DNA of 64,000 bases from a bacterium (GTDB lineage: Bacteria; CAIWAD01): the NCBI GenBank assembly GCA_030429345.1, contig JAUIFJ010000020.1:22402-86401 (forward strand), given 5' to 3'. The translations under genes and the position numbers were made by a program. A model generated the notes under the pieces. The model had not been told where the DNA came from. It did not search any database and worked only from the letters and a program-made list of their open reading frames with translations. Shown piece by piece: positions 1-64,000 of this stretch (within the stretch, counting starts at the first letter, position 1; each line of letters opens with the position of its first letter).

Positions 1-793
1 TCATCGAGGCCTCGAGGGTCGCTTCCAGCTGCCCCAGGGTATTTTCCAGGCGCAGCTCGCTTTCCTTGCGCGTGCTGATGTCCGTTCTCAGGGCCACGTA
101 CTGCATGGGTTTGCCGGATGAGTCCAGGGTCGGCACAATCGTCGTCTGCAGCCAGTAGAGGTGCCCGTCCTTGGCCCGGTTGCAGATCACCCCCTGCCAG
201 GTCCGGCCATGGGTGATCTCGCGGTACATTTCGCGGAAGAACTCTTTTGAATGCATGCCGGAATTGAGCAGGCGATGGTTCTGCCCGATCAGCTCGGAAC
301 GCGCGTAGCCGCTCAGCTCGACGAACTTGTCGTTGCAGTAGGTAATGCTCCCCCGCAGGTCGGTCATGGCGACAATGGCGTGCTGGTCCAGCGCCTCCTT
401 CTGCTGGTGGAGGAGCTCGCCTGCCCGTTCCACCTGCCGGGTCAGGGACTGTCGCTGCCGGGCCTCCTCCTGTCGCAGGCTGCGCAGGCGGGAAACCAGT
501 TCCGCGCTTTCACCTTTGCTGTCTTCCAGGTCGGGATCCGCCTCGTCGAGGGCCAGGCGGAGCAACTGGCGCTGCAGGCGGCGTCTCAACCGCTGTTCAC
601 GCAGGGCGAAGGCGAAGAGGGTGAACAGAAGTGCCGCGAAGAGCAGTTCCGTCCAGGAGAACTCGATCTGCAGCAGGGGGGCCGCAAGCGCGGGACGAAA
701 CAGGCACAGCAGGAGAAGGGCGCTCAGGCGGCCCTTGGCGACGGGGAAAACGGATCCGGGTTGGCGGCTAAGAAGTGGCGACATGGAATGCAT
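1..793 (-). CDS. PAS-domain sensor protein, N-terminal part (runs off window)
   Basis: The reading frame begins at 793 (a second in-frame ATG lies at 784) and runs off the left edge, so only about 264 N-terminal residues are visible. The order is a hydrophobic N-terminus (about residues 22-41), a second hydrophobic stretch (about 47-64), a Gln/Arg/Glu-rich probable coiled coil (about 65-125), and then a PAS domain with typical features: an ITYCND strand, an LSGY helix and a GQNHRLLNSG segment. The PAS-associated C-terminal motif ends in DIST. Such architectures precede histidine-kinase or GGDEF output modules, but the output domain is outside the window, so the class cannot be decided. It is divergent from the subtilase gene. 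Confidence 0.85.
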   Translation of the reverse strand, partial: MHSMSPLLSRQPGSVFPVAKGRLSALLLLCLFRPALAAPLLQIEFSWTELLFAALLFTLFAFALREQRLRRRLQRQLLRLALDEADPDLEDSKGESAELVSRLRSLRQEEARQRQSLTRQVERAGELLHQQKEALDQHAIVAMTDLRGSITYCNDKFVELSGYARSELIGQNHRLLNSGMHSKEFFREMYREITHGRTWQGVICNRAKDGHLYWLQTTIVPTLDSSGKPMQYVALRTDISTRKESELRLENTLGQLEATLEASM

Positions 794-990
794 GTGTCCC
801 GTATCTGCTGCGCGTGGCTGGAAGCGCTACTTCTTCTGCGTGTTCGATGACCCTTATCGGCAGAATACTTTGGGAATCCAATCTCGATCATTAAAGGGCA
901 ACACTCTTTGGCTGACCTATGTCGGCTTTCGCGCGGGCGGCAGTTCCTATATTCGCCGGGCCTGATTACTGGTCCAACACCTGGAGTCCC

Positions 991-3591
991 ATGCCTGCCG
1001 CGTTCCCTTTTCTGCTGATCCCCCTTGTTCTCGCCTTTTTCTTGTCGGCCCCCTGCAGCCAGGCTGCCGAGGCGACCCTGCCATCCGGCCATTTCTACGT
1101 GGACGCCGGTCCCGGACAGCTCCTGGAGCCCTCCCGGCTGCAGGCCGAACTGCGCGCCGGGGGCAGCGAGCTGCGCGTGCAAAGCCTGCAAGCGCTGGAT
1201 CCCGGGCTCGAGTGGAGCGGAAGGTGTGATCTTTCCGGCCTGCATCGCCTGGTCCTGGAAGACGCGCAGCTGCCGCCGGAAGCCGCCTGCCTGGATCTGC
1301 TGCGAAAGCTGCCTTCCCTGAAGCGGGTCGAGGCGGTCCAGTGGCGGGAAGTCCACGGCTGGCATCCGGATGATCCCGGCCTGACCGCCCAGTGGCACCT
1401 GCGCAACGTGGCCGCCGTCGAGGCCTGGCAGATCCAGCGCGGCCGCGATTCGGTCTCGGTGGCGATCCTCGACACGGGCGTCGACATGGATCACGAGGAC
1501 CTGGCCGGGCGCATCTGGATCCACCCGGGCGAGGACCTGAACGGCAACGGCGTATACGATCCCGAGGACGAGGACGGGCTGGACACGGACGGCAACGGGC
1601 TGATCGACGACATCCAGGGCTGGGACTACGTGGATCTGCCGCCGGGCAGCCTCTGGCAGGGCGAGGACGGCAGCCCGGCCGACAACTGGCCCGACGACTT
1701 CAACGGACACGGCACCCATTGCGCCGGCATCGCCGCCGCGGCGGGCGACAACGGGATGGGCGTGGCCGGCCTGGGCTTCGGCGCGCGCGTCATGGCGATC
1801 CGCGTCGGCTACCAGAGCAACAACGGCCAGGCCTACGTGGGCTACAGCATCGAGGGGCTGATGCTCGCCGCGTACTACGGCGCCGACGTGGTCAGCATGA
1901 GCTACGGCGGCTCCGGCTTTTCGGATTTCGTCGACGAGCTGACCTGGAACATGTCCCAGGGAGGCGTTGTCTGCCTGGCCTCGGCGGGCAACGACGGCAT
2001 CACGGACACTTTCTATCCCGCCGGCTACGAGAACGTGATCTCGGTGGCGGCGACGAACCCGGACGACAGCCGCGCCGGCTATTCCAACTACGGCGACTGG
2101 ATCGACCTGGGCGCTCCGGGAACGCAGATCCTGGCGACCCTGGTCGGCGGCGGCTACGGCCGTCTCACGGGCACCAGCATGAGCTGTCCGCTGACAGCCG
2201 GTCTTTGCGCCCTGCTGAAGGGCGTGCGCCCGGAATGGGGGATCACGGAAGTGCGGGCCCGGCTGCAGGCGAGCTGTGATCCGGTCTCGGGCAATCCGGA
2301 GGGCATGGGCGCGGGCCGCATCAACGCGGCGCGCGCCGTCGACCTGGTGCCGCGGGTCAGCCGGGTGGAGATCACGGACCCGCGCCGTCGCCTGGCGGAT
2401 GGCGAATGGTCGGAGGTCGCCTTCACTGTATACGTGCCGCTCGAGGATCCCCTGGCCGAGGCCGTGATCCAGCTCGAGAGCCTTGAGCAAGGCCTGGAGT
2501 TCGAAAGCCCTTCCGTGGACGTGGGCATGCTCTTTCCCCAGCAGGAAACGACCGTGACGACCCGGGCGCGCTGGACGGGCGAAGGCGTCGCCTCGCCGCT
2601 CTTCCGCATGGTGCTGTATGACAACGGTCCGCGCTGGGAAGGCCTGGGGAGGCTCGAGGCGGGACTGGGCGAGGTGCTGCTGATCGACGCCGACCGGGCC
2701 ACGGACTGGGACATCCGTCCCTGGATCACGGAAAGCCTCGACGCGCTCGGCTTGTCACACGAGAGCATCAGCATGCGTCTGCCCGGCATGGGCTGGCCCA
2801 TGCTGTCGCGCTACGATCACATCCTGCTGCTCTCGGGCAGCGACCTGGAACCGGACCTTGAAGCGGCGCCCCTGCCGCCGTCGCTCTTCGACAGCCTGGA
2901 AGCCTACCGGGCGGGCGGAGGCCACCTGCTGCTCAGCGGGCAGAACCTGGCCGATGCCCTGCCGGCCAACTGGCTGGCCGACGAACTGGGAGCCGCGGTG
3001 GCGGACCCGGCCGTCGGCGCCGCCGTGGCACACGGCATTGCCGGGGATCCCCTCACGGAGGGCCTGCAGCTGCTGCTGATCGGATCCGGCGGCGCCGGCA
3101 ACCAGGAAGAGATGGACCAGTTCTTCGCCCCGGATGCCCGTGTGCTCTTCAGCTGGGACGAGGGCGATCCCTCGGCCGCAGCCGCCCTGCGCAGCGAGGA
3201 CGGCCGCCTGACCGTGCTCGGTTTCGGCCTCGAGGGCGTCAATGGCGAACCGGACTGGGCCAGCAGCCGCAGCCTGCTGCTCGAGCGGTTGCTTGGACTC
3301 GAAACGGCTCTTGGCCGGACACCCCTCCCTGCTGAATTCGCCCTGCAGGCCGCCTGGCCCAATCCCTTCAATCCCGAACTGCAGCTGGCCCTGCAGCTGG
3401 ACCGCTCCCGCGACGTGGTGATCGAGGTCTACAATCTGGCCGGCGCCCGCGTCGACCGGCTGGCGCCGGGCAGGCTCTCCGCCGGCCGGCACCAGCTTTC
3501 CTGGCGGCCGCAGGGGCTGGCCAGCGGCCATTATCTGATGCATTTGCGTGACAGCCGGCACTCCCCGACCTCCGTACTTTATCTGAAGTGA
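991..3591 (+). CDS. Secreted subtilisin-like serine protease (S8) with FlgD-type C-terminal sorting domain
   Basis: 866 residues. The start at 991 is chosen because GGAG lies 5-8 nt upstream and the product opens with a clear signal peptide. The S8 triad is visible: Asp161 (AILDTGVD), His240 (NGHGTH) and Ser396 (GTSMSCP). Between Asp and His is an Asp/Asn/Gly-rich insert (about residues 178-210) resembling EF-hand/dockerin calcium loops. After the catalytic domain, a region of about 200 residues beginning near VLLIDAD resembles a Rossmann/glutamine-amidotransferase-like fold. The last 85 residues carry a PNPFNP box and an SGHYLMHL ending typical of FlgD-like/T9SS tails. It is probably exported, anchored or released at the surface, and acts on extracellular protein. 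Confidence is high for the protease, moderate for the middle domain. Confidence 0.95.
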   Translation: MPAAFPFLLIPLVLAFFLSAPCSQAAEATLPSGHFYVDAGPGQLLEPSRLQAELRAGGSELRVQSLQALDPGLEWSGRCDLSGLHRLVLEDAQLPPEAACLDLLRKLPSLKRVEAVQWREVHGWHPDDPGLTAQWHLRNVAAVEAWQIQRGRDSVSVAILDTGVDMDHEDLAGRIWIHPGEDLNGNGVYDPEDEDGLDTDGNGLIDDIQGWDYVDLPPGSLWQGEDGSPADNWPDDFNGHGTHCAGIAAAAGDNGMGVAGLGFGARVMAIRVGYQSNNGQAYVGYSIEGLMLAAYYGADVVSMSYGGSGFSDFVDELTWNMSQGGVVCLASAGNDGITDTFYPAGYENVISVAATNPDDSRAGYSNYGDWIDLGAPGTQILATLVGGGYGRLTGTSMSCPLTAGLCALLKGVRPEWGITEVRARLQASCDPVSGNPEGMGAGRINAARAVDLVPRVSRVEITDPRRRLADGEWSEVAFTVYVPLEDPLAEAVIQLESLEQGLEFESPSVDVGMLFPQQETTVTTRARWTGEGVASPLFRMVLYDNGPRWEGLGRLEAGLGEVLLIDADRATDWDIRPWITESLDALGLSHESISMRLPGMGWPMLSRYDHILLLSGSDLEPDLEAAPLPPSLFDSLEAYRAGGGHLLLSGQNLADALPANWLADELGAAVADPAVGAAVAHGIAGDPLTEGLQLLLIGSGGAGNQEEMDQFFAPDARVLFSWDEGDPSAAAALRSEDGRLTVLGFGLEGVNGEPDWASSRSLLLERLLGLETALGRTPLPAEFALQAAWPNPFNPELQLALQLDRSRDVVIEVYNLAGARVDRLAPGRLSAGRHQLSWRPQGLASGHYLMHLRDSRHSPTSVLYLK

Positions 3592-3623
3592 CAGAGGACA
3601 GCAACAAGCATCAGGGAGTCACA

Positions 3624-4622
3624 ATGCGACTGGCACTACTTTTCGGCGGCATGGTCTTCGCCAGCCTGGCGTCGGCCGAGATCCTTTTCGAGGAAACCTT
3701 TTCCGGCGGAACTCCGGACCTTGGCTGGGAGACCCAGTGGGGCGAGGAAAGCAACACCATCGAAGTCGATTTCCAGGCGGACAATCCTTCCGGAGACGGC
3801 TTCGTGGGCAAGCTGGGCAACGACTTGAGCGGTGGCGGCGTCGGCTCGCTCTACGTGCCCGCCGGCAATGACCTGACGGACTACACCGTCCACGCGCAGG
3901 TCTACCTGAACCTGGGGCAGACCCACTACCGCGGCGTTATCGGGCGTTCGACGGGCGTCAACGGGGACGACACCTTCACCCACTACAGCTTCCTGGCCGA
4001 CCTGAGCGAGAACACGGGCATGGGAGACCAGCGCTTCCGTCTGCGTGTACACGGCCTGGACCAGTTTCCGATCGTGATCCGCGACTGGGACGCGGAGGAA
4101 CTGGGTTCCCTGTATCCCGCCGAGGACGGCTGGTACCGCATGTCGATGCGCATGGAAGGAAACCAGATCTGGTGCTACATCAACGACCAGATGCTGCCGG
4201 GCTGCCCCTTCACGGACAACAACCTGTCCAGCGGCAGTTTCGGCGTCTACTTCTGGGATTTCGCCGTCGTCGACCAGTTTCTCTTCTTCGACGACATGGT
4301 CGTCGAGGGCGAGGCGACCTCCGTGGAAGACGCCGAACAACCCCTCGGCTTCGAGCTGCTGAGCAGCTATCCCAACCCCTTCAACCCGCAGACCTGGACG
4401 CGTTTCCGCCTGGACAGCCCATCGCGGATCCAGCTCGCCGTCTACAACCTGCAAGGCCAGAAAGTGCGCCAGCTGGCGCAGGGCTCCTGGCCCGCCGGCC
4501 TGCACCAGCTGCCCTGGGACGGTCGCAACAGCCTGGGACAGGAAGTCGCCAGCGGCACCTACCTGCTGCTGCTCGACAACGGCCGGCAGTCGCAGAGCGA
4601 AAGCCTGTTGCTGACCCGCTAG
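3624..4622 (+). CDS. Secreted surface protein with FlgD-type C-terminal domain
   Basis: 332 residues. The start at 3624 follows a GGGAG box and gives a signal peptide (about residues 1-18). The central 220 residues look like a beta-sandwich, possibly concanavalin A/LamG-like: it has a FSGGTPDLGWE opening and a WYRMSM strand, as in glycan-binding jelly rolls. No catalytic motif is seen. The final 75 residues are a FlgD-like tail with a YPNPFNPQ box and an ASGTYLLLL ending. It lies 32 nt after the protease and a terminator hairpin follows it, so it may be co-transcribed with the protease. The substrate or partner is unknown. Confidence 0.85.
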   Translation: MRLALLFGGMVFASLASAEILFEETFSGGTPDLGWETQWGEESNTIEVDFQADNPSGDGFVGKLGNDLSGGGVGSLYVPAGNDLTDYTVHAQVYLNLGQTHYRGVIGRSTGVNGDDTFTHYSFLADLSENTGMGDQRFRLRVHGLDQFPIVIRDWDAEELGSLYPAEDGWYRMSMRMEGNQIWCYINDQMLPGCPFTDNNLSSGSFGVYFWDFAVVDQFLFFDDMVVEGEATSVEDAEQPLGFELLSSYPNPFNPQTWTRFRLDSPSRIQLAVYNLQGQKVRQLAQGSWPAGLHQLPWDGRNSLGQEVASGTYLLLLDNGRQSQSESLLLTR

Positions 4623-4630
4623 CTTCTTCC

Positions 4631-4662
4631 GGGCCGGGGTCCACGCGACCCCGGCCCTTTTC
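4631..4662 (+). terminator. Rho-independent terminator
   Basis: An 11-bp perfect GC-rich stem (4631-4641 with 4647-4657) and a 5-nt loop are followed by TTTTC, nine bases after the stop of the preceding gene. Confidence 0.85.
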
Positions 4663-4682
4663 TTCCCACCTTCGGAATCGCC

Positions 4683-7238
4683 ATGAACGCTTTTCTGCTG
4701 CTGCTTCTGCTGCTGCCTTCCGCCGGGCTTCTCGCTGCGGGCGGCACCCTTGCCGGACGTGTCCTGGCGCAGGGCGAGCCGCTGGGCGGCGCGAACGTGG
4801 TCCTGGTCGGCGAGGCCAAGGGAGCGGCCACCGACCTGAACGGCGGCTTCCTGATTCTCGATGTGTCACCCGGTCCCCACCTTCTGCGCGTGAGCTACCT
4901 GGGCATGCACACCTGGGAACAGGACATCTTCATGCTCAGCGAGTACACGACGCGGATCGACGTGGAGCTCATGCCGCAGGCCCTGCAGGGGGATACCCTC
5001 GTCGTACAGGCCCGCCGCGACCTGAGCCCGCTGGATGCCACCTCGAGCCAGGCGGTGCTGGGACGCCGGGAACTGGAACTGAGCCCGCGCAGCGACTTCC
5101 TCGACCTGCTGGCGACCCAGGCCGGCGTCACACGGGACGAGGACGGCGGCATGCATCTGCGCGGCGGCCGCCTGGGGGAAGTGCGCGTGCTGCTCGACGG
5201 GCAGGACCTGCGCGACCCGCTGGACATGGGCTTCCAGGACCTGATCAACGAGGACATGGTTTCCGAGCTGGTCGTCGTCTCCGGCACCTTCGGCGCGCGC
5301 TACGGCGACGCGCTCAGCGGAGTGGTCCGTGTCACGGGACAGAGCCGGGTGCGCCGACCGGAGTTCCGCCTGCGCTACACCAGCGCGGACCTGGTCGACT
5401 CGCCCTGGCGCGAACGCGGCGCCTACGGCGTTCCCGAATCCGGCCTCTGGCGGGAAACGGATCACGGCGATCTTTTCGGAACGGACCCCGCCTGGGGACG
5501 CCTCAACCAGCCGGGACGCATGCAGCTCAAGGTGGCCACGCCCGCGCGGATGAGCGGTGTGGACATGGTGCTGGGCCTGCTCTCCGAGACGCAGGACAGC
5601 CACTTGCCGCACGGCGGCAGCAGCCGCGGGGACCTGTCACTCAACCTGGGACACGACATGGCTTCCGGCGGGCGGCTGGAACTGGGCCTGGGGCGGAAAA
5701 GCAGCCTGCGCCAGGGATACAGCCATTTCTGGAAATACCTGCCGCTCAACCGGCACAGCCAGCTGCGCGAGCAGCAGCGCCTGAACCTGCGTTTCAGCAA
5801 CAGCCTGGGGGATCGTTCGGTCTACCGGCTGCGCCTGGGCCTGGTGCGGAACGAGAGCCGCCGCGGCATCCTGCGCGATGGCGAGTGGCTAGCGGAAAGC
5901 GAGTACCGGCGCCGCAGCTTCAGCGCGCAGCAGGACTTCTTCGCGGAGGGACATGACCCCAGCCTCTCGCGGCATTCGAGCACGCGCGGCGAGATCGCCG
6001 GCGACTGGACCTGGCGTCCCCGGCCGACTTTCGAGCTGGCGGCCGGCGGCGAACTGACGCGGACAGAGCTGGACTGGAAAGAGCGACACCTGGTCTTCGG
6101 GGACGCAGAGACGGCGGATCCCGCCCTGAGCTGGACCGACGCCAGTGAACACGCGCCCCTGCAGGGAGCCCTGTGGAGCGAGCAGAAGATCGAGACCGGC
6201 TGGCTGGTCCTGCACACGGGCCTGCGGCTGGACTGGTTCGATCCCGATGCCGGCGCCTGGGCCGAGCCCGACCGGCTCCTGCAGCCGGACGGCGGACTGG
6301 CCCCGCTGCAGGAAGTGGACCCCTGGCTCTATCTCTCGCCGCGCCTCGGCATTGCCTTCCCGGTCAGCGAGCGCACCGTGATGCACGCCAGCTACGGGCG
6401 CTTCATCCAGTTCCCCGACCACCGTTCCCTGTATACGAACAGCGGGCGCACGCTGGACGGGGGAGAGCTGCCCCTGCTGGGGTATGCCGGGCTGGAGCCC
6501 CAGCAGACGACGGCCTTCGAGATCGGCGCCAAGCAGCGGCCCGCTCCCGGCGTGCAGCTGGAAGTGACGGCCTGGATGAAGGACATGAAGAAGCTGCTCT
6601 CGACCATCGTCGGCAAACAGCTGACGCGGGAGTACGTGGTCTACGCCAACAGCGATTACGGGAACGTCGCCGGTGTCGACCTCGCCGCCGAGCTTCCCCT
6701 GGGCTCGCGCAGCCGGGCCCGCATCGACTACACGCTGATGAATGCCCGCGGCAGCGCCAGCGAGCCGGAGGCGGGACTGGTCACGGTGCAGAACGGCGAG
6801 GAAGTGGAGTACAACGAGTTTCCGCTGGACTTCGACCAGCGCCACGACCTGAGCGCCGCTCTGGAGACGGACTGGGGACTCGGCGTTTCCAGTTCCCTGC
6901 TGGTCCAGGGCGCCAGCGGCCTGCCCTACACGCCCTTCATCGATGTGGGCGTCACCGCCCCGACCAACAGCGCCAACCGGCCCTGGACCTGGACCGCCGA
7001 CCTGGGCCTGCGCTGGTCGCGCGCTCTTGGAGCACACCGCATGACCCTGCGGCTGGATGTGCGCAATCTCTTCGACCGCCGCAACGTGGTCCAGGTCTTC
7101 GCCAGCAGCGGGGAACCTTATGTGGACCCGCGCAACCTGATCGGCTCCACCGAAGACAGCAAACACGATCCTTCCCATGTTTCGCCTCCGCGCAGCCTGC
7201 GCCTGGGGCTGGAACTGGCCTTGTGGGACAAGCGCTGA
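4683..7238 (+). CDS. TonB-dependent outer-membrane receptor with carboxypeptidase-regulatory-like N-terminal domain
   Basis: 851 residues with a Leu-rich signal peptide. Residues 20-105 form a carboxypeptidase-D-regulatory-like/SusC-type domain (LAGRVLAQGEPLGGANV, DLNGGF). A plug domain follows (about 110-220: LLDGQDLRDP, YGDALSGVV), then a long beta-barrel with many alternating aromatic strands. The protein ends in a charged LALWDKR rather than an aromatic residue, which is unusual for an outer-membrane barrel. The stop overlaps the next start (TGATG), and the third gene of the run is PorV-like, suggesting an outer-membrane complex. The transported ligand is unknown. The start is supported by the signal peptide; the ribosome-binding site is weak. 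Confidence 0.93.
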   Translation: MNAFLLLLLLLPSAGLLAAGGTLAGRVLAQGEPLGGANVVLVGEAKGAATDLNGGFLILDVSPGPHLLRVSYLGMHTWEQDIFMLSEYTTRIDVELMPQALQGDTLVVQARRDLSPLDATSSQAVLGRRELELSPRSDFLDLLATQAGVTRDEDGGMHLRGGRLGEVRVLLDGQDLRDPLDMGFQDLINEDMVSELVVVSGTFGARYGDALSGVVRVTGQSRVRRPEFRLRYTSADLVDSPWRERGAYGVPESGLWRETDHGDLFGTDPAWGRLNQPGRMQLKVATPARMSGVDMVLGLLSETQDSHLPHGGSSRGDLSLNLGHDMASGGRLELGLGRKSSLRQGYSHFWKYLPLNRHSQLREQQRLNLRFSNSLGDRSVYRLRLGLVRNESRRGILRDGEWLAESEYRRRSFSAQQDFFAEGHDPSLSRHSSTRGEIAGDWTWRPRPTFELAAGGELTRTELDWKERHLVFGDAETADPALSWTDASEHAPLQGALWSEQKIETGWLVLHTGLRLDWFDPDAGAWAEPDRLLQPDGGLAPLQEVDPWLYLSPRLGIAFPVSERTVMHASYGRFIQFPDHRSLYTNSGRTLDGGELPLLGYAGLEPQQTTAFEIGAKQRPAPGVQLEVTAWMKDMKKLLSTIVGKQLTREYVVYANSDYGNVAGVDLAAELPLGSRSRARIDYTLMNARGSASEPEAGLVTVQNGEEVEYNEFPLDFDQRHDLSAALETDWGLGVSSSLLVQGASGLPYTPFIDVGVTAPTNSANRPWTWTADLGLRWSRALGAHRMTLRLDVRNLFDRRNVVQVFASSGEPYVDPRNLIGSTEDSKHDPSHVSPPRSLRLGLELALWDKR

Positions 7239-10213
7239 TGCGATACATCTCGATCTTCCTGCTGGCGGCGCTTTCCGCCGGCGAGCTTTCCGCAGCCGTG
7301 GACTGCAACTCCTGCCATGGACGTGATCCAAGCCTGTCGGCTCTTCCCGCCGGCGAGGCCTCGAAGGCCCTTCGCCGCGTCCGGGCAAACGCGGACAACG
7401 CCATCGGCGTGATGGACCGCGGCCAGCTGGGCAACTTCGGCAGCAACCTGGGCGACATGGCCGACTTCCACATCTGGAACAACAACTCGCTTCACTGGCC
7501 CGCGGAGGCCAGCGATGTCTTCCAGTATGCCTTCGGCTTCGGTCTGGTTGTCGCACAACGGGATTCCGACGGCACGGCGAACGTGATCGAGAGCGTGATC
7601 AACGCCACCTCCGGCCTGCGTGACTGGACACCTGCCGAAGGCAGCCTGGGCACCCTCTTCAGCGGGGAGCTGCGCGCCAGCGACGAAACCCCCTACCTGG
7701 CGCACAGCCACCTGCCGCAGACCTGGCCGGACAGCGGTTGGCCCGGAGCCTGGCGCGAGGAATACGCCTTTCCCAACCCTTCGGGGAATCCGGCCTTTCC
7801 GGTGCAGGACGCGCCGGGCGAGTTCACCAGCGACGGCGATACCTGGGCCGTCTTCGATGACCGCGAGAATCCGCGGGGTTCCCTTGGCATCGAGGTGAGA
7901 CAAGCCGGCTTCAGCTACGGTCGCCCCTACGCCAGCGACCACCTGGTCTGGCGCAGCTGGATCCACAACACCTCCGGGGCGGACCTGGATTCGGTCTACA
8001 TCGGCTACTATGTGAACTACCGGCCGGACTACGATTTCGTCGACCGCATTGGAATGACCGGCACGGCGGAACTGGGCCTGCCGCATGGACGGGAGAGGGA
8101 CATTGTACGCGTCTGGGACGCCAACAACGAACTGGACGGGGTCTGGGCCGAGGAGGACATGCCCCTGGGCGTGCCGGCTTTCGTGATGCTCGAGACTCCG
8201 CAGGACCTGGGCGTGACCGACTTCCACTACTTCCGGGGCGAGCTGAAACCGGACACGGACGAACTTTTCTGGAACATCCTTGCGAGCAGGCCGGAACAAA
8301 TGGACGAGGTGCGCCGCGCGGTCTACTTCCACGGGGAGAATCCGCGCATCGACGACACGGACCTGGCCCTGCAGGAGCAGCTCTACGGCGAAGGCGCGCG
8401 GATCAACTTCGTCGTGATGAGCGGGCCGCTGACGATCGCCGCCGGGGACAGCGTGCTCTCCAGCTGCGCCGCCGTGATCGGCGAGAGCGGAGACGCGCCC
8501 GGCGAACCCTCTTTCGACGACCTGGACGCCAATATCGCCGACCTTTGGAACAGCTACACGCGCTACCGTTTCGGCGGTCCGCCGCCTCCTCCCGCTCCCG
8601 ACCTTCGCGGAGCCGCTGTCGAAGGGGCCGTGAGACTCTGGTGGAATCCCCTGCCTTCCGAAGAGGCGGAGGACTTCCAGGGCTACCGCCTCTACCGCAG
8701 CCAGGACTACGGCCTGAGCTGGGGCGAAGTGATCACGGACAACCGGGGAGCGCCCGTCGGCTATGTGCCGCTCGCCCAGTGGGACCTGGAGGACGGGATC
8801 ACCGGCAGGGATCCGCTGGGCTGGCTCTGGCTGGGCGAGGACAGCGGCCTGGCCTACAGCTTCGAGGACCAGGACGTGATCCCCGGCGTCGAGTACTGGT
8901 ACTGCCTGAAAGCCTACAACAGCGGCCAGCCGCCGACGGCGGAGGAGGAGGGCCTGCCCAGCCAGGAGAACCCCTTCGGCAATCCGGATGATCGCCATGT
9001 GATCGCCCTGAGGCCGCACTCGCTGCCGCCCGGCTTTTCGGGGGGCAGCGCCGGAGTGGACACCCTGGCGCCGTTGGACGGCCTGCTGTGTGACGGAATC
9101 GCCGGCTTCGAGGTACTCGATCCCCAGGCCCTGCGGGATACGGAATGGGAACTGAGCTTTCCGGCGGACACGCTGGGCACTTTCCACCTGGTCGACCTGG
9201 GAGCCGGTGACACGCTCTTCGCCTGGCAGGCGATTCCCGACAGCGCCTCGCCGACCCTGCCGGCAACGGCAGGCTTCCGCCTCTGGCTGGAGGACGCGGC
9301 CGAGGGCGTGCGCCAGCTGGGCTGGAACGAGGACAGCCCGACCACCTTCGACTGGTGGATGGAATGGCGCTCGGGCCTGGTCAACGAGTTTCCGGAATAC
9401 GTGGTCGGCTACGACGATTTCCGTGTCCGGATCACGGAAAGCGACCAGACTCATCCGCTGGAGGGCCATCTCTACTTCTTCGGCCTGACGGGGCCGGATT
9501 CCCTGGTCGTCGACGTGCCGATCCGGGTCGAGAAGCGCGCGCCGGATGCCGAGGACTGGATCGATGTGAGCTCCTTCGCCAACTACGAGGAGCTGCGGCT
9601 GTTTCACGACGTGCCGGGGCTCAGCGACTGGGGATGGGACCTGATCCCCGGGGGCGACGCGGGCAGCCCGACCCGCCTGGGCTACGAGGCCTATACGGAC
9701 GCCCTCTTCCTCAAAGACAACCCGGATCCGGACACGGGCAACCAGATCCTGGTCAAGACCAATAATTTCGACTGGCACCTGACAGCGGAGGGAGACACGG
9801 TGATCGGTGTGGCACCGAATCCGGGAGACGTCTTCACCGTGTTGACGAACAAGCCCTTCCGTCCCGGAGTGCGCTACCGCTTCCGTACACAGCCGCCGTC
9901 ACACGACGCGAGCCGCCCCGCGGCCGCCGTGCGGACCGTGCCGGATCCCTACATCGCGGGCAACGCGCTCGAGCAGGGGGAGAACAGCCGGCGGCTGCTC
10001 TTCACGCGCCTGCCTGGGCCCTGCACGATCCGCATCTACACGGTCGCCGGGGACCTGGTGCGCGTCCTGTCGCACGAGGATCCGGCCAGCGACCAGCTGG
10101 CCTGGGACCTGCGCAACGAGAGCCGCCAGCACGTGGCCTACGGCCTGTACCTCTTTCATGTCCGTGAGACGAACGGCCGCGAGCAGCAGGGCCGCTTCCT
10201 TGTGATCCGCTAG
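7238..10213 (+). CDS. Secreted protein with N-terminal CXXCH motif, fibronectin-like module and FlgD-type tail
   Basis: 991 residues, translationally coupled to the upstream receptor by TGATG. A signal peptide (about 1-20) is followed at once by Cys23-x-x-Cys26-His27, a c-type haem-attachment motif and the only CXXCH I see. The middle (about 60-430) is a large unrecognised domain rich in Trp, Asp and aromatic residues. Around residues 455-580 there is a fibronectin type III-like stretch (LWWNPLPSE, GYRLYRSQD, YWYCLKAYNSGQP). The last 95 residues are a FlgD-like tail (VPDPYIAGN, YTVAGDLVRVL, YGLYLFHV), a variant lacking PNPFNP. It is probably a surface partner of the receptor. Whether haem is bound cannot be told. 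Confidence 0.85.
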   Translation: MRYISIFLLAALSAGELSAAVDCNSCHGRDPSLSALPAGEASKALRRVRANADNAIGVMDRGQLGNFGSNLGDMADFHIWNNNSLHWPAEASDVFQYAFGFGLVVAQRDSDGTANVIESVINATSGLRDWTPAEGSLGTLFSGELRASDETPYLAHSHLPQTWPDSGWPGAWREEYAFPNPSGNPAFPVQDAPGEFTSDGDTWAVFDDRENPRGSLGIEVRQAGFSYGRPYASDHLVWRSWIHNTSGADLDSVYIGYYVNYRPDYDFVDRIGMTGTAELGLPHGRERDIVRVWDANNELDGVWAEEDMPLGVPAFVMLETPQDLGVTDFHYFRGELKPDTDELFWNILASRPEQMDEVRRAVYFHGENPRIDDTDLALQEQLYGEGARINFVVMSGPLTIAAGDSVLSSCAAVIGESGDAPGEPSFDDLDANIADLWNSYTRYRFGGPPPPPAPDLRGAAVEGAVRLWWNPLPSEEAEDFQGYRLYRSQDYGLSWGEVITDNRGAPVGYVPLAQWDLEDGITGRDPLGWLWLGEDSGLAYSFEDQDVIPGVEYWYCLKAYNSGQPPTAEEEGLPSQENPFGNPDDRHVIALRPHSLPPGFSGGSAGVDTLAPLDGLLCDGIAGFEVLDPQALRDTEWELSFPADTLGTFHLVDLGAGDTLFAWQAIPDSASPTLPATAGFRLWLEDAAEGVRQLGWNEDSPTTFDWWMEWRSGLVNEFPEYVVGYDDFRVRITESDQTHPLEGHLYFFGLTGPDSLVVDVPIRVEKRAPDAEDWIDVSSFANYEELRLFHDVPGLSDWGWDLIPGGDAGSPTRLGYEAYTDALFLKDNPDPDTGNQILVKTNNFDWHLTAEGDTVIGVAPNPGDVFTVLTNKPFRPGVRYRFRTQPPSHDASRPAAAVRTVPDPYIAGNALEQGENSRRLLFTRLPGPCTIRIYTVAGDLVRVLSHEDPASDQLAWDLRNESRQHVAYGLYLFHVRETNGREQQGRFLVIR

Positions 10214-10221
10214 GAGGAACC

Positions 10222-11220
10222 GTGAGACAAGTCCTTGCCACCTGCCTATGCATCGCCCTGCCGCTGGCCCTGGGCCAGGCCTTCACCCGCGCCGGCACCA
10301 CGGCGGCCCAGTTCCTCAAGCTGCCGGTCAGCGCGCACGCGGCGGCGCTCTCGGGCAGCGTCGCCATCCTGCCGCCGGGCTGGTCCGGACGGGGCAACTC
10401 CGCCGAGGCGATGCTGCTCAACCCGGCGGCCCTGGCGGGCATCGGCCAGGGGGCGGTCAGTTTCGGGCAGCAGCGCATCTGGCAGTCGCTGGATCACGGC
10501 ACGGCGGCCGGCTGCGTCCCGATCAGCGATCGCCTGGCCCTGGGCCTGGGGCTGAACTGGCTTTCCGCCCCCGATCAGGAGATCACGACCCTCGAGCAGC
10601 CGGACGGAACCGGCGCCCACTACAGCTACAACGACCTGGCCCTCACGCTGAGCGCCGGCCTGCGCATGAACGAGCGCCTGGCCTTCGGCATGACGGCCCG
10701 CGGCATCCGCCAGGACCTGCACAACGAGCGCGCCCAGGGCTGGGGCCTGGACATGGCCCTGCTGCTGCAGACGCCCTGGCGCGGAGTGCGCCTGGCCTGC
10801 GCCATCGAGAACTTCGGCACGCGCATGGAACTTGAAGGGGAGGACCTGCTGATTCCTTCGAGCGACGGCCGCGTCGCCGCCCTGCAGACGGAAGACTTCG
10901 CCCAGCCCCTGCTCTTCAAGCTGGGCCTGGCGGCTCCGCTCTGGGAAGGGGAGGGCCAGAAGCTGGAAGGCAGCCTGCAGGCCGAACACCCCAACGACAA
11001 CCGCCAGCGCCTGGGCCTGGGCCTGGAATACGACTTCCGCGAACGCTTCCAGCTGCGCGCCGGCCGGGTCTTTCGCCACGACCTGCTTAGCTGGAGCGCC
11101 GGCGCCGGCCTGCGCCATGAACTCTCGCGCAGCGGCCTGGGCGTGCGCATCGACGCAGCCTGGGTGCAGAGCGAGCTTTTCGAGGACCTGAAGCTGTTCA
11201 CCGTGGGGCTGGAATTCTAG
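10222..11220 (+). CDS. PorV/PorQ-like outer-membrane beta-barrel protein
   Basis: 332 residues. The GTG start at 10222 follows a strong AGGAGG box. The protein has a short signal peptide, then AGTTAAQFLKLPVSA and a segment of small residues leading to MLLNPAALAG, the hallmark N-terminus of the PorV/PorQ/UPF0164 family (a porin-like FadL-fold barrel). The remainder alternates strands and ends in Phe (GLEF). PorV shuttles T9SS cargo to its anchoring machinery in Bacteroidota. Here it sits at the end of an operon with a TonB receptor and a sorted protein, which fits that role, but the true secretion system of this organism is inferred. Its last about 155 bp are duplicated downstream at 13832-13987. 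Confidence 0.85.
   Translation: MRQVLATCLCIALPLALGQAFTRAGTTAAQFLKLPVSAHAAALSGSVAILPPGWSGRGNSAEAMLLNPAALAGIGQGAVSFGQQRIWQSLDHGTAAGCVPISDRLALGLGLNWLSAPDQEITTLEQPDGTGAHYSYNDLALTLSAGLRMNERLAFGMTARGIRQDLHNERAQGWGLDMALLLQTPWRGVRLACAIENFGTRMELEGEDLLIPSSDGRVAALQTEDFAQPLLFKLGLAAPLWEGEGQKLEGSLQAEHPNDNRQRLGLGLEYDFRERFQLRAGRVFRHDLLSWSAGAGLRHELSRSGLGVRIDAAWVQSELFEDLKLFTVGLEF
11065..11220 (+). repeat. Direct repeat A1: 3' end of the PorV-like gene
   Basis: These 156 bp encode the C-terminal about 51 residues of the PorV-like protein. They recur at 13832-13987 with roughly 94% identity over the conserved core. I count about nine differences downstream of position 11076, most of them synonymous. Confidence 0.95.
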
Positions 11221-11288
11221 GGGAGATATCCAATTTCTATACTGTCGAGTAACTTGTAGCTCATTTCGTTTGAAGCACAAGAATGGAT

Positions 11289-11315
11289 CGCCCCTGTCCG
11301 GGGCGGGGTCTTTTT
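11289..11315 (+). terminator. Probable Rho-independent terminator after the PorV operon
   Basis: A six-bp CGCCCC/GGGGCG stem with a 5-nt loop is followed by GGGTCTTTTT. It lies between the PorV-like stop and the next signal-peptide start and would end the receptor operon. Confidence 0.65.
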
Positions 11316-11318
11316 CGT

Positions 11319-13826
11319 ATGTCACTCGTTTTCATCCTCTTCCTGTTCCTTGCTCGGGAATCCTCCGCTGCGCTCATCCACTTTCCCGGCGATACGGACT
11401 CGCTTCAAGCCGCAATTGACATGGCGATGGAAGGGGATACGGTGCTGGTTGCACCGGGAATCCATCAACAGCGAATTGTAATCCCAAGCGGTAGACTCAC
11501 ATTGGCGTCCCATTTTCTCTTGTCCCAAGACTCCGCGGATGTTCACGACACAGTGTTGGACGGGGAGAATCTTGGAAGTGTCATCCGAGTAGAAATGCAA
11601 AGCGGTGACACGCTACGTTTAGTTGGATTAACGGTAACTGGAGGACACGCCGAGTATGAATACGAGAGTTCAACAACTACAGGTGGTGGCACGCATGTAG
11701 AGGATGTCGGGTTTATGGAACTGCGTTCATTGCGATATGTGGGAAATACTGGTGAACGATCTGGAGCGGCATTCTACTTCCAGAATCTGGAGGGAATGCA
11801 TCGAGGAGACTTTTTAATGAGCGATATCCAGAGTATCGAGAACCATCGAACAGGGTATTTCGGCCATTCCTTCGATGCATTCAAGATTTATCGCGCCAGC
11901 TCGATCATCGCTAAGGGACTGCGGTTTACCAGTCAATTGGATTGGGCAGCACGTGGATTCCATTTGCAAGCCGAGGATTCCTTGTTTGTCCAAGGTGTAA
12001 CCATTGAAGGGCTAAGCAACCAGGAATCCTATGTATTCCGCTGTCGAATCGGTGGCTCCGGACGAGGAATCGTGCGAGATGTGCGAATTCGGGCGAATCA
12101 TTACCTGGATCGGTCCCTGTTCCTTGCATCCAGCGCAGACTGGGGTCATTTGCAGGTTCGAAACATCGTGTTCGAGAACAATGAGTACTTGAACGAAGAT
12201 GGTCAGTACGAGCTGAATGACAACAGTAACGTATACATAGGCTCAATCGAAAATGCGAGCGTGGATGTAGACAGTATTTATGTACGAAGCAATCGCCTGC
12301 AAGGTGCACTGCGTTTGCTGACCGTCGTGGGCCCCGGCCAGGTGCGAAATCTCTATGTTGAAGAGAACGAGTGCGGCCCTGCTCTGGGGCCGGGTGGTTT
12401 CGTTTGCTATTTGGACCGCAACATCAGCATTCGCGACAGCTACTTCAGGAACAATTCTGTCAGGATATGGCGTGAACCCGGTTCAGAACCATATACTGAG
12501 GGTGGCACTTTATTGCTCCATAGGACCTTCGATGAGGACAGTGTCCTTGTGCAGAATCTCGAATTCAGTGGAAATGAATACCTGGATCCGGATGATCACC
12601 CACTCGAGCAAATCGTATCCGATCTACAAAGCATGGCATACGAAGCCAATCCAACGAATGGTAGAGTTTATGCCGGGAATCTGCCAGGGCAGGCACGGTA
12701 TTTTCTAATGGATTCTTGTTTGTTCGTAGACAACTCCTGCCCAGTAATACTACCGGAAGTAAACACCCCTTTCGGCGATGAACTTGTTGGAAGTACCGTA
12801 TTGATCGGTGGTGCAACTGGTGAGGAAGCACCTGGTACACGATGCATTATTCGAAACACGCGCTTCGTAAACTGTGACGATGGTGCTCTCCAAGTGATTA
12901 ATCCCGCCGAATTCCTCCAGATTCAAAACCTAGACATTGTCGACTGCAAGAGGATGGGGCTTCGTGTCCGTAATTTCGACGGCCCCAATACTCAGGTCAG
13001 GATCGAAAATGTCCTTGTTCATAACCTCCAGAAACAGTGGGCCTTCATGTCCTACCCTTGGGACTGGAGCGCCCAGTTTGCCCTCTCCATCAGCTCGACC
13101 GAAGAGGGTGGATCACTTGTTTCGAATGTGACGGTCAGTGAGTGCGACGTGGTACTATTAACTTCGAACTACAACTTGAGTTCCGGCAACAAGCTGTGGA
13201 ACAGCTTGCTGTGGGACAATGAATATGAAAGCTTCTACCGACCGAACACAGGCGACCTGGAGTATGCCTGGTGCGTCCTGCCCGAGGAGCGTCCGGGAGA
13301 AGGCAACCAGGTCAATGTCAATCCCTTCTTCGATGAGGAGCTTGGAGCTCCCTATCTGTCTCCCTTTTCGCCATTGATCGATGCGGGTTCGCCGGACTCT
13401 GTATTTCATGATCGTGAGGATCCAGCCATGCCGGGTGCAGCTCTTTGGCCCAGCCAGGGCGGATTGCGCAACGATATCGGGTATACGGGCGGCCCGGGCG
13501 CAATGAGTCTGGAGCAGCTTGTCAGCGTACCGGCTCTTCCCCGTGCACAGGCCGAATTGCCGAAGACGCTCTCCCTGTTCTCGCCTTCGCCAAATCCCTT
13601 CAATCCAGCAACCACCTTGCGTTTCCATCTGTCTCGAGCGGGAAAAGTGGAAATGGACCTGTTCAACATTCGAGGGCAACGGGTCAGGCGAATACTGGAG
13701 GAGCCCTTGTCCGCGGGCGAGCATCAGCGACTCCTGCATGCCGGGAATCTGTCCAGCGGCCTTTACATTGTCCAGCTGAAGGCGCATGGCGCAATGGAGT
13801 CGAAAAAGCTTCTGTTGCTCAAATAG
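11319..13826 (+). CDS. Secreted right-handed beta-helix-like protein with FlgD-type tail (lower GC, inserted)
   Basis: 835 residues. An ATG at 11283 is in frame but would start before the terminator hairpin. The ATG at 11319 directly opens a signal peptide (LVFILFLFLARESSA) and is preferred, although no strong ribosome-binding site is seen. The body has repeated short strands with turn Asn/Gly/Asp (SLQAAIDMAMEGDTVLV, NITVSEC-like coils), as in pectin-lyase-fold proteins. Base composition drops towards 50% GC and codon use differs from the neighbours until the tail. The last 85 residues carry SPNPFNP and a SGLYIVQL ending. The gene lies between two copies of the PorV 3' end, which points to acquisition. 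The ligand or substrate is unknown. Confidence 0.85.
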   Translation: MSLVFILFLFLARESSAALIHFPGDTDSLQAAIDMAMEGDTVLVAPGIHQQRIVIPSGRLTLASHFLLSQDSADVHDTVLDGENLGSVIRVEMQSGDTLRLVGLTVTGGHAEYEYESSTTTGGGTHVEDVGFMELRSLRYVGNTGERSGAAFYFQNLEGMHRGDFLMSDIQSIENHRTGYFGHSFDAFKIYRASSIIAKGLRFTSQLDWAARGFHLQAEDSLFVQGVTIEGLSNQESYVFRCRIGGSGRGIVRDVRIRANHYLDRSLFLASSADWGHLQVRNIVFENNEYLNEDGQYELNDNSNVYIGSIENASVDVDSIYVRSNRLQGALRLLTVVGPGQVRNLYVEENECGPALGPGGFVCYLDRNISIRDSYFRNNSVRIWREPGSEPYTEGGTLLLHRTFDEDSVLVQNLEFSGNEYLDPDDHPLEQIVSDLQSMAYEANPTNGRVYAGNLPGQARYFLMDSCLFVDNSCPVILPEVNTPFGDELVGSTVLIGGATGEEAPGTRCIIRNTRFVNCDDGALQVINPAEFLQIQNLDIVDCKRMGLRVRNFDGPNTQVRIENVLVHNLQKQWAFMSYPWDWSAQFALSISSTEEGGSLVSNVTVSECDVVLLTSNYNLSSGNKLWNSLLWDNEYESFYRPNTGDLEYAWCVLPEERPGEGNQVNVNPFFDEELGAPYLSPFSPLIDAGSPDSVFHDREDPAMPGAALWPSQGGLRNDIGYTGGPGAMSLEQLVSVPALPRAQAELPKTLSLFSPSPNPFNPATTLRFHLSRAGKVEMDLFNIRGQRVRRILEEPLSAGEHQRLLHAGNLSSGLYIVQLKAHGAMESKKLLLLK

Positions 13827-13831
13827 TCGTC

Positions 13832-13987
13832 AGGTGGTTCCGCCACGACCTGCTTAGCTGGAGCGCCGGCGCCGGCCTGCGTCACGAGCTGGCCCGCAGC
13901 GGCCTGGGCGTGCGCATCGACGCCGCCTGGGTGCAGAGCGGGCTTTTCGAGGACCTGAAGCTGTTCACCGTGGGGCTGGAGTTCTAG
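13832..13987 (+). pseudogene. Truncated copy of the PorV-like gene 3' end (direct repeat A2)
   Basis: It encodes RWFRHDLLSWSAG through GLEF and a stop in the same frame as the end of the PorV-like gene, with only two clear residue changes (Ser to Ala, Glu to Gly) after the junction. It lacks any 5' part, start codon or ribosome-binding site. It begins six bases after the stop of the beta-helix gene. This is the left-over 3' end created when the lower-GC gene entered, or the incoming homologous copy. Confidence 0.9.
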
Positions 13988-14180
13988 GCACTCTTTCAAA
14001 GTCATGCCGTTTCTGTGCTACTTTGCCCGTTTTCTGGACTGGAAGGGGCGCTACGGGTTTCATTTTGACTTTGGTCAATACCACCCCAACCCTTGTATTC
14101 CAACATGATGCGGATCGCCCCACTTGGCGATCGCGAAGCTGTCGCAACAACCCCCACCGCACCGAAACCGGGAAGAGCGC

Positions 14181-15746
14181 ATGATCATCGGCATACCCCA
14201 TGAAAGCGAGCTGCGCGAAAATCGCGTGGCCGTCACACCGGAGACCGCCCGCAAGCTGATCAAGCTGGGCTTCGATGTGCACGTCGAGAAGGGAGCGGGA
14301 CACAAGGCTGATTTCGAGGACGAGGCCTACCGGGACGCGGGCGTCACCATCGTGGACGACCCGAAGACCATCTGGAACGAGGCCGACATCGTGATGAAGG
14401 TCCTGCCGCCCGCCGTCGACCCCCAGACCGGAGTGCACGAGGCGGAGCTGATCCGCATCGGCGGCACCCTGGTCAGTTTCCTCTGGCCGGCTCAGCACCC
14501 CGACCTGCTCGAGAAGTTGAAGGACCGCAAGATCACGGCCCTGGCCATGGACTGCATTCCGCGCATCTCGCGCGCGCAGAAAATGGACGCCTTGAGCTCA
14601 ATGGCCAACATTGCCGGCTACCGCGCCGTGGTGGAGGCGGCCAACCATTTCGGCCGTTTCTTCACCGGCCAGATGACCGCCGCCGGCACGGTCAAGCCGG
14701 CCAAGGTGCTGGTGATCGGCGCCGGCGTCGCCGGGCTGGCGGCCATCGGCGCCGCCAAGAACCTGGGCGCCATCGTGCGCGCCTTCGACACGCGGCCCGC
14801 GGTCAAGGACCAGGTGATCAGCATGGGCGCCGACTTCCTCGAGCTGGATTTCGAGGAGGACGGCACCGGCGAAGGCGGCTACGCCAAGGTCATGTCCAAG
14901 GAATTCATCGACGCCGAGATGGCCCTCTTCCGCGAGCAATGCAAGGAAGTGGACATCATCATCACCACGGCGCTGATCCCCGGCAAGAAGGCGCCGATCC
15001 TGATCACCGAGGACATGGTGCACAGCATGAAGCCGGGCAGCGTGATTGTCGACCTGGCCGCGGCCAACGGCGGCAACTGCGCCTTCACCCAGGCCGACAG
15101 GGTGATCCACGAGGCCGGAGTCAAGATCGTCGGCTACACCGACCTGGCCGGCCGGCTGGCGGCGCAGGCCAGCCAGCTCTACGGCAACAACCTGGTGCAC
15201 CTGCTGAGTGACATGTGCAAGGGCGAAAACGGCTACCACGTGGACCTGGAGGACACGGTGGTCCGCGGCGCCCTGGTGACGCACAATGGCGAAATCACCT
15301 GGCCGCCGCCCAAGCTGGAGCTGCCGGCGCAGGACGCCAGCGCGGCCAATACGGAGGTCGTGATTCCGCCCCCTGCCCCGGACGAGGAGGCCAAGCCCAA
15401 GGGGCCGATGACGACGATCATCATGATGCTCGTCGCCGCGGGCCTGCTCTGGCTGATCGGCCAGAAGGCGCCCTCCGACTTCCTCAACCATTTCACGGTC
15501 TTCGTGCTCAGCGTCTTCATCGGCTACCAGGTCATCTGGAATGTCACCGCGGCGCTGCATACCCCCCTGATGAGTGTCACGAACGCGATCAGCGGCATCA
15601 TCCTGGTCGGCGCCATGCTCCAGGTGAGCCACGGGGAAAGCACGCTGGTCGTCGGCCTGGCGGCCTTCGCGCTGCTGATCGCGATGATCAACGTGGCCGG
15701 CGGGTTTCTTGTCACACAACGCATGCTCAGCATGTTCCGCAAATAG
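14181..15746 (+). CDS. pntA: NAD(P) transhydrogenase subunit alpha (fused alpha1/alpha2 form)
   Basis: 521 residues. The start at 14181 follows GGGAAGAG and gives the family N-terminus MIIGIPHE. The NAD(H)-binding domain contains a Rossmann GAGVAGL at residues 180-186 followed by AFDTRP. Near the C-terminus, after an Ala/Pro linker (about 395-415), come three to four membrane helices ([12 protein letters not shown] onwards), so both the soluble dI part and the dII alpha part are fused. It uses the proton-motive force to transfer hydride from NADH to NADP+. It is nine bases from pntB, with AGGAGG between them. The length matches fused PntA. Confidence 0.97.
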
Positions 15747-15755
15747 GAGGAAAGC

Positions 15756-17180
15756 ATGTCCCAGGGACTTCTTTCCACGGCCTACCTGGCGGCGGGCATT
15801 CTTTTCATCTTCTGTCTCGGCGGCCTGAGCCGTCACGAGACCGCGCGCCGCGGCAATCTCTACGGCATCATCGGCATGGGGATCGCCCTGGTGGCGACCT
15901 TCTTCAGCGTGCAGTTCGACGGCGTATACATGTGGCTCTTCGGCGCCGTCGCCGTCGGCGCCCTGATCGGCACCTGGCTGGCGCTCAAGGTCGAAATGAC
16001 CTCGATGCCCGAACTTGTGGCCGTGCTGCACAGCTTCGTCGGCCTGGCCGCCGCGGTGGTCGGCATCAACAGCTACCTTGAGTCGCACGGCGGACACGGC
16101 GCCGAGGTGACGATCCACCTGATCGAGGTCGTGCTCGGCGTCTTCATCGGCGGCGTGACCTTCACCGGTTCGGTGGTGGCCTACGGCAAGCTGGCGGGCA
16201 AGATCCGCAGCAAGCCCCTGATCATGCCCGGCCGGCACATGCTCAACCTGGCGATGATCATTGCCGCCACGGTTCTCGGCGTGCTGATCGTCCAGGGAGG
16301 CATGCCTCACACCCAGACGACACTCGTATACCTGCTGGTCATCCTCGGCATCAGCTTCTTCATCGGCTGGCACATGGTGATGGCCATCGGCGGCGCCGAC
16401 ATGCCGGTCGTGGTCAGCATGCTCAACAGCTATTCGGGCTGGGCGGCGGCGGCCACGGGCTTCATGCTCTCCAACGACCTGCTGATCATCACCGGCGCCC
16501 TGGTCGGCTCCAGCGGCGCGATCCTGTCCTACATCATGTGCGCCGCCATGAACCGCAGTTTCGTCAGCGTGATCCTCGGCGGATTCGGGGATTCGGGCGG
16601 CGGACCGGCCGCGGGCGGCGCGGCGGCCCAGGGCGACCTGGAGTACACCTCGACCAGCATCGACGAGACCGCCGAACGCATGGCCAACGCGAAGAAGGTC
16701 ATCGTGGTGCCCGGCTACGGCATGGCCGTGGCGCACGCCCAGCATCCGGTGAAGCAGATCACCGACATGCTGATCGAGAACAAGTGCGACGTGCAGTTCG
16801 CGATCCACCCGGTCGCCGGTCGCCTGCCGGGACACATGAATGTTCTCCTGGCCGAGGCCCGAGTGCCCTACGACATCGTCCACGAAATGGACGACATCAA
16901 CAACCAGTTCGAGGAGACGGACGTGGTGCTGATCATCGGCGCCAACGACATCGTCAACCCGGGCGCGCTCGAGGATCCTTCCAGTCCGATCTACGGCATG
17001 CCCGTGCTCGAGGTCTGGAAGGCGAAGAAAGTCATCGTGATGAAGCGCTCGATGGGCGTGGGCTATTCGGGCGTAGACAATCCGCTCTTCTACAAGGAGA
17101 ACACGGACATGCTCTTCGGCGACGCCAAGGCCAGCGTCGACGGCATCCTCACCGCGCTGGGGAACTTCCTCAAGAGTTAG
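15756..17180 (+). CDS. pntB: NAD(P) transhydrogenase subunit beta
   Basis: 474 residues. AGGAGG lies 5 nt upstream of the ATG. The first about 270 residues contain eight or more membrane helices with conserved motifs ([31 protein letters not shown]). The C-terminal domain is the NADP(H)-binding dIII with [24 protein letters not shown] and IGANDIVNP. It completes the transhydrogenase with pntA and would supply NADPH or NADH according to membrane energy. A strong terminator follows. Confidence 0.98.
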
Positions 17181-17211
17181 CATTTCGTATCACACGCACG
17201 ACAAAGTCAAG

Positions 17212-17243
17212 GGCGGCTTCGGGAAACCGGAGCCGCCTTTTTG
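17212..17243 (+). terminator. Rho-independent terminator of pntAB
   Basis: A GGCGGCT...AGCCGCC stem (about 9 bp with a small internal mismatch) ends in TTTTT, about 30 bases after the pntB stop. Confidence 0.88.
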
Positions 17244-17343
17244 GTTGAGAGTGTTACGAAACGCTGCCAGACCTTGATTGGTCTGGCTGGAGAAAGTATT
17301 GTGCCTGCAATTCACAGCAAGGCACACGGAAATCCTTCAGCAC

Positions 17344-17601
17344 ATGGTATCAACGATGCAGACCTGGACCTTTAGCCTGATCCTCGATCGAAGCGACATC
17401 ACTACCGAACTGGAGAATGCGCTGTATGAGAACGGGTGCAGCGACTCGCTTCCCGGGGTCGAGGATGGCCTCGCCTACATCGACTTTAGCCGGAGCGCGC
17501 ACAGCAAAACGGAAGCTCAGGCCAGCGCAGTGGAACAGGTCGAACGCGCCTTGGGGAAGCATTGCGTATTGCGGGTCGAAGAAATTCCTTCGAAGCAATG
17601 A
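17344..17601 (+). CDS. Small hypothetical protein
   Basis: 85 residues from the ATG at 17344. An ATG at 17356 (MQTWTFSLIL) and an upstream in-frame TTG at 17278 are alternatives, and none has a convincing ribosome-binding site. The sequence is soluble and mixed alpha/beta: a strand opening (TWTFSLIL), an acidic helix (TTELENALYENGC) and SLPGVEDGLAYIDFSR. I recall similar short conserved proteins of unknown role, but I cannot name a family. It ends 19 bases from a convergent gene. Confidence 0.55.
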   Translation: MVSTMQTWTFSLILDRSDITTELENALYENGCSDSLPGVEDGLAYIDFSRSAHSKTEAQASAVEQVERALGKHCVLRVEEIPSKQ

Positions 17602-17619
17602 GTTCAGCACCCGAACTTC

Positions 17620-18168
17620 TCAGAACTGCACCCGCACCCCCGCGAAGACTTCGTCGTAGTCCCGCCCGAAGCTTGTCACACGGTACTCGGCGCCAAGCGA
17701 AACATTGAGGGTCTCGCCGACTGGCAGATCGATTCCCGCCCAGGGCGCCAGCCAGAAGAGGGCCTCCTTGCCCGTGTTCTCCTCGCCGCTTTCGTCGATG
17801 AGTCCGTCATCGTCGTTGTCGCGGCCGTCTTCTTCGGCTCCGTACTCCATCGGCGCCGACATCCCCAGATAGCCCTTGACGCCCAGAAAAGGGGCCAGCC
17901 TGGCGGAGGAGAGCACGCGCGCCCCCGTTTCCCCGCCGACGAAGACATGCCCAAGCTGCCTGCTGAAGAGCAGCGAAACCGCCGCATGGCTCTGCAGCCA
18001 GGGCCGGTGGTTGCGGATGCCCCCGTAGGACAGATCCAGGGAAGAGGGATCGCTGAGCAGGGAAAGGGCAAGGACCTTGGAATCGAAGTGCTTGAAGAGG
18101 ACGGATTCCGCCTGGCCAAGCGGTGCCAGTGCGAGGGTCAGGCCAAGAAGTGGAAGAATGAGGCGCAT
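17620..18168 (-). CDS. Predicted exported outer-membrane-type protein, hypothetical
   Basis: 182 residues from the ATG at 18168, chosen because it directly begins a signal peptide (RLILPLLGLTLALAPLGQA). The longer frame to 18222 adds a non-signal extension. The mature part shows alternating strands and ends in Phe (GVRVQF), as outer-membrane barrels do. An acidic segment, GRDNDDDGLIDE (about residues 115-130), resembles a calcium-binding thrombospondin-3/EF loop and probably forms an external loop. The function is unknown. Confidence 0.7.
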   Translation of the reverse strand: MRLILPLLGLTLALAPLGQAESVLFKHFDSKVLALSLLSDPSSLDLSYGGIRNHRPWLQSHAAVSLLFSRQLGHVFVGGETGARVLSSARLAPFLGVKGYLGMSAPMEYGAEEDGRDNDDDGLIDESGEENTGKEALFWLAPWAGIDLPVGETLNVSLGAEYRVTSFGRDYDEVFAGVRVQF

Positions 18169-18685
18169 CTGGGCATCCTGATTGTTGAATCGAGAAGATC
18201 GCCAAAGACCTTTTCGTTCCACTTGACATAGCTCTGGAAAACCACTTCAGGGATTAACATACTCGAACAGCGGGCTTGCGGTTGAAAAGCTCCTTCCCGT
18301 TCCCAGGTTCCAGCGAGATTCACCACGATTCGGCCCCGACTTCCGGACTGCGCATGCTGGCCCTATGTCTCACGATTCTGCTTGTAGCGAGCCCTCCCTG
18401 CCCGGCCTTCTTCTCGCTGGAGGAGCCCAGCCGGGCCAGCGCAGAGTCCACTTCCCGCGAAGTGCGGCCTTTGAAACTCGTCCAGAGCCCCCAAGGACAT
18501 CGAGCTTCCCCCTGCTACGCCGTGAGTCATAGCAGGGAGGAGCGGGAGATGTCGTTGCGGATCACGGCAATCGAGTGGAAGTACTAGCCGATGCATTCAG
18601 GAGAACTCAAGCAGCACGTCGCCCCTTGCTGGCTCTTGCCACACACTCCCTGGTCCGGCAGGGAGGATAGATCCGGAGAACTCCG
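18169..18685. other. 517-bp gap with one doubtful small ORF
   Basis: This is the divergent intergenic region between the outer-membrane-type protein and the carboxypeptidase. It must hold promoters for both, but I cannot place clear -35/-10 boxes. A frame of about 77 codons (18354-18587) begins with a signal-like MLALCLTILLVASP but has no ribosome-binding site and no recognisable family. I regard it as possible but unsupported. Confidence 0.4.
18354..18587 (+). CDS. Doubtful small exported protein
   Basis: 77 codons from the ATG at 18354, opening with a hydrophobic segment followed by PPCPAFF. The rest is low-complexity and charged, with no motif. No ribosome-binding site is visible and base use is not clearly coding. 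It is listed only because the hydrophobic start is at the right place for a secreted peptide. Confidence 0.2.
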   Translation: MLALCLTILLVASPPCPAFFSLEEPSRASAESTSREVRPLKLVQSPQGHRASPCYAVSHSREEREMSLRITAIEWKY

Positions 18686-21019
18686 ATGATTTGCCGAGCG
18701 ATGCTTGCCGGAATCCTGCTGGCAGCGGGTGTGAGCCACGCCGCCCTGGACGACTTCTATTACAGCTACGACGAGATCGAGGCCGAACTGGACAGCCTGG
18801 CCGCCGCCCACCCCACCGTGATGCGGGTCGATTCCATCGGATACGCCTGGGCCAGCGGGCGTCCGATCTGGTCGGTCAAGCTGAGCCAGGACGTGATGCA
18901 GGAGTTGGACAAGCCCGCCCTGTGGGTCAACGGCCAGTGTCACGCGGAGGAGATCCTGGGCGTCAGCATCAGCATGGCCTTCATTCGCGAACTGGCCCAC
19001 TGGGGGGATCTGGGGCATCCGAATTATGCGCCCTTCCTGCAGGCCATGGAGATCCATGTCGTACCGAGCAACAACCCCGACGGCCTGGATGTGGTGCTCG
19101 CCGAGACCGATCGCACCTACCGCAAGAACCTGCATCCTTTCCTGCCCGATGCCTCTTGCCAGATTGCTCCCGGAGTCGGCAACGACAGCTGCGGGGTGGA
19201 CCTCAACCGCAACTACCCTGCCTGGTTCGAGCACGGGGACGGTCTGTGGGAGCTCAACGACGATGTGGAGCTCTTCGACTACTACCGCGGCCCGGAGCCC
19301 TTGAGCGAGCCCGAATGCGCCGCCGTGCACCGGCAGATGGAGCGCGAGCGCTTCGTCGCCGCCGTGGCCTATCACAGCGCTCGGACCTCGGGCAACATCG
19401 AGATCATCATCCATCCCTGGGAATGGGAGAACCCTTCCGACCGCCGCTGCCCGGCGCCGGACTACGACATGATGCAGGGCCTGACACGCTCCATGGGCAA
19501 CCGGATCCAGGGTTCCGTCTACGAGGTCTACCGCAACATTGCCGGCAAGGGCCGCAAGGGCAGTCATCACAATTACGCCTACAACCACTACGGCGCCGTC
19601 GGCCTGCTGATCGAGGTGGGCAGCAACGGCGACGCGGGCATGCAGCCCCAGGATCAGGCGACCATCGACTGGATCGTGGACCAGAACCTGAACGGGCTCT
19701 ACTGGCTCTGCCGCCGTATCATCGGATTCCAGGTGGACGCGCCCGGCCTGCGGCTGCACACACGACACGAGGGAAACCCACTGGAAGCGCGCCTGCGGCT
19801 ACAGGAGGTGATGCACGAGAACTGCACTCCCTGGTACCGCACGGATCCGCAGTGGGGCGCCTACTACCGCCTGCTGAAGCCGCGCAGCTACACGCTCGCT
19901 GTGCGCAAACACGGTTTCGCCGCCGTGGATCAGCCGGTGATCATCGGCAACAGCGCCCCGACGAGCGTGGTCGTGGACCTTCAGGCCCTGCCGACGCACG
20001 CCCTCGAGCTGGCCTTCCGCGACCCGCTGGGGCCGATCACGGTGGAGCGCGTCGAGCTGCTGGATCACAACGCGGACACGACACTGGTCTGGGAGAACCT
20101 GGAGGCCCTGTCGACGAGCCTGCCGGAAGGGGAGTATACGCTGCGCGCTTTCTCCGGTTCGCACATCAGCGCGATTGCCACGCTGCAGCTCTTCGGCGAC
20201 CTGGAGGCGAATCAGATCCTGCATCCGCGGAGTGACACGCCGCCGGACATCGACCGGTCCTTTCTGTCCCTCGCGGACTTCGAGCAGCTCGGCGCCGGCT
20301 GCGACTGGGCGATCGAGGACTTCGAGGGCCAGGCGGTCTTCAACGACAACAGCGGCGAGTGGTACGCGGCGGACCAGGACTGCGAGCTGCGCAGCCTGGA
20401 GAGTTTCTCCCTTCAGGCCCCGCTGAGGGAGAACACGCCCGGGACTCTCGAATTCGACTATTTCCATGTCCTGGAAGGCGGCCGGGACAGCGCCTTCGTC
20501 GTGATCCATTCTCTCAGCGAGGGGACAAGCAGCATCGTCCGCGAATGGACGGGCCGCAGCCCGCGCTGGGAGCGCGCCCTGATCGACCTGGGCGACTGGG
20601 AGGGCCAGGAGATCCGTTTCGGCTTTCGCGTGAAAACCGACGAGCTGGTCCACGACTGGGGCCTGATGCTGCGCAACATCCGCCTGAGCTGGAGCGCGGC
20701 GGCGACCTCCGTCGCTTCCCCGAGCCTGCCCGCGGGCTTCGCGCTGCAGGTGGCGCCCAACCCTTTCAATCCGCACACGACGGTCCAGTTGTCCTTCCCG
20801 CAACAAGCGATCGGCGCGCGGCTGCAGCTGCGCCTCTACGATCTGCTGGGCCGGCAGGTCCTGGAACTGGCCGGCAGCCGGGTGATCACGGCGGCCAGTG
20901 TGTTCCATTCGCTGGATGGGTCCGCTCTCGCCAGCGGTGTCTACCTGCTGGATGCGAGAGTGAGTCGGGAGGGGAGAGAGCTCTTTCGTGAGACGCGCTG
21001 GGTGGCTTTGGTCAAGTAG
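18686..21019 (+). CDS. Secreted M14 zinc carboxypeptidase with FlgD-type tail
   Basis: 777 residues. GGAGAA lies just upstream of the ATG, and the signal peptide covers about residues 1-19. M14 ligands and catalytic residues are in order: His86 and Glu89 in GQCHAEEILG, then NPDG and DLNRNYP for substrate contacts, His230 in VAYHSA, and catalytic Glu310 in LLIEVGS. A carboxypeptidase-regulatory-like beta domain follows (about 345-420), then a jelly-roll-like region (about 520-670), and finally a FlgD-like tail with APNPFNPH and ASGVYLLDA. It should trim C-terminal residues from extracellular peptides, complementing the upstream subtilase as nutrient-scavenging enzymes. Confidence 0.95.
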   Translation: MICRAMLAGILLAAGVSHAALDDFYYSYDEIEAELDSLAAAHPTVMRVDSIGYAWASGRPIWSVKLSQDVMQELDKPALWVNGQCHAEEILGVSISMAFIRELAHWGDLGHPNYAPFLQAMEIHVVPSNNPDGLDVVLAETDRTYRKNLHPFLPDASCQIAPGVGNDSCGVDLNRNYPAWFEHGDGLWELNDDVELFDYYRGPEPLSEPECAAVHRQMERERFVAAVAYHSARTSGNIEIIIHPWEWENPSDRRCPAPDYDMMQGLTRSMGNRIQGSVYEVYRNIAGKGRKGSHHNYAYNHYGAVGLLIEVGSNGDAGMQPQDQATIDWIVDQNLNGLYWLCRRIIGFQVDAPGLRLHTRHEGNPLEARLRLQEVMHENCTPWYRTDPQWGAYYRLLKPRSYTLAVRKHGFAAVDQPVIIGNSAPTSVVVDLQALPTHALELAFRDPLGPITVERVELLDHNADTTLVWENLEALSTSLPEGEYTLRAFSGSHISAIATLQLFGDLEANQILHPRSDTPPDIDRSFLSLADFEQLGAGCDWAIEDFEGQAVFNDNSGEWYAADQDCELRSLESFSLQAPLRENTPGTLEFDYFHVLEGGRDSAFVVIHSLSEGTSSIVREWTGRSPRWERALIDLGDWEGQEIRFGFRVKTDELVHDWGLMLRNIRLSWSAAATSVASPSLPAGFALQVAPNPFNPHTTVQLSFPQQAIGARLQLRLYDLLGRQVLELAGSRVITAASVFHSLDGSALASGVYLLDARVSREGRELFRETRWVALVK

Positions 21020-21058
21020 TCGAGGAAGGCAACAAGAGGCCGTAGGAGTACTGCCTGG

Positions 21059-21892
21059 GTGTTTAAGCATTGGTTCATAGGAAGTCGAATCTGGCGCGCC
21101 TGTTTGTCGCTGGCTTTTGTGACGTGTAGCGGGGTGGCGAATGTCAGCACACCAGACCGCCCGACCTTGCCGCGCCCCAATGAAGGGCTGATCTATCCTC
21201 GCGAAGCCTTTGCCGATGGCATTCCTGGTTCTGTCGTGCTGGATGCACTGGTGGACGCAAGAGGCAGGGCATCGCAGCTGCGAGTTTTGAACGAGGAGCC
21301 TTCGGATCACGGTTTCGCGGAGCAGGTTCTACTGCAGGTGAGAAAACTTCGATTCAACCGCCATGACTCGGAAGCGAACCGGGACTCGACGGTACGTGTG
21401 ACCTGGACCGTCGTGTTTCAACCGGAGCACTTCGACCCCTTCACACGCCTCTATCGCGGAGAACAGCCTCCGAGGATCAGAAATCGTATCAGCAAGCATG
21501 ATTCCGCGCTGAAGGCTTTTACAGAAGCGAATCCCTGCATTCCACCCCGGCTGGAATTCATGGAGGATTGGCATGCCTGGAGCAAACCAGGTCTGGCTGA
21601 AGGGACCCGTTGGAAAGGCCTGATCTATCCCGAGGAAGCGTTCAAGGCAGGAATCGAGGGGCTGGCCCAGGTCGGATTCGTCGTTTGCGCAGATGGTTCT
21701 GTCAGTGACCTTCGAATATTGGGTGAGCGTCCGGAGGGCCATGGCTTCGGCATGGCTGCCGTGAAACATATCGGCGTGCGACGTCACATTCCCGGCCAGA
21801 TAGTGGAAGGGGTTCCAGGCGCGATCCTGATGCAGGAAAACATCCGCTTCCGGATGGAGGACTTCGATCCCGTGACACGGAGGCACAGGTAG
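21059..21892 (+). CDS. Exported protein with two TonB C-terminal-like domains
   Basis: 277 residues. The GTG start at 21059 has AGGAG 10 nt upstream and gives a signal peptide or anchor (RACLSLAFVTCSG). Two copies of a TonB_C-like module are seen: LIYPREAFADGIPGSVVLDALVD...LRVL (about 40-130) and LIYPEEAFKAGIEGLAQVGFVV...LRIL (about 187-275). Each has the YP-x-EA-x-x-x-GI and DG/RG turn pattern of the family. The long periplasm-spanning Pro-rich linker of true TonB is absent. The composition is less GC-rich than the neighbours. It may interact with TonB boxes or act as a periplasmic energy-coupling adaptor; this is inference. Confidence 0.75.
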   Translation: MFKHWFIGSRIWRACLSLAFVTCSGVANVSTPDRPTLPRPNEGLIYPREAFADGIPGSVVLDALVDARGRASQLRVLNEEPSDHGFAEQVLLQVRKLRFNRHDSEANRDSTVRVTWTVVFQPEHFDPFTRLYRGEQPPRIRNRISKHDSALKAFTEANPCIPPRLEFMEDWHAWSKPGLAEGTRWKGLIYPEEAFKAGIEGLAQVGFVVCADGSVSDLRILGERPEGHGFGMAAVKHIGVRRHIPGQIVEGVPGAILMQENIRFRMEDFDPVTRRHR

Positions 21893-22029
21893 GGGCAGGG
21901 CGCTGAGGGGCCGTGTGTGCCATCCTCAGGAGGGATCGAGCCTGCTTGCCAGACCTCTTTTTCGGGTTGTCGGCAGGGCCGTTGTTCTACCGGGCCTCAG
22001 AGGCCCGTGGTCTGTATATTCCCCTCACT

Positions 22030-22959
22030 ATGCCGATCCACCCATCCCACATCAGCCTCACCGAGCTGAGGTATTTTATCGCCCTGGCTGAGATCGGCCA
22101 TTTCGGGCGCGCGGCGGCGCATTGCAATGTGAGCCAGCCGACCCTGAGCGCCGGGCTGAAGAAGCTCGAGGAGAGCCTGGGAGTCCAGCTCTTCGAGCGC
22201 GGACACCGGCTGCTGGGCATGACGGAGGAGGGCAAGCGCCTGCTGCTCCGCGCGCGCCGCGTGCTGGCCGAAGCCGAGGAGCTGGTCGAGGAGGCGATGG
22301 TCGCCGGCGACCGCATGCGGGGCAGCCTGCGCCTGGGAGCGATTCCGACCATCGCGCCGGACCTCCTGCCCTGGCTGGTGCCCTGGCTGGATCGGGAAGA
22401 AGAGCAGCTGCGGGTCATCTGGCAGGAAGAGCGTACGGCGGATCTGCTGCTCGGCCTGCAGGAATTCCGCCTCGACGCCGCCTTCCTCGCCCTGCCCCTG
22501 GAGGCGGACGGCCTGGAATGCCTGCCTCTCTACGAGGAACAGTTCCGCCTGGTCATGGCCGAAAGCTTCCAGCCGCCCTTCCAGGCGCCGCCGTCGAAAG
22601 AGCAGCTGCAGGGCCAGCCGATCCTGCTGCTGACCGAGGGCCACTGCCTGCGCGACCAAGTGCTTGAACTCTGCGGCAACCAGCCCCGCGAGGGCGAGGC
22701 GGCCGACTACCGCGCCGCCAGCCTGGAAACCCTGATGCAGTTGGTGCGCACCGGCCGCGGCATGACCCTGCTGCCGGCCCTGGCCGCCGAACGCAGCGCA
22801 GGCCTCAAGGAGCTGGCCTTCGACGGCCCGGCCCCGGGGCGGCGCATCGCCCTTTGCTGGCGCTCAACTTCTCCGCGAAGGGCAGCCTTCCGCCGCCTGG
22901 GGGAGCGCCTCCGCGAAGCCCATCCCAAGGTGCCGGGAATGTCCACGCTCTCGGAATAG
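22030..22959 (+). CDS. oxyR: OxyR-type peroxide-sensing LysR regulator
   Basis: 309 residues, matching OxyR (about 305). The N-terminal winged helix-turn-helix reads LRYFIALAEIGHFGRAA and VSQPTLSAGLKKLE. The effector domain holds the redox pair Cys206 (GHCLRDQ) and Cys215 (ELCGNQ), spaced exactly nine as in E. coli Cys199/Cys208, the sites whose disulfide switches on peroxide defence. The start at 22030 has no ribosome-binding site. A TATATT hexamer lies ten bases upstream, so the message may be leaderless. An upstream in-frame start at 21913 would add a non-conserved extension. It converges with purU across a repeat array. Confidence 0.93.
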   Translation: MPIHPSHISLTELRYFIALAEIGHFGRAAAHCNVSQPTLSAGLKKLEESLGVQLFERGHRLLGMTEEGKRLLLRARRVLAEAEELVEEAMVAGDRMRGSLRLGAIPTIAPDLLPWLVPWLDREEEQLRVIWQEERTADLLLGLQEFRLDAAFLALPLEADGLECLPLYEEQFRLVMAESFQPPFQAPPSKEQLQGQPILLLTEGHCLRDQVLELCGNQPREGEAADYRAASLETLMQLVRTGRGMTLLPALAAERSAGLKELAFDGPAPGRRIALCWRSTSPRRAAFRRLGERLREAHPKVPGMSTLSE

Positions 22960-23602
22960 AAGAGGTCGCACGGAGTGCACGGAGAAGGAAAGAGAAGGCC
23001 CTTCGCTGTCATCCCGCGGCTTGACCGCGGGATCCTTGTCCGCGTCGCAGACAGGACTGGCGTCTTGCATACTCTCCCGGTGTTGCACGTCCACTGGCCC
23101 TCCGGTCTTCGACGCGGAGCAGGATTCCGTGGTCAAGCCACGGAATGACAGCCATGGGAACTCCAATCCGCGTCGCAGACAGGACTGGCGTCTTGCAGGC
23201 TCTCCCGGTGTTGCACGTCCACTGGCCCTCCGGTCTTCGACGCGGAGCAGGATTCCGTGGTCAAGCCACGGAATGACAGCCATGGGAACTCCAATCCGCG
23301 TCGCAGACAGGACTGGCGTGTTGCAGGCTCTCCCGGTGTGGCACGTCCACTGGCCCTCCGGTCTTCGACGCGGAGCAGGATTCCGTGGTCAAGCCACGGA
23401 ATGACAACCATGGGAACTCCAATCCTTGTCGCAGACAGGAATGGCGTGTTGCAGGCGCTACCGGTGTTGCACATCCGCTGGCCCTCCGGTCTTCGACGCG
23501 GAGCAGGATTCCGTGGTCAAGCCACGGAATGACAGCCATGGGAACCATTCATTCCTCTGTGATCTCCGTCTTCTCCGTGCCCTCCGTGCGAGCTCTTCCT
23601 TC
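22960..23602. other. 643-bp gene-free repeat region between oxyR and purU
   Basis: It contains, in order, a CACGGAG-type inverted repeat arm (22959-22988), an inverted palindrome (23011-23033), four 128-bp tandem units (from 23040) and the opposite inverted arm (23571-23599). Open frames across it follow the repeats and are not genes. The two flanking genes converge here, so it probably also serves as their termination zone. Confidence 0.85.
23040..23551. repeat. Four tandem 128-bp repeat units each holding a 23-bp palindrome
   Basis: Unit starts are at 23040, 23168, 23296 and 23424, exactly 128 bp apart. Units 1-3 differ by only a few bases and unit 4 is the most diverged. Each unit has ATTCCGTGG, a 5-base TCAAG loop and CCACGGAAT (23124-23146, 23252-23274, 23380-23402, 23508-23530). 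The period is not a multiple of three, so it is not a protein repeat. Confidence 0.95.
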
Positions 23603-24454
23603 TTAGTCAAACACCACCGTCTTGTTGTTCCAGCTGAGCACCTGGTGTTCCAGGTGGTGACGCAGGGCGCGGCTCAGGACGACTTTTTCCAGGTCCTTGC
23701 CTTTGCGGACCAGGTCCCGGGCCGTGTCGCGGTGCGAGATGCGGGTCGTCTCCTGGTCGATGATCGGGCCGGCGTCCAGCTCGTCACTGACGTAGTGGGC
23801 TGTCGCGCCGATCAGCTTGACCCCGCGGGAGTGGGCCTGGTGGTAGGGCCGCGCCCCGGGAAAGGCGGGCAGGAAACTGTGGTGGATGTTGATGATGCGG
23901 TTTTCCCAGGCGGCGACGAAGTCCGGGCTCAAGATCTGCATGTAGCGCGCCAGCACCACCGTGTCGATCCGGTAATCCGAGAGCAGCGCCTGCTGGCGTT
24001 GTTCCAGTTCCGCCTTGCTGCCCTCGGCGGAGGACAGGCAGTGGAAGTTCAGCCCGAAGCGCTCGGCGGTCGGGCGCAGGCTTTCGTGGTTGCTGACAAC
24101 GAGCGGAATCTCGCAGCGCAGTTCGCCGGCCTGCCAGCGGGCGAGAATGTCGTGCAGACAATGGCCCTGCTTCGAGACCAGCAGGGCAACGCGCTGCTTT
24201 TCCTCCAGGCGGAAGCTGCGCCAGGCCATCTCCTTCGGCTCCGCGATCTCCGCTCCGAAGCGCCGGGCCAGGTCCTCGCCGCCTCCTGCCGGGCTTTGCC
24301 AGACCAGGCGCATGAAGAACATGCCCTCGTCGGGATCCACGTGCTCGTCCAGGTCGACCACGTTCCCGCCCTCGCGCTGAATCCAGGAGGTGACCTCCGC
24401 AATCAGTCCCGGCTGGTCCTTGCAGTGGATCAACAGGCCCTGGCCTTTCTTCAT
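23603..24454 (-). CDS. purU: Formyltetrahydrofolate deformylase
   Basis: 283 residues from the ATG at 24454. A very strong GGAAGGAGAGGAA precedes this codon, and the length then matches PurU (about 280), so the upstream ATG at 24520 is rejected. An ACT domain occupies the N-terminus (LLIHCKDQPGLIAEVTSWI). The formyltransferase-type catalytic domain has NIHHSFLP and a downstream HYVSDELDAGPIIDQE, carrying the Asn-His-Asp set. It hydrolyses 10-formyl-THF to formate and THF, balancing one-carbon units. It converges with oxyR. Confidence 0.96.
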   Translation of the reverse strand: MKKGQGLLIHCKDQPGLIAEVTSWIQREGGNVVDLDEHVDPDEGMFFMRLVWQSPAGGGEDLARRFGAEIAEPKEMAWRSFRLEEKQRVALLVSKQGHCLHDILARWQAGELRCEIPLVVSNHESLRPTAERFGLNFHCLSSAEGSKAELEQRQQALLSDYRIDTVVLARYMQILSPDFVAAWENRIINIHHSFLPAFPGARPYHQAHSRGVKLIGATAHYVSDELDAGPIIDQETTRISHRDTARDLVRKGKDLEKVVLSRALRHHLEHQVLSWNNKTVVFD

Positions 24455-24844
24455 TTCCTCTCCTTCCGCGTACAATTCGAGTCCCGGTTCGAACTCGATG
24501 TGTTTATCCGTTTCTACCATCAGCAGGTGATCGCCGGGAAGGGGGCCACGCCCGGCACTTCCGCTTGCGCAGCGCGATCCAGATCAAGAGTATCGGCTTT
24601 TCAAGCCGCCGGCGCCATGTCAGAATTCCATGCGCGGAAGTGCCGATTGAGATGGATCAAGTGAGGGGCGCGCATCCGGTGCCACCTTGCGTCGATTTGA
24701 TTGCGGAATGCATGGAAGAACAATAGCGGCAAGACACCACGCCGCATTCCTGCACCAGGGCATTGTACACCACCGCGTCCGGCTTTCCCGGCAAGCATCA
24801 CGGGACTTCGAATTCCGCCGGCGCGTCCAGTTCACGGGGGTCTC
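24455..24844. other. 390-bp divergent intergenic region, purU / PFOR
   Basis: It must hold the promoters of purU (minus) and the PFOR gene (plus). The only structure I see is a 12-bp perfect inverted repeat, CGGCACTTCCGC at 24553-24564 and its complement at 24634-24645, separated by 69 nt. No riboswitch or small gene is recognised. Confidence 0.5.
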
Positions 24845-28410
<3,566 letters not shown>

Positions 28411-28414
<4 letters not shown>

Positions 28415-29412
28415 GCATCGACCTGAGAACCAAATGGCTGGGCCTGGATCTGAAGTCCCCGCTTGTCGTGGCCCCCTCGCCGCTGTGTGACAAACTGGAC
28501 AACCTGAAGCGCATGGAAGACGCCGGCGCATCGGCGATTGTCCTGCACAGCCTCTTCGAGGAGCAGATCAATGCCGAGAACCGTGACCTGGATCGCGCCC
28601 TTACCGGCGGCAGCGACAGTTTCGCAGAGGCCTTGAGCTATTTCCCGGATCCCCTGCAGCTCAGCCTGCCCCGCGACCGCTACATGGATCTGCTGCGAAA
28701 GGCCGCGGAGAGCCTGTCCATTCCCGTGCTGGGAAGCCTGAACGGCGTCAGCAGCGGGGGGTGGATCTCCATCGCACGCGAAATGGAAGAGGCCGGCGCG
28801 GCAGCCCTGGAGCTGAACTCCTACTTCATTCCGACCGACTCCACCGTGCCGCCGGAAGACATCGACAAGCAGTATCTCTACCTGGCGCGGGAAGTACGCA
28901 GCTGTGTGCGCCTGCCCTTCTCGGTCAAGCTGAGTCCCTATTTCAGCAGCTTCGCCAACCTGGCCTCTCGATTGGAGAAGGAAGGGGTCCAGGGCCTGAC
29001 GCTCTTCAACCGCTTCTACCAGCCGGATTTCGACCTGGAGGAGCTGGACATCTCGCCCAGCCTGAACCTGAGTTCGCCGGTGGAACTGCGCCTGCGCCTG
29101 CGCTGGGCCGCCATCCTGCACGGACGCGTGCCCATGCAGCTGGCGCTGACCGGCGGCGTCCACAGCGGCGAGGACGTGGTCAAATGCCTGCTGGCGGGAG
29201 CCACGGTGACACAATGCGCCTCGGCTCTTCTGCAGAACGGCATCGGGCATCTGCAGGAGATCCGCACCCGCTTGCTGCGCTGGATGGAGGAGAAGGAGTA
29301 CGAAAGCGTGAGCCAGATGCGCGGCGCCATGAGCCAGAAGTCGGTGGCCAATCCGAACGCCTTCGAACGCGCCAACTACCTGAAGGTCCTGAGCAGCTAC
29401 AGCCTGGACTAG
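28411..29412 (+). CDS. Dihydroorotate dehydrogenase-like flavoprotein
   Basis: 333 residues. The GTG start overlaps the PFOR stop (GTGA), so the two are translationally coupled. It is a TIM-barrel of the DHOD family: WLGLDLKSPLVVAPSPL at the start, LELNSYFIPTD, PFSVKLSP and a phosphate-binding TGGVHSGEDVVKCLLAGA near residue 250. It does not belong to the classical pyrimidine operon here. DHOD-like proteins next to PFOR genes recur in anaerobes, and a redox role with ferredoxin or orotate is possible. The substrate is unproven. Confidence 0.88.
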
Positions 29413-29440
29413 GTGCATCACGAAGCCATGAGAGCACACA

Positions 29441-29472
29441 CGGGCTCCGGCGCTTGTCGCCGGGGCCCTTTT
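29441..29472 (+). terminator. Rho-independent terminator of the PFOR operon
   Basis: A long GC stem, GGGCTCCGGCG with TCGCCGGGGCCC (4-nt loop, one mismatch), is followed by TTTTC, about 30 bases after the stop. Confidence 0.88.
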
Positions 29473-29821
29473 CATTGCCCAGCCATTCTCGTGTCGCCTG
29501 GCGGGTCCCGCCCTGGGAAGGCATCCCTTCCCCTGCTTCAGGATGCACGGATTCAGCTTTGCGCTGTCGGCTTTGTCAGAAGCCGTAGCTGTGTTTCGCA
29601 TTGCAGGACTGGCTGAAGCTTGGGAAGTTGTCCGCCGGGTGATCCCTTGGGCGAACCCGCACACAGCGATTCCATCAGATGGTGCTTCGATCCTGCTCCC
29701 GGCCTTGCCGTTCCGTGATCCATCAAGCTGTGTGTGCCATGCGCCTGCGGATCTCCCTTGCCGGATGGATGACTGTCCCCGCCGGTTGGACGGGGTTGAA
29801 TCAAGAAAGGGAGATCTGCCC
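29473..29821. other. 349-bp gap before the giant surface-protein gene
   Basis: No gene is supported; open frames on either strand lack ribosome-binding sites and motifs. A small GGGAAGG/CCTTCCC hairpin (about 29516-29533) and a CCCCG...CGGGG hairpin just before the gene are the only structures seen. A promoter must be here but is not recognisable. Confidence 0.4.
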
Positions 29822-32800
29822 ATGCGCAGCGCATGCCTGATCGGTCTTGGACTCCTGCTCTCGCAGGGGCTGGCCCGCGCGGACTTCGGAGTCAATGCGA
29901 CGCTGACCGGAATGAGTCACGGGGCGGCCAATGCCGTGGCCCTCAAATCGGACACCTGCCTGCTGGGGGCCGGTTCGACCCTGGTGCTGATCGACATCAG
30001 CTCCTCCTGGCAGCCGGAGGAGATCTCCACTTTCGCCACCGCGGGCCTGATCAACGGCATTGCCGTGCAGGGCGAGACGGTCTACCTGAGCACCGGCATC
30101 GACGGTCTGCAGATCGTAGACATCGATACGCCGGAAAGCCCCGTGCTTGTCTCACGCATCGACCGCCCGGCCGTCGACGCCGTCGCCATCGGGGATGTGC
30201 TCTACCTGGTCGACAGTGCCGGCCTGCTTGCCTGCTACGACCTGCAGACCCCGGCCTCGCCGCAGCTTCTCGACGAGATCGACCTGGACATGGTGCCGAC
30301 GCGCCTCGAGTACCAGGACCTGCAGGGAGCCCTGCAGGTCTTCGTCAGCGGTTCCACCGGCCTGCAGCTCGTCGATGTTGCGGACCCGGAGAGCCTGGCC
30401 CTGCAGGGCTTCCTGCCGACGGTGTATCTCAACGGACTGGCAGTGAACGGAACCGAGGCCTACCTGGCCAGCTCCGGCGAGGGCCTGCTGCTGGCCGACA
30501 TCAGTTCCCCCATGTCCCCGGTGCTGGAAGAAGGCAGCTACAACCCGGGAGGCAGCCTGGGCTGTTCGGACGTGCATGTGCAGGGCTGGAGCATTCTGGT
30601 TTCGTGCTACATCAATGGCCTGAAGCTGCTGGGACGCGAGGGCGATGCCTTCTATGAATCGGACTCCTGGGGCGGCGGCATTCCCGTGCAGGGAGTCGGG
30701 GACGATGATCGCTGGGTCGCGGCGGACTACCAGTTCGGCATGCGCGTCTACGAGGATTTCGGCAAGGGCAGCGTCGACGAGTACTACCGAAAGGCCAGTT
30801 CCAGCCGCGGCCTTTTCCTGCAGGGCGAGGACCTGTTTTCCGGCGGCCACCGCGGCGGCGTCCGCCTGCTGGACCTTTCGGAGGACGCGGGGAACCCCAA
30901 CGAGATCGGACGGGCCGAGTACTTCGGACCTGTTTTCGGGCTGGTGGCCGAAGACCGTCAGGTCTACGCCAGCCTCTTCTATTCCGGATTCGTCAGCCTG
31001 GACTTCAGCCTTCCCGGGGATCCGGAGGAGCTGAGCCTTGTGGACACGGAAGGCCAGGCCCAGCAGTTCGACCTGGATGGCGACCGCCTGCTGGTCGGCG
31101 ACGGTTTCGGAGGCCTGCAGCTCTACGATGTCAGCAATCCCGCCTCGCCGATGCTGCTGGACAGCCTGCACTTCGCCAGTGATGTATACGATGTCAGTTC
31201 CGAAGGCGACCTGGCGATCTGCGCCGCCACCTCCGATGGCGTGATCGTGCTCGATCGCAGCGATCCCGACGCGCTGAGCGTGCTCGGGCAGTGGGACGAG
31301 ACCTTTTTCACCCGCGGCGTGCACCTGTCCGACGGAAGGGCCTACGTGGCCGCCGCCGAGGGGCTGTTCGTAATCGACCTGGAAGACCCGACGCAGCCGG
31401 GGCTGCTGGCCGCCCACGCGCTCCCGAGTGCGCGGGACGTGATCCGCCAGGGCAACATCGCCTACGTGGCCAGCCAGAGCGACGGCTTCTACGCCGTGGA
31501 CATCAGCAACCTGAACAATACCCAGACCGTGGCCAGCTACCAGATGCCCGAAGGCGCCGAGGACCTGGAGGTCGCCGGCGACCGCGTCTACATGGCCGGC
31601 TACCGGGCCGGGGTCTTCGCCCTGCAGGTGGAGATTCCCCAGGAGATCACGCCGGCCCTGCCGGCGACCCTGGATTGCCTGGAGGACGCCAGCGTGGCCT
31701 TCGTGCCGGGCGAGCACATCAACAACCCCGGCGGAGTGCAGGTCACCATCGCGGTCCAGGGCAGCGAGCACATCGCGGCGGAGATGAGCGGGGATTCGCT
31801 GATCGCCACTCCGCAGCCGGACTTCTTCGGCACGGAAAGCCTGACCGTGCTGGTGACCAACGAGAGCACGGAGCAGACGATTCCCGTCGACCTGCCGGTT
31901 GTCGTACAGAACCTGCCCGACGACCCGGTCCTGCAGCTGCCGGAGGCGCTGTCCCTGGACGAGGACACGGTCCTGCCCCTGGATCTGCAGCTCTACGCCA
32001 GCGACGCTGACGGCGACGACCTGCTCTTCGAGCCGGAAGCCGCCAGCCTCGAGCTGCAGCTCTTCGGCAACCAGCTCTTCCTCGTGCCTCCGCCGGACTG
32101 GAACGGCAGCGACTGGCTCTTCCTTTTGGCCAGCGACGATTCCCAGGATCGCGCCACGGTCCAGGACAGCGTGCTGGTCACGGTCCAGCCGGTGGACGAT
32201 CCTCCGCGCGTGATCCAGCCGCTGGACGAGCTGCTGATCCCCGAGGACGGCAGCGACAGCAGCATCGACCTGGCGACGGTCTTCACGGAAGTCGACGGCC
32301 AGGAACTCGGCTTTTCCGTCGATCCGGAAGACCTGCAGCAGCTCAGCGTGGAGATTCTAGGTGGCCAGGTCAGCATCACGCCCGCTGCCGACTGGAACGG
32401 CGAGCAGCTGCTGAGCTTCATCGCCTTCGACGACGAGGGACCGCAGCGGCTGCAGACAGTGGAAGAGCTGCTGGTCAGGGTGACGCCGGTCAACGACGCT
32501 CCCCATGTGATCCAGCCACCGCAGGAACTCCTGCTTCCCGAGGACGGCAGCGACTCGAGCATCGACCTGGACACGGTCTTCGACGACGTGGACGGGGACC
32601 CCTTGTCCTACAGCGCCAATTCGGAGGACCTGCTTCATCTGCAGGTGGAGTTTGCCGGCTCCCAGCTCACGATCACGCCGCAGGCCGACTGGCACGGCAG
32701 CGAAACGGTGATCCTGAGGGCCGAGGACGGGCAGGATCCCGAGCGCCTGGGTGTCAGCGTCGACCTGCCGGTGACCGTGACGCCGGTCAACGATCCGCCC

Positions 32801-34642
32801 TATGTGATCCAGGCGCTGGGCGAAGTCCAGATTCCCGAGGACGGCAGCGACTCGAGCATCGACCTGGTGACTGTCTTCGGGGATGTAGACGGCGACGCCC
32901 TCGCCTATTCGGCCGAGTGGGACGCGAACCAGCTGGATGTGCAGATCTCGGGCAGCCAGGTCACGATCACCCCGGTCGCCGACTGGAACGGCAGCGCGAC
33001 CATCCTCTTCACCGCCGATGACGACGACAGCGAGGCCCGTGATACCGCCAGCGAGGACCTGCTGGTGATCGTGGTGCCGGAGAACGACGCCCCGCTGATC
33101 GACCTGCCGCCTGGCATCAGCATGGCCGAGGACGCGGGCCTCGTCGAGGATTTCGGACCCTATCTGGAAGACGTGGACGGAGATCCCCTGCTGCTCGCCG
33201 TCAGCGGCAACACGGAAATCGCCGTCCTCATCGACGGCGAAGAAGTCAGCTTCAGCTCGCCGGCGGACTGGCATGGCGAGGAAGTGCTGGTCTTCAGCGT
33301 CGAGGACGATTTCGGCCGCCTGGCCGCGAGCGACACGACCACGGTGGTCGTGACACCCGTCAACGACGCACCGGTTGTGATCCAGGAGCTCGACGAGCTG
33401 CAGATTCCGGAAGACGGCAGCGACTCGAGCATCGACCTGGCGACGGTCTTCGGGGACGTGGACGGGGATCCACTGAGCTACAGCGCCAACACGGAAGAGC
33501 TGGAGCACCTGGATGTTTCCGTTGTAGACGGGGTCGTCACGATCACGCCGATCTCCGACTGGGCCGGCAGCGAGACCGTCGTCTTCACCGCCGACGATGC
33601 GCAGGAGGAGGATCGACTGGCCGCAGCAGGCGAGTGGAAGCATTCGGCGTCCAAGGGTCCGCTGCGAGCAACGCGTGATACGGCCACCGAGGACCTGCTG
33701 GTCGTCGTCCTTCCGGAGCAGGACTGCCCCGAGCTCTGCGTGCCCCTGGATTCGCTGACCTCGGGGCTGGAGGATACGCCCTTCGTCATCTCCAATGTGG
33801 ATTCGCTGGTCGCGGCCCATTTCTGCGATGCCGACGCGGGGGACAGCCTGGTCGTCGCGACCCTGCTGGCCGACGTGGAAGGCCTCGAGATCGACTACGT
33901 GGACAATGTGGCCACCCTCACACCGCCACAGGACTTCTTCGGATCGATCACGCTCACGCTCTCGGTCAGCGATGGCGACTGCGCGGCCGAGGCGGTGATC
34001 GCCTGGGAGATCCTGCCGGTCAACGACGTCCCCGTGGTCAGCATCTGCAACACGGAAGACCTCCCCTGCGGCGAGATCCCCTGGCCGGACCTGGAAAGCT
34101 TCCTGCAGGTGATCACCGAAGAGGGGCTGGAACTGCAGATCAGCGACGCGGAGGACACGCCGATGACCCTGCGCTGGATGCTCGACGGAGAGGAAGTAGC
34201 CAGCCAGGACGCGATAAGCGGCCCCTGCAGCTTCTACCTGCCCGACCTGGAGGGCCTGCTGGATCACGACCTCTCCCTGCACGCGGAACTGGTCGACGGC
34301 GAGCATGTCTGGAACCTGGAGGGCGGCGTGTGCCAGTGGCTGCTGCAGAACGTGGACCTGGATCAGCCGGAACTGCCGCGTGATTTCTACCTGGGGCCTG
34401 TCGCGCCGAACCCCTTCAATCCCGCGACACGGCTGGCCTTCGGCCTGCCCAGGGAAGCCGAGCTGGAGCTGCGGCTCTACAACCTGCAGGGCGCCCTGGT
34501 CTCCCGGCTGAGTTCGGGTCGCCTGCCCGCCGGGCACCACGAGGCGAGGATCGACGGGACCGGCCTGGCCAGCGGTGTATACATCGCCGTTCTCGAGAGC
34601 CCGGGACTGCGACTCACGGAAAAAATGCTGCTGCTGAAATAG
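29822..34642 (+). CDS. Giant surface protein: LVIVD beta-propeller, tandem cadherin-like repeats, FlgD-type tail
   Basis: 1606 residues. The start at 29822 has GGGAG upstream and a signal peptide (1-21). Residues about 30-620 are LVIVD-type propeller repeats (LQIVDIDTPESP, LQLVDVADPES, LQLYDVSNPASP, FYAVDISNLN). About 700-1440 is a tandem array of about 95-100-residue Ig/cadherin-like domains. Four of these contain the near-identical PEDGSDSSIDL...DVDGD signature, three at an exact 297-nt period (32236, 32533, 32830) and one near 33409; others are diverged. The last 85 residues carry APNPFNPA and ASGVYIAVL. It is probably a calcium-binding adhesin or scaffold exported by the same route as the other tailed proteins. 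Confidence 0.9.
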   Translation: MRSACLIGLGLLLSQGLARADFGVNATLTGMSHGAANAVALKSDTCLLGAGSTLVLIDISSSWQPEEISTFATAGLINGIAVQGETVYLSTGIDGLQIVDIDTPESPVLVSRIDRPAVDAVAIGDVLYLVDSAGLLACYDLQTPASPQLLDEIDLDMVPTRLEYQDLQGALQVFVSGSTGLQLVDVADPESLALQGFLPTVYLNGLAVNGTEAYLASSGEGLLLADISSPMSPVLEEGSYNPGGSLGCSDVHVQGWSILVSCYINGLKLLGREGDAFYESDSWGGGIPVQGVGDDDRWVAADYQFGMRVYEDFGKGSVDEYYRKASSSRGLFLQGEDLFSGGHRGGVRLLDLSEDAGNPNEIGRAEYFGPVFGLVAEDRQVYASLFYSGFVSLDFSLPGDPEELSLVDTEGQAQQFDLDGDRLLVGDGFGGLQLYDVSNPASPMLLDSLHFASDVYDVSSEGDLAICAATSDGVIVLDRSDPDALSVLGQWDETFFTRGVHLSDGRAYVAAAEGLFVIDLEDPTQPGLLAAHALPSARDVIRQGNIAYVASQSDGFYAVDISNLNNTQTVASYQMPEGAEDLEVAGDRVYMAGYRAGVFALQVEIPQEITPALPATLDCLEDASVAFVPGEHINNPGGVQVTIAVQGSEHIAAEMSGDSLIATPQPDFFGTESLTVLVTNESTEQTIPVDLPVVVQNLPDDPVLQLPEALSLDEDTVLPLDLQLYASDADGDDLLFEPEAASLELQLFGNQLFLVPPPDWNGSDWLFLLASDDSQDRATVQDSVLVTVQPVDDPPRVIQPLDELLIPEDGSDSSIDLATVFTEVDGQELGFSVDPEDLQQLSVEILGGQVSITPAADWNGEQLLSFIAFDDEGPQRLQTVEELLVRVTPVNDAPHVIQPPQELLLPEDGSDSSIDLDTVFDDVDGDPLSYSANSEDLLHLQVEFAGSQLTITPQADWHGSETVILRAEDGQDPERLGVSVDLPVTVTPVNDPPYVIQALGEVQIPEDGSDSSIDLVTVFGDVDGDALAYSAEWDANQLDVQISGSQVTITPVADWNGSATILFTADDDDSEARDTASEDLLVIVVPENDAPLIDLPPGISMAEDAGLVEDFGPYLEDVDGDPLLLAVSGNTEIAVLIDGEEVSFSSPADWHGEEVLVFSVEDDFGRLAASDTTTVVVTPVNDAPVVIQELDELQIPEDGSDSSIDLATVFGDVDGDPLSYSANTEELEHLDVSVVDGVVTITPISDWAGSETVVFTADDAQEEDRLAAAGEWKHSASKGPLRATRDTATEDLLVVVLPEQDCPELCVPLDSLTSGLEDTPFVISNVDSLVAAHFCDADAGDSLVVATLLADVEGLEIDYVDNVATLTPPQDFFGSITLTLSVSDGDCAAEAVIAWEILPVNDVPVVSICNTEDLPCGEIPWPDLESFLQVITEEGLELQISDAEDTPMTLRWMLDGEEVASQDAISGPCSFYLPDLEGLLDHDLSLHAELVDGEHVWNLEGGVCQWLLQNVDLDQPELPRDFYLGPVAPNPFNPATRLAFGLPREAELELRLYNLQGALVSRLSSGRLPAGHHEARIDGTGLASGVYIAVLESPGLRLTEKMLLLK

Positions 34643-34659
34643 CCCGCGCGATTGCCTCG

Positions 34660-34697
34660 AAAAGGCGGTTCTCCCTGCAACGGGAGAACCGTCCTTT
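34660..34697 (+). terminator. Rho-independent terminator
   Basis: A CGGTTCTCCC/GGGAGAACCG stem around a 5-6-nt loop is followed by TCCTTTC, shortly after the surface-protein stop. Confidence 0.8.
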
Positions 34698-34773
34698 CGC
34701 AGGGACTTGCAGTTCTGCCTCGACAGGCCTATGTTCTGCGCGCTTTTCGAAGAATCCCGACCGGAGGAGTGAA

Positions 34774-34887
34774 ATGAAGAACACAATGCAACACACCCCG
34801 ACCTGCCTGAAAACCGTGTTGTATTGTGGAGGCTTCATTGCAGTATCTTCTTGGATCCCGCCTGGAGCTGCGCCCCGAGGGGCGTAG
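34774..34887 (+). CDS. 37-codon leader ORF upstream of and overlapping the ABC-F gene
   Basis: The ATG at 34774 has an excellent GGAGGAG 4 nt upstream. The frame runs 37 codons to a TAG at 34885 and overlaps the ABC-F start in another frame. The peptide begins MKNTMQHTPTCLKT and has no family. Its 5' codons cover the left arm of a 13-bp hairpin whose right arm reaches the ABC-F ribosome-binding site. This layout is known for inducible ribosome-protection and methylase genes, where stalling on the leader opens the hairpin. A regulatory role is inferred. Confidence 0.6.
   Translation: MKNTMQHTPTCLKTVLYCGGFIAVSSWIPPGAAPRGA
34782..34828 (+). promoter_or_regulatory. Leader hairpin abutting the ABC-F ribosome-binding site
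   Basis: Arms 34782-34794 (CACAATGCAACAC) and 34816-34828 (GTGTTGTATTGTG) pair over 13 bp with a single G-U wobble and a 21-nt loop. The right arm ends on the first G of GGAGG (34828-34832), the ribosome-binding site of the ABC-F gene, so a folded leader should hinder initiation. Confidence 0.65.
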
Positions 34888-36454
34888 CCACCCCTTATTC
34901 ACCGACCTTGGCTTCGAGCTGGGGGCAGAGGCCCGCGTCGGGCTGATCGGCGCCAACGGAAGCGGCAAGACTACGCTCCTGCACCTGCTGGAAGGCAGCC
35001 TTTCGGCAGACAGCGGAGACCTGCGCCGCATGCCCGGCCTGCGCACGGCGCTGCTGCCGCAACAGGCCCCGGCCGACTCGCGGCGTTCCGCCGAGGCCTT
35101 TCTCTGGGCCGGCCATCCTGCCTTGTGGGAGCTGAAGCTGCGTCTGCAGCAGGGCCCTGCCGACTCGCCGGCCTGGCTGGAGGCCTTCGCCGACTACGAG
35201 GCTGCCGGCGGCTATCTGCTCGAGGCGCGCTGCCTGGAACACCTCGAGCGCTCCGGACTGCATGAAGCCGTGCTGCAACGCAGCCTGGGCGAGCTCAGCG
35301 GGGGAGAGCGCACGCGCCTGGCCCTGGCCCGCTTCAGCCTGGTTGAAGCCGACCTGTTGCTGCTCGACGAACCGGACACGCACCTGGACGAGCCGGGGCG
35401 CGCCCTGCTGGAAGGCTTCCTGGCAGAGTGCCGGCGACCCTATGTGCTCTGCAGCCATGACCGGGAACTGCTCGACCGCTGTACGACAACTACCTGGGCC
35501 CTGGCCGGGGGCAGCCTGGTGAGCTACCCCGCCTCCTGCAGTTCCTACCTCGAACACGAAGCACAGGAAGAGCGCCGGATGCAGCACGAAGCGCGGGAGC
35601 ATCGACGCCGGGTCCAGGCCCTCAAGCGTGCGGCAGAGGAGCGGCGGCAGTGGGCCGAGAGCCACCAGCCGACAACGGGCGGCGAGGGACGCGCCCACGT
35701 ATACGAGTGCGTGAGCAACCGCGCGCGCAAGTCGATGAAGCGCGCCAGGGCCGTCGAAACGCGGCTGGAAGCCGCCCGCAGGAGCCTGGAGGCGCAGCAG
35801 CCCGTGATCCGCCGCAGACGCAGCATGCGCTTCGAGAAGGCCGAAGGGGCGGGCCGCAGCCTCCTGCGCTGCGAGGGACTGGGCGCCAGGCCCGGCGGAG
35901 AGTGGCTCTTCCGCAGGCTGAGCCTGCGCCTGCAGCCCGGGGAAAGCCTGGCCCTGCGAGGCGCCAACGGCTGCGGCAAGTCGACCCTGTTGCGCATGCT
36001 GGCCGGCAGGCGTCCGGCGGAGGAAGGGGAGATCCACTGGAGCCCGGGCGCGCGGATCGGCTGCTACAGCCCGGATCACGAGGACCTGGATCACGGCGCC
36101 TCGGCCCTGCAGGCGGTACTCGGCGACCGGCCAGGGGAGCAGGGACGGGCGCGGACCCTGCTGGCCTGTCTCTGCTTTCCCGAAGAAGCGCTGCAGACCG
36201 CGGTCGGCGACTTGAGCAGCGGCGAGCGCAGCAAGGTCGCGCTGGCACGGCTGCTTCACGGTCCCTTTACGGTGCTACTGCTGGACGAGCCGCAGAGCCA
36301 CCTGGAACTGGAGGCTCGTGTCGCCCTGGAAGAGGCTCTGGCGGACTACCGGGGCAGCCTGGTCTTCGTGAGCCACGATTCGCGCTTCCGCGAGCGCCTG
36401 GCGACACAGGAGCTGGATCTGCAAATGAAAACGCTCAGCGAAGGTCTCTTCTAG
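34838..36454 (+). CDS. ABC-F family ATPase (ribosome-associated)
   Basis: 538 residues from the TTG at 34838, chosen because GGAGG lies five bases upstream. A GTG at 34826 is in frame but would place that box inside the gene. Two ATP-binding cassettes are present without membrane helices: Walker A GANGSGKTT and signature LGELSGGER, then a charged linker (about 235-335, Arg/Glu-rich, P-site tRNA-interaction motif type), then Walker A GANGCGKST, LSSGER and LLLDEPQSHL. There is no arm insertion in the first cassette, as in antibiotic-resistance ABC-F proteins. The upstream leader ORF and hairpin suggest drug-inducible translation. The specific antibiotic cannot be told. Confidence 0.88.
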   Translation: MQYLLGSRLELRPEGRSHPLFTDLGFELGAEARVGLIGANGSGKTTLLHLLEGSLSADSGDLRRMPGLRTALLPQQAPADSRRSAEAFLWAGHPALWELKLRLQQGPADSPAWLEAFADYEAAGGYLLEARCLEHLERSGLHEAVLQRSLGELSGGERTRLALARFSLVEADLLLLDEPDTHLDEPGRALLEGFLAECRRPYVLCSHDRELLDRCTTTTWALAGGSLVSYPASCSSYLEHEAQEERRMQHEAREHRRRVQALKRAAEERRQWAESHQPTTGGEGRAHVYECVSNRARKSMKRARAVETRLEAARRSLEAQQPVIRRRRSMRFEKAEGAGRSLLRCEGLGARPGGEWLFRRLSLRLQPGESLALRGANGCGKSTLLRMLAGRRPAEEGEIHWSPGARIGCYSPDHEDLDHGASALQAVLGDRPGEQGRARTLLACLCFPEEALQTAVGDLSSGERSKVALARLLHGPFTVLLLDEPQSHLELEARVALEEALADYRGSLVFVSHDSRFRERLATQELDLQMKTLSEGLF

Positions 36455-36573
36455 CGGGTTTCGGCTGTTGCCTGCCGCTACGTGCTCCGTGTGGCTTCGG
36501 CAAGAGCTGCAACGTGATGCTGTATCACGCAGAGCGATGAAGGCTGTCGCTTTGCGGACGAGGAAGCTCCGGA

Positions 36574-37680
36574 TCATTCCGACTCCCTGGAATCCGCCGT
36601 GTCACTCGCCAGCATGCGTGCCTCCATTCCCGGGCTGGCCCATTGGCGGAACCCGCCCTGGCCGTCGTCGAGCAGGAAGAGCGCTTCCACCTCATCCAGG
36701 GCGGCAACGATTTCCATGCCCTCCTGCGGCCCCAGGACCATCAGCGCCGTCGCCAGCGCGTCGGCATGGCCGCAGGCGGGAGCGAGCACGGTGACGCTGA
36801 CCGTGGAGGATTCGATGGGCCGGCCGCTGCGCGGGTCCAGGATGTGGGGCAGCTTCCGCTCCTGGAAGCGGCGATAATTGCGGTAGCTGCCGGAGGTGGC
36901 CAGGGCGCCGGACGTGAGACAGATTCGGGTCTGCAGGTCCAGCTGATCCGCGGGTGGGCCTTCCCGGGGATTCTGGACCCCGATGCGCCAGCATTCCAGG
37001 CCCGGCGGGCTGCCGGAGCAGAGCACCTCGCCTCCGATCTCGGCGCACCAGTTGCCGGCGCCGCGTGAGACAAGAATCCGGCCCAGCTGGTCCACGGCCC
37101 AGCCCTTGGCAACGGCGCTGAAATCCAGGCGGCTGGCCGAATGGCTCTTGCGAATGCTCCAGACGGAGGGCTCCTCCTGCCAGGAAAAGGCCTGCAGTCC
37201 GGCGACCCGGCGGGCGGCCTCCAGTTGCCGCGCATCCGGTTCCGGGCCGGCCTCGGAACTGCCGAAGCCCCAGGCCTCGATCAGGGGCCCGATGCCCGGG
37301 TCGAAGGCTCCGCGGCTTTCGCGGTAGACCTGGCCGCTCAAGGCCAGCACCTCGCGGAAATCCTCATCCAGCTGGACCAGGCTGTCGGCGGGAGCCCGGT
37401 TGAGCCGCGAGATCAGGCTTGTCGGGTCCCAGGTCGAGAGACTGGCGTTGATCTGCTGGAGGCGCTCGCCGATCTCGCGCTCCAGGTTGGAGGCGACCCA
37501 TTCGGGATCGGCGGCTAGAGGCAGGTCGGCCAGCTGCACGCTCCAGGTCGTGCCCATGGTCTCGCCTTGCAGCAGGATCAGGCCGGGCTGGACGGCCTCC
37601 CGTTCCCGGGCCCTCCAGTAGAGGGCCAGCAGGCTGGCCAGGGCGACGAAGAGGATCCATTTGCGATCGACGGCTTTCAG
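36574..37680 (-). CDS. apbE: FAD:protein FMN transferase (ApbE)
   Basis: About 368 residues. The start is uncertain: GAGAGG sits six bases before a CTG at 37680 that opens a membrane anchor (KWILFVALASLLALYW). The nearest in-frame ATG is at 37839 and would add about 53 odd residues. Family motifs are present: GETMGTTWSVQL, FDPGIGPLIEAWGFG, LDFSAVAKGWAVDQLG, TSGALATSGSYRNY, HILDPRSGRP, and ADALATALMVLG with the metal-binding Asp. It transfers FMN to Thr in RnfD and RnfG. It is divergent from the rnf operon, the expected place. Confidence 0.93.
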   Translation of the reverse strand: MKAVDRKWILFVALASLLALYWRAREREAVQPGLILLQGETMGTTWSVQLADLPLAADPEWVASNLEREIGERLQQINASLSTWDPTSLISRLNRAPADSLVQLDEDFREVLALSGQVYRESRGAFDPGIGPLIEAWGFGSSEAGPEPDARQLEAARRVAGLQAFSWQEEPSVWSIRKSHSASRLDFSAVAKGWAVDQLGRILVSRGAGNWCAEIGGEVLCSGSPPGLECWRIGVQNPREGPPADQLDLQTRICLTSGALATSGSYRNYRRFQERKLPHILDPRSGRPIESSTVSVTVLAPACGHADALATALMVLGPQEGMEIVAALDEVEALFLLDDGQGGFRQWASPGMEARMLASDTADSRESE

Positions 37681-37885
37681 CTGACACCTCTCAATCGACG
37701 TCGTCGTTTCGTTGACAGAAAAGGACAGAAAGTTTGATTCCGCCCTGGAATTCTTGATCTGGGTCAAATCGCACAAGATTACCGGCGAGTTATCTTTAGG
37801 GCGATTGGAATCTGACGCCGAAGATCCGATAACATCCATTATACGAATGGATGAAAGCACGGAATCGGAATGACACGACGAAGCG

Positions 37886-37919
37886 AGAAGGCACCCGGCC
37901 TTCTCCTTTCCTTTTTGCC
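37886..37919 (+). promoter_or_regulatory. Terminator-like hairpin in the rnf leader
   Basis: A seven-bp AGAAGGC/GCCTTCT stem with a 5-nt loop (37886-37904) is followed by CCTTTCCTTTTT, 45 bases before rnfB. It could be an attenuator of the rnf operon, or an upstream terminator. No leader ORF was identified. Confidence 0.45.
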
Positions 37920-37964
37920 TGCCCCTGCAATTCCGACCTCTTTCCCTGAAAGGCCGGGTGAGCG

Positions 37965-38837
37965 ATGAGCGTCCTGCTGACCGCCCTGGCCCTGATGGCC
38001 GCCCTGGGCATTCTGCTGGCCCTGATCCTGGCCCTTGCCAGCAGAAAGCTGCATGTCCACGAAGATCCCCGCATCGACCAGACGGAAGAGCTGCTGCCCG
38101 GCACCAACTGCGGAGCCTGCGGACAGCCGGGTTGCCGCGCCTTCGCCGAGAAGCTGGTGGCCGGGGAGGCATCGCCGGCCGGCTGCACTGTCAGCTCGCC
38201 CGATAACCGTGAAGCGATCGCCGCCTACCTCGGTGTGGACGTGGGGAGCGCCAACCGTCGCGTGGCGCGCCTGGCCTGTGCCGGGGGCAGCCATGTGGCG
38301 CGCCAGCGGGTGACCTACAAGGGGCACTCCTCCTGCCGCAGCGCCTCGCTGGTCGCCGGCGGCGGCAAGGGCTGCGCCTGGGGCTGCCTGGGACTGGGAG
38401 ACTGCGAGGATGTCTGCGGCTTCGGTGCGATCCATATGGATGTCCACGGCTTGCCCGTTGTCGACGAAGCCGCCTGCACGGCCTGCGGCGACTGTGTTGA
38501 AATCTGTCCCAAGGGGCTGTTTTCGCTGGTGGACCAGCAGCAGCGCCTCTGGGTGGCCTGCAAGAGCCTGCTCACCGGGGACTTGGCGGAAGAGGAATGC
38601 CAGGTGGCATGCACGGGCTGCGGCAAGTGCGCCCAGGACGCTCCGGCCCTGATCGAGATCGTCGACGGGCTGGCTGTGGTCAAGCCCCATGATCCGCAGC
38701 TGGCGGAGCTCACGGCCATCGATCGCTGCCCGACAGGGGCGATCCAGTGGGTCGACCTGGTCCAGGGACAGGCCGCATTCCGCAAGGGACGGCAGGCGAA
38801 GCAGGTGCTACGGGAAAGCGCCCTGCCAACCGGCTAG
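37965..38837 (+). CDS. rnfB: Rnf complex subunit B (ferredoxin-like, iron-sulfur)
   Basis: 290 residues. One N-terminal membrane helix (about 1-27) is followed by the RnfB Fe-S domain GTNCGACGQPGCRAF...GC. Next comes the long clostridial-type region with GHSSCRSAS, CAWGCLGLGDCEDVC and CTACGDCVEICP. The last module keeps Cys216-x2-Cys219-x2-Cys222 and Cys255 (RCPTGAI) but has DAP where CP is expected and lacks a second CxxCxxC, so exactly one cluster of the pair is retained. It receives electrons from reduced ferredoxin at the inner face of the membrane. It is the first gene of the rnf operon. Confidence 0.95.
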   Translation: MSVLLTALALMAALGILLALILALASRKLHVHEDPRIDQTEELLPGTNCGACGQPGCRAFAEKLVAGEASPAGCTVSSPDNREAIAAYLGVDVGSANRRVARLACAGGSHVARQRVTYKGHSSCRSASLVAGGGKGCAWGCLGLGDCEDVCGFGAIHMDVHGLPVVDEAACTACGDCVEICPKGLFSLVDQQQRLWVACKSLLTGDLAEEECQVACTGCGKCAQDAPALIEIVDGLAVVKPHDPQLAELTAIDRCPTGAIQWVDLVQGQAAFRKGRQAKQVLRESALPTG

Positions 38838-38857
38838 GGACGAGGAAGGATTGTTTC

Positions 38858-41800
38858 ATGGCGATTCGCTGGTTGCAGAAGCTGGGGCCCTTTCGGGGCC
38901 GCCCCTCGGTCGACCGACGGGAGATGCGTTCCGAAAGGGATCTGCTGCAGGAGCTGGAAAGCGCCCTGGGGAGTCGCCTGCACGAGGGGCGCGGTTCGCT
39001 GGCCCGGGCCGCGGCCTGGAGCCGGAGCGGACGCCGGGCGGTGGTGGAGCTGGCGGCGGGGGAAGTTTTCGAGGAGGGCGCCTCCCTGCAGGCGATCGCC
39101 GACGAAGGCCTGCCCCTGGTCCTGCACTTGGTGCCCGGTGCCGAAGAAAGCCGCCGCCTCAATCTTCAGGGCGGCCTGGGGCTGGACAGCCTGAAGGCCG
39201 CCGGCTGGCTGGTCCTGCAGCCGACCACTCCCGATGAGCTCCTGCCGCTGGCCCTGCTGTCACGGCGCCTGAGCGAAGCCCTGCTGCGGCCGGTGGCCCT
39301 GCTGAGGGAGTTCACCCACGACGGTGCCGGTCTTTTTCCGGTCCCGCTGCCCGGAGTCGGCCTGCCTTCGCTGGAGGACCTGCTGGCCTATGCCGGAAAT
39401 CCTGCCGACCGGATCGAATGCCCCCTGCCCTGGCAACAGGCGCTCTACGGCCGCAACCGCCGTCGCCTGCCTCGCGTGCTGGATCCCGCGCAGCCCCGCG
39501 CCGCCCGCGTGCGGCCGGGCCTGGAAAGCGCGGGCCATGCCTCGCAAATGAAGAGCCTTCGCGAAGAGGGCCAGGCCGATTGGCTGCGCGAGGAATGCCG
39601 CCGATTCGACGAGCTGCTGGGCCTGGGACTCTTTCAGGCTCCGCCGAGCGGCGGGCCCCTGGTGGCCCATGGACGCCTTGCCGGCTGGCTGAGCGAGGTG
39701 CTGCCCGTGGTGCCGGCCCTGAAGGGAAGCACCCTCTACGCGCCCCGCCTGCTGCATCCCCTGCTGGATCCCCTTCCCGTGGAAGCGCGGCTGCTGGCCT
39801 CGGGCGACAGCCTGGCCGGCCAGGCCCTGCAACTGCCCGCTGCCGGAGAAGGCCTGCAGATCGAAACCCTGCTGGCGGGCCTGGAGAAGGCGCAGGCCCT
39901 TCCCTCACTGCGCATTCGCCGCGACAGCGCCCGCAGTCCCCGTGACGAGGTCCGCAGCCAGGAGCTGGGCGACCTCTTCCCGCTGCCGGCGACCGTCGGC
40001 GGAAAGGAGGGAGGAGCATCCGTCTTCGGGAAAGCCGAGCTGCCGCAGAGTCCCGCCCTGGTGCTGGTTTCTGCCGATGCGGCCCGCGCGGCCCAGGCGG
40101 CGGCGCGCCTCTGCGCCCTGCTCGATGGCCTGGAAGGTGCCCGGAGCTGCGCCATGCGGGTCCACCCCGGACAGCACGACCGGGGCCTGAGCGCCTGGCG
40201 CATCCAGCTGAAGCGCGCCGGGGATCGCCCCGAGATCCACGGTGAGACACGCAACGACCTGCTCTGCACGCTGGACGCGCGCAGCGCACGCGAACTGCCG
40301 GAGCGCCTGTTGTGCGAAGGGCAGGGGCTGCTGCAGGTCCTGCCGCCGCGCGCTGTGCCGGCGGGACGGGTCGCCGAACACGCCGTCAGCCCGGCCACCG
40401 CCGACTTTCCCGGACCCCTTTGGCTGGCCCTCGCGCCCGCGGGCGAAAGCTCCGAGGCGCTGGATCGCCTCTGCGGATCGCTTGCCGCCGCCCTGCTGGT
40501 CCATACGGGGCTTGAGGCCGGCGCAAGCCTGCAGCAGCTGAAGCGCGAGAACCCGCACTGGAAGGAAGGCGTGGACAGCCTGCGCGCCCTTTCCCGCGAA
40601 CTGCTGCCTCCGCGTAGCCCTTCGACCCTCGAGGCCGAGGCTCACGCCGGCCTGCTGCGCCGCCTGCCGCGCCAGGAAGCGCCCATCGACGATCCGCACC
40701 GCATGGCGGCCCATTCCACGCTCAACGAGGCCTGGGACGGGGTTTGTGATCCAGCCGCCTTTTCAGGACGACTGCCCGCCCGCAGCGGCCGACTGCGCCG
40801 CGAGGAGCGCCGTCCCGACCTGCCCTGGCTGGATGCCGAAGGCTGCGGCGATCTGTCACACGCCTGGACCGTCTGCCCGGAAGGGGCCCTGCCGCTGAAA
40901 CGTCTCACGCCGGCCGAGGTGCTCGACGCGCTCCTGGCCTGGGCGGCGGGCAGGGGCGAGGAGACGCGCCGCCTGAGCATGAAAAGCCGCAGCCTGGCCG
41001 CTGCCTTCGCCAAGGCGCTGGCGACAACGCCGGGGGCGGACGGCGCCCGCGTGCTGCACGAGCTGCTGGAGGCCGAGCTGGCCAAGGACGAGGAGCTGCG
41101 CGCGGAAGTACGCGTGATCCAGGAGGCCCTGTCCGGCCTGCCGCTGATCCACCAGCCGGGACAGGCCGCCTGCCTGCTGGCTCTGGGGGTCGACGCGGAT
41201 GCCTGCAAGGGCTGCGGCCTCTGCGCCCAGGCGGTCGATTCCAGCGGCCTGGGCATGCGCAACTGGGAAGAGGTCCGCGAAGAGGCCGGCCTGCGCTGGA
41301 GCCGCTGGCAGCTGCTGCCGGCGACGGCGGAGGGCCTGCCCGGAGTGGAGGAAGGGCAGCAGCATCCCGAGCGCCTGCTCTTCGACACGGAAGCCGCCGA
41401 AGCCTTCGGTCCCGGCGACGACAGTCCGGCGGGCAACACGGCGCGCAGCGCGATCCGGCTTTTCGCCGGCATGGCTTCCGCCATGGGACGTCAGCAGCAG
41501 CCGGCACTTCTGGCCCGTGTGACAACCGCCATCGGCGCCCTGGAAGAACAGTTGGCCCGCCGCCTGAGCATCGGCGGGGACAAGGCCGCGCGCCTCAAGG
41601 AACTGCTTGCCGGCGGCGAAGGCGAACTGGAGCTGTCCGAACTGGGCCGCCAGCTGGCCCCCGAGGGCACCCTGCTGGACCGCGAAGAACTCGGCGCCCT
41701 GGCCGGCACTCTGGAAGAGCTGAAGGCCTGGCAGGCGGAACTGGAACTCGCTCCGGCCACGATCCAGCTGGGCCTGGGCCTGCCCGGTCACCGCGTCGAG

Positions 41801-42901
41801 GCGCGCTGGCCCTGGAACCCGGCCGCCGTGCCCCTGATGCAGCTGGGGGCGGAGGGAGCCGACGAGGCTCTGGGACAGCTGCAGGCCATGGGCGAGGACT
41901 GGGCCGAAAAACAGCGCCTGCTGCAGGCGGCCGCCGCGCTGGCCAAGGGACGCATGCCGCGACGCCAGGGATCCGCCGGCCTGCCCACGGACTGGCAGGG
42001 CGCGCCGCGCCTGCTGCTGGGCGTGGACGCCGCCGCCTTCCGCGAGGGGCGACTGGGCGCCTGGCGCGACCTGCTGAGCAGCGGCGCGCCGGTCAAGCTG
42101 CTGGTGATCTGCGATATCGGCGACCCGGATGCCCACGCCCTGGCCTCGCTGGCCGGCGGGGGCCTCTTCGCCTTCAGCGGCAGCCACGGGGACCCGGCCC
42201 ACCTGCGGCAGGGCTTCCAGCGCGCGCTGGCCGCTCCCGGCCCCGCCCTCTGCACGATCTACTGCAGCCGCCTTCCGCTGGTCGCCGGGGATCTCGGCGG
42301 CAGCGCCGCCGGCCTGCGCATGGCCCGCCTGGCGCTGGATCACGGACTCTGGCCGCACTATGTATACGATCCGGCTCTCTCGACGGAAGAAGCGGGACGC
42401 TTCGTGATCCACGAGGGGACGGGCGCGGCGGAGCAGGCGCCGGAAGGCTTCGCCTGGGAAGGGGCCTTGAACGCCGCCGTGATGCGGGCCATGGAAGGTC
42501 CCTTCGCCGAGGGCTTTCCGCCCCTGGACGAACGCGAAGTGCCCGACGACCTGGAGCAGGTGCCCCTGGAAGAGGCCCTGGAACTGGACGAGGAGGAGCT
42601 GGCCGAGGCCCTGCCCTTCATCGAGGCCCGTTCCCCGGCCTGCGCGGCCGGCAGGCGCCTGGTCGCGCCGCGGGAGCTGGCCCTCTGCCGAGCCGTGATG
42701 CAGCGCATGAAGCGCCTGGACGCCATGGCGCGCCGCGACCTCGTCTGGCCCGACGAGGAGGCCCTGCGCAAGGAGGGCGCGCGCCAGCGCGAGGACGAAC
42801 TGCTGGGCGCGCTGAGCGCCGGCCTGGTCGAACTGGGCGCTCCGCTCTCCGAAAGCGAACGCGCCCTGCTGGAAGACGCAAAGGGGGGAGAAACGCGGTG
42901 A
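38858..42901 (+). CDS. Large PFOR-like iron-sulfur protein inserted between rnfB and rnfC; function unknown
   Basis: 1347 residues. The start at 38858 follows AGGAAGGA. No signal peptide or membrane helix is seen. About 430-590 resembles the gamma domain of 2-oxoacid:ferredoxin oxidoreductases. Cys673 (TVCPEGALPL) plus Cys783, Cys786 and Cys789 (CKGCGLC) could ligate one [4Fe-4S] cluster, the second set being absent. About 860-1180 resembles the C-terminal PFOR region (NTARSAIRLFAGMASAM; LLSSGAPVK at 1072-1080), but no GDG...N thiamine-diphosphate motif is present. The last about 170 residues are acidic and helical. Its stop overlaps the rnfC start (GTGA). It shares a segment with the protein at 50292-52094. 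It is probably an electron-transfer or docking subunit; the role is not established. Confidence 0.85.
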   Translation: MAIRWLQKLGPFRGRPSVDRREMRSERDLLQELESALGSRLHEGRGSLARAAAWSRSGRRAVVELAAGEVFEEGASLQAIADEGLPLVLHLVPGAEESRRLNLQGGLGLDSLKAAGWLVLQPTTPDELLPLALLSRRLSEALLRPVALLREFTHDGAGLFPVPLPGVGLPSLEDLLAYAGNPADRIECPLPWQQALYGRNRRRLPRVLDPAQPRAARVRPGLESAGHASQMKSLREEGQADWLREECRRFDELLGLGLFQAPPSGGPLVAHGRLAGWLSEVLPVVPALKGSTLYAPRLLHPLLDPLPVEARLLASGDSLAGQALQLPAAGEGLQIETLLAGLEKAQALPSLRIRRDSARSPRDEVRSQELGDLFPLPATVGGKEGGASVFGKAELPQSPALVLVSADAARAAQAAARLCALLDGLEGARSCAMRVHPGQHDRGLSAWRIQLKRAGDRPEIHGETRNDLLCTLDARSARELPERLLCEGQGLLQVLPPRAVPAGRVAEHAVSPATADFPGPLWLALAPAGESSEALDRLCGSLAAALLVHTGLEAGASLQQLKRENPHWKEGVDSLRALSRELLPPRSPSTLEAEAHAGLLRRLPRQEAPIDDPHRMAAHSTLNEAWDGVCDPAAFSGRLPARSGRLRREERRPDLPWLDAEGCGDLSHAWTVCPEGALPLKRLTPAEVLDALLAWAAGRGEETRRLSMKSRSLAAAFAKALATTPGADGARVLHELLEAELAKDEELRAEVRVIQEALSGLPLIHQPGQAACLLALGVDADACKGCGLCAQAVDSSGLGMRNWEEVREEAGLRWSRWQLLPATAEGLPGVEEGQQHPERLLFDTEAAEAFGPGDDSPAGNTARSAIRLFAGMASAMGRQQQPALLARVTTAIGALEEQLARRLSIGGDKAARLKELLAGGEGELELSELGRQLAPEGTLLDREELGALAGTLEELKAWQAELELAPATIQLGLGLPGHRVEARWPWNPAAVPLMQLGAEGADEALGQLQAMGEDWAEKQRLLQAAAALAKGRMPRRQGSAGLPTDWQGAPRLLLGVDAAAFREGRLGAWRDLLSSGAPVKLLVICDIGDPDAHALASLAGGGLFAFSGSHGDPAHLRQGFQRALAAPGPALCTIYCSRLPLVAGDLGGSAAGLRMARLALDHGLWPHYVYDPALSTEEAGRFVIHEGTGAAEQAPEGFAWEGALNAAVMRAMEGPFAEGFPPLDEREVPDDLEQVPLEEALELDEEELAEALPFIEARSPACAAGRRLVAPRELALCRAVMQRMKRLDAMARRDLVWPDEEALRKEGARQREDELLGALSAGLVELGAPLSESERALLEDAKGGETR

Positions 42902-44229
42902 GTCCCCGCATGAAGACCTTCTCCCACGGGATCCACCCGCCGGAGGCCAAGGAGCTGAGCGCCTCGCGCGAGATTCGCCGCATGCCCTTTCCGCCGCACC
43001 TGGTGATCCTGATGGGCCAGCATGCCGGCAAGCCTGCCGCTCCCTGCGTGCGCGAAGGCCAGCAGGTCCGGCGCGGCGAGAAGATCGCCGAGGCCCAGGG
43101 CTTCATCAGCGCGCCGATCCACGCTCCTGCCGATGGCGTGATCCGCAGCATCGGCCGGGCCCTGGACAGCCGCGGACAGATGGCCCCGGCGCTGATCCTC
43201 GAGCCGGACCCGGCCAGCGACCAGTCGATGAAACACGGCCGTCCCGTCGATCCGCGGAGCCTGGACGCCGCCCAGCTGCGCGCCGCGATTCGCGAGATGG
43301 GCATGGTCGGCCTGGGCGGCGCCGCCTTTCCGACCCATGTCAAGCTCAGCCCTCCGGAAGGCAAGAGCATCCGCACCCTGATCATCAACGGCTGCGAGTG
43401 CGAGCCCTACCTGACCAGCGATCACCGCGTGATGCTCGAGCATCCCCGGGAAGTGATCGAGGGCTGCGAACTGCTGCTGAAAGCCAGCGGAGCCGGAATC
43501 TGCCGCATCGGCATCGAGCACAACAAGCCCGACGCGATCGCCGCGCTGCAGAAAGCGGCAGAAGGCCATGAGGGGATCACGGTCGAGGTCCTGCAGACCA
43601 AGTATCCGCAGGGCGCGGAAAAGATGCTGACCCGGGCGATGATGGGCGAGGACATTCCCAGCGGCGGCCTGCCCGTCGACATCGGCGTGCTGGTCAGCAA
43701 CGTGGCCACGGTGGCCGAGATCGGCATGCTGCTGCCCGCCGGCGAAGGCCTGACCGAGCGCGTGGTCACCGTGACCGGCGAAGGCATCATGCGGCCGGGC
43801 AACTACCTGATTCCCGTGGGAACGCCGCTGACCTGGATCCTGGAGCAGGTGGGCATGAAGGAGGACGCCGGCGCCGTGATCTTCGGAGGGCCGATGATGG
43901 GCACCGGCGTGACCTGGCTCGAGACCCCGACCACCAAAGGCGTGACCGGCATCGTGATCCGCGCGGGAGAGCCGGGACGCAAGGAGAAGATCTGGCCCTG
44001 CATCCGCTGCGGCGCCTGCCTCGAGGCCTGTCCGATCCACCTCAACCCCAGCCGCCTGGGCCTGCTGTCCCGCGTGAGACACTACGAGGAGATGCGGGAC
44101 GGCATGCACCTTTTCGACTGCTTCGAGTGCGGCTGCTGCAGCTATGTCTGCCCTTCGCAGATTCCGCTGGTCCAGCAGTTCCGCGTCGCCAAGCAGGTGC
44201 TGCGCGAGAGGGGAGCGAAGGTCTCATGA
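42898..44229 (+). CDS. rnfC: Rnf complex subunit C
   Basis: 443 residues. The GTG start at 42898 overlaps the upstream stop. Motifs include TFSHGIHPPEAKELS at the N-terminus, GLGGAAFPTHVK for the NADH/FMN-binding Rossmann-like SLBB region, INGCECEPYLTSDHR, and two C-terminal [4Fe-4S] motifs, CIRCGACLEACP and CFECGCCSYVCP. It exchanges electrons with NAD(H). The stop overlaps rnfD (ATGA). Length and motif order are normal. Confidence 0.97.
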   Translation: MSPRMKTFSHGIHPPEAKELSASREIRRMPFPPHLVILMGQHAGKPAAPCVREGQQVRRGEKIAEAQGFISAPIHAPADGVIRSIGRALDSRGQMAPALILEPDPASDQSMKHGRPVDPRSLDAAQLRAAIREMGMVGLGGAAFPTHVKLSPPEGKSIRTLIINGCECEPYLTSDHRVMLEHPREVIEGCELLLKASGAGICRIGIEHNKPDAIAALQKAAEGHEGITVEVLQTKYPQGAEKMLTRAMMGEDIPSGGLPVDIGVLVSNVATVAEIGMLLPAGEGLTERVVTVTGEGIMRPGNYLIPVGTPLTWILEQVGMKEDAGAVIFGGPMMGTGVTWLETPTTKGVTGIVIRAGEPGRKEKIWPCIRCGACLEACPIHLNPSRLGLLSRVRHYEEMRDGMHLFDCFECGCCSYVCPSQIPLVQQFRVAKQVLRERGAKVS

Positions 44230-45233
44230 AGCGCTGGCTGAAGATGGAACTGCGCACCTCGCCCCACTTCCGTCGCGGTCGCGACGTGGACACGGTGATG
44301 CGTCACGTGATCTGGGCCCTGCTGCCCGCGCTCTGCATGGGCTGGTTCGCCTTCGGCCTGGGAGCGCTGCTGCTCAGCCTGGCCTGCGTACTCGGGGCTT
44401 GTCTCACGGAAGCCTTTCTCAATCGTCGCCGCCGGGTGGAGGGGACGCTGGCAGACGGCAGCGCCGTGTTGACCGGCCTGCTGCTGGCCATGACCCTTCC
44501 CCCGGGCTTTCCGCTCTGGATGGCCTTCCTGGGCTCGGTGATCGCCATCGGCCTGGGCAAAGGGCTCTTCGGCGGCCTGGGTCACAATGTCTTCAACCCG
44601 GCCCTGGTGGGGCGCGCCTTCCTGCAGGCGGCCTTTCCGGCGGCGATCACCACCTGGACGCCGGCCTTGAGCCCGGAACGCTTCAGCGAACTGCCGGCAG
44701 GCACCCTGGGCCTGCCCTTCCTGCGTCCGCCCGTCGAAAGCGTGACCGCGGCGACTCCGCTGGCCTCGCTCAAGTTCGACGGCCTGGACACGCCGCTGAC
44801 GCAGCTCTTCGCCGGCACCTCGGCGGGCAGCATGGGCGAGACCGGGGCGCTGCTGCTGCTGGCGGGCGGCCTCTACCTGGCCCTGCGCGGCTTCCTGGAC
44901 TGGCGGATACCCGTCGGCATCCTGGCCACGGTGGCGCTGCTTTCCGGCCTGCTGCACGCCCTGGATCCGCAGATGCCTTCGGCGCTCTTCATGCTGGGCA
45001 GCGGCGGGCTGATGCTGGGCGCGGTCTTCATGGCCACGGACATGGTCACCTCGCCGGTGACACCGAAAGGGACCTGGCTCTATGCCTGCGCCATCGGCGC
45101 GCTGGTGGTCGTGATCCGCGTCTGGGGCGGCCTGCCGGAAGGCGTGATGTACGCCATCCTGCTGGGCAACGCCATGACGCCCCTGCTCAACCGCGCCACC
45201 CAGCCCCGCATCTACGGGGAGGTCCGCTCGTGA
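44226..45233 (+). CDS. rnfD: Rnf complex subunit D (membrane, covalent FMN)
   Basis: 335 residues, coupled to rnfC by ATGA. It has about nine to ten membrane helices. The FMN attachment region TAATPLASLK contains Thr177, the residue expected to be flavinylated by ApbE. GLGHNVFNPALVGRAFL and the MATDMVTSPVTPKG loop are typical. It forms part of the ion-translocating membrane core. Confidence 0.97.
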   Translation: MKRWLKMELRTSPHFRRGRDVDTVMRHVIWALLPALCMGWFAFGLGALLLSLACVLGACLTEAFLNRRRRVEGTLADGSAVLTGLLLAMTLPPGFPLWMAFLGSVIAIGLGKGLFGGLGHNVFNPALVGRAFLQAAFPAAITTWTPALSPERFSELPAGTLGLPFLRPPVESVTAATPLASLKFDGLDTPLTQLFAGTSAGSMGETGALLLLAGGLYLALRGFLDWRIPVGILATVALLSGLLHALDPQMPSALFMLGSGGLMLGAVFMATDMVTSPVTPKGTWLYACAIGALVVVIRVWGGLPEGVMYAILLGNAMTPLLNRATQPRIYGEVRS

Positions 45234-46027
45234 GACACTCCCTGGGCTTCTACCATCGCGTATACTACATCGCCGCCACCGAATCCGGTTCCAGTGCCGG
45301 GAGTTCCGCCCGCGACACAGGTTCCGCCGGCGGGAGTTCCGCCAAAGGCGGAACTCCCAAGACCATCGAAAGCGCGTCCGCGCTTTCGATGGTCCGGACG
45401 ATGGGCGTGGTGGCCGCCCTGTCCGGCCTGCTGATCGTCGGGACCTTCCAGCTGACGGCGGAACGTATTCGCCTGAATCGCGTCGAGCAGCTGAAAAAGG
45501 CCGTGCTGGCCGTCGTTCCCGGAGCGGAAACGATGCGCGTCTTCGAGGTGGAGGGCCGGCAGCTGCGGCCCCTGGACGGAGTGCCTTCGACACCGGGACG
45601 CCGCGTATACGCCGGCTACGACGGCAGCGGAGTCTTCCGCGGAGTGGCCGTGCCCGCCGCGGGCATGGGCTTCGCCGATATCATCCGCGTGCTCTACGGC
45701 GTCGACCCGAAGAAGGGCGAGGTGATCGGCTACCAGGTGCTCGAGACCAAGGAAACACCCGGCCTGGGCGACAAGATCTTCAAGGACGCCGACTTCCTGG
45801 CCACTTTCGACGGCCTGGATGTGAGACTCGACGCATCCGGAGAGGCCCTGGCCCATCCGCTGGAGATCGTCAAGCCCGGGGAAGGCGCGCAGGGCTGGCA
45901 GATCGAGACCATCACCGGCGCCACGGTCAGCAGTTCGGCTGTCGGGCGCATGATGCAGGAGTCGACGGCGCGCGACATGCCGCTGCTGGCGCGCAACCTG
46001 GACGCCCTGGAAGGAGGAGCCCCGTGA
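45230..46027 (+). CDS. rnfG: Rnf complex subunit G (covalent FMN), with an in-frame hairpin-derived insert
   Basis: 265 residues. The GTG at 45230 overlaps the rnfD stop. One membrane helix (about 54-76) is followed by the periplasmic FMN-binding domain with ETPGLGDKI and TITGATVSSS, where Thr232 is the predicted flavinylation site. Residues about 17-53 form a Ser/Gly/Ala-rich stretch encoded by two perfect DNA hairpins (45332-45358 and 45361-45394), not expected in RnfG and probably a palindromic-element insertion. The stop overlaps rnfE. Confidence 0.95.
   Translation: MRHSLGFYHRVYYIAATESGSSAGSSARDTGSAGGSSAKGGTPKTIESASALSMVRTMGVVAALSGLLIVGTFQLTAERIRLNRVEQLKKAVLAVVPGAETMRVFEVEGRQLRPLDGVPSTPGRRVYAGYDGSGVFRGVAVPAAGMGFADIIRVLYGVDPKKGEVIGYQVLETKETPGLGDKIFKDADFLATFDGLDVRLDASGEALAHPLEIVKPGEGAQGWQIETITGATVSSSAVGRMMQESTARDMPLLARNLDALEGGAP
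45332..45394 (+). repeat. Two adjacent perfect hairpins inside rnfG
   Basis: Hairpin 1 pairs 45332-45343 with 45347-45358 (12 bp, AAA loop). Hairpin 2 pairs 45361-45376 with 45379-45394 (16 bp, TC loop). A direct copy of the first arm (GGGAGTTCCGCC) also lies at 45299-45310. They encode the low-complexity N-terminal linker of RnfG. Confidence 0.95.
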
Positions 46028-46641
46028 GCGCTCCCGCAACCACCGACGCCTTCCTGAAAGGCTTGTGGCGCGAGAACCCGGTCTTCGTCTACCTGCTGGG
46101 CATGTGTCCGGTACTCGCCGTCAGCAACAGCGTGATCAACGCCGTCTCCATGGGACTGGCCTCGACCTTCGTGCTGGTCATGTCCAGCGCCCTGGTCAGC
46201 CTGCTGCGCAACTTCATTCCCAAGCAGGTGCGCATCGCGGCCTACATCATGATCATCGCCACCTTCGTCACGGTGATCGACTACCTGATCCAGGCGATCA
46301 GCCTGGAACTCTACGCCGCCCTGGGGGCCTTCATCCAATTGATCGTGGTCAACTGCATGATTCTCGGCCGCGCCGAGAGCTTCGCCTCGCGCAATCCGAT
46401 TGGGCCCTCGATCCTTGACGCCCTCGGCACGGGTGTCGGCTTCACCGTGGCCATTTTCTGCATGGGCGCGATCCGCGAGATTCTCGGCAACGGCAGTTTC
46501 GCCGGCATCGACCTCTTCGGCCCGCACTTCGAGCCCTGGATCGTGATGATCCTGCCTGGCGGCGGCTTCTTCGTGCTCGGCGCGCTGCTTTTGGGCGTCA
46601 ACGCGCTCAACCAACGACGAAAGGCGGCCGACCATGGCTGA
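46024..46641 (+). CDS. rnfE: Rnf complex subunit E
   Basis: 205 residues. The GTG start overlaps the rnfG stop. It has six membrane helices. The conserved ENPVFVYLLGMCPVLAVS segment and VVNCMILGRAESFA supply the two cysteines that, with RnfA, are thought to hold a membrane [2Fe-2S] cluster. It is paired with RnfA in the ion channel core. Confidence 0.97.
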   Translation: MSAPATTDAFLKGLWRENPVFVYLLGMCPVLAVSNSVINAVSMGLASTFVLVMSSALVSLLRNFIPKQVRIAAYIMIIATFVTVIDYLIQAISLELYAALGAFIQLIVVNCMILGRAESFASRNPIGPSILDALGTGVGFTVAIFCMGAIREILGNGSFAGIDLFGPHFEPWIVMILPGGGFFVLGALLLGVNALNQRRKAADHG

Positions 46642-47218
46642 GCAGAGCCTGGGATTCATCTTCCTGAGCGCCGCCGTGGTCAGCAATTTCGTGCTGGCGC
46701 TCTTCCTGGGCATCTGTCCCTTCCTGGGCGTGTCCGGCAAGGTGGCCACGGCCAGCCGCATGGGCATGGCGGTGACCTTCGTGATGCTTGTCTCGAGTAC
46801 CTGCGCCTGGGGCATCAACATCCTGCTCGGGGCGTTGAACGCCGAGTACCTGCGGCTGATCATGTACATCGCCGTCATTGCCAGCGCCGTGCAGCTGGTC
46901 GAGATGATCGTCAAGAAGTTCAGCCCGGCGCTCTTCCGCGCCCTGGGCATCTTCCTGCCGCTGATCACCACCAACTGCGCGATCCTCGGCGTGGCGCTCT
47001 TCCAGACCAACCGCGGCTACAGCCTGCTGCAGTCCCTGGTCTTCGCCGCGGGCGCCGGCGCGGGCTTCACCCTGGCGCTGGTGCTGATGGCAGGCCTGCG
47101 CGAGGAACTGGAACTGGCCGATGTGCCCGGACTGGTCAAGGGCACGGCCCTGACCCTGATGATCGCCGGCGTGCTCTCCATGGGCTTCATGGGTTTCGCC
47201 GGCCTGGGAGGAGGATAG
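46634..47218 (+). CDS. rnfA: Rnf complex subunit A
   Basis: 194 residues, overlapping rnfE by eight bases. It has six membrane helices. NFVLALFLGICPFLGVS and LITTNCAILGVALF carry the cluster cysteines homologous to those of NqrE. It is the last classical rnf gene in the order B-C-D-G-E-A. GGAGGAGG at its 3' end serves as the ribosome-binding site for the small gene that follows. Confidence 0.97.
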   Translation: MAEQSLGFIFLSAAVVSNFVLALFLGICPFLGVSGKVATASRMGMAVTFVMLVSSTCAWGINILLGALNAEYLRLIMYIAVIASAVQLVEMIVKKFSPALFRALGIFLPLITTNCAILGVALFQTNRGYSLLQSLVFAAGAGAGFTLALVLMAGLREELELADVPGLVKGTALTLMIAGVLSMGFMGFAGLGGG

Positions 47219-47383
47219 GTGCTGAGGCTGCTGGCAACGACGGCGGCGCTCTTCGCGCTGATGCTCCTGTGGGGATTCGTATACACCCGCCGCGAGGCGG
47301 ACCGGCGTGCTGCCGGAATTTGTGACGCGGGCGGCTGTGGAGGCTGCGCGCACGCGCATTGCCGCGAGAGAACGGAGGACTGA
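47219..47383 (+). CDS. NqrM-like small membrane protein with cysteine cluster, end of rnf operon
   Basis: 54 residues. The GTG at 47219 directly follows the rnfA stop, with GGAGGAGG in the 3' end of rnfA as ribosome-binding site; the stop overlaps korA (TGATG). One membrane helix (about 5-22) is followed by a basic YTRREADRR and then Cys35, Cys40, Cys43 and Cys48 with Gly and His between them (CDAGGCGGC). This arrangement resembles NqrM (DUF539), needed to build the Fe centre between NqrD and NqrE. RnfA and RnfE are homologous to those, so it is a candidate Rnf cluster-assembly factor. FeoB-associated Cys-rich proteins look similar and are an alternative. Confidence 0.7.
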   Translation: MLRLLATTAALFALMLLWGFVYTRREADRRAAGICDAGGCGGCAHAHCRERTED

Positions 47384-49269
47384 TGCAAGAGAAGAAGCGA
47401 CTGAAGGTCGGCGAACACATCACCGAACTGGTCAGCGACTCCGGCGAAGGCGCGCAGAAGGCCTCGGTGGCCTTTGCCAAGGCCTCCGCCCTGATGGGCA
47501 ACGGGCTGTGGACCGTGGAAGTGATTCCCGCCGAGATCCAGCCCCCGCCGCACACGGTGGGAGCGACGAGCGGCAACCGCATCCGCTTCGGCAACAAGCC
47601 GATGACCAACACCGGCGACCTGGCGGACGTGGTGGTGGCCTTCAACGAGATGGCGCTCAAGGGCCGCATGCTGAACAACATGGTCAAGGACGACATGCTG
47701 GTCCTGATCGACAGCCAGTGGGCCGGACACCCCGTACACAAGAAAACCTACAACGAGGTCCTGGACGAGGTGCGCAGGAAGGGCGGCACGGTGATCGAGG
47801 TGCCGATCGAGAAGGAGGCGGCGCGCGTGGTCGACGATCCGCGGCGCGGCAAGAACATGTTCGCCCTCGGCGTCTGGGCGCGCCTGTATACACGCGACTT
47901 GGAACTGGTCAAGAGCTGCGTGCACGAGCTCTTCGCCAAGAAGGGCCAGGAGATCATCGACAACAACCTCAACCTGGTGCAGCGCGGCTGGGACTGGGGC
48001 GAAGAGCACCTGCCCCTGGAGATCGTGGTCGAGACCCTGCCCGAGCTGAAACCCATGCTGGCGATGAACGGCAACACGGCCATCGCGCTGGGCGCCGTCG
48101 CCGCGGGCTTCGAGCTGTGTTCCATGTACCCGATCACGCCGGCGACCAGCGCCAGCCACGCCCTGGCCGATTTCTTCGAGGACCTGGGCGGCTTCGTCCA
48201 TCAGGCCGAGGACGAGATCGCGGCCATCGGCGTCGCCGTCGGCGCCAGTTTCGCCGGGCGCACGGCGCTGACCATCACCAGCGGTCCGGGCATGGCGCTG
48301 AAGACGGAATTCCAGGGCCTGGCCGTGATGACCGAGACCCCGCTGGTCATCGTCGACGTGCAGCGCGGCGGTCCCTCGACGGGCCTGCCGACCAAGATCG
48401 AGCAGTCGGACCTGCTGCACAGCCTCTACGGCGCGCCGGGCGACGCTCCCAAGATCGTGATCGCTCCGGCCTCGATCGAGGACTGCTTCCACGTGATGAT
48501 TACCGCGCGCAAACTGGCCGAGGACTTCCGCATACCGGTGATCGTTCTGACCGACGCCAACCTGGCCACCGGCCAGCAGATGTTCGACCGTCCGCGGCTC
48601 TCGACGGAGATGTTGCCGCCGCCTCTCGACCTGAGCCCGGTGCCCGAAGAAGAGCGCAATCCCTTCGACTGGGACGAGAAGACCGGTCTTTCCAGGCGGC
48701 ACATTCCGGGGCAGGCCGGCGGCACGGCCGTCGTCACCGGCTTGAATCACAGCCGCGACGGCGCCGTGGCACACGACAAGGACTCCAACGAGCACAGCCA
48801 CACCATGCGCAGCCGCAAGCTGGCGACGCTCTTCTCGACCCTGAAGGCCCCCGTGCCCCACGGAGCCGAGGAAGGCGAGCTGCTGCTGGTCTGCTGGGGC
48901 TCGACCCGCGGCGCCATCGAGGAGGCCGTCGACCGCATGCGGGCCCAGGGCGCCTCGGTGGCCAGCCTGCACATCACCTTCCTCAGCCCGCTGCAGCCCG
49001 GCATCAAGGCTGTCATGCAGCGCTTCAGGAAGGTGATGACCATTGAGCTCAACTACAGCGACAAGGCCGGTGATCCGCTGATCACGCCGGACAACCGCCG
49101 CTACGGGCAGCTGGCGATGATGCTGCGCGCCCAGACCCTGGTCGACGTGGACTGCTGGACCCGCGTGCCCGGCCGTCCGCTGATGCCCATGGAGATCGCC
49201 GCCGTGATCGCCGAGGAACTCGGCATGCGGGAGGCCGCTACATCTGTCACACAGGAAACCGTCGCCTAG
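47383..49269 (+). CDS. korA: 2-oxoacid:ferredoxin oxidoreductase, fused gamma-alpha subunit (2-oxoglutarate type)
   Basis: 628 residues. The ATG overlaps the preceding stop. The gamma domain comes first (about 1-190: SGEGAQKASVAFAKA, MTNTGDLADVVVAFNE) and the alpha domain after it, with MYPITPATSASH near residue 245, HQAEDEIAAIGVAVGASFAG, and VDVQRGGPSTGLPTK. The C-terminal domain ends with IAAVIAEELG. With korB it oxidises a 2-oxoacid (2-oxoglutarate by overall resemblance) to acyl-CoA, reducing ferredoxin. Placement directly after rnf suggests coordinated expression. Confidence 0.95.
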   Translation: MQEKKRLKVGEHITELVSDSGEGAQKASVAFAKASALMGNGLWTVEVIPAEIQPPPHTVGATSGNRIRFGNKPMTNTGDLADVVVAFNEMALKGRMLNNMVKDDMLVLIDSQWAGHPVHKKTYNEVLDEVRRKGGTVIEVPIEKEAARVVDDPRRGKNMFALGVWARLYTRDLELVKSCVHELFAKKGQEIIDNNLNLVQRGWDWGEEHLPLEIVVETLPELKPMLAMNGNTAIALGAVAAGFELCSMYPITPATSASHALADFFEDLGGFVHQAEDEIAAIGVAVGASFAGRTALTITSGPGMALKTEFQGLAVMTETPLVIVDVQRGGPSTGLPTKIEQSDLLHSLYGAPGDAPKIVIAPASIEDCFHVMITARKLAEDFRIPVIVLTDANLATGQQMFDRPRLSTEMLPPPLDLSPVPEEERNPFDWDEKTGLSRRHIPGQAGGTAVVTGLNHSRDGAVAHDKDSNEHSHTMRSRKLATLFSTLKAPVPHGAEEGELLLVCWGSTRGAIEEAVDRMRAQGASVASLHITFLSPLQPGIKAVMQRFRKVMTIELNYSDKAGDPLITPDNRRYGQLAMMLRAQTLVDVDCWTRVPGRPLMPMEIAAVIAEELGMREAATSVTQETVA

Positions 49270-49295
49270 ACGGTTCTTATCGGAAGGGAAGAGGC

Positions 49296-50264
49296 ATGTC
49301 CAATTCCATCTATGACGAACTGCTGGAAAGCGAATGCGAGATCAAGGAGTACGAGCTCGAGGACTACGAGTCGAATACTCCCCGCTGGTGCAAGGGCTGC
49401 GGAGACCATGGCATCCTCTCCAGCGTGCAGCGCCTGCTGCGTGACCGGCAGATCGCCCCGGAAAACGTGGTCTGCGTCAGCGGCATCGGCTGCTCGAGCC
49501 GTTTTCCGCACTACCTGAAGACCTACGGCTTCCACAGCCTGCACGGCCGCGCGCTGACCGTGGCCACCGGCGTCAAGCTCTCGCGCCCCGACATCCATGT
49601 GCTGACGGTGATGGGCGACGGCGACTGCTTCTCGATCGGCGGCAACCACTGGCTGCACTCGATCCGCTACAACACGAACATGACCGTGCTGGTCTTCGAC
49701 AACGAGATCTACGCCCTGACCAAGATGCAGGCCTCGCCCACCTCGCGCCAGGGACAGTATTCGAACACCAGCCCCCGCGGCGCCTACCTGGATTCGCTGA
49801 ATCCGCTGACCGTGATCCTCGGCATCACCAACTGCAGCTTCCTGGCGCAGAGCGCCACCTGGCTGCCCGGCCACATGGACGCCACCCTGCAGCGCGCCTG
49901 GGACCACAAGGGCCTGTCCTTCGTGCGCATCCTGCAGAAATGCCCGGTCTACATGCCGAAGAACTTCGGAGAGACTCCCGGCGACTACCCGGCCCAGTTC
50001 CTGAGTCACACGGAAGGCGTGCCCGTCGACCGCGGCCTGCTGCGCACCGCCCCGGCGGTGGAGCACGATCCGCGCGACATCCACCGCGCGCGGGAGATCG
50101 CCCAGGACTCGGAACGGGCGCCCTTCGGGCTGCTGTATCACAATCCGGAACTGCCGTCCTACGAGGAGCTGCGGCACGGGCGTGTGACCAGGATGGCTCC
50201 CCAGGAACGCCTGGACGCCCTGGACCGCAAGCTCGACACCTTCGCACTCAAGCTGGACGACTAG
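49296..50264 (+). CDS. korB: 2-oxoacid:ferredoxin oxidoreductase beta subunit (TPP-binding)
   Basis: 322 residues. A purine-rich GGAAGGGAAGAGG precedes the ATG. WCKGCGDHGILSSVQ and IGCSSRFPHYL provide the Fe-S and TPP environment. The TPP motif GDGD is at residues 107-110 (GDGDCFSIGGNH), followed by VFDNEIYALTKMQASPTS. Its partner is korA. It is 27 bases from the next gene. Confidence 0.97.
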   Translation: MSNSIYDELLESECEIKEYELEDYESNTPRWCKGCGDHGILSSVQRLLRDRQIAPENVVCVSGIGCSSRFPHYLKTYGFHSLHGRALTVATGVKLSRPDIHVLTVMGDGDCFSIGGNHWLHSIRYNTNMTVLVFDNEIYALTKMQASPTSRQGQYSNTSPRGAYLDSLNPLTVILGITNCSFLAQSATWLPGHMDATLQRAWDHKGLSFVRILQKCPVYMPKNFGETPGDYPAQFLSHTEGVPVDRGLLRTAPAVEHDPRDIHRAREIAQDSERAPFGLLYHNPELPSYEELRHGRVTRMAPQERLDALDRKLDTFALKLDD

Positions 50265-50291
50265 CGTCCGAAGCGAGAACAGGAAGACCTG

Positions 50292-52094
50292 ATGGACAAG
50301 CAACTGATCAGCCGCATTGAAGCGGAGTGGGATGCGCGGCGCGAGAAGCTGGCGCAGCGCATGGACAAGGCCCTGGCCGGCCTGCGCGAACTGCGCGAGC
50401 TGGACCGCCGGCGGCGCGAAGGACATCGCAGCGAGGAGCTGGGGCGTTCCCTGGGCAGCTTCGGCGGCTCCGTGTTCGACACGCGGGCCCTGAGCACGGT
50501 GCTCGGGGGAGAGGGGGAAAGCGGCGGGCTGGAAGCCGATCGTGCCCGCCGGGTCGCCGACTGGCTGGGCGAGCTGGAAGCCCTGCGCGCCGACTGGCCG
50601 AAAAACCTGCCTGCCCCGCTGCTGGCCGACGGCAAGTCGGATACGGCCGAGGTGCTGGGACAGGCCGCCGCGCGCATCGAGCCGATGGCGCGTCTCTTCG
50701 CCCTGCTGCGCAAGGCCGAGATGGAGCGCCGCGCGCGCTACCGCCCCGAGCTGCACGACGAGTTCTTCGCCGCCTTCGGACCGGCGCACCTGGACAGCGG
50801 CGAACGGGCCCTCTGTCCGCCGATCGCCGTTGAACTGGCCGCCACGGAGGCCCGAAGCAGCGCCCGGCTGGTGGAGCTGCTCTCCAGCGGCCTGCCGGTC
50901 AAGGTCTTCCGCCTGGCGCCGGCGCCCGGGCTGGACGGCAGCCTGGACCGCGGCGAGCTGGACGTCGAACTGCTGCCCCTGGGCATGCAGCGCGTATACG
51001 TCCTGCAGACGACGCGCGAGCACCCGGCCTTCGAAGGCCAGCTGCGCAAGGCGCTGGGCAGCCCGCGCGCGGCGCTGCTCAACCTGCTCTGGCCGCAGGG
51101 GACGGAAGAGGACTTCGCAGGCATCTGCGCCCGCGCCGTCGCCTCCAGGGAGTTTCCCGTGCTGTGCTACGACCCGGAAGGAGACGAGCGCTTCGCGCTG
51201 CGCTTCGACCTGGAAGGCAACCCGGACCTGGACGCAGAGTGGGCGGCGCTGGAACTGCATCACCGCGAAGGCGGCGAGGCCCGTGTGACGGCCTCGCGCA
51301 TTACGGGGGGCGAGTACTACGCCGCCCTGCCCGGCTCGGAAGGCTGGTTCCGCGAGCTGGACCCGGAGTCGCGCCAGGAGCACATCGGCGCCTGGTTCGC
51401 CATGACGCCCGCCGACCGGCGTGTGACGACGCCCTTCGTGCAGCGCGTGCGCGAGGAGAAGCTCGAGTGCCTGAAGCCGGGACGGGAACTGCTGGTGCAC
51501 ATTACCCAGCGGGCCCAGGTCTGGGAGACCCTGCGCGAACTGGCGGGCCTGCACAATCCCCATGTAGAACGCGCCAGCGCCGAGCTGGAGCGCCGCTACC
51601 GCGAGGAGAGCGAACAGCGCATTGCCCTGGAGCAGCAGAAGCTGGCGGAAAACCTGGCGGCCCAGAAGCAGCAGGCGGTCGAAGAGGCCATGGGCAACCT
51701 GGCCGCCCGCCTGCTGGGCCTGAAAGAAGGCGGCCTGAGCCTGGGCGCTCCTGCCAGCGCCGCGCCCCCCTCTGCGCAAACCGCTGCACCTTCAATGGAC
51801 GGCGCTTCGGCCCCGGCCGCGGCCGAGGAAGAGCCCGAGGCCGACGCCGACGAGTTCTGGATCGACAGCGCCATGTGCACGGCCTGCGACGAGTGTGTGA
51901 CGATCAATCCGGAGATCTTCGAGTACAACAAGAACAAGCAGGCGGTGATCAAGAACCCCGCCGGCGGCCCCTACAAGGACATCGTCAAGGCCGCCGAGAA
52001 ATGCAGCGCGAAGATCATCCACCCCGGCAAGCCGCTGAACCCGGACGAAAAGGGCCTGGACAAGCTCATCGAGCGGGCGAAGAAGTTCATGTAG
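50292..52094 (+). CDS. PFOR-like protein with C-terminal single-cluster ferredoxin domain; function unknown
   Basis: 600 residues, with AGGAAGACC upstream. The N-terminus is helical and charged (about 1-160). About 165-440 resembles a region of the large protein at 38858-42901 (shared LLSSG-x-PVK, here 196-204; AL-x-SP/AP-x-AL; CYDPEGDERF against VYDPALSTEEAGRF) and has no TPP motif. After a coiled coil (about 415-480) and an Ala/Pro linker comes a ferredoxin domain with Cys529, Cys532, Cys535 and Cys571, one [4Fe-4S] cluster. It follows korAB and is probably an electron carrier or adaptor. The last 80 bp are duplicated at 53658-53739. Confidence 0.85.
   Translation: MDKQLISRIEAEWDARREKLAQRMDKALAGLRELRELDRRRREGHRSEELGRSLGSFGGSVFDTRALSTVLGGEGESGGLEADRARRVADWLGELEALRADWPKNLPAPLLADGKSDTAEVLGQAAARIEPMARLFALLRKAEMERRARYRPELHDEFFAAFGPAHLDSGERALCPPIAVELAATEARSSARLVELLSSGLPVKVFRLAPAPGLDGSLDRGELDVELLPLGMQRVYVLQTTREHPAFEGQLRKALGSPRAALLNLLWPQGTEEDFAGICARAVASREFPVLCYDPEGDERFALRFDLEGNPDLDAEWAALELHHREGGEARVTASRITGGEYYAALPGSEGWFRELDPESRQEHIGAWFAMTPADRRVTTPFVQRVREEKLECLKPGRELLVHITQRAQVWETLRELAGLHNPHVERASAELERRYREESEQRIALEQQKLAENLAAQKQQAVEEAMGNLAARLLGLKEGGLSLGAPASAAPPSAQTAAPSMDGASAPAAAEEEPEADADEFWIDSAMCTACDECVTINPEIFEYNKNKQAVIKNPAGGPYKDIVKAAEKCSAKIIHPGKPLNPDEKGLDKLIERAKKFM
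52013..52094 (+). repeat. Direct repeat B1: 3' end of the PFOR-like ferredoxin gene
   Basis: The coding end (GATCATCCACC to ATGT) is repeated at 53658-53739 with one internal mismatch in about 80 bases; the stop codons differ (TAG here, TGA in the other copy). Confidence 0.95.
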
Positions 52095-52110
52095 ACGTGA
52101 AGCAAAGCCG

Positions 52111-52156
52111 AACAAGATGGCCCCCGGTGCGAGTTGCGACCGGGGGCCTTCTTGTT
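52111..52156. terminator. Bidirectional Rho-independent terminator
   Basis: An 18-nt arm (AACAAGATGGCCCCCGGT) pairs with ACCGGGGGCCTTCTTGTT, with one imperfect position and a loop of about 10 nt. A and T tracts on the two sides allow termination of the + strand Rnf/Kor run and the - strand gene at 52172. Confidence 0.88.
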
Positions 52157-52171
52157 GATCGTTCTTGCCGT

Positions 52172-53449
52172 CTAGGGCAGGTAGACGACTTTTGTGCGTT
52201 CACTTTGCCCGTTTTGCTCCAGCTGGATGAAATACACGCCAGCGGCGCTCAGGCCGGGATGTATAGGAACCCGATTCATGCCACTATGAAGCTGGATCGA
52301 TTCGCGGTATACCTCCGCTCCCCGGACATCGAACAGCCGCAAAGTGCCAGGGCCCTGATTGCGTACGTGAACAATCAGATTCACTCTGGGATTGAAGGGG
52401 TTCGGATAGACGGCTTCAATCTCGAGGGCACGGGGCACATGCAAGTCTGATCGTTCTTCGACCGATACCGCAGGAGCTCGTGTGCGTGCAACACGGAAGC
52501 CGATGGCACGGGTTTCGCCTTCACTCAGGCTGGTTGGCGGCTGATTAAACCTCACCACGCAGGAAACATGACATGTATTACTAGTGATGTAGTCCCCGCC
52601 TCGCAGTACCTTGTTAACGCCGGTCTCTGGACCAAAATAGTTTGTGTCATCTGCGCCATAGCTAGCATTCCAGTCGTGTACCCACTCCATCACATTGCCG
52701 CCCATATGCATGACTCCGGCTGGAGTGGCACTGGAGGGTAGACTTCCAATAGGGACAGTGGAATTACTACAACCGCCACCACCGAAGTTGCAGTTTGTAT
52801 TGCAATCGGGGTCTTCACCGCCCCAGGGATAGTAACGTGAACTAATGCCTTCATGTTGGTAGTGTCGTGCTACAAACTCCCACTCCGTTTCTGTCGGCAG
52901 TCGATACGGGCCTTCTAGAGAGTCATCTGCGAAAGCATGCAGGTCATTCCAGTCATAGGCGGGAGGGACTCCTGCTTCCGTTGAGCCTTCAAGAAATGTG
53001 GTGAGCCAGTTGCAGAATGCAACTGCACCATGCCAAGAAACTGCCACGACAGGGTGATTCTCGTAACCGGACAAAACTTCGATTGAGTCAATACTGGCAT
53101 TGTAAACAAGCTTGCTGAATGCGTGATTCATGTCGGTGACCTCTGCACCAGTACTTGATCCCACGCGGATTTGTGATGAGCCTGTCTGACGATAAAGACG
53201 ATCGCCGGACCCGAGCCCCCAATTCAGAAACTCAGCGAACTTCTCATTCGTCACCTCATGTTTTGAAATGTCAAAGCCGTAGGTCAAGGTCATGGTCCGA
53301 GTCTCGCTCTCGCACCCCGGTACATCTCCCACAGCAAATGTTGCACCTTCAGGTTCGATGTAGACGTACTCGATGAGATCGGCCGAGACGGGGTGAGCAA
53401 TCAGAATTGAGCCTGTGGCAATGAGACAGAACAGCTGCAAGTTTCTCAT
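52172..53449 (-). CDS. Secreted formylglycine-generating-enzyme-like (SUMF1/FGE) protein with FlgD-type tail (lower GC, inserted)
   Basis: 425 residues. GGAGAATC precedes the ATG, and the signal peptide is about residues 1-23. The FGE-sulfatase/SUMF1 fold is seen from ISKHEVTNEKFAEFLNW through HPVVAVSWHGAVAFCNWL, YRLPTETEWEFVAR, GGNVMEWVHDW, KVLRGGDY and AIGFRVART. The copper-binding cysteine pair of true formylglycine enzymes is not evident, so it may be a non-catalytic or binding relative. The tail has YPNPFNPR and AAGVYFIQL. Its composition is clearly AT-richer than the neighbours, and its upstream 200 bases are very AT-rich. It lies between copies of the neighbouring gene's 3' end. Confidence 0.88.
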   Translation of the reverse strand: MRNLQLFCLIATGSILIAHPVSADLIEYVYIEPEGATFAVGDVPGCESETRTMTLTYGFDISKHEVTNEKFAEFLNWGLGSGDRLYRQTGSSQIRVGSSTGAEVTDMNHAFSKLVYNASIDSIEVLSGYENHPVVAVSWHGAVAFCNWLTTFLEGSTEAGVPPAYDWNDLHAFADDSLEGPYRLPTETEWEFVARHYQHEGISSRYYPWGGEDPDCNTNCNFGGGGCSNSTVPIGSLPSSATPAGVMHMGGNVMEWVHDWNASYGADDTNYFGPETGVNKVLRGGDYITSNTCHVSCVVRFNQPPTSLSEGETRAIGFRVARTRAPAVSVEERSDLHVPRALEIEAVYPNPFNPRVNLIVHVRNQGPGTLRLFDVRGAEVYRESIQLHSGMNRVPIHPGLSAAGVYFIQLEQNGQSERTKVVYLP

Positions 53450-53657
53450 GGATTCTCCATCTGGAAAGCGGTTAACTGAGATTTAACAGAAGGATTTGAC
53501 AGGATGCCGAATCATTCAATAGATTTTACCAATTGATATCGTGTTTTTGGCGAATAGAAAGTTGCTTCTCAATTTAATCCGCTAAATGGGTTGCTCAATT
53601 CATCAAGTATGCGACTACGCGGAGAGTGCTATTCAGAATTTTAAATTGAAATGCTTC

Positions 53658-53739
53658 GATCATCCACCCCGGCAAGCCGCTGAACCCGGACGAAAAGGGC
53701 CTGGACAAGCTCATCGAGCGGGCGAAAAAGTTCATGTGA
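53658..53739 (+). pseudogene. Truncated 3' fragment of the PFOR-like ferredoxin gene (direct repeat B2)
   Basis: It encodes IIHPGKPLNPDEKG... to a stop, identical in protein to the last 26 residues of the upstream gene. A short GAAATGC a few bases before the junction also matches the parent gene, suggesting a small deletion. The following terminator may be the original gene's own. Confidence 0.9.
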
Positions 53740-53765
53740 TGCAAGCCATCCCGGATCACGAAACG

Positions 53766-53799
53766 AGCCCCTGTTCGCCGCACGGCGAGCGGGGGTTTT
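53766..53799 (+). terminator. Probable terminator behind the truncated fragment
   Basis: An imperfect stem GCCCC..TTCGCC / GGCGAG..GGGG with a GCAC loop is followed by TTTTC. It is well placed to have served the intact ferredoxin-like gene before the insertion. Confidence 0.65.
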
Positions 53800-53896
53800 C
53801 TCTGTCCACTCATTTTCCGGGCCCTTTCGCCCGCCCCGTTGTAGATTGCGTATTCCTTCGCGCACTGCTCCCTGTTTCTCTGGACAGGAGATTTCC

Positions 53897-54826
53897 ATGA
53901 AGTTCCACATGCCCTTGAGCTTCGCGCTTTTCCTGCTGGCCCTGTTTTCCTGCGAGAAGCAGGAGGACGACGGCGTGCCGGCGGGCTACCTGCTTTCGAT
54001 CACGGAGCCGAAGAACGAGGCGGTCCTTGCCGGCGCGGTCGAGGTGCGTCTTGCGCTGATCAGCGGTTTTTCGCCTTCTCTTGTGACCCTCTACCTGGAC
54101 CAGCAGCCGATCGTGCTGCTGGATTCGGCTCCCTGGGTCTATTCCTGGAACACGATCGACTGGGTCGACGGCGAGCATCACCACCTGTGGGCCCATGCCG
54201 AGGACGGCCGGGGAACGGAAGGGGAAAGCCCCCGTGTGCTCGTCACCTTTGCCGAGGGGATTCCGGAGCTGCTGCTCTCGCCCCTGGGCATCGACCTGGG
54301 CGAGGAAGGGGATCACGGACACTTCCTGGTACGCAACTCGGGCGAGGGCCTGCTGGAATGGAGCGTCGGCCCGCTGGACCCGCGTATCACGGTCGATCCG
54401 GAAAGCGGCAGTGTCGAGGACCAGTCGCAACGGGTGGATGTATACTTCGACCGCGAAACCCTGGATTCCGGGCCCTACGAGTTCCTTATTCCGATCCAGT
54501 CCAATAGCGGCAACGGGTCCGTGTCCCTGAGTGCGGTGGAGCCGGCGCCCCTGCTGCTGGCGGAGCCGCTGGAGCTGGTCCTGGTCTACACCACACCTTC
54601 GGAGCTAAGGATCTACAACGAAGGCGGCGGATTCCTCGAGTGGAGCCTGGTGCCGGGCGAACCCTGGATCATGCTGGAGAGAACATCCGGGATCCTCCAC
54701 AGTGGCTGGGAGGGGATCAGCGTGCAGCTGGACCTGGAGCAGGCGGTGCCCGGTGAAACCAGCGGCAGCATCCAGGTGCTGTCGAACGGCGGAAACGCAA
54801 GCGTGACGGTGCTCCTTCAAGACTAG
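53897..54826 (+). CDS. Predicted lipoprotein with Ig-like and BACON-like domains
   Basis: 309 residues, with AGGAG upstream. The lipoprotein signal has Cys19 in LALFSC. After it come an Ig-like domain (about 33-115: ITEPKNEAVLAGAVEV, PWVYSWNT, GTEGESPRVLVTF) and two BACON-like modules with LLLSPLGIDLG and FLEWSLVPGEPW. It is paralogous to the next gene, which has the same order. It is probably on the outer membrane and binds a polymer or protein; the ligand is unknown. Confidence 0.8.
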   Translation: MKFHMPLSFALFLLALFSCEKQEDDGVPAGYLLSITEPKNEAVLAGAVEVRLALISGFSPSLVTLYLDQQPIVLLDSAPWVYSWNTIDWVDGEHHHLWAHAEDGRGTEGESPRVLVTFAEGIPELLLSPLGIDLGEEGDHGHFLVRNSGEGLLEWSVGPLDPRITVDPESGSVEDQSQRVDVYFDRETLDSGPYEFLIPIQSNSGNGSVSLSAVEPAPLLLAEPLELVLVYTTPSELRIYNEGGGFLEWSLVPGEPWIMLERTSGILHSGWEGISVQLDLEQAVPGETSGSIQVLSNGGNASVTVLLQD

Positions 54827-54954
54827 TTCCGCTGAAGCGCGGGAATGCTCCCGGTGCATCTTCATCGTTGTTGAATGCTGTTTGGCAAACGGCGGGGGAC
54901 TCCTACCTTGCCCGTTGCTTCGCACAGCACACTCCATCCATCCAAGAGGTTTCC

Positions 54955-56826
54955 ATGAAGCTGCTTTCCGCGCTCCGTGCGCTGGGTCTGGCTCTGCTCC
55001 TGTTGTTCCTGTCGTCTGCCTGCGAGGAGGACGAGAAGGACACCGCCGGACCGTCGATCACCATTCTGGCCCCGAGCGCCTCGGCGTCCCTAAGCGGAAT
55101 CGTGCTGATCCGCGCCGATATCAGCGACGACTCGGCCATTGAAATGGCGATGGTCTTCATCGACGACGCGCTGGTTGCCACCCTGTCCAGCCCGCCCTGG
55201 GAATACTCCTGGAACACGGCCGCCAGGGCCGACAACGGCCTGCACACGATTGTCGTGCGGGCGGAGGACGAACATGGAAACGTCGGCGAATCGGCGCCGG
55301 TTACGGTCCTGCTGGAAGTGCCCCAGCCGATCCTTTCGACCACTCCCTCATCGATGATCTTCGGCGAGACCCAGACATCGGCCACCCTGGAGATTCGCAA
55401 CACGGGCGGCGAGACCCTTTCCTGGAGCCTCGCCAGCGCCCAGTCGTGGATCACCTTCAGCACCTCGTCGGGCAACACGACCACGGAGACCGACGCCGTC
55501 ACCGTCTTCGTCAACCGCTCCGGCCGGGCGGCGGGCGAGCACATCGGCCAGGTGACGGTGAACTCCAACGGCGGCACGGCCCAGATTGCGGTCAGCATGG
55601 AAGTGGCGGGCCCCAGCCTGGTGCTCGACCCGGCAAGCCTCGACTTCGGCAGCGAGGAGCAGAACCGCAGCTTCACCGTCAGCAACGGCGGCGCGGGCAG
55701 CCTGAGCTACAACATTCTCGACAATGCCAGCTGGCTCAGCGTGTCGCCCGCCTCGGGCACCAGCAGCGGCGAGGCGGACGTGATCGCCGTGCAGGTCAAC
55801 CGCCAGGGCCTGGCCCAGGGCGCCTACGACGCCGCCATTTCCGTGGTCAGCAACGCCGGTACGGAGACTCTTCCGGTCAGCATGAGCGTGCCGGGACCGA
55901 CCCTGGGGCTGAGCACGGAAGAACTGTCCTTCAGCGAGTGGGACAACCAACTGAACTTCTGGATCGAGAACTACGGCGCCGGGGATCTGGACTGGAACGT
56001 GAGCAGCAACCAGGGCTGGCTCAGTGTCACTCCGGCGAGCGGCTCCGCCCAATTGCAGATGCCCGACCAGGTCCAGGTCTACGTGGACCGCGGCCAATTG
56101 TCACACGGCACGCACGAAGGAACGCTCTTCGTGTCCAGCAACGGGGGAAGCGCGCAGATCCAGGTCAGCGTGATCGTGCCCACGCTGACGATCACGATGG
56201 AGAACCAGCTTCTGCGTCCCGTGCTCTGGACCTTGAGCGGCGTGGACATGAACCAGATCCAGCCAGGCGAGACCTGGGTTCACGAAATGGCCCGCCCGGG
56301 AAGCGTCCAGGTCAGCTGGCAGCTGATCAGCTATACCACAGGGCAGGGGGATCCGATTGGTGATTCCATGGAAGGCTTCTTCTCCACGGTCAACAGCCCC
56401 GGCGAAGAGCTGAGCTACACCATCGATCACATCATCGGCAGCCAACTGTGGTACGTGCCGGTGATCGACAACAACACGAATGTCGGCCTGCTGATGGCCA
56501 GCAGCTACGGCCAGGGGGGCGAGAACCGTTGCAATTGCGTGGTGCCGGCCTTCCAGACCAATACGCCCATCGGCTACTACCGCCTGAACCAGGGAACAAT
56601 CCTGGCGGCCTTCCGGGACGGCAGCAACTACAACGGCAACTACATCTACTGGCAGTATGGCACACATTTCACGGAGGAGCATCTCTGGGCCGGCAGCGGT
56701 CGTGTGACATTCATTGTCAACCAGGCTCCCAACCCGGGCGCGCGGCCGCGGCCAGGAGGCGTCGAGGCTGCCGATTCCCGCGACATGACCCGCGAAGAGT
56801 ACATGCGGACGGAGTGCATGGACTAG
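54955..56826 (+). CDS. Predicted lipoprotein with Ig-like domain and three BACON-like repeats
   Basis: 623 residues. AAGAGG lies upstream and the lipobox Cys23 is in LSSAC. An Ig-like domain (about 34-115: ITILAPSASASLSG, PWEYSWNT) is followed by three repeats of about 95 residues, each with a LSxxxLxFG start, a WLSVSPASG core and a VSNGGxxxIxVS end. A different C-terminal domain of about 190 residues follows (NQLLRPVLWTLSGVD to the end), with Cys-Asn-Cys and aromatic residues. BACON domains occur in Bacteroidota glycan-binding proteins. It is a paralogue of the upstream gene. A terminator follows. Confidence 0.82.
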   Translation: MKLLSALRALGLALLLLFLSSACEEDEKDTAGPSITILAPSASASLSGIVLIRADISDDSAIEMAMVFIDDALVATLSSPPWEYSWNTAARADNGLHTIVVRAEDEHGNVGESAPVTVLLEVPQPILSTTPSSMIFGETQTSATLEIRNTGGETLSWSLASAQSWITFSTSSGNTTTETDAVTVFVNRSGRAAGEHIGQVTVNSNGGTAQIAVSMEVAGPSLVLDPASLDFGSEEQNRSFTVSNGGAGSLSYNILDNASWLSVSPASGTSSGEADVIAVQVNRQGLAQGAYDAAISVVSNAGTETLPVSMSVPGPTLGLSTEELSFSEWDNQLNFWIENYGAGDLDWNVSSNQGWLSVTPASGSAQLQMPDQVQVYVDRGQLSHGTHEGTLFVSSNGGSAQIQVSVIVPTLTITMENQLLRPVLWTLSGVDMNQIQPGETWVHEMARPGSVQVSWQLISYTTGQGDPIGDSMEGFFSTVNSPGEELSYTIDHIIGSQLWYVPVIDNNTNVGLLMASSYGQGGENRCNCVVPAFQTNTPIGYYRLNQGTILAAFRDGSNYNGNYIYWQYGTHFTEEHLWAGSGRVTFIVNQAPNPGARPRPGGVEAADSRDMTREEYMRTECMD

Positions 56827-56862
56827 GGCGGTTTGTCTCCCCGACAACAACGAGACTTGTAG

Positions 56863-56898
56863 ACGGCCCGCGTTTCATCTGCAGCGCGGGCCGTTTCC
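56863..56898 (+). terminator. Rho-independent terminator
   Basis: A perfect ACGGCCCGCG/CGCGGGCCGT 10-bp stem with a 12-nt loop is followed by TTCC. The short T-tract makes it moderate. Confidence 0.7.
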
Positions 56899-56981
56899 TT
56901 GCTCGCAGAGGCCGGCCTTTCCGCTTTCGATTGCTCTTCGAAATCCGGATCTTGGCTCTGCCTGCAAACAAGGAGCCTGGC

Positions 56982-57305
56982 ATGCCTCCGGGAATCGTCA
57001 TCATTGCGGTCGTTGCCATTGTCGGTGGCCTGATCACCGACGTGATCAAGACCCACTACAAGGCCAAGGCCCAGCATTCCGCCGGCGCGGAGGAACTGAA
57101 GCGCCTGCGCGACGAACTGAAGCGCCTGGAAGGGCAGCTCAAGGACAGCGATCTGGGCCACCGGGTCGAATGCCTCGAAACCATTGTCAACGATACGGAT
57201 TTCAAGATCAACCGCGTGCTGGAACGGCTTGAGCGGCCGGACCCCGGCAGGCCGGACCCCGGCAGGCCGGACCCCGGCAGGCCGGACCCCGGTAGGCCGA
57301 ACTAG
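56982..57305 (+). CDS. PspB-like small membrane protein with RPDPG repeats
   Basis: 107 residues. AAGGAG lies 6 nt upstream of the ATG. One N-terminal membrane helix (about 3-20, GIVIIAVVAIVGGLITDV) is followed by a charged coiled coil (ELKRLRDELKRLE) and VECLETIVNDTDF, a pattern like PspB of the phage-shock response (helix, coiled coil, leucine zipper). The tail is four exact RPDPG pentapeptides from a 15-bp repeat. Psp partners are not seen nearby, so the assignment is by resemblance only. Confidence 0.65.
   Translation: MPPGIVIIAVVAIVGGLITDVIKTHYKAKAQHSAGAEELKRLRDELKRLEGQLKDSDLGHRVECLETIVNDTDFKINRVLERLERPDPGRPDPGRPDPGRPDPGRPN
57237..57296 (+). repeat. Four 15-bp tandem repeats encoding RPDPG
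   Basis: CCGGACCCCGGCAGG four times, with one base changed in the last unit. It is in frame and ends the PspB-like gene, and is liable to length change by slippage. Confidence 0.95.
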
Positions 57306-57382
57306 GTTCCGGCATGTGCGCGTAACCATCTCCTGAGCCGTCCGTCCGCCCGACGGACGCTCGTCGTCTGAGGGAGGATCGA

Positions 57383-57802
57383 ATGCTCTACGAATCCATC
57401 GTGATCGCCCTGGAGGGATTGCCGGAAGAGGCGGCGCTGATCCACCATGCGGTGCGGCTCCAGGAAAGCCTGGGCAGCAGCCTGGGCCTGGTGCACGTCA
57501 ATGATCCCAGCGCCGGCAAGGCCAGCATGATGATGGGCAGCCTGCCCCTGGTCCGCGAACAGGACCTGCGCGAAATGGTGCTCAGCGCCGGATACCCTGA
57601 ACTGGCCGAGACCATCGAGGTGCAGATCCTGGAGGACGAAGCCTACGCCAGTTCCATCGCCGGAGCGACGGCGGATGCGGACCTGTTGATCCTGGGGCAT
57701 CACCACAAGAGCCAGTTCATGGCCGCCCTGGTCGATTCCACGGATGAGCGCCTGGCCGACCTGGCCTCCTGCCCGATTCTGCTGCTTCCCCTGGAAGCCT
57801 GA
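57383..57802 (+). CDS. Universal stress protein (UspA family)
   Basis: 139 residues, with GGGAGGA upstream. It has the Usp alpha/beta fold: an opening strand YESIVIALEG, LGLVHVND, and a C-terminal ADLLILGHHHKSQF...DSTDERLADLASCPILLLP. The usual G-2x-G-9x-G(S/T) ATP loop is modified (GHHHKS), so nucleotide binding is uncertain. It is near other stress genes. Confidence 0.9.
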   Translation: MLYESIVIALEGLPEEAALIHHAVRLQESLGSSLGLVHVNDPSAGKASMMMGSLPLVREQDLREMVLSAGYPELAETIEVQILEDEAYASSIAGATADADLLILGHHHKSQFMAALVDSTDERLADLASCPILLLPLEA

Positions 57803-57825
57803 TTTCGTCGGAAGATCTCACAAGA

Positions 57826-57863
57826 GTCTCCGCGGGGAACTCCGCCCGGCGAGACGGGGTTTT
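57826..57863 (+). terminator. Possible terminator of the usp gene
   Basis: GTCTC (57826-57830) pairs with GAGAC (57851-57855) around a GC-rich inner stem and is followed by GGGGTTTTG. It also shows a GGAACTCCGC core like the rnfG hairpin sequence. Confidence 0.45.
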
Positions 57864-57886
57864 GCAGCTCAAGACCTGGAGGACCC

Positions 57887-58399
57887 ATGCAGCGAAACCT
57901 GATCCTGATCCTTGCAGCGGCGCTGGCCCTGCTCGCCGCCTGTGCCGGCAGCCGCAGCCCCGCCGAACACAACCGCGCCGCCGACAGCGCCTGGCAGCTC
58001 AGCGAAGAAGAGTGGCGCGTACGCCTGAGCGCCGAGGAATTCCGTGTATTGCGCGAGGAGGGCACCGAGCGCTCCTTCACCAGCCCGCTGAACGCCAACA
58101 AGCGCGAGGGCGTATACGCCTGCGCCGGCTGCGGCCAGGACCTGTTCAGCAGCGGGGACAAGTTCGATTCCGGCACCGGCTGGCCCAGCTTCATCCGTCC
58201 TGCCGCGGATGAGGCCGTTGCCGAACGGGTCGACCGGCGCTTCGGCATGAAGCGCACGGAAGTCCACTGCCGCCGCTGCGGCGGCCACCTGGGCCACGTC
58301 TTCGCCGACGGGCCGCCGCCCACGGGGCTGCGCTACTGCATCAATGGCGTGGCGCTTTCCTTCGAGGAAGAGGGGTCTCGCACGGAGATCACGGAGTAG
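57887..58399 (+). CDS. msrB: Peptide-methionine (R)-S-oxide reductase, exported
   Basis: 170 residues. GGAGG lies 5 nt upstream. The N-terminus is a lipoprotein-type signal ending LAAC19. The MsrB fold has two zinc CxxC pairs (CAGC and CRRC), GTGWPSF, GHVFADGPPPTG and catalytic Cys151 in RYCINGVALSF. It reduces methionine-R-sulfoxide in envelope proteins. The selenocysteine of some MsrB enzymes is a cysteine here. It fits with OxyR and a Fur-type regulator nearby. Confidence 0.96.
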   Translation: MQRNLILILAAALALLAACAGSRSPAEHNRAADSAWQLSEEEWRVRLSAEEFRVLREEGTERSFTSPLNANKREGVYACAGCGQDLFSSGDKFDSGTGWPSFIRPAADEAVAERVDRRFGMKRTEVHCRRCGGHLGHVFADGPPPTGLRYCINGVALSFEEEGSRTEITE

Positions 58400-58437
58400 A
58401 CGGAGAACACGGAGAAGAGGAATGGCGAGTACCGGGG

Positions 58438-58467
58438 GCGCGAAGGGATGATCCTTCGCGCACCTTT
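58438..58467. terminator. Rho-independent terminator
   Basis: A GCGCGAAGG/CCTTCGCGC 9-bp stem with a 6-nt loop is followed by ACCTTTTG. It is positioned between msrB and the convergent selenoprotein gene. Confidence 0.7.
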
Positions 58468-58506
58468 TGCTCTCAATGCACTCTGCGCCTCTGCGTGAGG
58501 TCCTTC

Positions 58507-59265
58507 TCAGCCAGGGGAACCGGCGGGGAGGTTTTCGATGTGCTCGAGGATCGGCCGTCCTTCCCCGCGGCGCGAGAAGAGCTCCAGCGCCCGCAGCAGG
58601 GTGGCGCGTTGTGTGACACGATCCTCCGGCGGCCCCAGGGGCCAGCCGTGAGGCCAGGGAACGCAGAGCGCGCGCGGCGGACCCACCGCCCGTGCGACAA
58701 GCTCCAGGAACTGCAGGCAGACACTGGCGATTCCCTGGCGATCGAGTTCGGCGGCGAGCAGACCCACGGTCTGGTTGCAGGTCGGTCAGACGGGCACCAG
58801 CAGCGCCAGGTCGACATCCGCGCCGCGCAGCTCGGCGGCAAGCTCCGGCGCGCGGGAACGGACCAGGCGGCCGGGGCGTGTGATGCTCCCCATGAAGGAA
58901 TAGACGGTCTCGTGGAGTGATCCAAGGAGCCCTTCTTCCTGCAGCTCCTTCAGCAGGGAGAGCGGCAGACCCAGTTCCGGGTCCCGGTCGAGGGCCTCGT
59001 GGTCGAAGGCCTCGCTGCGGTGTGTGTTGATCAGCGTGGAGGAGTCCAAGGACGAAGGCAGGCGGCGAAAGGAATCGTCCCCGCCGAGGCGCCACTTGCG
59101 GAACGGGGTCATGTCCGGCAGGACGAAACCGGCGCTGCTGATCAGCGCCAGGCGGGCTGCCGCCGGATCCGGCGCCTGGGCTACCTGGGCGAATTCGGCC
59201 TTGCGCCAGCTGTAGCCTTCGACCCATTTGCGAAGGGAAGGGTGCAACTCTTCCAGGCGTGCCAT
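58507..59265 (-). CDS. Selenoprotein of the glycine/sarcosine/betaine/D-proline reductase selenoprotein-B-like family (in-frame UGA)
   Basis: 252 residues if the UGA at 58786-58788 is read as selenocysteine 160. AGAAGGA precedes the ATG at 59265. Before the UGA: MARLEELHPSLRKWV, SSAGFV, INTHRSEAFD, SFMGS and DLALLVPV. After it: PTCNQTVGLLAAELDRQGI, ALCVPWPHGWPLGPP, LRALELF and a normal stop. The VPV-U-x-x-C-x-x-TVG core is the redox site of this small GrdB/PrdB-like family, where the first position is Cys or Sec. A hairpin lies 12 nt after the UGA. It would be called as two truncated genes by standard tools. The reaction is unproven; a thiol/selenol oxidoreductase is likely. Confidence 0.85.
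58759..58773 (-). promoter_or_regulatory. Candidate bacterial SECIS hairpin
   Basis: CAGACC, GTG loop, GGTCTG: a six-bp perfect stem beginning 12 nt after the UGA, so the apical loop is about 18 nt downstream with G residues at its tip, within the known distance range for SelB binding. Confidence 0.6.
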
Positions 59266-59344
59266 GAATTCATCCTTCTGTTGGCCAGCTGGAGCAAAGC
59301 TCGAGTGGGGGCCATTATATTGCAGCCGTCAATTCGGGAGCAGC

Positions 59345-59716
59345 ATGACACGCAACACCAGCCAGCGAGAAGCCATCCAGCAGAGCCTCGAGACAGCCGT
59401 GCGTCCGCTTTCGCCGGAAGAGATCCTCGAGGCGGCGCGCGAACAGGTTCCGGGGCTGGGCATTGCCACGGTCTATCGTAACATTCGCCGCATGGTCGAG
59501 GAAGGGCAGTTGCACCCCGTGCAGCTTCCCGACGAACCGGCGCGCTACGAGCCGGCCGGGAAAGGGCATCACCACCATTTCCGCTGCCGGAAATGCGAGC
59601 GCGTTTTCGACGTGGAGGGGTGTCCCGGCTCCCTGAAGGAAATGCTGCCCGAGGGCTTCCAGCTGGAATCCCACGAGATCACGCTCTTCGGTCTCTGCAA
59701 GCACTGCCATCCCTGA
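59345..59716 (+). CDS. Fur-family metalloregulator (PerR/Zur-like)
   Basis: 123 residues. GGGAG lies 4 nt upstream of the ATG at 59345. Winged helix: QREAIQQSLETAVRPLSPEEIL and GIATVYRNIRRMVEEGQL. Metal sites: HHHHF, CRKC and CKHC, the structural zinc. The length and GKGHHHHFRCRKC pattern fit PerR or Zur rather than classical Fur. It is divergent from the selenoprotein gene with 79 bp between, so it may control both. An upstream TATATT (59316-59321) could be the -10 box. Confidence 0.9.
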   Translation: MTRNTSQREAIQQSLETAVRPLSPEEILEAAREQVPGLGIATVYRNIRRMVEEGQLHPVQLPDEPARYEPAGKGHHHHFRCRKCERVFDVEGCPGSLKEMLPEGFQLESHEITLFGLCKHCHP

Positions 59717-59821
59717 GACCCGACCCAGGGCCAGCGTGCGCCTGGGCAAGGCGGTCCCCCTGGCACGACCACCCCACCCGACTCGATGAGAAGGCCGGCT
59801 GCGGCTTGGAGGCGAAACGAG

Positions 59822-59853
59822 AAAAGCCCCCTACGCCTGGTGCGAAGGGGGCC
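59822..59853 (-). terminator. Rho-independent terminator of rpmG
   Basis: On the - strand GCCCCC...GGGGGC (with an inner CGC/GCG pair) is followed by TTTTC. It is about 40 bases beyond the rpmG stop. Confidence 0.85.
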
Positions 59854-59893
59854 TATGATTGCTGTGTTCGGGCCGGAGGCCCTGCAAGGGACC

Positions 59894-60055
59894 TTACTTG
59901 GTCTCCTTGAAGAGCACGTGCTTGCGCAGGACCGGATCGTACTTGCGCAGCTCCATGCGGGCGGGATTGTTGCGCTTGTTCTTGGTCGTTGTATAGGTGT
60001 AGGGGCTCTCGGTGGAGCGCATCTTGATCATTTCGCGAGGTTGTGCCTTGGCCAT
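59894..60055 (-). CDS. rpmG: Ribosomal protein bL33
   Basis: 53 residues. GGGAGAAG precedes the ATG at 60055. The sequence [47 protein letters not shown] is the L33 pattern; cysteines are absent, so it is the zinc-independent (C-) form. It is a 50S subunit protein. It is on its own here, without secE or tRNA neighbours, with its own terminator. Confidence 0.97.
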
Positions 60056-60189
60056 CGTCCGCTTCTCCCAGGTCTTTGTTTACAAGCCGACAAGTGTACG
60101 ATTCGGCGTCTTCTTTTGCAAAATCCTTTGACGGCTAGCCTTGCGCGGTTCTCTCTGCAGATGCAGAAATTGAAATGCAGATTGCTGTC

Positions 60190-60216
60190 TTGACAATATC
60201 AGTTTAAACAGATAAT
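60190..60216 (+). promoter_or_regulatory. Candidate sigma-70-type promoter of the MarR gene
   Basis: TTGACA (60190-60195) and GATAAT (60211-60216) with a 15-base spacer, slightly short. The -10 box is only three bases before the first ATG. Confidence 0.5.
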
Positions 60217-60219
60217 CTG

Positions 60220-60714
60220 ATGTCCATGGAAACACTGGACAGCGCCTCTGCCTCCCTCTACAGGGATCTGAAACAATCGCGCCCCTTCCGCAGCCTGGAA
60301 GAGGCCCTGCTGCTGAGCCTGCTGATGTGCTCCCAGCGCATGAGCGAACAGCTGCATCGCATTCTGAAAACGGAAAACCTGAGCGATGTGCAGTACAACA
60401 TCCTGCGCATTCTTCGCGGGGCGGGGGAGGAAGGGCGAAGCTGCGGCCAGATCAGCGAGCGCCTCGTGACGCGAGTGCCGGATGTGACGCGGCTGCTGGA
60501 CCGGCTCGAGGCCCGCGAACTGGTGCGCCGCGAACGCAGCAGCAGCGACCGGCGGGTCGTGCTCAGCTACGCCACGCCCAGGGCATTGACCCTGCTGGAA
60601 AAGCTGGATCCCCTGGTCAGCAGCGGAATCCGCCGCAGCATGGAACATCTGGACGAAAAGCAGCGTCTGAATCTGCTTGCAAGCCTTGAAAGGCTCAGGG
60701 AAGGATTGAAGTAG
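60220..60714 (+). CDS. MarR-family transcriptional regulator
   Basis: 164 residues from the ATG at 60220; a second ATG at 60226 is equally possible. No ribosome-binding site is seen and the -10 box is adjacent, so a leaderless start at 60226 is plausible. Winged helix: LSDVQYNILRILRGAGEEG, ISERLVTRVPDVTRLLDRLE and RRERSSSDRRVVLSYATP, the usual MarR recognition helix and wing. It probably represses itself and perhaps the following yceI-like gene. The ligand is unknown. Confidence 0.92.
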   Translation: MSMETLDSASASLYRDLKQSRPFRSLEEALLLSLLMCSQRMSEQLHRILKTENLSDVQYNILRILRGAGEEGRSCGQISERLVTRVPDVTRLLDRLEARELVRRERSSSDRRVVLSYATPRALTLLEKLDPLVSSGIRRSMEHLDEKQRLNLLASLERLREGLK

Positions 60715-60715
60715 A

Positions 60716-60828
60716 AGGATGAAGTATGAAGGTTGAAGGTTGAAGTTTTGGCTTCCCGTTGTGATACGGTGTGATGCACGCCGGGAATCTCACTTCAACC
60801 TTCAACCTTCGTACTTCAAACTTATCCT
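60716..60828. repeat. Long imperfect inverted repeat between marR-type gene and yceI
   Basis: Arms 60716-60746 and 60792-60828 share 19 consecutive complementary bases (ACTTCAACCTTCAACCTTC and its complement) plus flanking matches; the loop is about 45 nt. It could act as terminator, protein-binding site or dispersed repeat. Confidence 0.85.
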
Positions 60829-60843
60829 TGAAAGGGACACACG

Positions 60844-61416
60844 ATGATTCGCACAAAGACCGTACTGATGGCCATGGTTGCCGGAGCGCTGTTGCATCCG
60901 CTGATGGCTGCCGACTCCTACGAGGTGGATGCTTCCCACACCGGGCTGGGCTTCACTATTGACCACCTGGGCTTCAGCAACTTCCAGGGCCGCTTCAACG
61001 AGATCAGCGGCAGCGGCACCTGGGACAACGATGATCCTTCGGCCAACAGCATCACGCTGAACATCAAGGCCTCCAGCGTGGATACGGCCAACGAGAAGCG
61101 CGACAAGCACCTGCGCTCGCCGGACTTCTTCGACAGCAACCAGTTCCCGATGATCACCTTCGAGAGCAGCTCCTTCAAGAGCCTGGGCGGCGCGGACTAC
61201 GAGGTCACCGGCTCCCTGAGCATGCACGGTGTCACAAAGGAGATCACGATTCCGCTGACCAAGGTCGGCGAGGGCGACAATCCCTGGGGTCAGCATGTGA
61301 TCGGTTTCGACACCCGCTTCAGCATCAACCGCATGGATTACGGCATCAACTACATGCCCGACGGCCTGGGCAAGGAAGTCAAGCTCCACCTCTCGCTCGA
61401 AGCGGTGCGTCAGTAA
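60844..61416 (+). CDS. YceI-family periplasmic lipid/isoprenoid-binding protein
   Basis: 190 residues. GAAAGGG lies upstream, and the signal peptide is 1-22. YceI lipocalin-like fold: YEVDASHTGLGFTIDHLG, FQGRFNEISG, ITLNIKASSVDTANEKRDKHLRS-type region, FDSNQFPMITFES, VTGSLSMHGVTKEI and a C-terminal FDTRFSINRMDYGINY. YceI proteins bind polyisoprenoids and are often under redox or MarR-type control. The stop overlaps the next gene (TAATG). Confidence 0.95.
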   Translation: MIRTKTVLMAMVAGALLHPLMAADSYEVDASHTGLGFTIDHLGFSNFQGRFNEISGSGTWDNDDPSANSITLNIKASSVDTANEKRDKHLRSPDFFDSNQFPMITFESSSFKSLGGADYEVTGSLSMHGVTKEITIPLTKVGEGDNPWGQHVIGFDTRFSINRMDYGINYMPDGLGKEVKLHLSLEAVRQ

Positions 61417-62204
61417 TGCTTGGCTATCTTCTGTTCGGCGCCGCGCTGCCCCTGGCGACAGGGGCGGCGACGGCCCGTTCCGGGACTGGACACAATCCCT
61501 GGCGGCTTCTGCTGGCCGGCCTGGTCCTGGCCATCGGCCTGGGGGTGCTTGCCGGCGGCTTTCATCCTTTTCCTGCGGATGTAAAGCAGTTCCTGCCGCA
61601 CCTGGCCTTGCTGGGAGCTCTGCTGGCCCTTTTGCCGCGAGCCGGGACGCTTGCGGCCGGCCTGGCGGCCGCGGCTTTTGTTCCGCTCTTTTCGCGCCCC
61701 TTCTGGCAGTACAATTGGGAAGGCGCCTGGCGCTTCCTGGCGCCCCTGCTGCTGATGGCGGCCCTGCTGCTCTTTGCCTGGCTGCTGCAGCGCCTGCCGA
61801 AGAAAACCACTGGCCGCCTGCTGCCCGAGGCCCTGGCCCTGCTGCTTCCCGTGCTGCTCTCCATTCCGGCCATCGTGGCGGCGGGTTCGCTGCGCATGGG
61901 GCAGTTCAACGGTGCCCTCGCGGCCCTGCTGGGCGGCAGCCTGCTGCTGGCTTTTCTACGCAAGCAGGAACTCAACCTGGCCGATTGGCACTTCCTGATG
62001 GCCCTGCTGTATCTGCCGCTCCTGCTGCTGGCCTGGCTGTATGTGCCCCTGCCCGGATGGGCGGCCCTGGCCTTCGCCTGCGCCCCCCTGGCGCCGTTGG
62101 CGGCACCCTGGCCCCGCCTGGCGCTGGCGACCCTGATCAGCCTGGCCGGCCTGCTGCCGGTTCTGTATGTCGAACTCTTCAGCGGCCCTTCATTGCCCTA
62201 CTGA
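61416..62204 (+). CDS. Polytopic membrane protein, unknown
   Basis: 262 residues, coupled to yceI by TAATG. It is almost entirely hydrophobic, with about eight predicted helices, and only the loop with FWQYNWEGAW and one basic segment (RLPKKTTGR) break the pattern. No transporter or enzyme motif is seen. The coupling suggests a role linked to the YceI product. A strong terminator follows. Confidence 0.75.
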   Translation: MLGYLLFGAALPLATGAATARSGTGHNPWRLLLAGLVLAIGLGVLAGGFHPFPADVKQFLPHLALLGALLALLPRAGTLAAGLAAAAFVPLFSRPFWQYNWEGAWRFLAPLLLMAALLLFAWLLQRLPKKTTGRLLPEALALLLPVLLSIPAIVAAGSLRMGQFNGALAALLGGSLLLAFLRKQELNLADWHFLMALLYLPLLLLAWLYVPLPGWAALAFACAPLAPLAAPWPRLALATLISLAGLLPVLYVELFSGPSLPY

Positions 62205-62262
62205 TTCGCTCCGCTTCCGGAGCATTCCGTATAGGACACAAAGGGCTGTGATCCTGCCCACA

Positions 62263-62288
62263 AGTCCCGGATTTTCCGGGACTTTTTT
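62263..62288 (+). terminator. Rho-independent terminator
   Basis: A perfect AGTCCCGGA/TCCGGGACT 9-bp stem with a TTT loop is followed by TTTTT. Confidence 0.93.
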
Positions 62289-62348
62289 GCTTTTTCCGCG
62301 AATAATCCCCTGCAGAATCATCCCCTGCCTGCCGACAAGAGATACAGC

Positions 62349-62458
62349 ATCCCGATCGCCTGCTTCGCTCATGGCGCCGGGATCGATCGCGGCCCGCGAT
62401 CACCCTGCCCGCGAGCAGGGGCCCAGCTCGTGAAGAAGGCCGGCACCGCGAACCGGCC
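62349..62458 (+). other. Run of four hairpins in the leader of the last gene
   Basis: ATCCCG(at)CGCC with GGCG(c)CGGGAT (62349-62385), GATCGCG with CGCGATC (62385-62401), CCCTGC with GCAGGG (62403-62420) and GGCCGG with CCGGCC (62438-62458) follow one another. No known riboswitch is recognised; it may be a structured 5' UTR. Confidence 0.5.
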
Positions 62459-62475
62459 CAATCGTGGAGGGGACC

Positions 62476-64000
62476 ATGTTCCACCATACGCTACGCACCC
62501 GGGCGGCGGGTTTCGGCCTGCTGCTTCTCCTGCCGGCGTTGAGCCTTGCCGCCTCAGGCGACAAGAGTTCCGCCTTTCTGCAGGATCTTCAGCACCTGGA
62601 GTCCATGGACCAGGTGCAACGCCTCAAGGAGGCCGGCCTGCCGGTCCCCGGACATCTGCTGCGGGCGGTCCTGCCCAAAGCGGCTCCGCGGGACGGCGCG
62701 CTGCGTCAGGGGGGGGAGGACTTCGCCGGCGCGACCGTCATCGACGCCCTGCCCTACAGCGATTCGGGCACGACGGCGGGCTATGCCGACGACTATGCGC
62801 CGGGCTGCGGTTTCGGCAGCGCGCCGGATGTGGTCTACAGCTATACTCCTGCCGAGGACATCACCATCGACGCCGATCTCTGCGGCAGCGCCTACGATAC
62901 GATCCTCAGCGTCTTCGAAGGAGACGAGAACACGAATCTCGCCTGCAACGACGACTACTGCGACGCAGCCAGCGGCCTGGAGTTCCTCGAGCTGCAGGGC
63001 GGAGTCACCTACTACATCCTGGTGGACGGCTACTTCGGCAACTCGGGAGAGTATACGCTGAACGTGGAGGAGAACACGCAGCTTTCTCCCTGCGAGGTTT
63101 TCGAGGCAAATGTCACACAGATCCCCACGCTGCCCTTCAGCTGGAGCGATTCGCTGGATGCCGAAGCCGACGTCTGGGGCTCTACGGGAGTGGAGCGGGG
63201 CTTCGAGCTGGTCCTGGACGAGGTGACCGCCCTGCGATTCCTGACCTGCCAGGAAGGCAACGAGGCCGACTCGCGTGTATACATCCTTGACGGCAGCCCC
63301 TGCGAGGGCGGCACGATGCAGCTCCAGAGCAATACGGGCGACGTCGACTGCGCCTACGGCGTGTCCGTCGATTTCACCGCCGTGCTCGGCCCCGGCACCT
63401 GGATGATCCTGGCCGGCGGCGATTTCGAGGACGACCTGGGCACCCTGAACCTGAGCATCGAGGTCGACGAGGACTGGGTCAATCCCTGCGACAGCGCCCA
63501 GCCCCTGGCCTGCGGCAGCAATCTGGTCGTAGACAACACGGGCGCGGAGGACTTCTACGACGGCAGCGCCGGCGACCTGCTCTATTCCTTCGAGCTGGAA
63601 GAGTTCCAGCTGGTCGAGATCAGCACCTGCAACGAGACCAGCGCCATCGACACCAGGCTCTTTCTCTTCGATACCTGCCCCTACGACAGCGGTGTGGACT
63701 ATCTCGAGATGAATGACGACACGGACTGCGAGAACACCCTGCTGAGCCGCATCGAGGCGGGTCTGGAGCCGGGCATGTATTACGTCATCGCCACGGGCTT
63801 CGGCGACGACGAGGGAACGATGGGCCTTGATTTCAGCTGCACGCCGAACAGCTGTCCCGAGCTGGTCGAGCCCTTCGTGCTGCAGATGATCACCCCGGAA
63901 ACGGAGAGCGTCTTCAGCCTGGGGGGCGAAGAGATCGCCAGTCATTTCGCGGACGCGGACGAGGATCCGCTGACGGCGGAAGACGTGGAGCTGACGATCC
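62476..64000 (+). CDS. Secreted multidomain protein, N-terminal part (runs off window)
   Basis: At least 508 residues, open at the right edge. GGAGGGG lies upstream, and the signal peptide covers about 1-25 (LLLLLPALSLA). A short helical segment follows, then three related beta modules of about 110-130 residues, each with an acidic, Cys-containing strand set (YDTILSVFEGD / ADSRVYILDGSPC / IDTRLFLFDTCP and GGVTYYILVDGY / GTWMILAGGD / GMYYVIATGFG), resembling pre-peptidase C-terminal (PPC) domains. Near the edge HFADADEDPLT suggests cadherin-like repeats next. It is probably another exported surface protein; a sorting tail may lie outside. Confidence 0.8.
   Translation, partial: MFHHTLRTRAAGFGLLLLLPALSLAASGDKSSAFLQDLQHLESMDQVQRLKEAGLPVPGHLLRAVLPKAAPRDGALRQGGEDFAGATVIDALPYSDSGTTAGYADDYAPGCGFGSAPDVVYSYTPAEDITIDADLCGSAYDTILSVFEGDENTNLACNDDYCDAASGLEFLELQGGVTYYILVDGYFGNSGEYTLNVEENTQLSPCEVFEANVTQIPTLPFSWSDSLDAEADVWGSTGVERGFELVLDEVTALRFLTCQEGNEADSRVYILDGSPCEGGTMQLQSNTGDVDCAYGVSVDFTAVLGPGTWMILAGGDFEDDLGTLNLSIEVDEDWVNPCDSAQPLACGSNLVVDNTGAEDFYDGSAGDLLYSFELEEFQLVEISTCNETSAIDTRLFLFDTCPYDSGVDYLEMNDDTDCENTLLSRIEAGLEPGMYYVIATGFGDDEGTMGLDFSCTPNSCPELVEPFVLQMITPETESVFSLGGEEIASHFADADEDPLTAEDVELTI

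Follow-up and report, generated by a model that had tools for sequence, protein, structure and literature searches.

Integrative elements and CIMEs target the 3′ ends of genes, where they leave a restored gene end on one side and a partial copy on the other; CIMEs carry no integrase and can stack, and each family has one fixed att site. The locus reported here differs from them in belonging to a set of about ten targets that are unrelated and have no core in common. Insertion with long target duplication (Nobusato, Uchiyama, Ohashi and Kobayashi, 2000, Gene 259:99-108, as cited in PMC1643837, PMC3031569, PMC4978471 and PMC2749054) was described for restriction-modification genes of Helicobacter pylori by comparison of strains, according to the first three of these citing papers, and in such accounts it is likewise known beside horizontally acquired genes. 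They list low-GC foreign genes, a long direct target repeat of variable length and no mobile-element gene, and here we found a foreign-looking block inside a repeat of host sequence, no mobile-element gene and repeats of variable length. Compared with the H. pylori cases as the citing papers outline them, ours differ in their genes (surface, toxin-antitoxin, Fic and respiratory), in a strong bias towards gene 3′ ends, in high density and in codon evidence for an imported gene end. Our best reading of the locus is insertion with long target duplication, a known phenomenon that is unusually dense here.

A laboratory precedent comes from conjugation in E. coli, where DNA homologous to the end of lacZ was integrated by a single crossover of a partly degraded, re-circularised molecule, and where 56 of 60 clones of Lac- recipients carried partial duplications, 109-950 bp long in the 14 that were sequenced (PMC3240628). 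As at our locus, a partial gene-end duplication lay next to added DNA; the experiment concerned a laboratory plasmid construct that entered by conjugation, not transformation, and natural cases were outside its scope (PMC3240628). Homology-facilitated illegitimate recombination, including that in T6SS immunity-gene arrays, resembles our cases in its single homologous anchor, its single non-homologous joint and its stacked older gene-end leftovers (PMC5361080); its usual outcome is a loss of host DNA roughly equal in size to the insert (PMC3240628), whereas here host DNA is duplicated, not deleted. Gene gain by a single crossover that keeps the host gene whole is a known but rarely documented route.

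Two duplicated gene ends in one window

The window, that is, the whole 64,000-nucleotide stretch of DNA that was analysed, contains an 80-nt direct repeat (52013-52092 versus 53658-53737) whose copies are 79/80 identical and lie 1645 nt apart (BLAST E 1.6e-35). The repeat brackets a single gene, and the features of the locus are as follows.

50292-52094, plus strand: host gene of 600 aa (ORF, Pfam), intact, with a C-terminal Fer4_13 ferredoxin-like domain
52013-52092, plus strand: left member of the 80-nt repeat, forming the 3′ terminus of the intact host gene, whose TAG stop codon is at 52092-52094
52093-53657, no strand: inserted block of 1565 nt, GC 0.51
52111-52156, plus strand: hairpin with 18-nt arms (52111-52128 and 52139-52156), an inverted repeat that is 94% complementary
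52172-53449, minus strand: cargo gene of 425 aa, FGE-sulfatase (E 5.5e-34) with a Por_Secre_tail sorting domain (E 9e-7)
53450-53657, no strand: AT-rich leader of the cargo gene, reaching the right junction
53658-53739, plus strand: right, orphan copy of the gene end, with the same last 26 codons and its own stop TGA at 53737-53739
53767-53799, plus strand: hairpin with a T-run behind the orphan copy (read by eye)

PFOR-like genes lie upstream of the host gene, and no third copy of the repeat was found in the genome. What the first-pass annotation had read from this locus was borne out. It had claimed that the last about 80 bp of the gene ending at 52094 recur with one mismatch, which is the 79/80 match over 80 nt, and that the right copy has no 5′ part; the last 26 codons and a stop are all that is present there. 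Between the copies it had placed an AT-richer, opposite-strand FGE-like gene with a sorted tail and an AT-rich leader, with which both the Pfam matches and the base composition agree (GC 0.51 in the insert versus 0.71 upstream and 0.63 downstream). Its statement that integrase, transposase and terminal inverted repeat are absent held as well: the block contains one gene, no terminal inverted repeat was found in it, and none of the genome's 12 tyrosine recombinase matches (PF00589) is on the contig of the repeat. The terminators that it had seen behind each copy correspond to two hairpins, the left one directly behind the host stop and terminator-like, without a clear T-run after it, and the right one probably being the native terminator; a consensus terminator scan called neither. 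No tRNA or structured-RNA target was found in the window, and a diversity-generating retroelement, considered on account of the FGE fold of the cargo, was rejected, the genome having no match to the PF00078 reverse transcriptase.

The best relative of the cargo protein in its own genome is 32% identical. No empty site came to light in this genome's own relatives: among four other genomes of the phylum none was close, the host protein being 32% identical at best within the family, and a contig scan gave PFOR-beta relatives at <=65%. In 22 homologues of the host protein the C terminus falls at the same or the next residue as in both copies, which indicates that both are canonical gene ends of the host family. 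The single mismatch between them is synonymous, and the pair appears too young for codon changes to reveal whether one of its ends was imported.

The same window holds a second gene-end duplication, missing from the first-pass annotation, with copies of 151 nt that are 93% identical (11071-11221 and 13838-13988). We treat it as the same phenomenon; its host gene, inspected by eye, probably encodes an outer-membrane protein.

10222-11220, plus strand: host gene of 332 aa
11071-11221, plus strand: left copy, the 3′ end of the intact gene; stop codon TAG
11283-13826, plus strand: cargo gene of 847 aa with Por_Secre_tail and a weak beta-helix match, GC 0.52
11288-11308, plus strand: terminator-like hairpin behind the left copy
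13838-13988, plus strand: orphan gene-end copy, 93% identical, 12 nt behind the cargo stop

Three other repeats were observed in the window: a tandem repeat with a 128-nt period and copies up to 98% identical (22911-23545), a 15-nt short tandem repeat (GGCCGGACCCCGGCA) at the end of a reading frame (57235-57294), and a 41-nt inverted repeat, 85% complementary, with GAAGTATGAAG-like units (60706-60832), similar units being found behind the gene end at C40:116604.

Gene-end duplications in this and other genomes

With a simple home-made gene finder we went through 1.53 Mb of the genome (36%), looking for direct repeats separated by less than 10 kb, one copy being inside a gene and its partner outside any same-strand gene. 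Nine gene 3′-end duplications were found, about six per Mb, and in all nine the truncated copy is downstream, which is the geometry of insertion (P 0.002; this and the other statistics were set up after the first cases had been seen); no 5′-end duplication in insertion geometry was present in the 1.53 Mb. A tenth case consists of a whole small gene duplicated around a Fic gene (C75:304789-306700). The repeats measure 76-185 nt at the nine loci and 297 at the Fic locus. Annotated cargo at the other loci comprises a PIN toxin with a Phd-like antitoxin, a HigB-like toxin with an HTH antitoxin, cytochrome oxidase III/IV and a tandem pair of sorted beta-helix proteins (of which one was scanned), and a 7-kb cargo block holds a LamG-like surface protein, recognised by eye; there was no integrase among the annotated cargo of the surveyed loci. 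The locus C75:219420, also among the nine, differs in carrying cargo of normal GC and may represent another kind of event. At C75:60913-61046 a 134-nt island contains the truncated ends of two convergent genes and has different cargo on each side, so that two insertions appear to flank one old gene junction.

Comparison of the ten loci revealed no motif common to the repeats or the junctions, isolated pairs sharing only 11-15 nt. At several loci the stop codons of the two copies occupy the same position but differ (TAG/TGA, TAG/TAA or TGA/TAA), and no uncompensated frameshift is left in the orphan copies. Candidates excluded from the survey were palindromic REP-type repeats around short blocks (C9:49697, C9:115319 and C8:76005) or around an apparent RAYT transposase, identified by eye (C75:130061), and tandem paralogues (C75:113112 and C8:34090). 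Two arrangements deserve separate mention. At C9:1-4789 (L124) two homologous secreted-protein genes stand in tandem, and behind each there is a copy of one and the same host gene end (by eye), with the contig end beyond. At C46:128604-131924 (L140) four copies of a 59-133-nt coding repeat are spaced at about 1 kb, and homologous membrane-protein genes occupy the intervals; these are possibly stacked cassettes of the gene-end-duplication kind.

An identical scan detected no 3′-end case in three control sets: 0.29 Mb from another genome of this family, 0.64 Mb from 42 loci of other genomes and 0.4 Mb from four single-contig genomes. In total the controls, with G051 set aside, amount to 1.33 Mb and gave 0 cases versus 7.8 expected at the rate of this genome. 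The scan of other genomes for gene-end duplications, the kind of check that had been proposed for surface-protein genes, was empty in these 1.33 Mb and positive in G051, a complete 5.0-Mb genome that is cyanobacterial judging by its genes. The 0.4-Mb stretch of it that was scanned contains three 3′-end cases and two nominal 5′-end cases in insertion geometry, one of the latter clear; gene-end duplication is thus neither unique to the present lineage nor strictly limited to 3′ ends.

Congeners of G051 provided empty sites. One insertion, of a VapC-like toxin, follows a small gene; G051, G064 and G065 have it, whereas G060, G061 and G063 lack it and their gene end runs directly into the right flank. 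G051, G060 and G064 carry an AAA-ATPase-like insertion that G063 and G065 do not have; its repeat takes in one gene's end together with the beginning of the following gene, and both genes are intact. The occupied/empty pattern differs between congeners, G060 being empty at the VapC-like site and occupied at the AAA-ATPase-like one (L247, L251, L252; L257, L258, L260), and the two insertions form a natural set on which to test the mechanism. At both insertions the truncated copy runs on without a break into the native right flank, and together with the empty sites this indicates that the truncated copy is the old gene end in this genus and that, at least there, the architecture reflects biology rather than assembly error. 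By analogy with these cyanobacterial cases, the orphan copy at 53658-53739 is probably the old native gene end in the genome studied here.

The same comparisons bear on whether the draft could have joined two strain haplotypes that differ in having or lacking the cargo. The assembly is a draft of 92 contigs without read data, and the joining of haplotypes would likewise yield synonymous differences and different stop codons. We nevertheless consider an artefact of this kind highly improbable: the 1.53 Mb read contains no N, the sequence before the orphan and the sequence behind it do not overlap, the 134-nt island is truncated on both sides, the same architecture occurs in complete genomes with empty sites in congeners, and 0.93 Mb of other drafts gave 0 cases.

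Origin of the duplicated ends and a candidate mechanism

To see how the two copies had diverged, we compared their codon differences with a simulation in which a fresh duplication decays and the intact gene keeps only synonymous changes. The nine loci have 21 nonsynonymous codon differences versus 33.4 expected under decay (1 of 2000 simulations was as low), and the seven loci without indels have 12 versus 25 expected (0 of 1000 simulations). Two loci, C75:60972/62270 (D) and C13:118513/125722 (C13), show nonsynonymous changes only. This overall shortage suggests that part of the divergence probably dates from a time when the two gene ends were both functional, in separate lineages, and that the inserts probably brought related, diverged gene ends along; the evidence comes from the other loci, the 80-nt case contributing one mismatch.

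These counts weigh against a true target duplication, in which the cargo entered a staggered break or was added by template switching, with 80-300 nt copied, so that both ends were native and diverged later. The variable repeat length and the geometry fit such an event, the single mismatch of the 80-nt pair is compatible with it, and in the G051 genus both copies look native, the truncated one having drifted at its 5′ edge. It is nonetheless an unlikely origin, given too few nonsynonymous differences over the nine loci, orphan copies free of uncompensated frameshifts and the lack of Ku for end joining.

The preferred reading is that a horizontally acquired gene was inserted behind the host gene with duplication of its 3′ end, likely by a single crossover of a re-circularised donor fragment; we give it a probability of about 0.5. 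The donor fragment would have carried the 3′ end of a related version of the host gene, its stop, the hairpin and the surface-protein gene. After entering the cell it would have been trimmed, closed into a circle again by end joining and integrated through one RecA-type crossover within the gene end that it shared with the chromosome. The host gene would thereby retain its promoter and its full reading frame, and the old gene end would be displaced behind the cargo as an orphan, together with its original terminator. The circular intermediate, the crossover and a relative as donor are all inferred. ComEC and DprA were found in the genome, so DNA uptake is possible and competence putative; no Ku (NHEJ end joining) was recognisable in it. 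A single crossover accounts for the intact gene, the orphan end, the variable repeat lengths and the absence of both integrase and motif. The bias towards 3′ ends may reflect selection, as a block placed behind a gene leaves its promoter untouched.

The first-pass annotation had left the choice between a Campbell-like crossover and a site-directed insertion. Insertion as such is well supported by the nine 3′-end cases, the two empty-site comparisons and the truncated copies contiguous with native flank in the G051 genus. The Campbell-like form fits best because the ten repeats are unrelated and without a motif, the annotated cargo is free of integrase, the gene ends probably diverged in part as functional genes and the laboratory precedent exists. 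The site-directed form came out weak, since each locus would need its own recombinase. One version of it has a recombinase acting in trans that would integrate cassettes site-specifically at gene 3′ ends, with a cassette attachment site that restores the gene, as in a satellite or CIME-like element. The gene is indeed restored, one locus looks stacked, the genome has 12 tyrosine recombinases, and 5 of 10 repeats end at the stop codon (within 4 nt of it, as tested after the fact), a pattern that random crossover does not predict and that keeps a gene-end attachment site in contention. Set against the roughly ten unrelated targets with no common core, and annotated cargo that lacks a recombinase, this version is distinctly improbable.

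A broader proposal, which we regard as doubtful, builds on the single crossover. The lineage would gain adaptive genes largely as integrase-free cassettes, each composed of cargo and the 3′ end of its target, that integrate, stack and perhaps excise by homologous recombination; such a homology-addressed system would be integron-like without the integrase.

Entry of single genes without integrase or transposase mostly escapes notice, as a double crossover leaves no scar behind. A gene-end duplication is such a scar, legible from one genome alone, and it reveals the anchoring gene as well as whether the insert came with a version of that gene. Such duplications can be counted automatically, and here they mark surface-protein, toxin-antitoxin and Fic genes. 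Their density in this genome, together with the empty sites in the cyanobacterial genus, makes the route directly testable.
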